From assembly GCA_003134595.1 (NCBI GenBank), contig PLBS01000068.1, positions 1 to 44,219 on the forward strand: a stretch of 44,219 nt of DNA. The letters run 5' to 3'. Positions 1-44,219 of this stretch are shown here, in pieces (the first letter of the stretch is position 1; every line of letters begins with the position of its first letter). Below the pieces are notes generated by a model. That model saw nothing but the letters and a program-made list of their open reading frames with translations. It ran no database searches and was not told the DNA's origin. The DNA is from Gallionella sp. (GTDB lineage: Bacteria > Pseudomonadota > Gammaproteobacteria > Burkholderiales > Gallionellaceae). The position numbers were made by a program, and so were the translations under genes.

Positions 1-40
1 AAGCCCCAACAACACACGCAGGGCCCGCTCCTACAAGTCG
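1..40 (-). repeat. Edge of a possible REP-like palindrome
   Basis: Read on the minus strand, just after the permease stop, is TGTAGGAGCGGGCCCTGCG. This resembles the GTAGGAGCGGGC-type extragenic palindromes common in Beta- and Gammaproteobacteria. Only one arm lies inside the window, so neither the pairing nor the far end can be confirmed. The start of a downstream gene on the minus strand cannot be excluded, because an ATGATG overlaps the permease stop. Confidence 0.3.
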
Positions 41-43
41 TCA

Positions 44-1243
44 TCATTCCGCATGCAAAGCCTCCACCGGATCCAGCCTCGCCGCACGCCGTGCCGGTGC
101 AACACCAGCCACCAGACCAATAGTGACTGCACTGAATTCGGCGAGCACGGCAAACAGCCACGGCGTATGCACCGGCAAAGCCGGGAACAGCAGATGCAAC
201 GCCTGTGCGATGCCGACCCCAAGAGCCAGCCCCGCTAATCCACCCAGCGCGGACAGCAGCATCGCCTCGCCCAGAAACAGCGTCAACACTTGTCGTTCTT
301 GCGCCCCCAAGGCACGCAGCAGGCCGATTTCAGAAGTACGCTCGGTGACGGCCATGGTCATGATGGTCAGGATACCGACCCCACCCACCAGCAGGGAGAT
401 CCCGCCCAGTGCGCCTACCGCGAAGGTGATGACATCCAGCACCGAGCCGAGTACCTCAAGGGCTTTTTCTTGCGGGATTAAGGTGAAGTCTTCGCGCCCG
501 TGCCGTTCCTTGAGCAGCGCGGTAATGTCACGCACCACGTCTTGCAAATCGGCGTTGGCCTTGTAACTCACCTGAATTTCCATCAGTCCAGGACGATTGA
601 ATAATTCGAGCGCGCGTGCGGCGGGAATGAACACGGTATCGTCGAGATCGAAGCCGAGCATCTGCCCCTTGGTCTCCATCACGCCAACCACCCGGTAGCG
701 TTGCCCGCCGATGCGCAAATAACTGCCGAGCGGATTCTGTCCTGCGAACAATTCCTGCCGCACTTTTGAGCCGAGCACGACCAACGCGCGAGCCTGGGTC
801 GGATCATCATCGGGCAGGAAACTGCCAGTCTGCACATTGCTTGACATGACCTTGGTGAGATCGTGTCCCGCCCCGAACACCGTGGTGCGGCGCGTCTTGC
901 CATTGGCGCGCACCTCGGCATTACCCGTCACACTGGGATTGACGTACTCGACATTCGCCAAGTGGCGCAAGGCCTGCGCATCCTCGATGGAAAGCTGCCT
1001 GACCGAACCGAAGATGCCCACGTTGCCACCCTGTGTCTGCGTCTTGCCGGGCTGGATGGCGATCAAGTTAGTGCCGAACTGGTTGAATTCAGCCAGCACG
1101 AATTGATGCAAGCCTTCGCCGATGGAGGTGAGCAGAATCACGGCCGTGATGCCGATGGCGATGCCCAGGCCGGTGAGAAAACTGCGTAGCCGATAGGCCA
1201 GGAAGCTGGAGGTGGTCAGGCGAATGAGATCTGGAAATAACAT
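44..1243 (-). CDS. MacB/FtsX-family ABC transporter permease
   Basis: This 399-residue inner-membrane protein has the MacB/FtsX layout. There is one N-terminal membrane helix (about residues 20-45, FLTGLGIAIGITAVILLTS), a large periplasmic MacB_PCD-like domain (about 50-270), and three helices in the C-terminal FtsX domain, including the conserved stretch TERTSEIGLLRALGA. It ends with the typical RRAARLDPVEAL tail. No ATPase domain is fused, so it needs a separate LolD/MacB-type ATPase. None lies upstream, where the next gene is divergent; the partner may be past the left edge. The family exports lipoproteins, peptides or drugs, and the substrate here is unknown. A MITE-like repeat begins 6 bases before the ATG, so the leader and ribosome binding site are repeat-derived. 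Confidence 0.88.
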   Translation of the reverse strand: MLFPDLIRLTTSSFLAYRLRSFLTGLGIAIGITAVILLTSIGEGLHQFVLAEFNQFGTNLIAIQPGKTQTQGGNVGIFGSVRQLSIEDAQALRHLANVEYVNPSVTGNAEVRANGKTRRTTVFGAGHDLTKVMSSNVQTGSFLPDDDPTQARALVVLGSKVRQELFAGQNPLGSYLRIGGQRYRVVGVMETKGQMLGFDLDDTVFIPAARALELFNRPGLMEIQVSYKANADLQDVVRDITALLKERHGREDFTLIPQEKALEVLGSVLDVITFAVGALGGISLLVGGVGILTIMTMAVTERTSEIGLLRALGAQERQVLTLFLGEAMLLSALGGLAGLALGVGIAQALHLLFPALPVHTPWLFAVLAEFSAVTIGLVAGVAPARRAARLDPVEALHAE

Positions 1244-1249
1244 AAGCCC

Positions 1250-1460
1250 GTCATTCCGGCGCAGGCCGGAATCCAGTCAATAAAAAACTTCCCGCGACGC
1301 GGGACAAAAACCAAAAGCCTGTTGGATAAAACCGCTGGATTCCGGCAGCCCTCACCTCGGCTCCTCGCTTCGCTCTCCTCTCCCGCTTGCGGGAGATGAG
1401 GCAATCGTCCCTTCCCCCTCGCAGGGGGAAGGTTAGGATGGGGGTTTCAGCGGGAATGAC
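1250..1460. repeat. MITE-like GTCATTCC element, copy 1, interrupted by a second repeat
   Basis: The left end is GTCATTCCGGCGCAGGCCGG and the internal CCCGCGACGCGGGACAAAA matches the copies at 17.5 and 23.6 kb. The right terminal repeat starts as CTGGATTCCGG near 1338-1348 and resumes as CGGGAATGAC at 1451-1460. About 100 bases of a different palindromic repeat (CCTCTCCCGCTTGCGGGAGA and CCCCCTCGCAGGGGGAAGG) lie between the two halves. The whole 246-base gap between the permease and the next gene is made of these repeats. Confidence 0.75.
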
Positions 1461-1489
1461 GCTGTTTTCGGTCTAATGGACAATCCGGC

Positions 1490-2887
1490 ATGAACAAATC
1501 TATTGCTGAGGCCGACATGCTCCAACATCTGCGCAGCGGGATGCCGGGCATCGTCTGGCCCGCCATACCGAATCAGGCAGCGGCAAATATCCTTGCGTTG
1601 TTGCAGCAACTGGAGCAGAGCCAATGGTGGCCGCAGGAAAAAATGCTGGACAGACAGCTCACACAATTCGGGATACTCGCAGCGCATGCCTACCGCCATT
1701 CACCTTTTTTTCGTGCCCGCTTCGATCAGGCCGGACTGGATGTAAACCAACCGTGGTCAGCAGCTTACCATGCCAGAATTCCTCTGCTGACCCGCGCCGA
1801 ACTGATGCAGGCGGCAGATCAAATTCGCTGCCGGGCAGTGCCGCGCGAACATGGCGCAGTAAACGAAGTTCAAACCTCCGGTTCGACCGGACAGACGATT
1901 TCAGTTCTCCGCACGGAGGTGTCCCAATTGTTCTGGCTGGCACTGGCGATGCGCGATCATTTGTGGCATCGCCGCGATTTTTCCGCATCGCTCGCGGTGA
2001 TCAAGGCGCTCACCCCGTCGATGGATGATCCGCTCGAAGCGGCGCGAATCGGCTGGGGACATCCGGCAACGCTGTTGCTGGCCACCGGACCTTCATACGC
2101 GCAACCTCTGTCCATGGATGTTGCGCAACAAGCCGACTGGCTCATGCGCCGCGATCCGCATTATCTGCTGACCTATCCTTCCAACCTCAGCGCGCTGCTC
2201 GACGAATTCGAAAAGCGCGGCGGTTTTCCTCCTTCGCTGCGCGAAGTGCGCACCATAGGTGAAACGCTGTCAACCGACACGCGCGAACGCTGCCGGCACT
2301 TGGGCGGAGTAAAAGTGGTGGACATGTACAGCTCGCAGGAAGCCGGCATCATCGCGCTGCAATGCCCGGTCAGCGGGCATTATCACGTGCAAAGCGAGAG
2401 CTTGCTGGTCGAGGTGCTGGACGATGACGGCCAGCCATGCAAGCCGGGCGAAGTCGGGCGTATCGTCATCACCGATCTGCACAACTTCGCCACCCCCATC
2501 ATCCGTTATGAAATCCGCGACTATGCCGAGGTCGGCCCTGCCTGCCCGTGCGGGCGCGGCCTGCGGACTCTTGCTCGCATCATGGGACGGCGGCGCAATA
2601 TGCTGGTGCTGCCAAACGGTGAACGACATTGGCCGCTGCTTGGCGCGTACCGGTTCCGCGAAGTCGCAACCATCAAACAATACCAGGTTGTTCAACACGC
2701 TCTCGACGATATCGAAGTGAAACTGGTGGTGGAACATCCTCTATCGAGCGGACAGGAAGCACGGCTCAGCGCCATCATCCACAATGCGCTGGGACATGCC
2801 TTTCCGCTGCGCTTCAGCTATTTCAATCAGGAATTAGCGAAGACACGAGGCGGAAAGTTTGAGGAATTCGTTTCGTTAATCAGATGA
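1490..2887 (+). CDS. PaaK/CapK-like adenylate-forming enzyme (phenylacetate-CoA ligase family)
   Basis: This 465-residue cytoplasmic protein belongs to the adenylate-forming superfamily. The phosphate-binding loop TSGSTGQT lies near residue 127. A PaaK-like acceptor segment (VDMYSSQEAG) follows near residue 277, then a GEVGRIVITDL stretch. A C-terminal domain with GRRRNMLVLPNG follows; this is typical of PaaK and CapK rather than classical acyl-CoA synthetases. Such proteins activate an aromatic or other carboxylic acid as an adenylate and pass it to CoA or another acceptor. No phenylacetate pathway genes are nearby, so the substrate is unknown. It is a monocistronic gene, divergent from the permease, and ends in two tandem structured repeats shared with the convergent VOC gene. 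It could equally be a coenzyme F390 synthetase-like protein. Confidence 0.8.
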   Translation: MNKSIAEADMLQHLRSGMPGIVWPAIPNQAAANILALLQQLEQSQWWPQEKMLDRQLTQFGILAAHAYRHSPFFRARFDQAGLDVNQPWSAAYHARIPLLTRAELMQAADQIRCRAVPREHGAVNEVQTSGSTGQTISVLRTEVSQLFWLALAMRDHLWHRRDFSASLAVIKALTPSMDDPLEAARIGWGHPATLLLATGPSYAQPLSMDVAQQADWLMRRDPHYLLTYPSNLSALLDEFEKRGGFPPSLREVRTIGETLSTDTRERCRHLGGVKVVDMYSSQEAGIIALQCPVSGHYHVQSESLLVEVLDDDGQPCKPGEVGRIVITDLHNFATPIIRYEIRDYAEVGPACPCGRGLRTLARIMGRRRNMLVLPNGERHWPLLGAYRFREVATIKQYQVVQHALDDIEVKLVVEHPLSSGQEARLSAIIHNALGHAFPLRFSYFNQELAKTRGGKFEEFVSLIR

Positions 2888-2904
2888 TCGACATAGCCGA
2901 GAGC

Positions 2905-3003
2905 TATAACCAACGACTTACCAAGCGTTTTTTGCCTGGTTAGTCGGATGGCTATAACCAATGACTTGGCTGTCGTTATCGGACAGCCTAGTCAGATGGC
3001 TAG
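2905..3003 (+). repeat. Two tandem copies of a 51-nt double-hairpin repeat (units A and B)
   Basis: Each unit has an outer left arm TATAACCAAYGACTT, a 21-nt inner hairpin of 7 + 7 + 7, and a right arm TAGTCRGATGGCTA. Unit A (2905-2954) has inner stem ACCAAGC/GCCTGGT with loop GTTTTTT. Unit B (2953-3003) has GGCTGTC/GACAGCC with loop GTTATCG. The arms are imperfect complements of each other. The units repeat with a 48-nt period, sharing two bases. They sit between the convergent stops of the PaaK-like and VOC genes, where they could act as a bidirectional terminator. Two more copies lie near 14.87 and 30.69 kb. Confidence 0.85.
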
Positions 3004-3023
3004 TAGTTTTACCAGTGGTTCCA

Positions 3024-3554
3024 TCAGTACAAATCCTTTTCTTCGAGTGCCCTGAACAGATGCTCTACATTTTGGTCGGTAAACGAACCGCCCCGCCGCT
3101 CGATCAATTCCACCCTGACACCGGTCATAGGATCACGCCGCAAAAAAATCTGGCGTATCCCTTCATTCCCTATAATTGGCGTGTCGGCCATGTTACCAGC
3201 TTCGGTTGCCCGAAGAATTGCTTCATCCAGATCCGCAACTGCGAAGGCGATGTGGTGCACCCCGGAACCAAACTTCGCCAAAAATCTGGATATTTGCGAG
3301 TTAGGACAGGTGCCTTGCAGCAGAACCACCATTGTCCGGCCGGTTTCCATCACAGCGGACACCATGGACGAATGTTCGCCTTTGGTCGCGCGACGCTCCA
3401 CCAGCAAGAAGCCCAGGTCCCTGGAATACCAGCGGATAGCCTCATCAAGATTTTCTACGGCGATTGCGATGTGGTCTATTTCCACGATCAAATCGGCAAG
3501 TTGTGTCGCCAGAGGTGGCCTCATTCCGTATAGATTAGAGCTTGTGTGTTGCAT
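3024..3554 (-). CDS. VOC-fold (glyoxalase/epimerase-like) protein
   Basis: This is a 176-residue vicinal-oxygen-chelate protein. Two beta-alpha-beta-beta-beta modules are visible. The first starts at IDHIAIAVENLDEAIRWY (about residue 26) and the second at VHHIAFAVADLDEAI (about residue 97). His in both HIA motifs and Glu in the final VELIER strand are positioned as the metal ligands of methylmalonyl-CoA epimerase-like enzymes. The length and spacing favour an epimerase or hydroxyphenylpyruvate-dioxygenase-like lineage over lactoylglutathione lyase. No propionate or methylmalonyl pathway is nearby, so the substrate stays open. It follows the methyltransferase gene by 97 bases on the same strand and may be its distal cistron. 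Confidence 0.8.
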   Translation of the reverse strand: MQHTSSNLYGMRPPLATQLADLIVEIDHIAIAVENLDEAIRWYSRDLGFLLVERRATKGEHSSMVSAVMETGRTMVVLLQGTCPNSQISRFLAKFGSGVHHIAFAVADLDEAILRATEAGNMADTPIIGNEGIRQIFLRRDPMTGVRVELIERRGGSFTDQNVEHLFRALEEKDLY

Positions 3555-3651
3555 CGCCTATAGCCTCACAGTATCTTGTCAATGAAACCAAAACTTGCTC
3601 ATTTTAGAACACTCTATCCCGGAGGGTGCAGTGGTGACGAGACGGTTTGTG

Positions 3652-4254
3652 TCAGCTGACTTTGCGCGCCACCAGATCGATCAGCGCCGACATGCCGCTA
3701 TGCGCCACGCCTTCGCTGATGAAGTCATCATGCTCGCGCAGATGTAAAATTTCCATATCGGCGAAGACGGTACGCAACATCGCTTCCGTGTACATATTCT
3801 CAGCTAGCGGTGGGCCGCCAGTGCCGTACTCCAACTGGCGCGGGGTATAGCCCTGCAATAGCAACAGCCCGCCGGGCTTGAGACAACGCTTGATATTGGC
3901 AAATAATATTTCGCGCTCGGCCGGGCCGGCAAACTGAATGAAGATCGCCGCCACAATATCGAAGCGCGCAGACCCCCAATCCCATTGCAACAGATCCACC
4001 ACTTCACGTTCAAGTTTCACGCCTCTTTGTTTAGCCAATTTGCCCGCCTTGGCCGAAGCCAGCTCGGAGTAATCCACCGAAAGCACCTGCAAACCCTGCC
4101 CGGCCAGCCACACCCCGTTGCGTCCTTCACCATCGGCCACTGCGAGGCAACTCATGCCCGGCTTGAGCAGGTCACGTTGCGACACCAGAAAGGCGTTCGG
4201 CTCGGTGCCAAAGAAATACTCCTCGCCCGCGTAGCGTTCGTCCCAAATATTCAT
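3652..4254 (-). CDS. Class I SAM-dependent methyltransferase
   Basis: This is a 200-residue protein. It opens with NIWDERYAGEEYFFGTEPN, typical of small TehB/UbiE-like methyltransferases. The SAM-binding region follows: CLAVADGEGRNGVWLA for motif I (about residues 36-52), then LSVDYSEL with the acidic residue that binds the ribose. The acceptor is unknown. The ATG at 4254 overlaps the stop of an upstream RND pump fragment as TGATG, so initiation was probably coupled to the pump gene originally. The track's start at 4257 is a GTG one codon earlier. A broken copy of the same 5' end lies downstream of the intact RND gene at 7.85 kb. Confidence 0.85.
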   Translation of the reverse strand: MNIWDERYAGEEYFFGTEPNAFLVSQRDLLKPGMSCLAVADGEGRNGVWLAGQGLQVLSVDYSELASAKAGKLAKQRGVKLEREVVDLLQWDWGSARFDIVAAIFIQFAGPAEREILFANIKRCLKPGGLLLLQGYTPRQLEYGTGGPPLAENMYTEAMLRTVFADMEILHLREHDDFISEGVAHSGMSALIDLVARKVS

Positions 4255-4379
4255 CACGTATTTCCATAACGGCGTTTGAAATAACGGCTCAAAGCTTGCA
4301 CCGCATCATCCACATAGGTGAACACAACAGGGATGACCAACAAACTCAGAAAGGTCGAAGTAATGAGTCCGCCGATGAT
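4254..4379 (-). pseudogene. C-terminal remnant of an RND efflux transporter
   Basis: Minus-strand translation reads IIGGLITSTFLSLLVIPVVF, then TYVDDAVQALSRYFKRRYGNT and a TGA stop. The first 27 residues correspond almost exactly to the C-terminal end of the intact RND pump at 7875-10940 (VIGGLITSTF through TYVDD); the tails after that differ. Nothing upstream of 4379 in this frame looks like RND, so about 1,000 residues are missing. At DNA level the two copies are clearly diverged, so this is not a recent duplication. It ends by overlapping the methyltransferase ATG. It is probably not translated except by read-through from the lipoprotein gene. Confidence 0.85.
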
Positions 4380-4450
4380 TGAAGATGGACATCTTCACCT
4401 TCGTCGACCTCGACAGATTCCAAAACATATTCGCTTGCCCCTTGGTCATT

Positions 4451-5260
4451 TCATTCATGCGCCGGGGTGACACTTTGGCGAAGAGATTCGTTCACTAACA
4501 CAGCGCGCCGTGCATATACGGCAGCCTCCTGATCGCGCCCCAATTGGGTCGATACACGCGCCATTCCGTCCAAATCTTCACCGATACGTGTGCTCAGATC
4601 TAGTGACTTATCCATCTCCAACGTGGCTTGGTAATGTTGCAATGCACTCGCGTAGCGCGCCAACTCCTCTTCGGCCGCTGCGATGACACGCAAGGCATTG
4701 GCTTGTTCCTCCTGGCCTGCCCCACCCTCCTTGCTCAGCGCTTGTGCCAATGCCAGCGCACCTTCCGCATCGCCGTTCAGCAACAGCAGACGCGCGCGCA
4801 ATGCATCTATACCGAAGCGAGTAGCGCATTTCTTTTCGCACAGTTTTTCAGACAACTGCAAGGCCGATTCCGCCTCGCTCAATCGCGCCAGATTGGTCAG
4901 GATCACGGCCTTGCGAAAGGCGGCTGTCAGGTGAGATTCCGGCGGATATATCCGCACCTTCTCCAGCAGTATCTTATCCAGCCAAATCAGTGCGGCTGCA
5001 TCGTCGTGCAGTTGATGAGTCACCGTGGCCAGATTGATCAGCGTCGTGGCGGCTTCCGCCGTGTCGTCCAACGATTGCTGCAGCACCAAGGCTTTGGCGA
5101 AATCATGTTGCGCGCGCAACAGCTCGCCGTCCCTTAATGCCCGTCGTGCATCTTTGTCCGCCGCCTGGGCTTGTTCCAAGGCTTGCGGCAGATTGGGAGC
5201 AGGCGCACTGCCACACGCCGCCAACATCCCCGTCAAGAGCAATATAAAAAATCTAGTCAT
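4451..5260 (-). CDS. TPR-type lipoprotein of the Mla-like operon
   Basis: This is a 269-residue lipoprotein. The signal peptide MTRFFILLLTGMLAACGSAP carries an LAAC lipobox with Cys at residue 16. The rest is alpha-helical, with TPR-like helix pairs such as AKALVLQQSLDDTAEAATTLINLATV and a later block with YASALQHYQATLEMDK. The start overlaps the end of the MCE-protein gene by 8 bases, so it is the last gene of that operon. Mla/Pqi/Yeb-type systems often include an accessory lipoprotein. A TPR lipoprotein here could act as an outer-membrane or periplasmic docking partner in place of MlaA or PqiC, which is an inference. A fragment of an RND pump follows downstream. Confidence 0.8.
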   Translation of the reverse strand: MTRFFILLLTGMLAACGSAPAPNLPQALEQAQAADKDARRALRDGELLRAQHDFAKALVLQQSLDDTAEAATTLINLATVTHQLHDDAAALIWLDKILLEKVRIYPPESHLTAAFRKAVILTNLARLSEAESALQLSEKLCEKKCATRFGIDALRARLLLLNGDAEGALALAQALSKEGGAGQEEQANALRVIAAAEEELARYASALQHYQATLEMDKSLDLSTRIGEDLDGMARVSTQLGRDQEAAVYARRAVLVNESLRQSVTPAHE

Positions 5261-6218
5261 GACTATCCATCCTGATCGGTCCGGTCTCAGGTACAGGGAC
5301 GACGCTCTTCAACGGCCAGTGAGTGCTCAAGGAATCGACCACTTCCTGCGTGTCACCAACCATTTCCCGTGTCTTGCCCAAGGTTTCGCGCGCCTCTCCC
5401 AATATCCCCGGCAACTGCGGCACTGAACGCTGTACCGCGTCTTTAATGATCTCGCTGGTCAAACTCAGGCTCTCCATACTGCTGTCGGCCTTCTTCAACA
5501 AAGCGGGCAACTCGCGGTCAAGTCTTGCCGACAGCGTTTCGGCATTAGCCGCCGATAGTCGCAAGGAGCGCAGCAATGGCCCCACTTCATTGTTGAGGTT
5601 GGTATCGAAACTGCCCAGCACACGGTCTATACGCTCCCGCGTTCCGCGCATCTCGGCTGAGAATTCACGCAGGTTCTTCAATGTCTGACGCACGTCGCCA
5701 TCAGGATCATGCAGTGTCTGGTGCAAATCATCGAGGATCGGCATGATGCGATTCTTCACATCGACCACCGCTTGTTCCAATCCGCTGGCACGCTCGAAAC
5801 GTACCTTGTCGCCCGCTGCCAACACAAGTTTATCTTTCGACCCTGAGCTGATCTCGAGCACCCCGTCACCAATCACCCCTTCTTTTTTCAGGCTCATCAC
5901 CGCATCCTGTCTGATCAACTTGAGGTGCTTCGTTTCGATGCTGACCTCGACTTGTACGAGCCCCTGCTCATCCAGTGTCAGAGTGTTCAGCTTACCGATC
6001 TTGAATCCGCTGAATTTAACCGGCATGCCTACACTCAAGTCTTGTCCGCTATCGGCGACAAAATAAATCGGGGACTTTGCCGTAAACTCGCCTTTTTTTA
6101 CGCCAGTCCACACAAAAGCCAGCCCCATTCCTATCGCCGCGAGCAATATGAATACGGCTGCTTTTCCAAACAGATTTTTGAAACGCTCGTCTTTGTCATC
6201 TAACAATGCCACATACAC
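5253..6218 (-). CDS. MCE-domain (MlaD-like) lipid transport protein
   Basis: This 321-residue protein has one N-terminal membrane anchor (about residues 18-38, AAVFILLAAIGMGLAFVWTG). A single MCE domain follows (about 45-125), with SGQDLSVGMPVKFSGFKIGK and EGVIGDGVLEIS. A long helical C-terminal region (about 140-300) resembles the tunnel-forming helices of larger MCE proteins. MCE proteins form hexameric rings that carry lipids between membranes, here together with the MlaE-type permease upstream. The start is uncertain: GTG at 6218 lies one base after the ATPase-like gene's stop, while GTG at 6212 has a better-spaced GAGG. The end overlaps the lipoprotein gene. Confidence 0.87.
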   Translation of the reverse strand: MYVALLDDKDERFKNLFGKAAVFILLAAIGMGLAFVWTGVKKGEFTAKSPIYFVADSGQDLSVGMPVKFSGFKIGKLNTLTLDEQGLVQVEVSIETKHLKLIRQDAVMSLKKEGVIGDGVLEISSGSKDKLVLAAGDKVRFERASGLEQAVVDVKNRIMPILDDLHQTLHDPDGDVRQTLKNLREFSAEMRGTRERIDRVLGSFDTNLNNEVGPLLRSLRLSAANAETLSARLDRELPALLKKADSSMESLSLTSEIIKDAVQRSVPQLPGILGEARETLGKTREMVGDTQEVVDSLSTHWPLKSVVPVPETGPIRMDSHD

Positions 6219-6219
6219 C

Positions 6220-6918
6220 TCACTCGATCTTTTCCCAGGGCAGAGTCGTCGGCTTATCTGCTATCGCCAATACCGTCCGTCCTTCGGCGGCATAGGATTC
6301 CAGCGCCATTATCCAGCAGTTCGCCAAACGCGCGTTGACATCCTCGAACAGCGCGGCATCCACCACCAGCACAGGCGACGTTTGCAGCAAAGCGCGCAAC
6401 AGCCCGGCCAATTTGCATTGCCAAGGTTCGACGCTATGCGGTTGGGCAACCATGAATTCAGCGAATTCATCCGGCTCCAGACCCAGTACGGACAACCAAT
6501 GCTGGACGCTTTGCTCGGTTGCAATCACGTCACGCCGGGCGTGATACCACAGCGGCAAGGTGACATTCTCCCAAATCTTGAGGTTGCTGATCAGGCCGCC
6601 ATTCGCTGCCACCCAACCCACACGCCCCGGCCGGCCCGCGCTCACCGGCTGCCATATCAATGGCACGGGCCCGCTATTGTGCCTTCTTTCCCCAAACGGG
6701 CCGATCACGGCCAACTTGTGGTGTCTTCTGTCGCCTTGCACGATCTCGATGCTGCCTGCCCTGCAAACAGTTTCGCCGATCGCATTATCGATCATGGCAT
6801 TTTTTTCATCGTTGGAAGCAAGTTGCAACAGCCGCGTCTCGCCCGAATGCAGCATAAAAGTATATGCGCGATCCGAACCTTCGCAGCGCACACCGTTAAA
6901 TCTGAACAACGCGTTCAT
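6220..6918 (-). CDS. Degenerate MlaF-like ABC protein lacking all nucleotide-binding motifs
   Basis: This 232-residue protein occupies the position of the MlaF ATPase between the MlaE-like and MlaD-like genes, and keeps an MlaF-like scaffold. LISNLKIWENVTLPL matches the region after the Q-loop, LSVLGLEPDEF the helical subdomain, and PVLVVDAALFED the Walker B strand. The functional residues are gone. The Walker A slot reads LASNDEKNA, the Q-loop slot VAANGGL has no Gln, the signature slot reads PHSVEPWQ rather than LSGG, the catalytic Glu after Walker B is Ala, and the switch His is absent (LAIADK). The frame is open and coupled to its neighbours, so it seems to be maintained. It may be a structural pseudo-ATPase; its family assignment rests on position and partial motifs. 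Confidence 0.72.
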   Translation of the reverse strand: MNALFRFNGVRCEGSDRAYTFMLHSGETRLLQLASNDEKNAMIDNAIGETVCRAGSIEIVQGDRRHHKLAVIGPFGERRHNSGPVPLIWQPVSAGRPGRVGWVAANGGLISNLKIWENVTLPLWYHARRDVIATEQSVQHWLSVLGLEPDEFAEFMVAQPHSVEPWQCKLAGLLRALLQTSPVLVVDAALFEDVNARLANCWIMALESYAAEGRTVLAIADKPTTLPWEKIE

Positions 6919-6954
6919 AATCTAACGAGAAACTCGCGTAGCGAGCCCTTGTCC

Positions 6955-7035
6955 CCCTCGCCCTGTGGGAGAGGGCGGGGAGAGGGAACGGGCATGGCGG
7001 GTTTTATTATCATTTGTGGAATCTGCCATGCCCGT
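6955..7035. repeat. Palindromic intergenic repeat with ACGGGCATGGC arms, copy 1
   Basis: The perfect 11-bp arms ACGGGCATGGC (6988-6998) and GCCATGCCCGT (7025-7035) enclose 26 bases. The right arm touches the stop codon of the MlaE-like gene. Directly beside it is a CCCTCGCCCTGTGGGAGAGG-type palindrome. A second copy, in reverse orientation and similar through the loop (TTTYATTATCA), lies at 30604-30653 at the stop of moxR. It could act as a transcript-end hairpin or partial terminator inside the operon. Confidence 0.75.
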
Positions 7036-7805
7036 CAGAAAAGCAGAACCGTGATCAGTCCGTCACATGCGAATACCGCCATCAGACTGCGCATGACTGC
7101 GCGCGATGCAGCTACCGGGATCTCGGTCATGGCGCGCGTCACTGTCAGCCCATAATAGCAAGGCACCACCGACATCAACATTCCGAAGCAGATACTTTTC
7201 AACAATGCCGCAAATATCTCCAAATAACTGATCATCTCGAAAAAATGGCCGACTTCGCCGATCAATGAGACGTCAATATGCCAGGCGGTCACGATCATGC
7301 CCGTACCGATCGCAACGACCTGGAAGTAAAACGTCAGCACCAGGCTGGTTATCGTCATCGCCAGCATTCTCGGCACCACCAGATACGCTACAGGCGAGAT
7401 GCCCATGCGCCGCAAACTCTTTATTTCGCCATTCACCTGCATCGCGGCGAGTTCACTGGCGATCGCCGAACTGCTGCGCCCGACGATCACGATCGCCGTC
7501 AGCAAAGGTCCCAGCTCCCGCACCACCGTCCAGATCAGCACCTGCAAAGTCAGCAATTCGTTGCGCCCGACCAGATTGCTGACTTGCATCACCATGATCA
7601 GGCCCGCCAGAAAACCCATGACAGTGATCGGCCCCACCGATTGGATGCCCGTAAAATAGAGCTGCTTGAGCAGTGTCCTTCGTACCGGCCACCTGATCAC
7701 CGCCGGCAGTGCATGGAGAACTTGCCCGACCAGAGCCACACTGTCACGCACGAACAGTCCCTGCATGCCAAGCCAATTTTGCATTTGCATTACAGGATTT
7801 TTCAT
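7035..7805 (-). CDS. mlaE: MlaE-family lipid ABC transporter permease
   Basis: This is a 256-residue permease of the MlaE/YrbE family with five or six hydrophobic helices. The hallmark cytoplasmic segment ELAAMQVNGEIKSLRRMGIS followed by PVAYLVVPR lies near residues 130-160. It is the membrane part of a phospholipid transporter that pairs with an MCE ring and an ATPase. I start it at ATG 7805 (MKNPVMQ), not at the track's 7871. The extra 22 residues come from remnant DNA of a methyltransferase gene, and the ATG at 7805 overlaps the stop of that remnant frame as ATGA. The downstream ABC partner is degenerate, so the energy source for this permease is an open question. mlaE is used as a family symbol; MlaB and MlaC genes are absent. 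Confidence 0.87.
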   Translation of the reverse strand: MKNPVMQMQNWLGMQGLFVRDSVALVGQVLHALPAVIRWPVRRTLLKQLYFTGIQSVGPITVMGFLAGLIMVMQVSNLVGRNELLTLQVLIWTVVRELGPLLTAIVIVGRSSSAIASELAAMQVNGEIKSLRRMGISPVAYLVVPRMLAMTITSLVLTFYFQVVAIGTGMIVTAWHIDVSLIGEVGHFFEMISYLEIFAALLKSICFGMLMSVVPCYYGLTVTRAMTEIPVAASRAVMRSLMAVFACDGLITVLLF

Positions 7806-7882
7806 TGTTGCGTCCGCTCTTTCACGCCGTTGCGCTCCTCGCTGTCCGCCACTGCGTAGCGTTCGTCCCATATGTCATGCAT
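7802..7882 (-). pseudogene. 5' remnant of a methyltransferase gene forming a 26-codon bridging frame
   Basis: From ATG 7882 the minus strand reads MHDIWDERYAVADSEERNG and continues for seven more codons. The IWDERYA part, and the 17 bases TGGGACGAACGCTACGC beneath it, match the start of the intact methyltransferase gene at 4254. After TACGC the similarity stops. The ATG lies inside the end of the RND gene, and the TGA at 7804-7802 overlaps the mlaE ATG as ATGA. The little frame therefore joins the two genes by overlapping stops and starts and may relay ribosomes, but I would not call it a functional protein. Confidence 0.75.
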
Positions 7883-10800
7883 GGGCATGCCTGAACTTTC
7901 TGACCCTGGCGCTGAACCACTCGATCACATCGTCCACATAGGTGAACACCACCGGGATCACCAGCAAGCTAAGGAAGGTCGAGGTGATCAATCCACCGAT
8001 CACGACGATCGCCATCGGCGAGCGGAAACTGCCATCGCCCGTGCCCAGATCAAGCGCCACCGGCAGCATGCCCGCACCCATCGCCATGGTCGTCATCACG
8101 ATCGGGCGCACGCGTTTCTTGCACGCATCGAGCAGCGCCTCGGCGCGGTTCATGCCGCGCTCGCGGCGCGAGACGATCGCGTATTCCACCAGCAGGATGG
8201 AGTTCTTGGTCGCGATCCCCATCAGCATGATGAGGCCGATCATCGAAGGCATCGAAATCGCGGTGCGGGTCAGGAACAGCGCCAGGAACGCGCCCGGGAT
8301 GGACAGCACCAGCGCAACCAGGATTGTGGCCGGCTGCATGAAATCCTTGAACAGCAAGACCAGCACGATGTAGATGCACAGTACACCCGTGAACATCGCC
8401 AGACCGAAGCTCGCGAACAGCTCTTTCATGGCCTCGGCATCCCCGATCGGCGCCATCGCCACGCCGGGCGGTGGATTCTTGATCGACGGCAATGCAGCCA
8501 CGGCCGCCTGCACCTTGCCCAAAGGCTGCCCGGCCAGCTCGATCTCAAAGCTGATATTGCGCTGCCGGTCATAGCGGTCGATCTGGGCCGGGCCGCTCTC
8601 CAGACTCAAAGTAGCCACACTGCCGAGCATCACCGGTCCGTGCGATCCCGGCACCACCAGACGGGAAAGCAATTCGAGATCCTGCCGCGCTTCATCGCGC
8701 AGTTTCACGACGATGGGCAATTGCCGATCCGGCAAATTGAGTTTGGCCAGCGCCTGGTCGTAATCTCCGGCCGTCGCCACGCGCAAGGTGTCGGCGATCG
8801 CGCTGGAAGTCACCCCCTGATCCGCTGCCCGCGCGAAATCGGGACGCACCACCACTTCCGGACGCAACACACTGGAATTGGACACCACGTTGCCGATGCC
8901 CTGAATCGTGCGCAACTCCTGCCCCACCTTCAACGCATGCTGGTTCAACAACTCGCTATTTTCACTGGTCAGCACGAGCTGGTATTTGTCCGCAGATGAC
9001 CCCAGCCCCACCTTGACGCGCACGCCGGGCAATAGCATCAACGCATCACGCAACTGACCTTCGATTTGCTGTTTCACGACACGTTGTCCACGCGGCTTGA
9101 GCTGTATGGAAAGCGTGGCCTTGCGCACCTCAGGCATCCCGGTTGGCTCAAACGCATTGCCGCCCGATGCACCTCCGCCGATTGCGGTATAGACCAGCGT
9201 CACATTTGGATTCTGCATGACGATGCCGCGCGCCTGCTCGGCCAGCGCATAGGTCTGCTCAAACTTGCTCCCCGGCGGCAATGTCAGCGTCACTTGAGTT
9301 TGCGACTGGTTGTCCTTGGGCTGAAACGCTGTCTGCAAAGTCCCTGCCAGCCCGAATGAGCCCACGAAAAAAACTGCCGTTACGGCCAGGGTGGTCTTGC
9401 GATGTGCCAAACACCAATGCGCCCATTTGAGATAAATCTCGATCCACCTGGGGGTCGGATGTGCAACGCGCGGGAGCAAGAAATAGGCAGACATCATCGG
9501 TGTCAGCATCCGCGCCACCGCGAGCGAGAACAACACGGCCACTGCCGCCGTCCAGCCGAATTGCACGAAGAATTTGCCCGCTATGCCGCTCATGAAGGCC
9601 GTCGGCAGGAACACCGCCACCAGCGTGAATGTGGTCGCGATCACCGCCATACCGATCTCGTCGGCGGCTTCCATCGCCGCCTGGTAAGGCTTCTTCCCCA
9701 TCTCCAGATGGCGCATGATGTTTTCAATCTCGACGATGGCATCGTCCACCAGCACCCCGACCACCAGCGACAACGCCAGCAGAGTCACCACATTGATGGT
9801 GAAGCCGAACAGATACATGAGCGCAAACGTGGGAATGACAGCAAGCGGCAAAGCCGTCGCGGCAACGATGGTGGCGCGCGAATTGCGCAGGAAAAACATC
9901 ACCACGATCACTGCCAGCAAGGCTCCCTCGAAGATCATCTCCATCGAGCCCCGGTAGGTCTCATAGACCATATCAACCATGTTGAACACACGTTCCACGG
10001 TGATCTCCGGATGATTTTCCCTGATGCTTGCCAGCGCACTGGTCACCCCATTGCCCACCTCGACATCGCTGGCACCCAGCGAGCGGACGATCTCGAACCC
10101 GACCACCTGTTTGCCATCATGCAACGCAGCCGAACGCCGCTCGGCAAAGGTGTCGCTGACGTTCGCCACCTGGTCAAGACGGACATGCCGGCCATCACGC
10201 AGACTGATTTCCATTTGCGCCAACTGCCCGGCTGTTTGCACCGTTGCCACTGTGCGCACGGCTTGTTCCATGCCGCCCAGATCGGTGCGTCCGCCCGGCG
10301 CTTCCTGTTGTATCTGCCGCAACTGGCTGGAGATTTCGGAGGCGGTGAGATTCAACGCCAGCAGCTTGGTCGGATCGAGCTCCACGCCAATCTGCCGCGT
10401 CACACCGCCGACACGATTGACCGCCCCGACGCCTTTCACGCCGAGCAGCAGCTTGGTCACGTTGTTGTCCACGAACCAGGACAGTTCTTCCTCGCTCATG
10501 TTCGGCGCGGCAATCGTGTAGGTCAGGATCGGCTTGCCGCTCAATTCCACTTTATTGATGGCCGGATCGAGCATCTCGCGCGGCAACTCGCCCCGGATAC
10601 GCGAGACGGTGGAACGCACATCCTCCAGTGCCGCGCTTGAATCACGCTCCAGCCGGAACTCGGCAGAGATGATGGCCGTCCCGTCCTTGACTTGGGTATA
10701 CAGGTGCTTCAGTCCTTGCGCACTGGCAAGCGCATTCTCGATCTTGCGTGCCACCTCGGCTTCCATCTGGTCCGGGGAAGCACCCGGCATTGAAGCCGTC

Positions 10801-10940
10801 ACCGTGACCATCGGCAAATCAATGTCCGGGAACATCTGGATTTTCATGGCTTTGAAAGCCATCACGCCCAGAAACGTGAGCATCACGAAGGCAAGCACAG
10901 CAGGGATCGGGTTGCGTATGGACCAGGACGAAACGTTCAT
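7875..10940 (-). CDS. RND efflux transporter, HAE1/AcrB type
   Basis: This is a 1,021-residue inner-membrane RND pump of normal length. It starts MNVSSWSIRNPIPAVLAF, with the first membrane helix followed by a porter domain containing FPDIDLPMVTV. In helix 4 the proton-relay pair is intact (VVGVLVDDAIVEIEN, near residues 400-410). A second half repeats the architecture, ending in IGLIMLMGIATKNSILLVEY and VIGGLITSTFLSLLVIPVVF. Such pumps take drugs, solvents, fatty acids or metabolites from the periplasm and inner leaflet and export them with a membrane-fusion protein and an outer-membrane channel. The adaptor gene lies 5 bases upstream with AAGGGA before the ATG. No TolC-like gene is visible. 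The substrate is unknown. Confidence 0.94.
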   Translation of the reverse strand: MNVSSWSIRNPIPAVLAFVMLTFLGVMAFKAMKIQMFPDIDLPMVTVTASMPGASPDQMEAEVARKIENALASAQGLKHLYTQVKDGTAIISAEFRLERDSSAALEDVRSTVSRIRGELPREMLDPAINKVELSGKPILTYTIAAPNMSEEELSWFVDNNVTKLLLGVKGVGAVNRVGGVTRQIGVELDPTKLLALNLTASEISSQLRQIQQEAPGGRTDLGGMEQAVRTVATVQTAGQLAQMEISLRDGRHVRLDQVANVSDTFAERRSAALHDGKQVVGFEIVRSLGASDVEVGNGVTSALASIRENHPEITVERVFNMVDMVYETYRGSMEMIFEGALLAVIVVMFFLRNSRATIVAATALPLAVIPTFALMYLFGFTINVVTLLALSLVVGVLVDDAIVEIENIMRHLEMGKKPYQAAMEAADEIGMAVIATTFTLVAVFLPTAFMSGIAGKFFVQFGWTAAVAVLFSLAVARMLTPMMSAYFLLPRVAHPTPRWIEIYLKWAHWCLAHRKTTLAVTAVFFVGSFGLAGTLQTAFQPKDNQSQTQVTLTLPPGSKFEQTYALAEQARGIVMQNPNVTLVYTAIGGGASGGNAFEPTGMPEVRKATLSIQLKPRGQRVVKQQIEGQLRDALMLLPGVRVKVGLGSSADKYQLVLTSENSELLNQHALKVGQELRTIQGIGNVVSNSSVLRPEVVVRPDFARAADQGVTSSAIADTLRVATAGDYDQALAKLNLPDRQLPIVVKLRDEARQDLELLSRLVVPGSHGPVMLGSVATLSLESGPAQIDRYDRQRNISFEIELAGQPLGKVQAAVAALPSIKNPPPGVAMAPIGDAEAMKELFASFGLAMFTGVLCIYIVLVLLFKDFMQPATILVALVLSIPGAFLALFLTRTAISMPSMIGLIMLMGIATKNSILLVEYAIVSRRERGMNRAEALLDACKKRVRPIVMTTMAMGAGMLPVALDLGTGDGSFRSPMAIVVIGGLITSTFLSLLVIPVVFTYVDDVIEWFSARVRKFRHAHA

Positions 10941-10945
10941 GCCGC

Positions 10946-11875
10946 TTATCCCTTTACAACCTGGACGACATCACCTTCGGTCAGGAACGGCCCGCCGCTT
11001 TCGACGACCGGTTCATTTTCTTTCAGCCCCTGTTTGATCTGGACGCGATCGCCATTGCGCTGCCCTACCGTCACCGCCCGCTCATGCACGTGGTTGTCCG
11101 GCCCCACGACCAGCACGTAAGTCATGCTGCCGCGCTGCATGACGGCAGACTGCGGCAAAGACAACAAGGCCTTCTTGCCGCCGCTGACATCGAATGTGCC
11201 GCTCGCAAAAGCGCCCGCAATGATCCCGGCACTCTCAGGCAGCGTGACCAGCGCATAACCATAGCGCGTCTGCGGATTCACCGACGGCGAGATCGCCCGC
11301 ACCGCGCCCCTGATGACACGCCCCTCACCCACTGCGATTGATACGCTCATGCCCTTGTGTATCAGCATCAGTTCTTCTGCCGTGAGGTCGGCATGCCATT
11401 CCAGACGCCCTTTGCGGATCAGCCGGAAAAGCTCCACCCCAGGCTGTAACATGGAACCCACGTTGGCATTCGCCGCCGAGATGACGCCGGAATCCGGTGC
11501 CACGATGCGACCTTGAGTCGAACGTGCAGAAGCATCGCCGCCGGTGCGCGCAAAATTATCCAGCGTCACCAACACGTCGCCTTGCTGCACATGATCCCCG
11601 ATGCTGACCTTCACCTCCGCGATCAGCAAACCCTGCACTTGCGCACTGATGATGGCTTCCTGCCACGGGGTGATGCTGCCGTTCGCCGCTAACGTGCGCG
11701 CCCATTTGTCTTCACGCAGTGTCGTGGTACGCACCGTCAGCGCAGGCCGGCTTAGCGCAGGCGCAGCTTGTTCGGCTTCACTGCTGCCAACCAGCCCAAC
11801 TATTCCGCCCGCCAGCACCAGTCCTGACAAGGCAATATTGAAGATCAGATTGTTGTGTTTGATGTTGATACTCAT
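10946..11875 (-). CDS. HlyD-type membrane-fusion (periplasmic adaptor) protein
   Basis: This 309-residue adaptor for the adjacent RND pump has an N-terminal membrane helix or signal (NIALSGLVLAGGIVGLVGSS). A lipoyl/barrel-sandwich half-motif (ISAQVQGLLIAEVKVSIGDH, residues about 75-95) pairs with a second half (GRIVAPDSGVISAANANVGS). A beta-barrel domain and a membrane-proximal domain containing VLVVGPDNHVHERAVTVGQR follow. The alpha-hairpin between the lipoyl halves is very short, as in RND adaptors that contact the outer channel only briefly. I chose ATG 11875 (MSINIKHNN) over the track's 11902, since the family starts close to its anchor. It is the first gene of the pump operon. Confidence 0.9.
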   Translation of the reverse strand: MSINIKHNNLIFNIALSGLVLAGGIVGLVGSSEAEQAAPALSRPALTVRTTTLREDKWARTLAANGSITPWQEAIISAQVQGLLIAEVKVSIGDHVQQGDVLVTLDNFARTGGDASARSTQGRIVAPDSGVISAANANVGSMLQPGVELFRLIRKGRLEWHADLTAEELMLIHKGMSVSIAVGEGRVIRGAVRAISPSVNPQTRYGYALVTLPESAGIIAGAFASGTFDVSGGKKALLSLPQSAVMQRGSMTYVLVVGPDNHVHERAVTVGQRNGDRVQIKQGLKENEPVVESGGPFLTEGDVVQVVKG

Positions 11876-12181
11876 TGTTTCTCTTGCCTCCAAAAATCTC
11901 AAAATATGTCATTCCAACATAGGCAAATGTTAACAGGGTATTGAAAAACGTCGCGAGCGACGTTGGCAACATTCAACATTCAGCGCCATTCAAGTCCGGG
12001 CCTACCCCAATGTTGTTCACTTAACCGTTCGTGGTGAGGTATCGAACCACTTGATGCATGCCCTTCGATACCTCAGGGCGAACGGTTGGGCGCTAAATGA
12101 ACAGCATCGGGACCGACCCCTGTTACTCGCGGTTTCATGTTAACCTTTTCGCGCAACGAACTACTGGAACAACCGGTGGCC
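11876..12181. other. Divergent intergenic region between the RND operon and the lipoprotein gene
   Basis: These 306 bases hold the promoters of two divergent transcription units, but I cannot place convincing -35/-10 pairs. It contains a short perfect palindrome, AACGTCGCGAGCGACGTT, near 11946 and a 106-bp nested inverted repeat at 12006-12111. No gene is supported here; the track's 12137 start for the lipoprotein lacks a signal peptide at the right place. Confidence 0.6.
12006..12111. repeat. Nested inverted-repeat element (~106 bp)
   Basis: The outer arms CCCAATGTTGTTCA and TGAACAGCATCGGG pair with two mismatches. The inner arms AACCGTTCG and CGAACGGTT pair perfectly. The innermost GAGGTATCGAA pairs with TTCGATACCTC. 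The layout, with several nested stems, suggests a MITE-like or REP-type unit. No second copy is visible in this window. Confidence 0.65.
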
Positions 12182-13072
12182 ATGAAAAAATCACTATTCA
12201 TCATTCTCGCCTCTGCACTGCTCAACTGCGGCTGCAGCACTGTCAGCCTGGTCTACCGCAACGCCGATTGGTACCTGCAACACAAAATCAACGACTACAC
12301 TTCATTCAATACCCGGCAGAAAGAAACGATCCGCCAGGAAGTCTCCGATTATATGCACTGGCATCGGAAAAATGCGCTGCCAGAATACATCATCTTTCTG
12401 CAAAATCTGAATGGAGTAGCTCAATATGACGGCCAATTGAGGGAACAAGAAGTCCCCCTGTTGAGAGCCCATCTGTTGAGTTTGTATCGAAAAACCCTGG
12501 TGCCGGCGATACGGCCCACCGCACAATTGTTAAGTGAGCTGGATAGCCGGCAAATACAGGAACTGGGCAGAAATTTTGCCGAGAAAAACCAAAAACAAAA
12601 ACACGAAGTGCTCGACGGAAGTCATGATGAAAACCTTGACAAACGCGCGGACAAAACCATCGCTTTTCTGGAATGGTTGGCAGGAAATTTAAGTGACGAA
12701 CAAGAACAAAAGGTCAGAGAAATGAGTCGTCACCTACCCTTTGTCAGCCACATTTTCATCCAGCATCGGGAAGCCAATCAAGGCAGGCTGATCGCGCTAT
12801 TAAACGCACATGCAGGCGCAGATAAAATCGCCGCATTCCTGTCGTCGTGGGTCCTCACCCCCGAGACGACCAGAACAGCGCAACAACAGCATGCCATTCA
12901 GTCATTCGACATGGCCACAGATGCAATGATCGTGCAGATCCATGGGCTGCTGACGGGCCGGCAAAAAGATCATCTGCACAAAAGGATATCGTCTTACATC
13001 GACGACATGCGAAGTTTCTCCACAGACATGCATGCTGCAAGCGGCACATCCCTTCAGGATTCCAGTCCATGA
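12182..13072 (+). CDS. DUF6279-type lipoprotein
   Basis: This 296-residue predicted lipoprotein starts MKKSLFIILASALLNCGCST, with a short signal and candidate lipid-modified Cys at residues 16 or 18. The mature part begins VYRNADWYLQHKINDY and continues as a mostly helical, charged protein. I recognise this start as the DUF6279 lipoprotein family; its function is not established. I chose the ATG at 12182 rather than the track's 12137, because the signal peptide begins there. It stands alone on the plus strand, divergent from the RND operon and upstream of glcD by 149 bases. No conserved catalytic residues can be named. Confidence 0.78.
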   Translation: MKKSLFIILASALLNCGCSTVSLVYRNADWYLQHKINDYTSFNTRQKETIRQEVSDYMHWHRKNALPEYIIFLQNLNGVAQYDGQLREQEVPLLRAHLLSLYRKTLVPAIRPTAQLLSELDSRQIQELGRNFAEKNQKQKHEVLDGSHDENLDKRADKTIAFLEWLAGNLSDEQEQKVREMSRHLPFVSHIFIQHREANQGRLIALLNAHAGADKIAAFLSSWVLTPETTRTAQQQHAIQSFDMATDAMIVQIHGLLTGRQKDHLHKRISSYIDDMRSFSTDMHAASGTSLQDSSP

Positions 13073-13221
13073 CGTTTCGCCCCGGAACAAAACGATGGTT
13101 GTGTAATCCTGTCTGTCATGGCTTTGAATTTTTCCGTTCATGCCGCTGGAATTTTATACTCGACTAATTTACTATACTTACTCACACGCCAGTCGCCCAC
13201 TTACCAGTTACCGGAGTCCCC

Positions 13222-14703
13222 TTGCCGCATCACCGCAAAAATAATGTTGCCCTGAACAGTGGACTGATCAGGGCACTGCGCAGCTTATTGCCGCCGGAAT
13301 CCGTGTTGGTTGATGCGGAGGATTTGCGCCCGTTTGAATGCGACGGGCTGTCGGTCTATCGGCAGTTACCGATGGTCGTGGTGCTGCCGGAAACCATAGC
13401 GCAAGTGCAAAACATCATGCGCCTGTGCCATGCACAGCGAGTCCCGGTGGTGGCGCGCGGCGCGGGCACCGGCCTGTCCGGCGGCGCACTGCCCCTGGCG
13501 GATGGCGTGCTGCTGAGCCTGGCCAAGTTCAGGGACATCCTGAGCATCGATCCGCATAACGCGATGGCGACCGTGCAGCCGGGCGTGCGCAACCTGGCCA
13601 TATCCGAAGCGGCGGCAGCATACGGACTGTATTACGCGCCCGACCCCTCGTCGCAAATCGCCTGCACCATAGGCGGCAATGTCGCGGAAAATTCGGGCGG
13701 TGTGCATTGCCTGAAATATGGTCTGACGGTGCACAACATCCTGATGCTGAAAGTGGTCACGATGGAAGGCGAGCTGCTCACCATAGGCGCGGAGACGCTG
13801 GATTCACCGGGCTATGACCTGCTGGCGCTGATGACCGGCTCCGAGGGCATGCTCGGCATCATCGTCGAGGTGACGGTCAAGCTGCTGCCCAAACCCGAAC
13901 GTGCACAGGTCGTGCTTGCAGCCTTTGACGATGTAGTGAAAGCGGGCGAGGCGGTCGGCGCGATCATCGCCGCGGGCATCATCCCCGCCGGGCTGGAAAT
14001 GATGGACCGGCTCGCCATCCAGGCGGCGGAGGATTTTGTGCATGCGGGTTATCCGCGCGATGCCGAGGCGATTCTGTTATGCGAACTGGACGGCACCAAT
14101 GCCGAAGTTTCCGAGTACATCATGGCGGTGCGCAAGATATTGACCGATAGCGGCGCAACCGAAGTGCGCACTGCGGTGGACGAAGCCGAAAGGCAACTGT
14201 TCTGGAAGGGGCGCAAATCGGCCTTCCCCGCCGTGGGACGCATCTCGCCGGATTATTACTGCATGGACGGCACTATTCCGCGCCGCCAGTTGCCGCATGT
14301 TCTGCGCCGCATCGGCGAGATGTCGGCGGAATACGGATTGCCGGTCGCCAACGTGTTCCACGCCGGGGACGGCAATATGCATCCGCTGATCCTGTTCGAT
14401 GCCAACAAGGAAGGCGAACTGAAGCTCACCGAGGAATTCGGCCGCCGCATCCTGCAGCTCTGTGTGGAAGTCGGCGGCACCATCACCGGCGAACACGGCG
14501 TGGGCATGGAGAAGATCGACCAAATGTGCATCCAGTTCCAGAGCGCAGAGTTGAACCAGTTCCATGCCATCAAAGCCGCATTCGATCCATCCGGCCTGCT
14601 CAATCCCGGCAAGGCCGTTCCCACGCTGCAGCGCTGCGCCGAATTCGGCGCCATGCATGTCCATCACGGACAACTTCCCCACGCTGAACTGGAGCGCTTT
14701 TGA
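13222..14703 (+). CDS. glcD: Glycolate oxidase FAD-binding subunit GlcD
   Basis: This 493-residue subunit of the glycolate dehydrogenase complex oxidises glycolate to glyoxylate with FAD. The N-terminal FAD_binding_4 domain has VPVVARGAGTGLSGGALPL (near residue 75), then APDPSSQIACTIGGNVAENS and LALMTGSEGMLGIIVEVTVK. The C-terminal FAD-oxidase domain shows NVFHAGDGNMHPLILFD and the GGTITGEHGVGMEK motif. The start is TTG 13222, six bases after GGAG, and there is no better in-frame ATG. It heads the order glcD-glcE-glcF followed by an aminotransferase. Repeats rather than tight coupling separate the genes. Pairing with glcE and glcF argues against a D-lactate dehydrogenase. Confidence 0.95.
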   Translation: MPHHRKNNVALNSGLIRALRSLLPPESVLVDAEDLRPFECDGLSVYRQLPMVVVLPETIAQVQNIMRLCHAQRVPVVARGAGTGLSGGALPLADGVLLSLAKFRDILSIDPHNAMATVQPGVRNLAISEAAAAYGLYYAPDPSSQIACTIGGNVAENSGGVHCLKYGLTVHNILMLKVVTMEGELLTIGAETLDSPGYDLLALMTGSEGMLGIIVEVTVKLLPKPERAQVVLAAFDDVVKAGEAVGAIIAAGIIPAGLEMMDRLAIQAAEDFVHAGYPRDAEAILLCELDGTNAEVSEYIMAVRKILTDSGATEVRTAVDEAERQLFWKGRKSAFPAVGRISPDYYCMDGTIPRRQLPHVLRRIGEMSAEYGLPVANVFHAGDGNMHPLILFDANKEGELKLTEEFGRRILQLCVEVGGTITGEHGVGMEKIDQMCIQFQSAELNQFHAIKAAFDPSGLLNPGKAVPTLQRCAEFGAMHVHHGQLPHAELERF

Positions 14704-15001
14704 TGAACCCAGACAATTCATTAGGCATGTCATCACACTCTGAGTATGAACTGCATCGCTCCTCCCCTGCTCCCTCCCTGACAAGGGAGGGCTGGGGTGG
14801 GTTGGGGAGGCTGGGAGGGGTTGGGGTTTCAACCAAAACCAAACCCCCTCTGATAAAGCTACTAGCCATTCGACTAGGCCATCAACTGACGATAGCCAAG
14901 TCGCTGGTTATAGCTCCCCCTTATCAGGGGGAGAACTGTGTTGCGGCATCATTTAAAACGGCTGGAGTTGAGCGCCATTTTCTCCTAATGGATTATCCGA
15001 G
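14704..15001. repeat. Repeat-filled glcD-glcE spacer, including double-hairpin unit C (14862-14912)
   Basis: This 298-base spacer holds a GC-rich palindromic block (CCCTCCCTGACAAGGGAGGG and a G-rich run). It also holds one 51-nt double-hairpin unit on the minus strand and CCCCCTTATCAGGGGG. Unit C has arms CTAGCCATTCGACTA and AAGTCGCTGGTTATA. Its inner hairpin is GGCCATC/GATAGCC, with one G-T pair. An ATG overlapping the glcD stop opens a 101-codon frame made of these repeats, which I do not regard as a gene. Confidence 0.75.
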
Positions 15002-16102
15002 ATGAACGCACAAGACATCGGCACAGCGTTGCAGCAACATGTGTTGAATGCGTTGCAGGATGCGACTCCGCTCAACATCACCGGTGGCGGCAGCAAAACT
15101 TTTCTCGGGCTCAGCACACACGGGCAGCAGATCGATGTCAGCGGACATTGCGGCATCGTGGAATACGATCCGCGCGAACTGGTGCTGACGGCGCGCAGCG
15201 GCACCACTCTTCAAGAGATCGAAACCGCGCTGGCAGAAGCCGGGCAGATGCTGGCGTTCGAGCCGCCGCATTTCGGTGATAGCGCCACTCTGGGCGGCAC
15301 CATCGCCTGCGCGCTGTCCGGACCGCGCCGTCCCTACAGCGGTTCGGCACGCGATTTCGTGCTGGGCTGCAAGCTGCTGAATGGCCGCGGCGAGATATTG
15401 CGCTTCGGCGGACAAGTGATGAAGAACGTCGCGGGTTACGATGTCTCACGCCTGATGACCGGAGCCTATGGCACGCTGGGCATCTTGCTGGAGATCAGCC
15501 TGAAAGTGCTGCCGCGTCCGGCGGCCAGTATCACCGTGGCGAGAGAATGCAGCGAAGTCGAAGCCATCGAGAGCATGAGCGGCCTGCTGACCAAGCCGCA
15601 TCCGGTGGATGGCGCGTGCTATCACGGTGACCACTGCTACGTGCGCATTTCCGGCAGCGCGCAAGCCGTCAAGGAAGCGCGCAACAAAATACCCGGTGAC
15701 GTGATGCCGGATGCAGATGCGTTCTGGCATGCGCTGCGCGAACATGAACTGCCCTTCTTCCGTCACAGCAGCACGTTGTATCGCATCATGGTAAAACCCG
15801 CCACTCCGCCACTGCCTATCGAAGGCTCTTGGCTGCTGGACTGGGGCGGCGCGCAGCGTTGGCTATACAGCCATGAAGATATCGCCACAATTCGTCATCG
15901 CGTTGAACTGGCTGGCGGATACGTCACCGTATTCCGCAGCGATGATCGCCCGAACGAAACATCACAACAGCCCGAAATATTTCAGCCCCTGCAAATATTC
16001 CAACCGCTACCTGGGCCGCTGCTGACCATACATCAACGACTCAAGGCCAGCTTCGACCCAAAAAATATTTTCAATCGCGGCCGGCTGTACGCCGAACTGT
16101 AA
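15002..16102 (+). CDS. glcE: Glycolate oxidase FAD-binding subunit GlcE
   Basis: This 366-residue second FAD-binding subunit is shorter than GlcD. ITGGGSKTFLGL near residue 27 and ELVLTARSGTTLQEIETALA form the start of the FAD_binding_4 domain. FGDSATLGGTIACALSGPRR and GGQVMKNVAGYDVSRLMTGA follow and are characteristic of GlcE. The C-terminus ends in FDPKNIFNRGRLY, a conserved FAD-oxidase tail. GlcE is needed together with GlcD and GlcF for membrane-linked glycolate oxidation. It is separated from glcD by about 300 bases of repeats and from glcF by a 142-bp MITE-like element, so the original operon has been spread apart by insertions. Confidence 0.94.
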   Translation: MNAQDIGTALQQHVLNALQDATPLNITGGGSKTFLGLSTHGQQIDVSGHCGIVEYDPRELVLTARSGTTLQEIETALAEAGQMLAFEPPHFGDSATLGGTIACALSGPRRPYSGSARDFVLGCKLLNGRGEILRFGGQVMKNVAGYDVSRLMTGAYGTLGILLEISLKVLPRPAASITVARECSEVEAIESMSGLLTKPHPVDGACYHGDHCYVRISGSAQAVKEARNKIPGDVMPDADAFWHALREHELPFFRHSSTLYRIMVKPATPPLPIEGSWLLDWGGAQRWLYSHEDIATIRHRVELAGGYVTVFRSDDRPNETSQQPEIFQPLQIFQPLPGPLLTIHQRLKASFDPKNIFNRGRLYAEL

Positions 16103-16103
16103 T

Positions 16104-16245
16104 GGGAGCCTCTAAAAATTCACTTTTGCGGGATGAAGCGCAAGGAGCCGCGCAGCGAATGACGAGGCATATCGGATTGATAGACGAGGAATGAGCGAGC
16201 ACGCGACGCAGCGATTCGCCCGTAGAATGAATTTTTGAGGCTCCC
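16104..16245. repeat. 142-bp MITE-like element with GGGAGCCTC ends
   Basis: The left end GGGAGCCTCTAAAAATTCA and the right end TGAATTTTTGAGGCTCCC are inverted repeats, with a mostly AT-rich stretch at each end and a GC-rich interior. There is no coding capacity for a transposase. It fills the whole glcE-glcF spacer, starting right after the glcE stop. Its right end supplies GAGG eight bases before the glcF ATG. Confidence 0.85.
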
Positions 16246-16248
16246 TAA

Positions 16249-17460
16249 ATGCAAACTTCCATTCCTGCCCAATTGCTGAGTCATCCCGATATCGCGGAAG
16301 CCGATGCCATCCTGCGCAGCTGCGTGCATTGCGGGTTCTGCAATGCGACCTGCCCCACCTATCAGCTGCTGGGATCGGAACTGGATGGCCCGCGCGGACG
16401 TATCTATCTGATCAAAGAGATGCTGGAGACTGGCCAGGCCAGCGACAAGACCCGTTTGCATCTGGATCGCTGCCTGACCTGCCGCGCCTGCGAAACCACC
16501 TGCCCGTCCGGCGTGCGCTATGGCCGCCTGATAGACATCGGGCGCGAGATGGCCGAAGTGCGTGCGCCGCGTTCGCTTTCCGCAAGACTGTTGCGCAAGG
16601 CCATGCTTGCAGTGCTTCCCTACACTGCTCGCATCTCCGTTGCCTTGGCTTTGGCGCGGGTGTTTCGCCCGCTGCTGCCGCTGCATCTGCAGAAAAAGAT
16701 TCCGGCCAGACAGACCGCATCCATCACACCGGCAACTTTACATTCGCGACGCATGCTGGTCCTGCAAGGCTGCATCCAACCGCTGAGCACGCCGAACACC
16801 AATGCCGCGGCGGCGCGTGTGCTCGACCGGCTCGGCATCTCGCTGATCAGCGCACCAGGCGCCGGTTGCTGCGGCGCACTGAACCAGCATCTGGCTGACC
16901 CCGAAGGCGCACGCGCCATGATGCGCCGCAACATCGATGCTTGGTGGCCGCATGTCGAGAACGGCGCAGAGGCCATCGTCATGACGGCCAGCGGCTGCGG
17001 TCTGATGGTCAAGGACTATGTTGCTGCATTGAAAGATGATACAAAGTATGCAGACAAGGCGGCACGCATCAGCGAACTCACGCGCGACTTGAGTGAAATA
17101 CTGAACCGTGAGAACCTGAATACCTTCGCGCATATTGGCCGGGGCATGCGCGTGGCCTACCAGTCGTCCTGCACCTTGCAGCACGGCCAGAAACTCGGCG
17201 GAACGGTGGAAGCGATTCTGCAACGCTGCGGCTACGAACTCAGTCCTGTCGCGGACAGCCATCTTTGTTGCGGTGCGGCGGGGACATATACTCTGCTGCA
17301 AGCCGAACTTTCCCGGCAACTGCTGAAGAATAAGCTGGCCGCGCTACATGAAGGGAAACCGGAAGTCATCGCCTCCGCCAATGTCGGTTGCCAGATGCAT
17401 CTGGCCAGCGCAAGCGATCTGCCGGTCAAGCACTGGATAGAGTTGTTGGAACAGAACTAA
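16249..17460 (+). CDS. glcF: Glycolate oxidase iron-sulfur subunit GlcF
   Basis: This is a 403-residue iron-sulfur subunit. Two ferredoxin-type [4Fe-4S] motifs are complete: CVHCGFCNATCPTY near residue 25 and CLTCRACETTCPSG near residue 75. Two CCG domains follow, with GAGCCGALNQH near residue 205 and DSHLCCGAAGTY near residue 340; they bind a further cluster or haem/quinone-linked cofactor in this family. It passes electrons from GlcDE to the quinone pool. The ribosome binding site GAGG lies in the terminal repeat of the preceding MITE-like element. The gap to the aminotransferase gene contains a second MITE-like element, so both genes may use separate promoters. Confidence 0.95.
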   Translation: MQTSIPAQLLSHPDIAEADAILRSCVHCGFCNATCPTYQLLGSELDGPRGRIYLIKEMLETGQASDKTRLHLDRCLTCRACETTCPSGVRYGRLIDIGREMAEVRAPRSLSARLLRKAMLAVLPYTARISVALALARVFRPLLPLHLQKKIPARQTASITPATLHSRRMLVLQGCIQPLSTPNTNAAAARVLDRLGISLISAPGAGCCGALNQHLADPEGARAMMRRNIDAWWPHVENGAEAIVMTASGCGLMVKDYVAALKDDTKYADKAARISELTRDLSEILNRENLNTFAHIGRGMRVAYQSSCTLQHGQKLGGTVEAILQRCGYELSPVADSHLCCGAAGTYTLLQAELSRQLLKNKLAALHEGKPEVIASANVGCQMHLASASDLPVKHWIELLEQN

Positions 17461-17500
17461 GGAGCATTACGTAATTCATGACAGAGACCATACAGCGGCC

Positions 17501-17625
17501 GTCATTCCCGCGAAGGCGGGAATCCAGCTTAACAAACAAGCTCCGCGTAGCGGACAAAATTTCAATGTTGTCCCGCTACGCGGGGATTATTAAATCACCT
17601 GGATTCCCGCTTTCGCGGGAATGAC
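17501..17625. repeat. MITE-like GTCATTCC element, copy 2 (125 bp, intact)
   Basis: The terminal repeats GTCATTCCCGCGAAGGCGGG and CCCGCTTTCGCGGGAATGAC enclose an inner pair, CTCCGCGTAGCGGACAAAA and TTGTCCCGCTACGCGGGG. The two nested cruciform pairs match copy 3 at 23565-23686 and the interrupted copy at 1250-1460. It contains no coding sequence. It lies between glcF and the aminotransferase gene. Confidence 0.88.
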
Positions 17626-17741
17626 GATGTGGTGAGTTTTGCGGGCTATTGCACTCGTTTCGAGCATTGTCTTCAATAATATAAAGCTGAACAGAATCAA
17701 ACGATGTTAATGTTAATTTTAAATTAAAGAAAGGAAATAGC

Positions 17742-18923
17742 ATGACCGTAAAATCGTTCCACCCGCCGCAACGCGTATTGATGGGGCCAGGCCCCTCCGA
17801 TGTCAGCCCGCGAGTTCTGGAAGCCATGTCGCGCCCGACCATCGGCCATCTTGATCCGGTGTTCGTCTCCATGATGGACGAGATGAAAGTGCTGCTGAAA
17901 TACGCTTTCCAGACCGAGAATGAATTGACCATGCCGGTCTCTGCGCCGGGCTCTGCGGGTATGGAAACCTGCTTCGTCAATCTGGTCGAGCCGGGTGACA
18001 AAGTCATCGTATGCCAGAACGGCGTGTTCGGCGGACGCATGAAAGAGAACGTCGAACGTACCGGCGGCATCGCGGTGATGGTTCAGGATGATTGGGGGCG
18101 AGCGGTCGATCCGCAAAAACTGAAGGATGCACTCAAGGCCAATTCCGATGCCAAGGTCGTCGCCTTCGTCCATGCGGAAACTTCCACCGGCGCGCAGTCC
18201 GATGCGAAGACGCTGGTCGAGATCGCGCACCAGCATGATTGCCTGGCCATCGTGGACGCGGTCACTTCGCTGGGCGGCACGCCGCTCAAGGTGGACGAGT
18301 GGAACATCGATGCCATTTATTCAGGCACGCAGAAATGCCTGTCATGCACGCCGGGTCTCTCGCCGGTCAGCTTCAGCAAGAATACGCAGGAAAAGATCAA
18401 GAACCGCAAGACCAAGGTACAGAGCTGGTTCATGGACCTCAATCTGGTGATGGGCTACTGGGGCGGCGCGACCAAGCGCGCCTACCACCACACCGCGCCG
18501 ATCAACGCGCTGTATGGATTGCACGAGGCGCTGGTGATACTGCAGGAGGAAGGTCTGCAAAATTCCTGGGCACGTCATCAGAAGAATCATCTCGCGCTGC
18601 GCGCGGGACTGGAAGCGATGGGTCTGAATTTCGTGGTACCGGAAGCGGAACGCCTTCCGCAACTGAATGCGATCTCGGTGCCGGATGGCGTGGATGAAGC
18701 CGCAGTGCGCGCCATCTTGTTGTCCGACTATCAACTGGAGATCGGCGCAGGCTTGGGCGCGATGGCCGGAAAAGTGTGGCGCATCGGCCTGATGGGCCAC
18801 GCCAGCAACCCGCGCAACGTGCTGCTCTGCCTCAGCGCATTGGACGATGTGCTCGGTCGCGTGAAGGCGCCGATCAAGCGCGGTGTCGCAGTGGATGCAG
18901 CAAACAAAAAACTGGCTGGCTGA
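17742..18923 (+). CDS. Serine-glyoxylate/alanine-glyoxylate type aminotransferase
   Basis: This 393-residue PLP enzyme of fold type I belongs to the class V aminotransferase group, near AGXT and serine-glyoxylate aminotransferase. The N-terminus reads MGPGPSDVSPRVLEAMSRP, followed by APGSAGMETCFVNLVEPGDK. The PLP-binding lysine lies in IYSGTQKCLSCTPGLSP (about residue 198). Its reaction transfers an amino group from serine or alanine to glyoxylate, giving glycine. Placed after glcDEF, it would consume the glyoxylate made by glycolate oxidation, as in the phosphoglycolate salvage of autotrophs. A strong AAGGAA ribosome binding site precedes ATG 17742, and a clear rho-independent terminator follows. 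Confidence 0.9.
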   Translation: MTVKSFHPPQRVLMGPGPSDVSPRVLEAMSRPTIGHLDPVFVSMMDEMKVLLKYAFQTENELTMPVSAPGSAGMETCFVNLVEPGDKVIVCQNGVFGGRMKENVERTGGIAVMVQDDWGRAVDPQKLKDALKANSDAKVVAFVHAETSTGAQSDAKTLVEIAHQHDCLAIVDAVTSLGGTPLKVDEWNIDAIYSGTQKCLSCTPGLSPVSFSKNTQEKIKNRKTKVQSWFMDLNLVMGYWGGATKRAYHHTAPINALYGLHEALVILQEEGLQNSWARHQKNHLALRAGLEAMGLNFVVPEAERLPQLNAISVPDGVDEAAVRAILLSDYQLEIGAGLGAMAGKVWRIGLMGHASNPRNVLLCLSALDDVLGRVKAPIKRGVAVDAANKKLAG

Positions 18924-18947
18924 TTCATTGCACAGCACGCAAACAAA

Positions 18948-18975
18948 AACCCGCCCAGATTGGGCGGGTTTTTTA
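18948..18975 (+). terminator. Rho-independent terminator after the aminotransferase gene
   Basis: A perfect stem AACCCGCCCA/TGGGCGGGTT with a GAT loop is followed by a run of T. It lies 25 bases after the aminotransferase stop and ends the glycolate/glyoxylate block. Confidence 0.92.
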
Positions 18976-19566
18976 TGGGCATTCGGTATCGTCATCCAAT
19001 TTCGCATGAGCGTCCAGTTTCGACCCCCATTCATCCATACGACGTTGTAATTACGCCTCACGAAAGCGGCCTGTCGTGAAGTTCGGCTCCCGACACGTTG
19101 CAGTCCTTCAATTTTACCGATAGCAGGCATTCGGGAATCGAGGAATATTTTTTGGGTGTCAGCATCTCGAATCCGATTAATTAATTCGGATAGTTACAGT
19201 GCTTCCTCCACCAACAATAGAATTGCCGATGCTGTAGTATTGATTGCGAATTGCGCAATGTGCTGCGGCACTTGTTTAGGCTCCAACCTTAGTAAAGGTA
19301 GACCTTCACCACGGGCAGCTCCCGACACATTGCAGTACTTAAAATTTCTCCGAGGCAAGTTTGGTACCACTAATTACCTTCAGGTCATTAGAGAGGCTCA
19401 TGATATGCTGTATTTTCGCGGAGCTACGCATTTTGATCGGCTCTACTCTACGACAATATGCAGTTTGGAATTGTCTGGTTTTCTGCCTCAACAGAAAGAA
19501 AGTGCAGGGGGCAGTTATTTCGGAACGGCCTGATTTTTTGGCTGAACAATAATTGAAAGGATTTTT
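18976..19566 (+). other. Gene-poor region with a diverged direct repeat, upstream of the AT-rich islet
   Basis: I see no supportable gene here. A 125-codon GTG frame (19156-19533) lacks a ribosome binding site, recognisable motifs and coherent composition. Two diverged copies of a ~40-base sequence (CTCCCGACACGTTGCAGT at 19086 and CTCCCGACACATTGCAGT at 19319) lie about 230 bases apart. Similar sequence around 19010-19130 looks like a decayed intergenic repeat. Base composition falls from GC-rich to AT-rich across this stretch, which marks the left border of the islet. Confidence 0.55.
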
Positions 19567-19923
19567 ATGAAGGTCGGTAATAATATTATTATTTTGTCAG
19601 ATACATTGCTAGTACCTGATGGGCAGCAAGTTGAATTTGAACATCGCATTAGTGAGGATGATTTTTTTAATTGTCGTTTTAATTTTTTGGAAAATGTTTC
19701 AGATACAAAATTGGGGTTAGGTCCACACGCAAAAGTTGATTTTAAAGATGATTGGTTCAATATAAGTTTTAACAACTTTAATCAATTGCTTGCCACTACC
19801 ATTAATTTAAATGGATTTGCTTTATCTAATAAAAGGGAGCCAATTAGTATAATTGCCGCGATCTATAAATATAAAAATATGTCGAAGATTGAATTTCAAG
19901 TTATGTTGCAGGTGGCATCATGA
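19567..19923 (+). CDS. Hypothetical 118-residue protein of the AT-rich islet
   Basis: I do not recognise this protein. It is small, soluble and probably beta-rich: MKVGNNIIILSDTLLVPDGQ, then alternating hydrophobic strands such as FNCRFNFLENV, WFNISFNNFNQLL and IEFQVMLQVAS. It has no signal peptide or membrane helix. A good ribosome binding site (AAAGGA, 5 bases before ATG) and an ATGA overlap with the next gene support translation. The codon and base composition is strikingly AT-rich compared with every other gene in the window, pointing to horizontal acquisition. It may be a sensor or regulatory partner of the membrane protein that follows, which is an inference from the coupling. Confidence 0.72.
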   Translation: MKVGNNIIILSDTLLVPDGQQVEFEHRISEDDFFNCRFNFLENVSDTKLGLGPHAKVDFKDDWFNISFNNFNQLLATTINLNGFALSNKREPISIIAAIYKYKNMSKIEFQVMLQVAS

Positions 19924-20282
19924 CTATGCAGAGTGGGACCACAGGTCAGGTTCTTGTTGTCGATGTTAATCATGATAATACTCGTCAAGAGGTTATTACT
20001 ATCACAGATAACAAGTTGGAGTTGATTTTGATTAAGCATTTGTCCACGGTAGAAACTTCAAAATCTTGGCAAACACCTTTTGGTTTATTAGTGACAATAA
20101 TAATTGTTTTTTGTACTTCTGACTTTAAAAAAGCGTGGGGCGTCTCTGCTGATACATGGTCTGCTGTCTTTATTATATTTGCCTTAATTACATTGATTTG
20201 GTTGATCTATTGCGTTGTAAAATATAAGCATTCTGAATCTGTAGATAATCTTATGGCTACTATTAAAAACACGAAAGTTTAA
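19920..20282 (+). CDS. Hypothetical two-helix membrane protein of the AT-rich islet
   Basis: This is an unrecognised 120-residue protein with a polar N-terminal domain (residues 1-55, containing GQVLVVDVNHDNTRQEVITI). A hairpin of two membrane helices follows: PFGLLVTIIIVFC at about 57-69 and AVFIIFALITLIWLIYCVV at about 82-100. A short charged tail ends the protein. Its start overlaps the stop of the preceding gene as ATGA, so the pair is translationally coupled. Small proteins with two membrane helices are frequent as effectors in bacterial conflict systems, and also occur as ordinary orphans. Nothing in the sequence proves either role. Composition is as AT-rich as in its partner. Confidence 0.7.
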   Translation: MTMQSGTTGQVLVVDVNHDNTRQEVITITDNKLELILIKHLSTVETSKSWQTPFGLLVTIIIVFCTSDFKKAWGVSADTWSAVFIIFALITLIWLIYCVVKYKHSESVDNLMATIKNTKV

Positions 20283-20573
20283 TTTTTGCTATTTGCAATT
20301 TAGGCTTAGTTTGTCTTTATTGTTTTGTGTATTGTGTTTCGTGCTTGTTAGTTGAATTTGTTTTTAATTTCGCGGTACGTATTTTGTCTTATACGTTGTA
20401 GGCTTTACCGTTCATGGCATTTAACGAAGAGTTTAATAGCTAACGTCTTAATTGGAGGACAATCGTGACAGTCGGCTAATGGCACCAAGCGGAGCCCCAT
20501 GGTATTAAGTTCGATGCCCGAAAGCCGACAGTCTTCAGTCCGTAATTGGTACATTCCCGCCATTTGTCAATGC
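20283..20573 (+). other. Intergenic region at the right border of the islet
   Basis: AT-rich DNA continues to about 20450 and then returns to normal composition. A GGAGGACAATCGTG string looks like a start signal but leads to only four codons before TAA. GTCGGCT (20471) and AGCCGAC (20523) form a possible 7-bp stem around a 45-base loop. I see no gene and no recognisable attachment site. Confidence 0.45.
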
Positions 20574-20885
20574 TCACCCTCCATCCAGAGTGTCATCCAC
20601 ACGGATGACTTCGCCCTCAATCACCTCACCCCTGATTTTTTCACCCTCGACCACCTCGCCTTCCATCACCACACCGCGAGGGGGAAAGTTGCGCATCTGC
20701 TTTCGCAGCTCACGGGTTTTCCACCATAGATAGCCCCAGGCTATCGCACCGGCGACCAGAATGATCGCAAGTACCACCATCGAGAACATAAACACCAAGC
20801 CGATCAACACAACGGTCAAGACAAAAACTACCATCTTGCGCAAAGGGTTTGGTAAATTTGTAGAGGTATGTGGGAGATTTCTCAT
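20574..20885 (-). CDS. Small membrane protein with an acidic repeat tail
   Basis: This is a 103-residue protein of unknown function. Two closely spaced hydrophobic stretches (MVVFVLTVVLIGLVFMFSMV and VLAIILVAGAIAWGYLWW, residues about 18-57) probably form a helical hairpin. A basic stretch (KTRELRKQMRN) follows, and then a tail built from short repeats of the type GEVVEGEKIRGEVIEGEVI. It lies 16 bases after the AEC transporter stop on the same strand, so it is probably co-transcribed. The tail may be a cytoplasmic beta-strand repeat. No family is recognised. Confidence 0.7.
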   Translation of the reverse strand: MRNLPHTSTNLPNPLRKMVVFVLTVVLIGLVFMFSMVVLAIILVAGAIAWGYLWWKTRELRKQMRNFPPRGVVMEGEVVEGEKIRGEVIEGEVIRVDDTLDGG

Positions 20886-20901
20886 TTGTTTAATGTCCGT
20901 T

Positions 20902-21807
20902 TTACACGCCCTGCATCAGCCACCACCAGCCTGTCAGCGTAGCGAATGAAATCACCAGCCCAACCGCTACCATCAGTGTAGCCAGGGGCGGATCGAGGTC
21001 GTGCTCGGTTGCGAGAATCGCGGCGGTGATCATCGGCGGCATGGCCGCTTCGAACAGCGTGATTTGTATGGCCTGCCCATGCGCGCCGAGCAGCGGCACA
21101 TATAACAAAAACAATACCAGCGGCGCCAGCACCAGCTTGAATGCCAGGCCTATGGCGAGGTTCCTGCCATTGCCCGCGAGATGTCCAAGACGCAATTGAA
21201 AGCCGACCGCGAGCAGCGCCAGCGGTGCCAATGTATCGCCCATGCGCTTGAGCACGATGGTGAGCCATGCCGGATATTCCAGAGGGATCAACAACAACGC
21301 GATCACCAATGCGATGAATGGGGGAAACAGCAAAATACGCTTTGCCATTTCACCGATGCCGGGGCGACCCGACGAATAGATGCCGGCAACGGTGATACCC
21401 AATGTGGAGAGCACCAGAAAGGAACCGAGCTGGTCGACGATGATGCCGCTGGCGAGTCCCTGGTGTCCGTAATACGCCTCGATCATCGGCAAACCAACGA
21501 ATGAAGTATTGCCCAATCCACCGGTCAGTATCAGTGCGCCCACTGTGCGTCGCGGCAAATTCAGCCAGTGTCCGATGAGCCAGAAAAATCCCGCCGCCAG
21601 TCCGAAGAATAGCCATGCCATCGCCGCCATCAGGCCGACATCGCCGCTGATCTTCAGATCGTGCACATACAACAGCGTCAGCGCGGGAAGAGAAACATGG
21701 ATGATGAAGCTGTTGAGCACGGCAGGCGTGTTGACCGGCATGCGCCGCGTGCGGTGCAGCAGCATACCGGCGATGAAGCAGAGAATGAGCAGGATGAGAT
21801 TATTCAC
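20902..21807 (-). CDS. AEC (auxin efflux carrier) family transporter
   Basis: This 301-residue inner-membrane protein has about ten hydrophobic helices and the AEC two-half layout. The N-terminal half begins MNNLILLILCFIAGMLLHRT. The central region contains GGLGNTSFVGLPMIEAYYG, the conserved crossover motif near residue 100. The C-terminal half carries FEAAMPPMITAAILATEHDL. AEC proteins move small carboxylates such as malate, malonate or lactate; the substrate cannot be read from the sequence. The small repeat-tail membrane protein follows in the same direction. Confidence 0.9.
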   Translation of the reverse strand: MNNLILLILCFIAGMLLHRTRRMPVNTPAVLNSFIIHVSLPALTLLYVHDLKISGDVGLMAAMAWLFFGLAAGFFWLIGHWLNLPRRTVGALILTGGLGNTSFVGLPMIEAYYGHQGLASGIIVDQLGSFLVLSTLGITVAGIYSSGRPGIGEMAKRILLFPPFIALVIALLLIPLEYPAWLTIVLKRMGDTLAPLALLAVGFQLRLGHLAGNGRNLAIGLAFKLVLAPLVLFLLYVPLLGAHGQAIQITLFEAAMPPMITAAILATEHDLDPPLATLMVAVGLVISFATLTGWWWLMQGV

Positions 21808-21869
21808 TTAACCACATTTATGCGGATCAAAAATGTCGGCACACTTCTTGACCGAATGTTTGCGCACTT

Positions 21870-22085
21870 CTAACAGCAACCACCCTTACCGCCACCAAGC
21901 TGAATCGGCGGGCAGGGAACCGTTCCATAAGAGCAATAGACACAGCAATCTCCCGCTTTGGGTTTGAGTATTGTTCGACAATTTGTACATTCATAAAACC
22001 ACTGACACGCATCGGTAGGCATCTCTTCTTCCTTGGCAAAACCGCACACGGGACAGGTAAGCACTGATCTGGTTTGAATTTGCAT
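21870..22085 (-). CDS. GDCCVxC-domain small protein
   Basis: This is a 71-residue protein, starting at MQIQTRSVLTCPVCGFAKEE. A CPVCG and CTNC pair suggests a small zinc-ribbon half, followed by GDCCVYCSYGTVPCPPIQL, the hallmark of the GDCCVxC (seleno)protein family. In this copy all candidate redox positions are Cys, with no in-frame TGA used as Sec. It ends in GGGKGGCC. The track shows a longer frame that runs back into thrC; I chose the internal ATG at 22085, which leaves 28 bases after the thrC stop. Function is unknown, possibly redox or metal handling. Confidence 0.82.
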   Translation of the reverse strand: MQIQTRSVLTCPVCGFAKEEEMPTDACQWFYECTNCRTILKPKAGDCCVYCSYGTVPCPPIQLGGGKGGCC

Positions 22086-22113
22086 GAATGCTTCAATGCT
22101 CGAAAAATCTGAA

Positions 22114-23547
22114 TTACGACGGCACTCTTGCCGCGATGAACGCCTTGAGTTGCGCGACATCCGGCGGCAGCTTGTCAAAGCGTTGCGGCAGCTTCTCGAT
22201 TCCTTCCAGCGCGGCGGGACGTTCCGGTTGGCGGCCCAATGCTTCGACGATGGTTTCCTCAAATTTGGCGGGCAGCGCGGTTTCCAGGCAGATCAGCGGC
22301 AGGCTGGGGCGGCGCTGTTCCAGACCCACTTTCAAGCCGTCGGCGGTGTGCGGATCGACCATCACGCCGTATTCCTCCCACAGTTCGCGTATGGTCATCA
22401 GACGATCCTGGTGCGTGCTCTTGCCGGAGGCGAAATCGAACTTCGGCAGCGCCTCCCAATAGGCCGTGCCCTTGATGTCGAAAGCGCCGCCCGTATCCAC
22501 CTTGCTCCAGAACTCGCGCAACTTCGCGCCATCGCGCCCGACCAGGTCGAACACGAAGCGCTCGAAGTTGCTCGCCTTGGAGATGTCCATCGACGGGCTG
22601 CTGGTCTCGTAGGTGTGGTCGGTGCCGCGCGGGCGATACACACCGGTGCGGAAGAATTCGTCCAGCACGTCGTTCTCGTTGGTGGCGAGAATGAGCTGAC
22701 CGATAGGCAGCCCCATCATGCGCGCGATGTGCCCGGCGCAGATGTTGCCGAAGTTGCCGGAGGGCACGGAGAACGCGACCTGCTCGTCGTTCGATTTGGT
22801 CGCGGCGAAATAACCCTTGAAGTAATACACGATCTGCGCCGATACGCGCGCCCAGTTGATCGAGTTGACCGTGCCGATCTTGTACTTGGCCTTGAAGGCA
22901 TGGTCGTTGGAGACCGCCTTCACCATGTCCTGCGCGTCGTCGAACATGCCGTTGATGGCGATGTTGTAGATGTTGGGGTCTTGCAGCGAATACATCTGCG
23001 CGCGCTGGAAGCTCGACATCTTGCCATGCGGCGACAACATGAACACGCGGATACCGTGCTTGCCGCGCATCGCATATTCGGCGGCAGAACCGGTGTCGCC
23101 GGAAGTCGCACCGAGGATGTTCAGTTCGTCATGCTTTTTTGCCAGCGCGTACTCGAACAGGTTGCCGAGCAACTGCATCGCCATGTCCTTGAACGCCAGC
23201 GTCGGGCCGTTGGAGAGTTCGAGAATATGCACGCCGGGTTCCAGCGTGCGCAGCGGCGTGATCTGCTTGAAATCGGAATCGGCGCGGCCGTTGCTGTAAA
23301 CGGCGGCGGTGTAGGTCTTGTTGATGATGGCGCGCAAATCGTTCGCCGGAATGTCGGTGATGAATTTCGACAGCACTGCAAATGCAAGATCGGCATACGA
23401 CAACTTGCGCCACGCATCAAGCTCGGCGCGCGTCACTTGCGGATATTGCTCGGGCAGATACAGGCCGCCATCGGGAGCGAGACCACCCAGCAGGATTTCG
23501 GTGAAGTTTTTTGCGGGTGCGTTGCCGCGTGTGGAAATGTATTTCAT
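22114..23547 (-). CDS. thrC: Threonine synthase
   Basis: This is a 477-residue PLP enzyme of fold type II that converts O-phosphohomoserine to threonine and phosphate. It starts MKYISTRGNAPAKNFTEILL. The PLP lysine is in GPTLAFKDMAMQLLGN (about residue 110), and the phosphate-binding stretch LGATSGDTGSAAEYAMRGKH follows. VPSGNFGNICAGHIARMMGL lies in the central part. Length and motifs match the long form found in Proteobacteria. hom lies upstream on the same strand, with a cupin gene and a MITE-like element between them. Together with hom it covers two of the last three steps to threonine; thrB is not in the window. Confidence 0.96.
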   Translation of the reverse strand: MKYISTRGNAPAKNFTEILLGGLAPDGGLYLPEQYPQVTRAELDAWRKLSYADLAFAVLSKFITDIPANDLRAIINKTYTAAVYSNGRADSDFKQITPLRTLEPGVHILELSNGPTLAFKDMAMQLLGNLFEYALAKKHDELNILGATSGDTGSAAEYAMRGKHGIRVFMLSPHGKMSSFQRAQMYSLQDPNIYNIAINGMFDDAQDMVKAVSNDHAFKAKYKIGTVNSINWARVSAQIVYYFKGYFAATKSNDEQVAFSVPSGNFGNICAGHIARMMGLPIGQLILATNENDVLDEFFRTGVYRPRGTDHTYETSSPSMDISKASNFERFVFDLVGRDGAKLREFWSKVDTGGAFDIKGTAYWEALPKFDFASGKSTHQDRLMTIRELWEEYGVMVDPHTADGLKVGLEQRRPSLPLICLETALPAKFEETIVEALGRQPERPAALEGIEKLPQRFDKLPPDVAQLKAFIAARVPS

Positions 23548-23564
23548 TTGATGCTCGCTTTATC

Positions 23565-23686
23565 GTCATTCCCGCGAAGGCGGGAATCCAGTAAATTAAC
23601 CAGCCCCGCGAAGCGGGACAAAACCAGAAATTGCCCGCTACGCGGAATTTATTTTATCGCTGGATTCCCGCCTTCGCGGGAATGAC
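23565..23686. repeat. MITE-like GTCATTCC element, copy 3 (122 bp, intact)
   Basis: The ends are GTCATTCCCGCGAAGGCGGG and CCCGCCTTCGCGGGAATGAC. The inner arms are CCCCGCGAAGCGGGACAAAA and TTGCCCGCTACGCGG. It lies between the cupin gene stop and the thrC start on the minus strand, just upstream of thrC, where it may alter the leader of the thrC transcript. Confidence 0.88.
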
Positions 23687-23692
23687 AGACTT

Positions 23693-24007
23693 TTAAATTT
23701 CCTCAACCAAAAACAGCAGGGCTGTAGGCGTGATCGAACGCCCCTTATGACCGCTCGCCGAACCCGACGGGATGAAGATTCCCGAGCCTTCCGGATAACG
23801 CACAAGGTGTCCGTGAAAATCGATTTCCAGTTCACCCTGAATCACGAAACCAATATGCCCCTTCTCGCACCATTCCGGCTCAACGAATTCGGAGGTGAAC
23901 TCAACCAGACGAAGCTGTTTTGTGCCACTACGAAAAACCTTGAATCTCGCGCCATGAATCGAGCTCTGCCACTCCAAAGAGTCGAACAGAACTCTATGTT
24001 GTTCCAT
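23693..24007 (-). CDS. Small cupin-domain protein
   Basis: This is a 104-residue single-domain cupin. The first cupin motif region reads EKGHIGFVIQGELEIDFHGH and the second PEGSGIFIPSGSASGHKG. The full set of metal-binding His/Glu residues of the classical motif is only partly present (GHIGFVIQGELE). I start at ATG 24007 (MEQHRV), one base from the hom stop. The track's TTG at 24019 is inside hom and unlikely. Coupling to hom and the position before thrC suggest co-transcription in the threonine operon, but no role in amino-acid synthesis is known to me. Confidence 0.78.
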   Translation of the reverse strand: MEQHRVLFDSLEWQSSIHGARFKVFRSGTKQLRLVEFTSEFVEPEWCEKGHIGFVIQGELEIDFHGHLVRYPEGSGIFIPSGSASGHKGRSITPTALLFLVEEI

Positions 24008-24008
24008 T

Positions 24009-25322
24009 TCACTTTCCAAGTTCTTCCAGTCGCAACTTGGTCACCTTGCCTGCCACCACTGGCAAACTTTCCATCTTATTGATCGCCGCGTTGACTCGCT
24101 TCTCGCGCGTCTGGTGGGTGAGCATGATCAGGTCGGTCTGGTCTTCGCCTTCGCCGGGTTCTTTCTGGATCACTGCATCGATCGAAATCTGTTCGTCGGC
24201 AAGGATGCGCGTGATGTCGGCCAGCACGCCCGGCTTGTCCTGCACGCGCAGACGCAGGTAGTAGCTGGTGATCACCTCGTCTATCGGCAATATCTTCAGA
24301 TCGGCCATCGCGTTCGGCTGGAACGCCAGATGCGGCACGCGGTGTTCCGGATCGGCGGTGTGCATGCGCGTCACATCCACCAGATCGGCGATCACCGCGC
24401 TGGCGGTGGGTTCTGCCCCTGCGCCCTTGCCGTAATACAGCGTCGCACCCACCGCATCGCCCTGCACCAGCACCGCGTTCATCGCGCCTTCCACGTTGGC
24501 GATCAGGCGCTTGGTTGGAATCAGCGTCGGATGCACGCGCAGCTCGACGCCTTCCGGCGTGCGCTTGGTGATGCCCAGCAGTTTGATGCGGTAGCCCAGT
24601 TGTTCGGCGTATTTGATGTCGATCGCATCCAGCTTCGAAATCCCTTCGATGTACGCCTTATCGAACTGCATCGGGATGCCGAACGCCAGCGCGGACAGTA
24701 TCGTGATCTTGTGCGCCGCATCCACGCCTTCGATGTCGAAGGTCGGATCGGCCTCGGCATAACCAAGACGCTGCGCCTCTTTCAGCACGGTGTCGAAGCT
24801 CAAGCCCTTGTCGCGCATCTCGGATAGGATAAAATTGGTGGTGCCGTTGATGATGCCGGCGATCCATTCGATGCGGTTCGCGGTCAGGCCTTCGCGCAGC
24901 GCCTTGATGATGGGAATGCCGCCCGCCACCGCCGCCTCGAACGCGACCATCACGCCCTTGTCCTGCGCGGCCTTGAATATCTCGTTGCCATGAGTCGCGA
25001 GCAAGGCCTTGTTCGCGGTGACGACATGCTTACCGTTCGCGATCGCTTTCAGCACCAGCTCTTTCGCCACGCCATAGCCACCGATCAGCTCGACAACGAT
25101 GTCAACTTCGGGATCGCTCACCACGGAGAACGCATCATCGGTCAAACGACACGCACCCTTGGTGACTTTTTTCGCCAGCTCCAGATCGCGGTCGGCCACG
25201 ACAGTGATGCGTATCGGGCGACCGGCGCGACGTGTGATTTCTTCCGCGTTGCGCTGCAACACCGTGAAGGTTCCACCGCCGACCGTGCCTATGCCCAGCA
25301 GTCCTACGTTGATTGGTTTCAT
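24009..25322 (-). CDS. hom: Homoserine dehydrogenase with C-terminal ACT domain
   Basis: This 437-residue NAD(P)H enzyme reduces aspartate semialdehyde to homoserine. The Rossmann motif GLLGIGTVGGGT lies at residues 6-17. The catalytic domain contains GIINGTTNFILSEM and YAEADPTFDIEGVDAAHK. A C-terminal ACT domain (about 350-437, YYLRLRVQDKPGVLADITRI) suggests allosteric control by threonine or another amino acid. I start at MKPINVG (25322). The track's longer version reads through a palindromic repeat. alaA lies upstream, and the cupin gene and thrC downstream. Confidence 0.95.
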   Translation of the reverse strand: MKPINVGLLGIGTVGGGTFTVLQRNAEEITRRAGRPIRITVVADRDLELAKKVTKGACRLTDDAFSVVSDPEVDIVVELIGGYGVAKELVLKAIANGKHVVTANKALLATHGNEIFKAAQDKGVMVAFEAAVAGGIPIIKALREGLTANRIEWIAGIINGTTNFILSEMRDKGLSFDTVLKEAQRLGYAEADPTFDIEGVDAAHKITILSALAFGIPMQFDKAYIEGISKLDAIDIKYAEQLGYRIKLLGITKRTPEGVELRVHPTLIPTKRLIANVEGAMNAVLVQGDAVGATLYYGKGAGAEPTASAVIADLVDVTRMHTADPEHRVPHLAFQPNAMADLKILPIDEVITSYYLRLRVQDKPGVLADITRILADEQISIDAVIQKEPGEGEDQTDLIMLTHQTREKRVNAAINKMESLPVVAGKVTKLRLEELGK

Positions 25323-25346
25323 TTTAAAGTTCCTATTCGTTGTTCG

Positions 25347-25398
25347 TAGGTCGGGATTCATCCCGACGCTACCCTGTCGGGATGAATCCCGACCTACA
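25347..25398. repeat. Perfect long palindrome in the alaA-hom gap
   Basis: GTAGGTCGGGATTCATCCCG and CGGGATGAATCCCGACCTAC form a 20-bp perfect inverted repeat around a 12-base loop. It ends just before the alaA stop. It belongs to the GTAGG...CCTAC class of extragenic palindromes; the sequence at 33736-33815 shares the GTAGG/CCTAC ends but is otherwise different. Confidence 0.9.
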
Positions 25399-25402
25399 TG
25401 GG

Positions 25403-26632
25403 TCAATTCGTGCCGTGCTTTTTTCGGTAATTCTCCAGGAACCTGGCGATGCGCGCTATCGCTTCGGTCAGGTCATCGGCATTGGGCAGAAACACCACGC
25501 GGATGTGATCGGGGTGTATCCAGTTGAAACCAGTGCCCTGCACCACCAGCACCTTCTCTGTTTCCAGCAATTCAAGAATGAATTTCTGGTCATCCTTGAT
25601 CGGATAAATCTTCGGGTCGAAGCGTGGGAACAGATACAGCGCGGCTTTCGGCTTGACACAGGTCACGCCGGGAATTTCGGTGAGCAGCTTGTAAGCCAGA
25701 TCACGCTGCTTGCACAAGCGCCCGGTTGGCGCGACCAGATCGTTGATGCTTTGGTAACCGCCCAGCGCGGTCTGGATCGCGAACTGTCCGGGCACGTTGG
25801 AACATAGCCGCATCGAAGCCAGGATGGTCAGGCCGTTGATGTAATCCTGCGCGTGTTTCTTCTCGCCGGACACCACCATCCAGCCGGCGCGGTAACCACA
25901 GGCGCGATAATTTTTCGACAACCCGTTCAACGTCACGAACAGCAGGTCATCGGCCATCGAAGCGATCGAAGTATGCGTCGCGCCGTCGTACAACATCTTG
26001 TCGTAAATCTCGTCGGCGAAAATAATGAGTTCATGTTCGCGCGCAATCTGCACCACTTCGCGCAGCAACTCATCGGAGTACAGCGCCCCGGTCGGATTGT
26101 TCGGATTGATGATGACGATGGCGCGCGTGTTCGGCGTGATCTTGCTGCGCATATTGGCCAGATCCGGCATCCAGCCGGCCTGCTCGTCGCAGATGTAATG
26201 GCGCGGCGTGCCACCGGCCAGCGTGACTGCCGCCGTCCACAGCGGATAGTCGGGGGTGGGGATCAACACTTCGTCGCCGGTGTTGAGCAAGCCCTGCATC
26301 GCCATCACGATGAGTTCCGACGCGCCGTTGCCGATGTAAATGTCTTCCAGCCCCACACCCATGATCTTCTTGGACTGGCAGTAATGCATGATCGCCTTGC
26401 GCGCCGCGAACATGCCTTTGGAATCGGAATAGCCGGACGAATTCGGCAGGTTCAGGATCACATCCTGCTGGATCTCCTCAGGCGCCTCGAAGCCGAACGG
26501 CGCGAGATTGCCGATGTTCAGCTTGATGATGCGCTGGCCTTCTTCCTCCATCTGCTTGGCGCGTTCCATCACCGGTCCGCGGATGTCGTAGCACACGTTG
26601 GAGAGCTTGGTCGATTTTAAAATTGGTTTCAC
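25403..26632 (-). CDS. alaA: Alanine aminotransferase-like class I aminotransferase (AlaA/AlaC type)
   Basis: This is a 409-residue PLP enzyme. It begins MKPILKSTKLSNVCYDIRGP, very like E. coli AlaA. IYIGNGASELIVMAMQGLLN and IINPNNPTGALYSDE are present, and the PLP lysine lies in LNGLSKNYRACGYRAGW (about residue 240). A conserved Arg near the C-terminus (HIRVVFLPN) would bind the substrate carboxylate. The reaction is glutamate plus pyruvate to alanine and 2-oxoglutarate. The start is GTG 26632, because no suitable ATG is nearby. Betaproteobacterial genomes often carry this gene just before hom, so the alaA-hom-thrC order supports the call. AlaC is the main alternative. Confidence 0.87.
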   Translation of the reverse strand: MKPILKSTKLSNVCYDIRGPVMERAKQMEEEGQRIIKLNIGNLAPFGFEAPEEIQQDVILNLPNSSGYSDSKGMFAARKAIMHYCQSKKIMGVGLEDIYIGNGASELIVMAMQGLLNTGDEVLIPTPDYPLWTAAVTLAGGTPRHYICDEQAGWMPDLANMRSKITPNTRAIVIINPNNPTGALYSDELLREVVQIAREHELIIFADEIYDKMLYDGATHTSIASMADDLLFVTLNGLSKNYRACGYRAGWMVVSGEKKHAQDYINGLTILASMRLCSNVPGQFAIQTALGGYQSINDLVAPTGRLCKQRDLAYKLLTEIPGVTCVKPKAALYLFPRFDPKIYPIKDDQKFILELLETEKVLVVQGTGFNWIHPDHIRVVFLPNADDLTEAIARIARFLENYRKKHGTN

Positions 26633-27021
26633 TTTTTATTTACTCAATTCCGGTTTATTTGCCATTCACTCAATCAGCCCAGCCAATAATGTCGGGCCCA
26701 ATAAATCGCGCCTAATCTAACACAGCGCGAAAAGGCACAGCGCGAAAACGCGCGATTTTACCTGTCCGGCCCCGCAGCAGCAAATCCGACCATCCGGGCG
26801 ACAATTTGGCATCGCCGCAAAAGCACACCCGCTTTCAGATAAGTTGCCCCCCTTCCACCGCTGGTTTAACATGCGGCAGCAAGCGCAGATCCAATGTTTT
26901 TCACGAAACATCGCCACACCGAATTAACGCTCGCGATTTTTTTGCCCTGACCGGGCAAGCCGCGCTCGCCGACGCTTAGCTCCAAGCTATTTAAACTCGC
27001 CAATCAGGTGCACTGAACGCC
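26633..27021. other. Divergent promoter region between alaA and the GGDEF-EAL gene
   Basis: These 389 bases have no supportable gene. A short direct repeat (ACAGCGCGAAAAGG followed by ACAGCGCGAAAACG) lies at 26719-26751 and overlaps a small CGCGAAAACGCGCG palindrome. AT-rich tracts occur near 26935. Both flanking genes are divergent, so promoters for both must lie here, but I cannot place them confidently. Confidence 0.5.
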
Positions 27022-29127
27022 ATGGAAATACGCTTTCGCAAATTACCGATAGGCAAAAAACTGCGGGTGATCAACCTGTTGATCGTCAGCCTGGTCACTT
27101 TGCTGACGATATCCAGCATGAGCTTTTTTATGTATGGCTCGTTGCGGCATGACTACCAGAAAAACGCGGCCACCCTATCCGCAATGCTGGCACAAAGCGT
27201 AAATTCCGCCTTGCTGTCCAATGACGCTAAAGCAGCCCAGGGCGCACTCGACGGTTTGCGCACGGTCCGCGATGTATTGCACGCTGAAATATACGACCAA
27301 TCGGGCCATTTGTTCGCCCGCTATGCAAGAGAAAATAATACCTTTAACGCACTCCCCAGCTTCGACCCATCGCAATATGAGAAGACTGCCCACTTCGGCA
27401 GTCTGGCGCTGGATAATGTATCGCCTGTCTTGAGCGTATCTCCCGACAAAAAACAAATCGGCACCATAACTATCAGCATGGACCTGGTTGATGCCCATAC
27501 GCATCTCGTCAACCAGATTGGCGTCCTCCTGCTGGTTGGTCTGCTCAGCTTTATCCTGATCGCCGCCTTACTCACCAAACTGCAAAAAAATATTACGCTG
27601 CCGTTACTCTCCCTGACCAAAGCCATGCACAAAGTCAGTAAAGACGGCGATTTCTCGGCGCGTGCGACGCTCGTCAGTCAGGACGAAATCGGGGAGCTGG
27701 CCAGCGTATTCAATCAAATGCTTGATGAATTATCAAAGCGCGAAAATTCATTGCATCAAGAACTGAAAGAACGTCGCCTTATCGAAGAGAGGCTTTCTGA
27801 AATCGCGCACTTTGACTCTGTCTCCAATCTGCCAAACCGCAACTCATTCAACAGCCAAATCGACAGGGCGCTGATCAACTACAAATATGATCTTGAAAAG
27901 TTCGCACTGATGTTCCTGGATCTGGATAACTTCAAATATGTGAACGACACCTTTGGCCATCACGCCGGAGATTTGCTGATAGCGAGAGTTGCCGAACGGC
28001 TGCGCGGATCGTTGCGCCAGGAAGATTACATCGCGCGCTTGGGCGGAGATGAGTTCGCGATCATCATGTATGACTTTACCGGCATTTCGCAAATCAGTGC
28101 CGTGACCGGAAAAATCCTGGCGGCACTTCAGCAACCGTTCTTTCTCGAAGGTCATGAGGCATTTATCGGCGCATCGATAGGCATCACGATTTGCCCTGAC
28201 AATGGCGAGGATCGCGAGACTCTGCAACGTCAGGCAGACAGCGCGATGTATCATGCCAAGAGTCTGGGCAAGAACACCTTCCAGTTCTACCAGGCCGATT
28301 TGTCTCTCGCCCACAAAAATCGCATCAACATTGAGACGCAATTGCGGCGCTCCCTGGAGCATGACGAAATCGTCGTCTACTATCAGCCTATCGTGGAAAT
28401 CCCCACCGAAAAAATCGTTGGTTTTGAAGCTTTGGCACGCTGGATAAAACAGGATGGCACGATAGTGCAGCCGGATGATTTCATTCCTTTAGCCGAGGAA
28501 ACCGGGCTGATTATCGATATCGGCAGCCACCTGATAACTTCATCGGCGGTGCAAACGGCGGCTTGGGTTAATCGCTTCGGCCAGATCTTCACATCAGTCA
28601 ACTTTTCATCAAGACAATTCAGGCAGGATGACCTCGCAAACGACGTGCTCAAGGCATTGAAAAACGCAGGACTCCAGCCTTGTTATTTTGAAATGGAAAT
28701 TACCGAATCGATACTGATGAACAACTCCAGCGACAGCATGAATATACTGGGTCTGCTGATCGATCAAGGTATGGGTGTCGCGATAGATGATTTCGGGACG
28801 GGTTATTCATCACTCAGTTATCTGACCAGCTTCCCGATCAGTAAAATAAAAATAGACAGAAGCTTCATCGCCAAATTGCCCAACGACAGAAACGCGCTTG
28901 CCGTGGTGACTGCGATTATCGGCTTGGCCAAGTCGCTGAATTTGAAAGTTGTGGCGGAAGGCATAGAAACCGTCGAACAATTCGCTTGTCTGGCAAAGCT
29001 CGGCTGCCAATATGGGCAGGGACATCTGTTCGGCAACCCGCTGCCCGCCGTTGAGGCAACCAAATTGCTTGAGATGCGCAGTAGCCAATCTGCGCTGTCC
29101 AAACAGCACTATCTAGGGAGCCTCTAG
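27022..29127 (+). CDS. Membrane sensor diguanylate cyclase/phosphodiesterase (HAMP-GGDEF-EAL)
   Basis: This 701-residue bifunctional cyclic-di-GMP protein has a first helix at about 16-38, followed by a periplasmic CHASE8-like sensor domain. A second helix (about 163-183, IGVLLLVGLLSFILIAALLT) leads into a HAMP linker. The GGDEF domain (about 255-420) keeps its catalytic signature RLGGDEFAI and an early LDLDNFKYVNDTFGH. The EAL domain (about 435-690) keeps FEALARW, DDFGTGYSSLSYL, KIDRSFI and AEGIETVEQ, so both activities could be intact. The sensed signal is unknown. The final codons run into a GGGAGCCTCTA string identical to the end of the element at 16.1 kb. Confidence 0.92.
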   Translation: MEIRFRKLPIGKKLRVINLLIVSLVTLLTISSMSFFMYGSLRHDYQKNAATLSAMLAQSVNSALLSNDAKAAQGALDGLRTVRDVLHAEIYDQSGHLFARYARENNTFNALPSFDPSQYEKTAHFGSLALDNVSPVLSVSPDKKQIGTITISMDLVDAHTHLVNQIGVLLLVGLLSFILIAALLTKLQKNITLPLLSLTKAMHKVSKDGDFSARATLVSQDEIGELASVFNQMLDELSKRENSLHQELKERRLIEERLSEIAHFDSVSNLPNRNSFNSQIDRALINYKYDLEKFALMFLDLDNFKYVNDTFGHHAGDLLIARVAERLRGSLRQEDYIARLGGDEFAIIMYDFTGISQISAVTGKILAALQQPFFLEGHEAFIGASIGITICPDNGEDRETLQRQADSAMYHAKSLGKNTFQFYQADLSLAHKNRINIETQLRRSLEHDEIVVYYQPIVEIPTEKIVGFEALARWIKQDGTIVQPDDFIPLAEETGLIIDIGSHLITSSAVQTAAWVNRFGQIFTSVNFSSRQFRQDDLANDVLKALKNAGLQPCYFEMEITESILMNNSSDSMNILGLLIDQGMGVAIDDFGTGYSSLSYLTSFPISKIKIDRSFIAKLPNDRNALAVVTAIIGLAKSLNLKVVAEGIETVEQFACLAKLGCQYGQGHLFGNPLPAVEATKLLEMRSSQSALSKQHYLGSL

Positions 29128-29201
29128 CCATTCCGGTTTGACGCGCCTTGCACCCGCCTCTAAACTCATCACCATCTCATGACACGACTCGCGAGGTCAT
29201 T

Positions 29202-29570
29202 TTGAAATTGCATCTGGCCAATCCCGGCGAAACAAAACTGTTCACCGCCCACGCCCCGGATCACGTCATGGTCAGCGGCGAGCGCTATGACCATAGCATC
29301 GTGGTACTTGCAGAAGCAGTGCGCGACGACTGGGCTGTCGCCAGTTTCGACGAACTGAGCGAAGCGCATTTTGACTACTTCCTCGTGCTCAAACCGGACG
29401 TGCTGCTGCTTGGCACCGGCGCGCGGCAACGCTTCCCCCATCCGCGCCTGTATCGCGCACTGACGGATGCGGGTATCGGCGTGGAGTGCATGAATACGCC
29501 TGCAGCTTGCCGCACCTACAACATACTGGTGGCAGAGGATCGCAAGGTGGTCGCGGCGATTCTGTTTTGA
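29202..29570 (+). CDS. Mth938-like (DUF498/NDUFAF3-type) protein
   Basis: This is a 122-residue small protein of the Mth938/DUF498 fold. Conserved features are VMVSGERYDHSIVVL (about 20-35), FDYFLVLKPDVLLLGTGARQ (about 61-80) and the closing GIGVECMNTPAACRTYNILV. Eukaryotic relatives (NDUFAF3) help assemble respiratory complex I; the bacterial role is unclear. I start at TTG 29202, five bases after GAGG, because the track's earlier TTG adds 18 unrelated residues and has no ribosome binding site. It stands alone between the GGDEF-EAL gene and moxR. Confidence 0.85.
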   Translation: MKLHLANPGETKLFTAHAPDHVMVSGERYDHSIVVLAEAVRDDWAVASFDELSEAHFDYFLVLKPDVLLLGTGARQRFPHPRLYRALTDAGIGVECMNTPAACRTYNILVAEDRKVVAAILF

Positions 29571-29572
29571 GA

Positions 29573-29687
29573 GACAACAACCCCTCCCAGCCTCCCCTTA
29601 TCAGGGGAGGAGCCAGCGCTCTGCTCTCCCCCTGACAAGGGGGAGTTGGAGGGGGTTGTTCCACCCAATCAATTTATAGAAATAAAC
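29573..29687. repeat. GC-rich palindromic repeats before moxR
   Basis: Nested CCTCCCCTTATCAGGGGAGG and CTCCCCCTGACAAGGGGGAG palindromes fill most of the gap before moxR. They resemble the block in the glcD-glcE spacer and the insert at 1.35-1.45 kb. They belong to a common short palindrome class and have no coding content. Confidence 0.7.
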
Positions 29688-30605
29688 ATGAGCCAAAGCC
29701 TAAACAACGTCATCCAACAAGCCGAGCAAATCATTCTCGGCAAGCCGCAGCAAATTCGTCTCGCACTGACTTGCCTGCTGGCGCGCGGTCATTTGCTCAT
29801 CGAAGATTTACCCGGAGTCGGCAAGACCACGCTGGCGCAGGTACTTTCGCGCACGCTGGGCTTGCAGTTCCAGCGCATCCAGTTCACCAGCGACCTGCTG
29901 CCCGCCGATATTCTGGGTGTGTCGGTGTACCAACGCGACAGCGGCGAATTCAAATTCCATCCCGGGCCGATATTCGCGCAAATGATTTTGGCCGACGAAG
30001 TGAACCGCGCCACGCCCAAGGCACAGAGCGCTTTGCTGGAAGCGATGGAAGAGCATCAAGTCACCATTGAAGGCGTAACACGCCCTCTGCCCCCGCCGTT
30101 TTTCGTCATCGCCACACAAAACCCGGCACACCAGATCGGCACCTTTCCGCTGCCGGAATCGCAACTGGATCGCTTCCTGATGCGCATCCAGATGGGCTAT
30201 CCCGATGCGCAGGCGGAACGCGGCTTGCTGTCTGGCGTGGACCGGCGCGAAATCATCGCCAAGCTCAGCCCGCAGATGGAAAGAGTGGAACTGCTCGCGC
30301 TGCAAAAACGTGTCAGGGCCGTGTTCGTCTCGCCCGCGCTGCTCGATTACGTGCAAGCCATTCTGCGCCATACACGCGAGGAAGCGCGCTACACGCACGG
30401 CCTGTCGCCGCGCGCCGGACTCGCCCTGCTCTCCGCCGCACGCGCGTGGGCTTTGCTGGATGAACGCGACGCCGTGATTCCGGAAGATGTGCAAGCCGTG
30501 CTGCCCGGCGTAACCAGCCACCGCTTGCAAGCGGTCGGCGAATACTCAAAGCAAAATAGCGATGTGCTGGCGCGTGAATTGATCGAAGCGGTCGCCATAC
30601 CCTAA
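29688..30605 (+). CDS. MoxR-family AAA+ ATPase
   Basis: This 305-residue MoxR chaperone-like ATPase carries Walker A LPGVGKTTLAQVL (about residues 40-52) and Walker B MILADEVNRA (about 100-110). The sensor stretch FFVIATQNPAHQIG follows, with LPESQLDRFLM carrying the arginine finger region. The C-terminal lid domain contains TRSHRL-like residues (GVTSHRLQAVGEY). MoxR proteins work with VWA/DUF58 partners to mature or activate target proteins. The DUF58 and transglutaminase genes follow, the usual companions. ATG 29688 is chosen, because the earlier track start is in repeat DNA. Confidence 0.93.
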   Translation: MSQSLNNVIQQAEQIILGKPQQIRLALTCLLARGHLLIEDLPGVGKTTLAQVLSRTLGLQFQRIQFTSDLLPADILGVSVYQRDSGEFKFHPGPIFAQMILADEVNRATPKAQSALLEAMEEHQVTIEGVTRPLPPPFFVIATQNPAHQIGTFPLPESQLDRFLMRIQMGYPDAQAERGLLSGVDRREIIAKLSPQMERVELLALQKRVRAVFVSPALLDYVQAILRHTREEARYTHGLSPRAGLALLSAARAWALLDERDAVIPEDVQAVLPGVTSHRLQAVGEYSKQNSDVLARELIEAVAIP

Positions 30606-30653
30606 CGGGCATGGCAAGTAGCCACCTCTGATAATGAAACTTGCCATGCCCGT
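30604..30653. repeat. Palindromic intergenic repeat with ACGGGCATGGC arms, copy 2
   Basis: ACGGGCATGGCAAG and CTTGCCATGCCCGT form perfect 14-bp arms around a 22-base loop. The left arm begins inside the moxR TAA stop. Read on the minus strand, it matches copy 1 at 6988-7035 including AGAGGGAACGGGCATGGC and a TTTCATTATCA loop. Confidence 0.82.
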
Positions 30654-30682
30654 TCCCTCTCCTCAATCCTCTGGTGAAACTC

Positions 30683-30733
30683 CTAGCCATCTGACTAACC
30701 CAGCAGAAGACGCTGGGCAAGTCATTGGTTATC
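30683..30733 (-). repeat. 51-nt double-hairpin repeat, unit D
   Basis: The arms are CTAGCCATCTGACTA and AAGTCATTGGTTATC, with inner hairpin ACCCAGC/GCTGGGC (7-bp stem with one G-T pair) and a 7-base loop. It lies in the moxR-DUF58 gap next to the ACGGGCATGGC element and a CCCGCAAGCGGGG palindrome. The same arms occur in units A, B and C with different inner stems. Confidence 0.85.
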
Positions 30734-30809
30734 CCGCAAGCGGGGAGAGCGACGCGAGGGGGGCGGAGCCAGGCAAACGAATCGCTGCGCGATTTTCACG
30801 TTAATAGCT

Positions 30810-31790
30810 GTGCTCGCTGCGCTCAAACAAAAATTCCGCATCTGGCTGTTCCGCCCCAGGATTGAGCACGGCACAATCACGCTCACGCAACGCCGCATCT
30901 TCATCATCCCCACCAAACAAGGTTTCACGCTTGCCTTCGTGCTGGTGCTGATGCTGCTCGGCGACATCAACTACAACTTAAGCCTCGGTTATGTGCTGAC
31001 CTTTGTGCTGACGATGATGGCGGTGATGTCCATGCTGCACGCTTTTCGCAATCTGGCGCACCTTGAGATCCGCGCCGGGCGTGCCGATGCCGTATTCAGC
31101 GGCGAGACTGCGCAATTCATACTGCACTTCAACAATCGCAGCAAGTTGTCGCGTTACCAGCTTTGTCTGGTGAAAACAGGCGAGTCGTTTTGGGCGACCA
31201 GCCCGTCGTCCATATCCTTCGACATTCCCGCACGGCAAGATTGCGAAGTTGCATTTCCGTTACCTGCCGTGCAACGCGGCTGGCTGCAAACGGGTAGATT
31301 GACGCTGTACACCGAATTCCCGCTTGGCCTGTTTTACTCCTGGTCGTATCTGCATTTCGAGACGCGCTGCCTGGTCTATCCCAAACCCTTGAGCGATGCG
31401 CCGCTGCCGTTTGGCAATTCGCCTGATGGCACAGGCAAGCGCAACATCGCCGGGGATGACGACTTCGCCGGACTGCGCAAATACACCGCGGGCGATGCCT
31501 TGCCGCGCATCGCATGGAAGGCCTATGCACGCGGGCAGGGCTTGCAGGTGAAGCAATTTTCCACGCCAGTCGGCGAAGAATTGTGGCTGGATTTTTCCGA
31601 TGCCCCTGATCGCAGCGAAGAAGAAAAATTGGCGCGCATGACCCGCTGGGTGCTGGATGCCGAGGTGCAAGGTTTGCGCTACGGGCTGCGCTTGCCGGAT
31701 GGAGTGTTGCCCAGCAATAATGGCATCGCGCATCGCGATGAATGTCTGCGCCGCCTCGCGCTGTTCGGTTTGAACAGAGAAAACCCATGA
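30810..31790 (+). CDS. DUF58-domain protein
   Basis: This is a 326-residue protein. Two membrane helices near the N-terminus (about residues 34-75, FTLAFVLVLMLLGDINYNLS and YVLTFVLTMMAVMSML) precede a beta-rich domain. The DUF58 signature, DDFAGLRKYTAGDALPRIAW, followed by KAYARGQGLQVKQF, lies near residues 220-255. DUF58 proteins are partners of MoxR ATPases; their target here is unknown. The GTG at 30810 is taken as the start, with a poor ribosome binding site. The stop overlaps the next gene's ATG (ATGA), so the two are coupled. Confidence 0.9.
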   Translation: MLAALKQKFRIWLFRPRIEHGTITLTQRRIFIIPTKQGFTLAFVLVLMLLGDINYNLSLGYVLTFVLTMMAVMSMLHAFRNLAHLEIRAGRADAVFSGETAQFILHFNNRSKLSRYQLCLVKTGESFWATSPSSISFDIPARQDCEVAFPLPAVQRGWLQTGRLTLYTEFPLGLFYSWSYLHFETRCLVYPKPLSDAPLPFGNSPDGTGKRNIAGDDDFAGLRKYTAGDALPRIAWKAYARGQGLQVKQFSTPVGEELWLDFSDAPDRSEEEKLARMTRWVLDAEVQGLRYGLRLPDGVLPSNNGIAHRDECLRRLALFGLNRENP

Positions 31791-33739
31791 ACAAAGCTCT
31801 TACTTATGGACTGCTGCTCAGCATCCTGATGGTCATCGCGCCGCACGCCGATCATCTGCCGCTGTGGGTCAGCAGTTTGTGCGCCGGCTTGCTGCTGTGG
31901 CGCGCCTATCTCGCCTACACTGGCAACCCGCTGCCGAAACGCTGGCTGTTGATGCTGATCACCGTTGCCAGCATAGGCAGCATCGTGATCAGTTTCCATA
32001 CCCTGTTTGGTCGCGAAGTCGGCGTCACGCTGTTGATGCTGCTCGCCACGCTCAAGCTCATGGAACTGCGCGCGGCGCGCGATGCGATGGTGCTGATCTA
32101 TCTCGCCTGCTTCATCATCATCACCAACTTCTTCTACTCGCAGAGCATCCCCACCGCGCTGTACCTGCTCGCCACTTTGATGGTCATCGTGACCGCATGG
32201 GTACACCTGCAGGCACAACGCATCACGCTCATGCCGCGATTGCGCATCGCTGCGGTGTTGCTGCTGCAGGCCCTGCCGCTGACGCTGATCCTGTTCATCC
32301 TGTTCCCGCGTGTGCAAGGTCCGCTGTGGGGCTTGCCGCAAGATGCTTATGCGAGCAGCGGGCTGGACGACAAAATGTCTCCGGGCAGTTTGAGCCGTTT
32401 GAGTTTGTCGGATGCGGTGGCGTTTCGCGTCAGCTACCCGGACAAGATACCGCGCCGTGACCAGATGTATTGGCGCGGACCGGTGTTGTGGGATTTTGAC
32501 GGACGCACCTGGACACAGGGCAGAACCTTGCTCACCACCACCCCGAACTTCACCGAACTCGATCAGGCGATCGATTATGTTGTCACATTGGAACCGCACA
32601 ACAAAACATGGCTGTTCGCACTCGACATGCCGGGCAAGATCTCACGGCCAGCCACCCTCAGTTACGATTTTCAGTTATTGAACAAAGAGCCGGTCAATGC
32701 TCGACTGCGCTATACGGCGCGTTCGAATCTGGTTTATCACGCCAACCTGCAAGAAGCAGTGCGGCAAATCCAGCGCGCCTTGCAATTGCCAAAACAGCTC
32801 AATCCGCGCGCGCAACAGCTTGCCGCCGAATGGCGCGCCAGCAACAAAGATGATACTGCCATCGTCAACACCGCCCTGACCTATTTCAACAAACAAGCCT
32901 TCGTATATACGCTCGAACCACCCCTGCTCGGCATCAACGGTATTGATGATTTTCTGTTCACCACCAAACAGGGATTCTGCGAACACTACGCTGCGGCCTT
33001 CGTATTCCTGATGCGTGCCGCAAACGTCCCGGCGCGCGTGGTGACCGGGTACCTGGGCGGCGAATTCAACGACATCGGCAACTACTACATCGTGCGCCAA
33101 TCCGATGCCCACGCCTGGGCGGAAGTGTGGCTGGCTGGACAAGGCTGGGTACGCGTCGATCCGACCGCCGCAATCGTCCCGGAACGCGTGCAGCGCGGTT
33201 TATCTGCCGCCTTGTCTGACAATGCGGCCTTGCCGTTCATGGCGCGCAATCCGCCACAGTGGCTGCGTGACCTGCGCTTGAATCTGGACACGCTCGCCAA
33301 CCAGTGGAACCAATGGGTATTGGGCTACGACACCGAACGCCAATTCGCTTTCCTGACCCGCCTCGGCATGGAATCCATCACCTGGCAAAAAATCGCCCTG
33401 AACATGGTGGCGGGCGTGGGACTGGTGATCGCGCTATTTGCCCTGTTCATGTTGCGCCATCTGTTCGCGCGCCAATCGGATAAAGTGCAGGCCGCATGGC
33501 TCAAGCTATGCCGAAAATTAGCCAAAACCGGACTGCCGCGCGCCGCACACGAAGGCGCGCAAGACTACGCCACCCGCATCGCTGCGGCTCGCCCGGAACT
33601 CGCCGATGCCCTTCGCGACCTCGCTGCACGCTATAGCGATTTGCGCTACGGTGCGGTTCAAGACGAGCACACGCAACGTGAATTCATCCGTCTCATTGCA
33701 AAATTTCCGTCATTCCGGCGGAGAGTTCGTAACTCGTAG
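31787..33739 (+). CDS. TgpA-like transglutaminase-domain membrane protein
   Basis: This is a 650-residue protein with about six N-terminal membrane helices (DUF3488 region). A periplasmic transglutaminase core has all three catalytic residues: Cys in TKQGFCEHYAAAFVFL, His in QSDAHAWAEVW and Asp in WVRVDPTAA. A further membrane helix (about residues 540-565, NMVAGVGLVIALFALFML) precedes a C-terminal DUF4129-type domain. It is the last gene of the MoxR-DUF58-TgpA set, a combination linked to periplasmic protein modification or processing. The start MNKALTYG overlaps the DUF58 stop. The stop codon TAG belongs to the left arm of a long palindromic repeat, so the final residues (FRRRVRNS) may be altered by its insertion. 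Confidence 0.92.
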   Translation: MNKALTYGLLLSILMVIAPHADHLPLWVSSLCAGLLLWRAYLAYTGNPLPKRWLLMLITVASIGSIVISFHTLFGREVGVTLLMLLATLKLMELRAARDAMVLIYLACFIIITNFFYSQSIPTALYLLATLMVIVTAWVHLQAQRITLMPRLRIAAVLLLQALPLTLILFILFPRVQGPLWGLPQDAYASSGLDDKMSPGSLSRLSLSDAVAFRVSYPDKIPRRDQMYWRGPVLWDFDGRTWTQGRTLLTTTPNFTELDQAIDYVVTLEPHNKTWLFALDMPGKISRPATLSYDFQLLNKEPVNARLRYTARSNLVYHANLQEAVRQIQRALQLPKQLNPRAQQLAAEWRASNKDDTAIVNTALTYFNKQAFVYTLEPPLLGINGIDDFLFTTKQGFCEHYAAAFVFLMRAANVPARVVTGYLGGEFNDIGNYYIVRQSDAHAWAEVWLAGQGWVRVDPTAAIVPERVQRGLSAALSDNAALPFMARNPPQWLRDLRLNLDTLANQWNQWVLGYDTERQFAFLTRLGMESITWQKIALNMVAGVGLVIALFALFMLRHLFARQSDKVQAAWLKLCRKLAKTGLPRAAHEGAQDYATRIAAARPELADALRDLAARYSDLRYGAVQDEHTQREFIRLIAKFPSFRRRVRNS

Positions 33740-33815
33740 GATGGGTGGAGCGCAGCGATACCCATCAATTTGTTATCGTGGAGTGATGGGTATCGCTGCG
33801 CTCCACCCATCCTAC
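33736..33815. repeat. 80-bp long palindrome between tgpA-like gene and queD
   Basis: GTAGGATGGGTGGAGCGCAG (and 12 further bases) pairs with its complement ending CTCCACCCATCCTAC, giving a 32-bp near-perfect stem around a 16-base loop. It supplies the TAG stop of the upstream gene. It belongs to a common class of GTAGGRTGGGT extragenic palindromes. Confidence 0.92.
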
Positions 33816-33820
33816 CGCGC

Positions 33821-33826
33821 TATAAT
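33821..33826 (+). promoter_or_regulatory. Candidate -10 box for queD
   Basis: A consensus TATAAT lies five bases beyond the palindrome and 28 bases before the queD ATG. The spacing would give a short leader. There is no convincing -35 hexamer, because the expected position falls inside the palindrome arm. Confidence 0.35.
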
Positions 33827-33854
33827 CCGCGCCAATCAATCTACCCAAACCGAT

Positions 33855-34298
33855 ATGCTTATCACCCGCCGCCTGGAATTCGATGCCGGACATCGCATCC
33901 CCAACCACAACAGCCAGTGCAAACACCTGCACGGCCATCGCTACGCGATTGAAATCACTCTGTCCGGAGACGTCATCACCAACGAGGGACTATCAGAACA
34001 AGGCATGGTGATGGACTTCACCGATGTCAAACGCATCGCCAAGGAAAAGCTGGTGGACGCGTGGGATCACGCCTTCCTTGTGTATCGCGGCGACAAGCCG
34101 GTGTGCGATTTTCTGGCGAGCTTGCCGAATCACAAGACCGTCATACTCAACGTCGTACCGACCGCAGAAAATCTCGCCCAAGCCGCCTTCGACATCCTCG
34201 ATCCGGCCTATCAGGACACCTACGGCAACCACCTGCGCATCGAGCGAGTGCGCCTCTATGAAACCCCCAACAACTGGGCAGACTGCGTGAGAGGCTGA
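33855..34298 (+). CDS. queD: 6-pyruvoyl-tetrahydropterin synthase/QueD homologue
   Basis: This is a 147-residue T-fold enzyme. His in FDAGHRIPNH and the pair in CKHLHGHRY are the zinc ligands, and the Cys in NSQCKHLHGH is the catalytic thiol. TDVKRIAKEKLVDAWDHAFL contains the second conserved His. A Glu in the final RLYETPNNWAD motif anchors the pterin. QueD makes 6-carboxy-tetrahydropterin in queuosine synthesis; the PTPS branch gives tetrahydrobiopterin precursors. I start at ATG 33855 (MLITRRLEFDAGH), because the track's earlier start lies inside the transglutaminase gene. The bacterial context favours QueD, but the other queuosine genes are not in the window. Confidence 0.87.
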   Translation: MLITRRLEFDAGHRIPNHNSQCKHLHGHRYAIEITLSGDVITNEGLSEQGMVMDFTDVKRIAKEKLVDAWDHAFLVYRGDKPVCDFLASLPNHKTVILNVVPTAENLAQAAFDILDPAYQDTYGNHLRIERVRLYETPNNWADCVRG

Positions 34299-34418
34299 TT
34301 GCTTCTGGACATGACGGGCGGCTTAGTTCAAAATGCGCGGCCTCAAAGGGCTGGCAGCACTAGTCAAGGCACGAAAAAAGCCAAATCTGCCGCCCGAGTG
34401 CGAAGTAACAACAATTTA

Positions 34419-34508
34419 GGAAGCGTGGCCGAGCGGTTGAAGGCACTAGTCTTGAAAACTAGCGAGGATGAAAGTCCTCCGTGAGTTCGAATCTCACCGC
34501 TTCCGCCA
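34419..34508 (+). tRNA. tRNA-Ser (anticodon TGA)
   Basis: The acceptor stem GGAAGCG pairs with CGCTTCC, followed by discriminator G and an encoded CCA. The anticodon arm has loop CTTGAAA with TGA at 34453-34455 and stem CTAGT/ACTAG. A long variable arm (CGAGGATGAAAGTCCTCC) is typical of class II tRNA-Ser. The T arm contains GTTCGAATC. It reads UCA and related serine codons. It lies between queD and a secreted SHOCT protein gene, with no sign of an integrated element at its 3' end. Confidence 0.97.
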
Positions 34509-34644
34509 GATTAGCATCCTGAATCGCCTAACAAAAACCTGAAGTGCAAGAAAATCCGTGGCTCTTACAGGATTAATAGTCCAAGATGGTGCGCCAACAG
34601 GTATAAAAGCAACCTCTGCCGCCAACGACAACTTGGAGCTACGC

Positions 34645-35460
34645 ATGCGACATGGACTAACAACTCGACTAGGCTTCTTTGCCGCCAGCCTGGTATTTGC
34701 AACCACCGTCTGGGCGAGCGACACCCGACTTTGGGCAGAAGGAAACGATTATGTTCAGCTGGAAGCGGTCAGCGCAGCCAACCAGCATCCGGTCGTCTTC
34801 AGCGCAGAACAACTCACCACGCTACTCGGCCACTTCTACAAGCATAAGGGCAACAAGGAACCTGTGCCCTATTTCAGTCAGGATGAAATCAGCCGCATCG
34901 CCCCCGAATTGGTTCGTCTCTTCGCCAAGGCCAAGCTTGGCGAGGATATCGATTTCGGCACATCGTTCCGTGCCGGCGGTTTCTTTCTTGTGCCACGTAC
35001 GCTCAACGCCGGCCGCCTGTTCGTCGTCAACGGCCAGTTGAATCTGCTCGTCGGCATGTGTAACGCAGAGCAGGACGTGGCCTACCAACAGACATTCGGC
35101 AAGTATCGCGAGCTGGATCACGGCAGCCGGATCAAGCCGGCCGACAAGCTCGGCTGCGAGTTGCTGGCAGGGAATGACATGGAGCGAGTCAACAACCGCA
35201 CCGACTGGGTTCGGCTCAACATCAATGCGGCACTGACTACGAAGGCGGTACCGATGTTCTTTCCCGCCACGAAGGCACTGACTTTCGGCGCGACGGCATC
35301 ACCGGACCAAGCGACAAAACCTGCGCCAGCCACCCAACCCGCTGAGCCTGCAAGCGGGGCGGAGGAGAGGCTGATAACGCTCAAGCGCCTTCACGACAAT
35401 GGGCTGATAACCGATCCCGAGTTCGAACAAAAACGCGCAGAGGTCATGAAAGGACTATAA
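34645..35460 (+). CDS. Secreted protein with C-terminal SHOCT domain
   Basis: This is a 271-residue protein with a signal peptide (MRHGLTTRLGFFAASLVFAT, then cleavage after VWAS). The mature part contains NDYVQLEAVSAANQHPVVFS and DHGSRIKPADKLGCELL. A Pro/Ala-rich linker leads to a C-terminal SHOCT motif (LKRLHDNGLITDPEFEQKRA). SHOCT is a short helical domain found at the ends of many unrelated proteins. The large central domain is unrecognised, so function is unknown. ATG 34645 follows GGAG by 6 bases; the track's earlier start (34558) lacks both the signal and a site. The gene converges on the downstream amylase gene with only 10 bases between the stops. Confidence 0.82.
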   Translation: MRHGLTTRLGFFAASLVFATTVWASDTRLWAEGNDYVQLEAVSAANQHPVVFSAEQLTTLLGHFYKHKGNKEPVPYFSQDEISRIAPELVRLFAKAKLGEDIDFGTSFRAGGFFLVPRTLNAGRLFVVNGQLNLLVGMCNAEQDVAYQQTFGKYRELDHGSRIKPADKLGCELLAGNDMERVNNRTDWVRLNINAALTTKAVPMFFPATKALTFGATASPDQATKPAPATQPAEPASGAEERLITLKRLHDNGLITDPEFEQKRAEVMKGL

Positions 35461-35470
35461 AGGCTGACGG

Positions 35471-37033
35471 TCAGGGCACACTGATACCGGCCTGCAAGAC
35501 GAGGCCGGTTAATGCGGCGAGGTTGATGTTCGCATTGCCGCTCAAATCAACCGTTATCGGTTGACCAGCAGCGCATGAGCTGGGATTGCCCAAACTGACG
35601 CCGCCGCTAAGAATGTTGCAATACTTTCCCGGCGCGAGCCCCGTAACAAAATTATTCGATAAAGATACAGTTTCACGGTTGATTACAACAAAGCCCTTTC
35701 CATCGCGCGAAAAAGCGATCGCATTCGCGCCGTTATCCCACCAATTCGTTTGCGGCGTCCCGGCTACGGCGCGGCGAAAGGCAATCATGTTGGCGATGAC
35801 CTGATCGCGGTGTTCGCACACCCACTGGGGAATGGCCGCAACTTCAAGGCTTGCGGCGCAACCTGGCCCAGTTGCAGGCGGCCCGGCATCAATACCTGCC
35901 TGGGTAGTTCGATCAAAGGCGTAACTCGACATGACAGAGGGATAACCATAGGGCTGCGCCAGCATCCAGATATTCGCCAGCCGGTAGATCGCCCCGTCAC
36001 GATAGGAGATGCCACCGGAGCGCTGAGTATCATGGTTCTCCAGGAAGACCACGGCCTTGTCGGAGGGCATGATGCCCCACGCGGATTCGGAGAACTGATT
36101 TCCCGGCGAACCGTTTGGATTGAGCTGAGCCAGGTATTGCCCGCCAGTGCCAAGGAACTTGTCGCCGACGCCACGGAATTTGAATTCAGTGATATCCGCC
36201 GCACCGCCCGAGCTATAGCCCAGCCCAAAGTAGTCATGCGCCTTGACCGCCTCGCCGCCATAGTCGATCACCTCGGCAAAGTAATACGGCAAGGGTGCCA
36301 GCGTTTGATTGACCTTGGTTAGTATGCCATTCAATTCCACCGGCTGGATATGCTTGGCCGCATCGATCCGGAACCCAGCCACACCGAGCCGCGCCAAGCC
36401 CACCAGATAATCGGCAATCTTCTGTTGCACCGAGGCAGAGCCGGTGTTGAGGTCTGCCAACCCAACCAACTCGCAGTCCTGTACATTGGCAGCACTCTGG
36501 TAATTGTTTACCGAACACGGACTGTGAAAATCGCTTTGCGTCATATAGAGATTGGGATAATGGTACTTGCTATAGAAAGTGTTATTACTACCGGTGCCGG
36601 AGCCTGCGGTCATATGGTTGATGACAGCATCGACGTAGATGTCGACACCGGCGGCTTTGCAGCGGTTCACCATATCTATGAATTCGGCTCTGGTTCCGGA
36701 GCGGCTCTGGTCTATGCTGTAGCTGACGGGCTGATATCGCGTCCACCACTGCGAACCCAGAATATCTTCCTGCGGTGGTGAAACCTGTGCGGCTTTGAAG
36801 CCCTTCGGCCCGAGCTGGGTTTCGCATTCGTTGGCAACGTCGTTCCATGACCACTCAAAGAGGTGAACGAACACGTCTCCTGCCGCCGCATGGCCGCTAG
36901 CACGATAGGTTGCATCAAGCACCGGCCGGCTGGTTGCCAGCCCACCACCTCCACCGCCACTGCAAGCGGTCAAACCAAGGCAGGCGACACATGCCACTAT
37001 CAGGAAACGTTTTAACAGAATGAGTGTTCGCAT
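35471..37033 (-). CDS. GH13 alpha-amylase, predicted lipoprotein
   Basis: This is a 520-residue secreted glycoside hydrolase. The signal peptide ends in a lipobox, CLGLTACSGGGGGG, so it is anchored to a membrane. The GH13 catalytic set is intact: GFRIDAAKHI holds the nucleophile Asp (about residue 222), YYFAEVIDYG the acid/base Glu and FLENHDTQRS the transition-state Asp. DAVINHMT is conserved region I. The motif set with HDTQRSGG resembles true alpha-amylases. A C-terminal beta domain completes the protein. It is the most distal gene of the maltodextrin cluster, preceded by an aldo/keto reductase gene, with GGAG eight bases before ATG. Confidence 0.92.
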   Translation of the reverse strand: MRTLILLKRFLIVACVACLGLTACSGGGGGGLATSRPVLDATYRASGHAAAGDVFVHLFEWSWNDVANECETQLGPKGFKAAQVSPPQEDILGSQWWTRYQPVSYSIDQSRSGTRAEFIDMVNRCKAAGVDIYVDAVINHMTAGSGTGSNNTFYSKYHYPNLYMTQSDFHSPCSVNNYQSAANVQDCELVGLADLNTGSASVQQKIADYLVGLARLGVAGFRIDAAKHIQPVELNGILTKVNQTLAPLPYYFAEVIDYGGEAVKAHDYFGLGYSSGGAADITEFKFRGVGDKFLGTGGQYLAQLNPNGSPGNQFSESAWGIMPSDKAVVFLENHDTQRSGGISYRDGAIYRLANIWMLAQPYGYPSVMSSYAFDRTTQAGIDAGPPATGPGCAASLEVAAIPQWVCEHRDQVIANMIAFRRAVAGTPQTNWWDNGANAIAFSRDGKGFVVINRETVSLSNNFVTGLAPGKYCNILSGGVSLGNPSSCAAGQPITVDLSGNANINLAALTGLVLQAGISVP

Positions 37034-37083
37034 TGTTTTTTCTCCTCCACTCTACCGTTTACTCGGGAAAGCAAATTAAGACA

Positions 37084-37956
37084 TCAAGGAATCGGGTAGC
37101 CCATCGCGTCTTCGAGCAACTCAAACCACAACTGACGATCGAGCACAATATTCTGAGCATCCACCAACTCCCGGATGTGCGGCAGTTTGCCTGAGCCTAT
37201 CACCGGGCAGATACGGGCAGGATGGCGCAACAGCCAGGCGATAGCCAATTGCTCACGTGTCACACCCAATTCATGCCCCAGGCGAGACAAGGTACGGCTC
37301 AGGGACGTTTCTTCATGCTGTTGAGACAATCGCCCACCCGCAAGCGGCGACCAGGCTTGAGGCGTCACTCTCAACCTTTGACACTGATCCAGTGTGCCAT
37401 CGAACAAACTATCCAGATGCAAAAGCGAGACTTCGACCTGATTGATCTGCAGCGGCTCGCCCAGGCGGCTTTGCAGCAATTCGAGTTGATGTGGCAGAAA
37501 GTTGGACACGCCAAATCCCTCCACTTTGCCAGCGCGTTTGAGTCGATCAAACGCATCGGCGATCTCATCCGCATTCATCAGCGGATCCGGGCGATGGATC
37601 AACAAGAGATCAAGCTTTTCGACGCCCAGACAAGCCAACGAATTTTCTACCGAAGCGATAATGTGCTCACCACTGGTGTTGTAGTGTTTGACACGATGCG
37701 CGGGTCGAGCCGGTGTCACGAGAGCGATTCCGCATTTGCTGATCAGCTTGATTCGTGATTTAAGCGCGGGATTGGCTTGCAGCGCCGCGCCAAACATCGA
37801 CTCACATTGATAGTCGAAATAGATGTCGGCCACATCAAACGTGTCGATGCCGAGATCGAGGCAAGCGCTGACCAGACCGGCCACTTGCTCCGCACTCATG
37901 TCCCATTGACCGATACGCCAAAGGCCCAGAATCAAGCGTGAGTTGGCAGTACTCAT
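37084..37956 (-). CDS. Aldo/keto reductase (YdhF-like)
   Basis: This is a 290-residue TIM-barrel NADPH-dependent oxidoreductase. It begins LILGLWRIGQWDMSAEQVAG, and the catalytic tetrad can be traced: Asp in TFDVADIYFDYQ with Tyr two residues later, Lys in LISKCGIAL, and His in DLLLIHRPDPLMN. The NADPH-binding tail contains RICPVIGSGKLPHIRELV. The closest layout known to me is E. coli YdhF. It lies between two amylase genes in the maltodextrin cluster and may act on sugars or aldehydes there, but a substrate cannot be read from the sequence. Confidence 0.9.
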   Translation of the reverse strand: MSTANSRLILGLWRIGQWDMSAEQVAGLVSACLDLGIDTFDVADIYFDYQCESMFGAALQANPALKSRIKLISKCGIALVTPARPAHRVKHYNTSGEHIIASVENSLACLGVEKLDLLLIHRPDPLMNADEIADAFDRLKRAGKVEGFGVSNFLPHQLELLQSRLGEPLQINQVEVSLLHLDSLFDGTLDQCQRLRVTPQAWSPLAGGRLSQQHEETSLSRTLSRLGHELGVTREQLAIAWLLRHPARICPVIGSGKLPHIRELVDAQNIVLDRQLWFELLEDAMGYPIP

Positions 37957-37993
37957 GCTCTACTCGTTTGGTGGATCACGCTGGCTGGAACAA

Positions 37994-39709
37994 TCAATTC
38001 ATTACCTCCAGCAAGACTGTACCTTGGGCGACGAGGCTCACCACACCGGCAGCCACCTTGACATCAATCCCGCTATAGGCGTCGCGTAGCATCTCACCAT
38101 CCTTGAATACTCCCGCCACCGGGATGGTGACCGCACCGCTGGCCTTGGGCACGGCCACCACCCTGTCAGCGCCCCAGACGCGACTAAACGTATAAGGAGC
38201 GTCGCCGAGCTTTTGGTGCGCACCCCGCGCCAACGCCACATGGCGAATGCGGAACTGACCAAGCTTTTGCCAGTGGGCCAGCACCACAGCATCGGCGTTG
38301 GACCAGTTCATGTCGGAGCGGGTAGCTTGCTGCGGATCACCCGAAGTTGCCGGCCCTGCAGGTCTGGCTGTTTCGTCGCCATAGAAAATTTGCACGCCAC
38401 CAGGGGCAAGCAGCAGCGCGCTACCGGCATCGATCAGTCGATCGCGCGGATACAGTTTCGTGTCATGCGAGGAAAGGTAGGACAAGACATCAAAGGACTT
38501 GCCATTGCCTCGGCCGGCGGTGAGCCGGTCGGCGTAATCCGCATAAAGCTGATCCAGTGCTGCCGAATCCTCCAGCTTCTGATCCTGAAAATCGAAGTTC
38601 AGCAAGCTGTCAAAACCGTTATCGAAGTAGGCATCGCGCTCTACGCCATGCGGAAATACCTCGCCGACCATCCAGAACGGAGCATCGTCGATCTTCTTGG
38701 CCGGATTTCTGGCTTTCCAATCGGCGAGCGCCGCTGTACCTGCTTTCTTGAGCTCAAGCCACGCGGGCAGTTCGACATGTTTGGCGGTATCGCAACGAAA
38801 GCCGTCGATTCCGTAATCGCGCACCCAGTCGGTCAGCCACTTGACCAGATAGCCGCGCACGGTGGTATCGGGCAGATCGGCGGCAGCCGTGTCCTTCTTG
38901 CGCTCTTTCAAAAAGAACGGAAGCTTGACCGGCTCGGTACTCTCGGTGCGGAAGTCCGGCAGATAAGCCAACTGCCTGGTCAAGTCATCGCCGCCACCCT
39001 CGGGGTAGCCGGGCAAGCCGGCGCGCACCCAGGCTCCTCCCCACCATTTTCCAAAGTCATAATTGTTGTAATCAATCTGGTTGTGATAATTCTTGATCGT
39101 ATAGTTTTCCCATCCCTTCCAAAGCAATTCGGGCAAATACTCCGACAGCGTCTGGATGTCGGCATAACCGGGATGATTCATCACAATATCAAACAAGACC
39201 CGGATGCCCTGCGCGTGGGCGGAATCAACGAAGTCGCGCAGCTCTTCCGGGGTGCCCATATTCTGGTCAAGCCTGGTGTAATCGAGGGCGTAGTAGCCGT
39301 GATAGGCATAGTGCTTGAATTCAGCGTTGCCGCCCTGCACCCAGCCGTGTATTTGCTCGTAGGGGGCGGTAATCCATATAGCGTTCACTCCCAGTTGCTT
39401 GAAGTAACCGGTTTTTAATTTGTCAGTCAAACCCGCCAGATCACCACCGTGGAAGGTGCCGATTTCTTGTTTGCCGTCCTTCTCACGACCATAACTTTGG
39501 TCATTCGCAGGATTTCCGTTGTAGAAACGGTCGGTCATTGCAAAATAAATAATGGGGTTGTCAACAAAGCTGGATACAGTCGGTGTTACTGGTTTTCCCT
39601 GCGAAGAAACAGACGCAGTCGGCAACGTCGTTGCACAAGCTGCCAAGAGAGTTGCCAGCAAGCCAAGACAAGTAAAACGCAGCGGATTCACCATGGGATG
39701 GAATACCAA
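37994..39709 (-). CDS. Second GH13 amylase/cyclomaltodextrinase-like enzyme, predicted lipoprotein
   Basis: This 571-residue secreted enzyme has signal region RFTCLGLLATLLAACATT with lipobox LAAC. The GH13 motifs are all present: VLFDIVMNHPGY (region I), GFRCDTAKHVELP with the nucleophile Asp (about residue 308), FWMVGEVFPHG with the acid/base Glu and YLSSHDTKLYP with the third Asp. The start MVNPLRF (39694) may be the true one. It differs from the other amylase in length and in its FYNGNPANDQ segment, typical of bacterial periplasmic or surface amylases that process maltodextrins. It is transcribed after the CBM41 gene, separated by a terminator hairpin. Confidence 0.9.
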   Translation of the reverse strand: MVFHPMVNPLRFTCLGLLATLLAACATTLPTASVSSQGKPVTPTVSSFVDNPIIYFAMTDRFYNGNPANDQSYGREKDGKQEIGTFHGGDLAGLTDKLKTGYFKQLGVNAIWITAPYEQIHGWVQGGNAEFKHYAYHGYYALDYTRLDQNMGTPEELRDFVDSAHAQGIRVLFDIVMNHPGYADIQTLSEYLPELLWKGWENYTIKNYHNQIDYNNYDFGKWWGGAWVRAGLPGYPEGGGDDLTRQLAYLPDFRTESTEPVKLPFFLKERKKDTAAADLPDTTVRGYLVKWLTDWVRDYGIDGFRCDTAKHVELPAWLELKKAGTAALADWKARNPAKKIDDAPFWMVGEVFPHGVERDAYFDNGFDSLLNFDFQDQKLEDSAALDQLYADYADRLTAGRGNGKSFDVLSYLSSHDTKLYPRDRLIDAGSALLLAPGGVQIFYGDETARPAGPATSGDPQQATRSDMNWSNADAVVLAHWQKLGQFRIRHVALARGAHQKLGDAPYTFSRVWGADRVVAVPKASGAVTIPVAGVFKDGEMLRDAYSGIDVKVAAGVVSLVAQGTVLLEVMN

Positions 39710-39721
39710 TTAATTATCAGC

Positions 39722-39751
39722 AAATAGAAACGCCCAGCATGAGCTGGGCGC
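39722..39751 (-). terminator. Rho-independent terminator after the CBM41 gene
   Basis: On the minus strand GCGCCCAGCTCATGCTGGGCG is followed by TTTCTATTTG, an 8-bp perfect stem with a 4-base loop and a T-rich tail. It lies between the CBM41 gene stop and the second amylase start, so it would reduce expression of the enzymes relative to the transporter and CBM41 genes. Confidence 0.85.
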
Positions 39752-39766
39752 AATAATTATTGCTGA

Positions 39767-40207
39767 CTACTTCGCTGAACTGGCCTTTGTCGCTTCTTCT
39801 TTGCTCCTGTAGATTGCCGGGCTTCCTGCGTTGATCCAGACCTCGGCACCTTTATTTGCATCGTAGCTCATATCCGTTCCACCTTGCTCCTTGGTATCGC
39901 CCTTGTGAATGATGTAGTTCACGACCTTGGTCTCGCCAAATTTACTCAGCGGAAAGTGCCAATACACGCCGAAGCTATCACAGCCAGTGGGCATGCGCGG
40001 AATGAACCAGTTGGTAATGCCGATGTTGGGTGATTTCCATAGATGCACGCCCCAATCGTCATACTTGCCGTCCGGACGGTTGTAATGGATGCCCGCCTGA
40101 CCGTCGGGAAGCGGCACGTCTTTACAATCGGCAGCAACGGCAGAAAAGCTGGTAACGGTGAAGGCTACAACCATTGCAGTCTTGATGAAATCAATCTTGT
40201 TCAACAT
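39767..40207 (-). CDS. Secreted stand-alone CBM41 (pullulanase-associated) protein
   Basis: This is a 146-residue protein. The signal peptide MLNKIDFIKTAMVVAFTVTS, with cleavage after AVAA, leaves a single domain of about 120 residues. GIHYNRPDGKYDDWGVHLW carries the aromatic residues of CBM41 (PUD), followed by VNYIIHKGDTKEQGG. This module normally forms the N-terminus of pullulanases, where it binds alpha-glucan chains. Here it is a complete free-standing protein with no enzyme domain. A strong AAGGAGA site precedes ATG 40207. It lies between malG and the amylase genes and would bind starch or glycogen fragments in the periplasm or outside the cell, which is an inference from the family. 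Confidence 0.86.
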   Translation of the reverse strand: MLNKIDFIKTAMVVAFTVTSFSAVAADCKDVPLPDGQAGIHYNRPDGKYDDWGVHLWKSPNIGITNWFIPRMPTGCDSFGVYWHFPLSKFGETKVVNYIIHKGDTKEQGGTDMSYDANKGAEVWINAGSPAIYRSKEEATKASSAK

Positions 40208-40282
40208 GTGATTCTCCTTGGTTGAGGTTGGTACTTCTTCAAAATGGATCGCGCTCCATAGCCTGCAGCACAGCCAAAGGCG

Positions 40283-41173
40283 CTAACCCTTTACTCCACC
40301 GGTGGTGAGACCGGAAATCATCCACTTCTGGGCGAACAGGAAAACTACGGTAATCGGCAAACCCGACAAAATCGCCGCAGCAGCAAAATCTCCCCACAGA
40401 TATTTTTGCGGATAGAGATAATTCTTTACACCAACTGCCAGTGTGAGATTGTCCGTGCTTTTCAAGAGTATCGACGCAACCGGATACTCATTGATTGCGC
40501 CAATAAATGCCAACAAAAACACCACCATCAAAATCGGCACTATGATAGGCAACAGCACATAACGAAACGCCTGGAATGCCGTTGCACCATCCACTTTGGC
40601 AGCTTCTTCAATTTCAACCGGAACAGTTTCAAAATATCCCTTGATGAGCCAGATATAGACGGCAATTCCTCCGGTATAGGCCAAAATCAGGCCACCATGG
40701 CTTTCAATTCCCAGCCAGGGCACATAATTTCCGATCCGGTCAAAAATTGTGTAAATTGCAACAAGTGCAAGCACGCTCGGGAACATCTGCAAAAGCAAAA
40801 GTCCGTTCAGCATGTAGTTTTTGAACAGGAACTTCATGCGGGCAAAGGCATATGCGCATGTGGTCGATAACACCACGAGAATCAATGCCGAAAGCGAAGC
40901 GACTTTCACCGAATTCCATAACCAGAGCAAGACCGGAAACTGCGGCTCCAACAATGCCCCGTCTGCCCCTTGATAGGAAAATCCAAATGCCAACGCCCAA
41001 TGCTCCAAGGTAAAGGTGTGTGGAATAATGCTGCCAGTCGCAAAGTTGCCTGGCCTGATGCTGATCGAAAAAATCATCACTAATGGAAACATGATCAGGC
41101 AAATAAAACCGATGATCGCAATATGAGCGAGCACTACCCTCCAACGATGCGATTTATCAAGCACAATAGCCAT
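40283..41173 (-). CDS. malG: Maltose/maltodextrin ABC transporter permease MalG
   Basis: This is a 296-residue inner-membrane permease, the same length as E. coli MalG. About six helices are visible, with the EAA coupling motif [20 protein letters not shown] near residue 190. The large periplasmic loop after helix 1 includes [20 protein letters not shown]. It forms the channel with MalF and receives maltodextrin from MalE. The gap after malF is 47 bases, with an acceptable ribosome binding site. The C-terminus reads [15 protein letters not shown], as in other MalG proteins. Confidence 0.95.
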
Positions 41174-41220
41174 GTAACCTCTCCTTATGTGGCACCTTCA
41201 AAAATCCGGGCTTCATTTCA

Positions 41221-42747
41221 TCAACGTGCTTGCTGCGCGTTGACCTTGGTCAACCGCATATTGATCAATGACAGAACTGCCACCATCAAAAACAGTACGG
41301 TAGAAATCGCCGCAGCAAGGCCGAAATTTGCCCCCGAGTCTTCGAAGGCGATCCGGTAGGTAAACGACACCAGCAAATCCGTTGAACCCGCCGGCACTTT
41401 TGTATCCAGGAAATCAGGGCGTCCACCGGTCAGCAGTATTATCAACATCACGTTATTGAAGTTGAAAGCAAAACTGGAGATCAGCAATGGCATAAGCGGT
41501 TTGGCAATGAGCGGCAGGGTTATCTTGAAAAAATTGGTAAAGGGTCCAGCACCCGCAATCGCAGAGGCTTCATAGAGATCAGACGGGATGGCCTTGATCA
41601 GCCCCATAGATACCACCATCATGTAGGGAAAGCCCAACCACGTGTTCACGATAAGCAACATGGATTTCGCCAGAATCGGCGTGGAAAACCACGATGGGTG
41701 CAGGCCGAACAGCATCTCCAGTATCTGATTGATTTCACCGGTATTCTGATTGAACAAACCCTTGAATATCAGAATGGAAATAAACGCTGGTACCGTATAG
41801 GGGATAAAGAACATCGTCTGGTAGAAAGCACGGCCTCGCAATGCTTCCCATTCCATCAGTACCGCCAGAACAATACCAACACTGAACGCAAAAAGTACGG
41901 TCAGCCCGGCGAAGGTAACCGTCCACACAAAAATCCGAAAAAATGGCTGACTGAAGGACGCATCGGAAAATATCTTGGTGTATTGCGACCATCCCACCTG
42001 TGTCGTAAATCCGGGAGTCAACTGCTCACCTGACGACGTTTCGAAATAGCCGGTTTTCTTATTGGCGGTTAACACCGAATTATCCTGTTGGTTGGTCAGC
42101 GACCCGTCAGCATTCGCTTTATAGAGTTTGCTGACAGCACCATACTGGCGCAAACCGGTCACACTCAATAGATGTCCATTCGGCAACTGGAAGGACACCA
42201 ATTTGAGATTCGGCAGATAACTGATAAGTACTTTCGTGTCGACAGGCTCGGCAAGAGGCGCATCGCCGGCAACTGGGGCGTTGGCTTCGACAATAATCGG
42301 TCCCTTATATAGTGCCAAGGGAGGGCTGACAAACACGTCGCCCTGCTCGTCCTCTAATCTGACGCGAAAAGCGTGACCATCGCGATGCAGGGTGAAAGCA
42401 TAACTTTGCCCCCCTTCGACCATATAGGTCTGCCCAAGAAAGTACTCAGTTGCACGTTCGAAGGTCAGCAGGTTCCTTGAACTGTAATTGGTAAAACTGA
42501 TGGCAAAGGTATACACGATCGGAAACACGACAAACACCAGTGTCGCCATAAGCCCTGGAAATAAATAGCGATATGAATATGCGCGGGAGGATGTATAGAC
42601 AAACACGCCGAATGCCAATACGGCGAGGCAAACCAGCGCCAGAATGAACTGGCCCGCCATGTAGACTTTGGCCACTACGTATAAGCCAAATATCACGACT
42701 ACGGCAGAGACAAGTTGCTGGCCAATTTTTTCCAAACTGCGACTCAT
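41221..42747 (-). CDS. malF: Maltose/maltodextrin ABC transporter permease MalF
   Basis: This is a 508-residue permease, close to the enterobacterial length of 514. It has the extra N-terminal helices and the large periplasmic P2 loop (about residues 95-270) that contacts MalE, a feature of the E. coli-type system. The EAA motif lies near SDLYEASAIAGAGPFTNFFK. I start at ATG 42747 (MSRSLEKIGQ), which has AAAGGA just upstream; the track's 42777 is ten codons too early. A strong hairpin separates it from malE. Confidence 0.94.
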   Translation of the reverse strand: MSRSLEKIGQQLVSAVVVIFGLYVVAKVYMAGQFILALVCLAVLAFGVFVYTSSRAYSYRYLFPGLMATLVFVVFPIVYTFAISFTNYSSRNLLTFERATEYFLGQTYMVEGGQSYAFTLHRDGHAFRVRLEDEQGDVFVSPPLALYKGPIIVEANAPVAGDAPLAEPVDTKVLISYLPNLKLVSFQLPNGHLLSVTGLRQYGAVSKLYKANADGSLTNQQDNSVLTANKKTGYFETSSGEQLTPGFTTQVGWSQYTKIFSDASFSQPFFRIFVWTVTFAGLTVLFAFSVGIVLAVLMEWEALRGRAFYQTMFFIPYTVPAFISILIFKGLFNQNTGEINQILEMLFGLHPSWFSTPILAKSMLLIVNTWLGFPYMMVVSMGLIKAIPSDLYEASAIAGAGPFTNFFKITLPLIAKPLMPLLISSFAFNFNNVMLIILLTGGRPDFLDTKVPAGSTDLLVSFTYRIAFEDSGANFGLAAAISTVLFLMVAVLSLINMRLTKVNAQQAR

Positions 42748-42855
42748 ACTTCCTTTCACCCTTTGTGAACTTGTCACCGGCTCGGAAAAATCGACTATTC
42801 GAAGATGTCAGGATAATCGATTCGTCCGAGCCTTCCCGCTAGGGACGACTCCAAT

Positions 42856-42885
42856 GAGGGCGGCGGATGACAATCCGCCGCCCTC
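42856..42885. promoter_or_regulatory. Perfect hairpin in the malE-malF gap
   Basis: GAGGGCGGCGGAT and its exact complement enclose a 4-base loop, a 13-bp GC-rich stem four bases after the malE stop. No T run follows, so it is not a classical terminator. In E. coli the malE-malF gap carries REP palindromes that stabilise malE mRNA and keep MalE more abundant than MalF. A similar effect is plausible here but is an inference. Confidence 0.8.
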
Positions 42886-42889
42886 AAGC

Positions 42890-44068
42890 TTACTTGGTGG
42901 TCATGCGCTTTGCTGCGTTATCCAAAGCCTCTTTAGGCGTTTGACGACCGTTGGCGAGATTACCCAAGGCCGGTGCCATAGACGACCAAAAACGCCCCAT
43001 CTCAGGATTGTTCGGCATCGGGTGGCCGGCAGCAGCCGATTCCATGGTTGCCTTGATGGCGGGATCGTTCTTAAGTTTTTCAAAGTAAGCCTTGTTGGCT
43101 GGCACACCCAATGGCGTGGCGGCATTCATCGCCTCCAGGCCTGGTAAGGTCAGCAAGTTCTTTTCCAGGAATTCAACCGCCAATTCCTTGTTTACGCTGG
43201 AATGGTTGATCATGCAACCCAGGACACCGATGAATGGAGCTGCCGGCTTGCCTGCCACGGAGGGAATCGGTGCGACCCCAAAGTTGATCTTCGACTTCTT
43301 GAGGTTGTCCCATGCCCAAGGGCCGTTGATCATCATGGCGACGTTGCCGCTATTCACCCCAGCCTCAGTATCAGAACCGGATGTATCCTCGGGAACGATG
43401 CCTTCCTTGACAAATTTAGCCAGCAGTTCAGCGCCCTTGATGGCGCCTGCATTGTTCACGCCAGAATCGGTTGCATCATACGAACCATCCGGCTTCTGCT
43501 TGTATGGGTAACCGCCATTTGCTGCCAGCAGCGGCCAGGTGAAGTAGGTGTTCTGGTACTCCCAAAGAATGGCGCTTTTGCCCCGTGCCTTGAGCTTTTT
43601 ATCCAGCGCCGGAATTTCTTCCATGGTCTTGGGTGGCTTGGGGACCAAGTCCTTGTTGTAGATCAGCGCGATGGCTTCGATTGAAATCGGGTAAGCCCAA
43701 ATTTGGCCATTCATGGTGAAGGCCTTCCATGCCATCGGATCGATCTCGTCCTGGAATTTCTTGGACGGCTTGACAGGGTCAATCAGACCCGCGGCGATCC
43801 ATTCGCCGGCACGATCATGGGGCCAACACCAAATATCGGGGCCTTTGCCGGCTGCGGCGGCTTGCTGAAATTTTCCGGGGGCATCTTCGGGGTGCTCAAC
43901 AATCACCGGCACGCCGGTCTTCTTGGTGAATTCATCGCCGACCTTTTGAATACCTGCGTATCCCTTGTCGGCATTGATCCAGAGCGAGAGTTTGCCCGGC
44001 TCTGAGGCATGAGCTGTGCAAAAGACTGTGGCCAATGCAAGCGCTACGATTTTTTTGTTCGAAGTCAT
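42890..44068 (-). CDS. malE: Maltose/maltodextrin-binding protein MalE
   Basis: This is a 392-residue periplasmic substrate-binding protein (E. coli MalE is 396). A signal peptide (MTSNKKIVALALATVFCTAH, cleaved after AHA) precedes a mature part starting EPGKLSLWINADKGYAGIQK. Residues of the sugar cleft are recognisable, including WCWPHDRAGEWIAAGL, WEYQNTYFTWPLLAANGGY and NGPWAWDNLKKSKINFG, very like MalE. I chose ATG 44068, with AAGGGA six bases upstream, over the track's 44176, which would extend into malK. It delivers maltodextrins to MalFGK. Confidence 0.96.
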   Translation of the reverse strand: MTSNKKIVALALATVFCTAHASEPGKLSLWINADKGYAGIQKVGDEFTKKTGVPVIVEHPEDAPGKFQQAAAAGKGPDIWCWPHDRAGEWIAAGLIDPVKPSKKFQDEIDPMAWKAFTMNGQIWAYPISIEAIALIYNKDLVPKPPKTMEEIPALDKKLKARGKSAILWEYQNTYFTWPLLAANGGYPYKQKPDGSYDATDSGVNNAGAIKGAELLAKFVKEGIVPEDTSGSDTEAGVNSGNVAMMINGPWAWDNLKKSKINFGVAPIPSVAGKPAAPFIGVLGCMINHSSVNKELAVEFLEKNLLTLPGLEAMNAATPLGVPANKAYFEKLKNDPAIKATMESAAAGHPMPNNPEMGRFWSSMAPALGNLANGRQTPKEALDNAAKRMTTK

Positions 44069-44135
44069 GATTATTCCCTTCAGTGAGTGATTTTCAAATA
44101 CTGTCGTACTGCTTGTTAATACCTTATTGCAGGAA

Positions 44136-44219
44136 CTACACGGTTCTAACCCGCCGGAATGCCGCCCCGGCTTCATTAAACAGGTAGCACCGGCCTGGCG
44201 GCAGATGCACGCTGATTTT
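44136..44219 (-). CDS. malK: MalK C-terminal end (partial gene at window edge)
   Basis: This frame is not in the ORF track. From 44219 the minus strand reads KISVHLPPGRCYLFNEAGAA, then FRRVRTV and a TAG stop. This matches the end of the MalK regulatory domain, where E. coli has [20 protein letters not shown]. Only 27 codons are visible, so the ATPase domain lies beyond the right edge. The 67-base gap to malE suggests one malK-malE-malF-malG operon, unlike E. coli, where malK and malE are divergent. Confidence 0.75.
   Translation of the reverse strand, partial: KISVHLPPGRCYLFNEAGAAFRRVRTV

Follow-up and report, generated by a model that had tools for sequence, protein, structure and literature searches.

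The four repeats of the analysed window, i.e. the whole 44,219-nt stretch of DNA, are best read from their sequences as members of a new family of REP/RPE-like mobile palindromes that are recognised largely by shape. The units probably represent a non-autonomous palindromic element that is moved in trans by an enzyme reading the shape of the folded strand. Selection or constraint on structure, under which the core of the stem varies, is strongly supported by the covariation of the aligned copies.

All four units proposed by the sequence-only reading were present in the window, two on each strand. A covariance model that we built recovered exactly these four (E values of 3e-16 to 5e-15) and nothing else notable. 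The number of arm matches in the real window was never equalled in shuffled windows, and the units folded 3 to 5.5 SD better than shuffles. The parts of the units are:

2907..2954, plus strand: hairpin 1, the outer element of a nested pair, inner stem ACCAAGC/GCCTGGT (from sequence and covariance model)
2955..3002, plus strand: hairpin 2, of the element that has entered the first one at GGCTA|GTGG, with inner stem GGCTGTC/GACAGCC (from covariance model and nesting rule)
3003..3014, plus strand: 12-nt tail of element 2, GTAGTTTTACCA (from sequence and tail consensus)
3015..3026, plus strand: 12-nt tail of element 1, GTGGTTCCATCA (from sequence and ORF list)
14863..14910, minus strand: hairpin with inner stem GGCTATC/GATGGCC, flanked by two FAD-oxidase-type genes that run in the same direction
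14851..14862, minus strand: 12-nt tail of this hairpin, GTAGCTTTATCA, the flanks being the halves of a CCCCCTTATCAGGGGG-type palindrome (from sequence)
30684..30731, minus strand: hairpin with inner stem GCCCAGC/GCTGGGT, flanked by the gene of a MoxR-type ATPase and the co-directional ORF that comes next
30672..30683, minus strand: 12-nt tail of this hairpin, GGAGTTTCACCA, the flanks being the GCGGGA|GAGG palindrome target (from sequence and target class)

The repeat had been described as a double hairpin of 51 nt. It is 48 nt long, with the leading TA belonging to the target or to a preceding GGCTA, and each unit forms a single hairpin with internal mismatches. The tandem arrangement of two copies with a 48-nt period was confirmed (2907-3002) and arises by nesting of the second element. 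The two genes that converge on this nested pair (2907-3026) are of the AMP-binding type and the glyoxalase type. The TCA that ends the tail of element 1 is at the same time the TGA stop of the minus-strand glyoxalase-type gene (3024-3554). The anatomy of the element, comprising tail, target, nesting and in-gene copies, had been missed.

In aligned copies the element consists of the 48-nt hairpin and a 12-nt tail, GTWGTYNCATCA, which follows directly after GGCTA and brings the total length to 60 nt. The hairpin with the GCCCAGC stem and its tail GTAGTCATATCA are found together as a single block at numerous loci, where the outer tails differ. Hairpin and tail therefore form one unit: as defined by these alignments, the mobile unit is hairpin plus tail and not the hairpin alone. 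Clusters follow the order hairpin 1, hairpin 2, tail 2, tail 1, so that the whole second element must have entered the first at GGCTA|GTAG. Such nesting of whole elements yields equal numbers of hairpins and tails. We counted 158 clusters with a ratio of 1:1 and 13 with 2:2, and in most inspected 1:2 clusters the first hairpin was diverged or truncated. Other self-insertions were found at TTA|GTC within the resident 3' arm (loci L010 and L013). A second form of the element carries an 8-nt tail, TGCARAGC, and sits after CGT or GGT in hairpin loops, including those of its own family and of GTAG-REPs. At one locus (L302, G122:C15:450000-467000) four copies of 8-nt-tail hairpins reside in the loop of a GTAGGAGCCCGAT REP and resemble REP passengers. 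Two genomes (G253 and G218, loci L285-L295) contain head-to-tail arrays of 41-nt hairpins and 8-nt spacers with a 49-nt period; several of these arrays reach contig ends and are therefore probably longer.

The genome from which the window derives, a Gallionella-type MAG, contains at least 144 copies when searched with a loose pattern, while the reversed-pattern control gave 0. Copies occurred in 54 of 61 genomes of the same genus. Within the order the carriers were sporadic (15 of 200 genomes, from several families), and at class level 3 of 369 genomes sampled outside the genus carried the family. Named relatives with the pattern are Gallionella, Sideroxydans, Ferrigenium and MAGs of other Gallionellaceae. 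A search of Rfam 15 at the gathering score returned a tRNA elsewhere in the window and no credible match at the units, and our literature search found no paper linking Gallionella to such repeats. As far as the literature searched shows, this is a real family that has not been described.

The insertion target was SSA|R over 167 distinct sites, with A at position -1 in 92% and a right flank starting with G in 77% and with A in 22%. Insertion often occurred inside other palindromes or repeats. Frequent targets were the GCGGGA|GAGGG palindrome, which is common to carriers in other families, CGGA|ATGACG, and repeats of the CTTCGACA|GGCTCAG type. A direct comparison is provided by the host repeat CGCAACGCAGCA|GTTGGGATG, which exists in an empty form and carries the element exactly at this junction in loci L004, L006 and L182. 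The empty site reads CGCAGCA|GTTGGG and the filled one CGCAGCA[element]GTTGGG, i.e. no target duplication is generated. Nor is a YA duplicated, because L004 has GTA to the left of the element and the element's own CATCA at its end. The repeat CCTCTAAAAATTCAGAGTTCGCCC...GATTTTTAGAGG (L004, L006, L015, L207-L236) is repeatedly a target; it has 22 matches in the own genome and is present in 27 of 41 genus genomes. We also considered whether stable hairpins flank all insertion sites. This was rejected: the excess over re-paired flanks was modest only, since many targets lie in one arm of a palindrome and not in its loop.

Elements are also found inside protein genes. Among 75 elements from 117 named contigs sampled, 27 lay within an ORF that extended for at least 60 residues to either side, and random in-silico insertion gave an expected fraction of 0.32. 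For the own genome the corresponding values were 3 of 27 elements and 0.24. An enrichment in genes was thus rejected, the observed numbers not exceeding random insertion. The element usually has three open frames out of six, with fractions near those of shuffled-stem controls, and for this reason selection for open frames in the core was likewise rejected. The in-gene copies would survive because of these open frames and because the host sites would tolerate about 20-45 extra residues. Housekeeping genes with in-frame copies include mutS, cysS, murC, polA, recJ and sucB. Comparison of MutS, CysRS and MurC with solved homologues places the insert between residues that directly follow each other in the homologue. 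For MutS, the insert lies within the span of Pfam domain III, and the homologous residues 335/334 are contiguous across it; for CysRS and MurC the alignment to the solved homologues breaks exactly at the insert. Further hosts identified by Pfam were PolA, GlnE, MetG, PrmC, MurE, SucB, RecJ, an MmeI-type methyltransferase and CobQ. The CysRS genes of three genomes (L117, L283, L330) contain an in-frame copy at the same place; for mutS, two genomes (L143, L066) have copies at two different sites. A sister form of the hairpin, CAAGCAGCGACTAG...GTAGTCGATTGCTTG, lacks the in-frame TAA of the ordinary element. Five copies of this form were retrieved from 76 genomes, each of them in frame within recJ, hsdM or the gene of a type IIG methyltransferase, and a related copy is located in cobQ (these loci, including the cobQ relative, are L338, L339, L341, L343, L344 and L350). 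Errors in MAG assembly are unlikely to account for the set of in-gene copies as a whole, while single loci may be due to them.

To identify a mobilising gene, we searched 61 genus genomes and 12 more distant carriers with PF01797 and a RAYT alignment and read the flanks at about 60 loci. This search yielded no mobilising gene. None of the 30 RAYT, 12 IS200-type and about 20 further Y1 loci had a unit next to it, apart from a single 8-nt-tail unit that was carried within the loop of a REP; at the IS200-type loci there was no unit at all. Clustering of the ORFs near copies gave housekeeping families only, such that a recurrent neighbour gene was rejected as mobiliser. An autonomous copy, in which hairpin and tail are split around a gene, did not occur among the loci examined either. 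Searching the 61 genomes for tails without the usual hairpin revealed the in-gene sister hairpin and no gene-carrying split copy.

RAYT genes are nevertheless common in the genus, and the units could form an unrecognised REP/REPIN class mobilised by the RAYT (TnpA-REP) transposases of these genomes. We consider this unlikely, though it is the likeliest of the alternatives. Hairpin copies were more numerous in genomes with RAYT (median of 20 vs 3, Mann-Whitney p=3e-4, a value not corrected for phylogeny), the first bases of the tail are GTAG or close to it, and the organisation in tandems and clusters is REP-like. Published REP families share further features with the Gallionella units: they are high-copy hairpins that show complementary stem changes, occur in clusters and are in some cases intragenic, namely in genes of replication and repair (PMC3733652). 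The Gallionella family is also mainly extragenic, with 144 copies and about a third of the elements in ORFs on the 117 named contigs. However, the check for a linked RAYT gene, which the sequence-only reading had suggested, did not find such a link. The RAYT genes were flanked by other GTAG-REPs; only 5 of the 30 had a unit within 1.5 kb, the nearest at about 240 bp, and in no case was it adjacent. Several carriers, including G022, G046, G048 and G037, have no detectable RAYT, and the complete carrier G040 has only a broken one. The tag is also placed differently. The 5' flank of the units is a variable SSA, where neither GTAG nor CGTC points into the hairpin. The GTAG is found on the 3' side, is oriented away from the hairpin and is degenerate in its third base (GTWG). 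Moreover, the units nest head to tail and do not form the inverted doublets of REPINs and BIMEs, and they insert into GTAG- and CGTC-type REPs. In several Gallionella-type genomes a RAYT gene is situated beside a queA-like gene, with flanks of GTAGGGCGGGC-type REPs (L164, L166, L237-L239).

The units had been set apart from plain REPs and MITEs. This is valid with respect to the REP tag, the RAYT link and the MITE ends: flush terminal inverted repeats with a target duplication are absent, since the ends TAACC and CATCA of the element are not inverted repeats of each other and filled sites show no duplication. The contrast drawn to REPs in the stems was overstated, because published REP families carry complementary changes as well (PMC3733652). 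In sum, the element works like REP/RPE-type palindromic mobile DNA and does not show those defining features of RAYT-linked REPs and MITEs that were tested.

From the outside inwards the hairpin comprises TA-A·C-CCA, a G·A or A·G mismatch with a bulged A, five pairs, a T·T mismatch, a core of 6-7 bp and a loop starting with GT. For the covariation analysis we selected 35 diverse copies by their outer arms only. Standard pairs filled 97.5% of the pair cells compared to 84.1% in shuffles, double-sided changes numbered 87 compared to 25.7, and the covariation score was 0.414 compared to 0.144. The signal was lost when the partner was slid by one column. Among the distinct copies whose core is 21 nt long, about 149 in number and retrieved without any condition on the core, 145 kept at least 6 of the 7 inner pairs. 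The earlier proposal of selection on structure, with inner stems that vary and yet pair, is thus strongly supported, also by further copies. The 7 + 7 + 7 layout of the core is the commonest form, though forms of 42 nt and 47 nt are frequent in the family, and a loop beginning with GT, noted earlier for all four units, was seen in 143 of the about 149 copies. In other families the outermost arm TAACCA/TGGCTA is replaced by TAAGCA/TGCTTA or CAAGCA/TGCTTG, with pairing, tail and target being kept.

Pairing of this kind could also be a mutational by-product of template switching between the arms of a quasi-palindrome instead of selection on shape. Template-switch correction makes arms complementary without selection, and the outer arms are indeed imperfect repeats of each other. 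Such correction should, however, erase mismatches too. Over 191 distinct hairpins, positions 13 and 35 were T-T and unpaired in all 191. Positions 7 and 41 were G-A in 130 and A-G in 53 and never an A-T pair, i.e. the mismatch stayed a mismatch while switching sides. Pairs next to these positions drifted: positions 8 and 40 were C-G in 141 or T-A in 47, and positions 9 and 39 were G-C in 171 or C-G in 18. That mismatches stay fixed next to pairs that drift speaks against simple template-switch correction, which we regard as very improbable. Slightly less probable still is a structured RNA or terminator kept for gene regulation, with the covariation reflecting RNA function: the strong covariation with G-T pairs and the location of some copies between convergent genes, as for the nested pair in the window, would suit it, but there is no consistent T tract, no Rfam family at the units and no orientation preference (27 convergent, 25 and 15 tandem, 15 divergent and 47 inside ORFs), two window copies (14863-14910 and 30684-30731) lie between co-directional neighbours, one pair of which is probably in a single operon, and in-frame copies in essential genes as well as the nesting rule are left unexplained. 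A terminator role in particular was rejected given the lack of orientation bias and one weak terminator-like match.

The closest known systems include the Rickettsia palindromic elements (RPE), short transposase-free palindromes that are dispersed between genes and in frame within unrelated, often essential genes (PMC10969869). The Gallionella units likewise are palindromic repeats dispersed in the genome and in frame in unrelated protein genes, a likeness we draw from the description of RPEs only. They differ in length (60 nt compared to about 150 bp), in their hosts (free-living Gallionellaceae/Burkholderiales compared to Rickettsia), in the fixed target within other palindromes, in self-nesting, in the separate 12-nt tail and in a stem that is free to vary. 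The ends of IS200/IS605 elements and their miniature derivatives have a single mismatched hairpin, no target duplication, an end resembling the target and a strand-asymmetric layout. Here we find a mismatched hairpin, insertion 3' of a short fixed target with no duplication, a right end and a target that both end in A, and strand asymmetry. In contrast, there is one hairpin per element, the target is SSA|R, and no Y1 gene lies between or beside the ends, nor did any of the 12 IS200-type loci provide a linked or parental Y1 gene with the same ends. BOX elements of Streptococcus pneumoniae are modular small repeats with varying unit numbers. Our units are modular as well, but their number is explained by the nesting of whole elements with hairpins equal to tails. 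By inspection the units are no integron attC sites, with arms TAACCA/TGGCTA that have no GTT partner and junctions outside the hairpin, where attC sites have AAC/GTT triplets in their outer boxes and recombine within these.

Movement of the element in trans is probably accomplished by a single-strand (HUH-type) transposase. HUH (Y1) transposases of the IS200/IS605 type recognise single-strand hairpins, cleave at the end of the element and insert it 3' of a short target. Four features lead us to favour an enzyme of this kind: a hairpin whose mismatches are fixed, a layout that differs between the strands, insertion without duplication, and an end that is target-like. The enzyme would recognise the folded single strand by its shape, for which the stem lengths, the T-T, the G-A or A-G mismatch with the bulged A and the conserved CCA/TGG would provide the cues. 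It would read the end of the tail as cleavage site, and the strand would be inserted 3' of a short target ending in A. Shape recognition, which we infer from the covariation, would leave the base pairs free to drift and so explain the varying core. Lagging-strand insertion would predict a strand bias; none was seen relative to the local GC skew, for which stretches of 3-8 kb give weak power. Only tentatively do we propose the more specific combination that a mobiliser other than RAYT reads the hairpin by shape and that a stop-free version of the element lies in frame in genes of free-living bacteria. Selfish DNA with occasional exaptation is the most economical reading.

With its hundreds of copies, fixed targets and self-nesting, the family offers a compact natural system from whose sequences alone the rules of structure-based DNA recognition can be deduced. 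Since no transposase is linked to the copies, the question of who moves orphan palindromes, which has also been raised for CGTC REPs, becomes directly testable here. In-frame palindromic selfish DNA, best known from Rickettsia, is extended to free-living iron-oxidising betaproteobacteria, where in-frame palindromes reach core enzymes such as MutS, PolA and CysRS.
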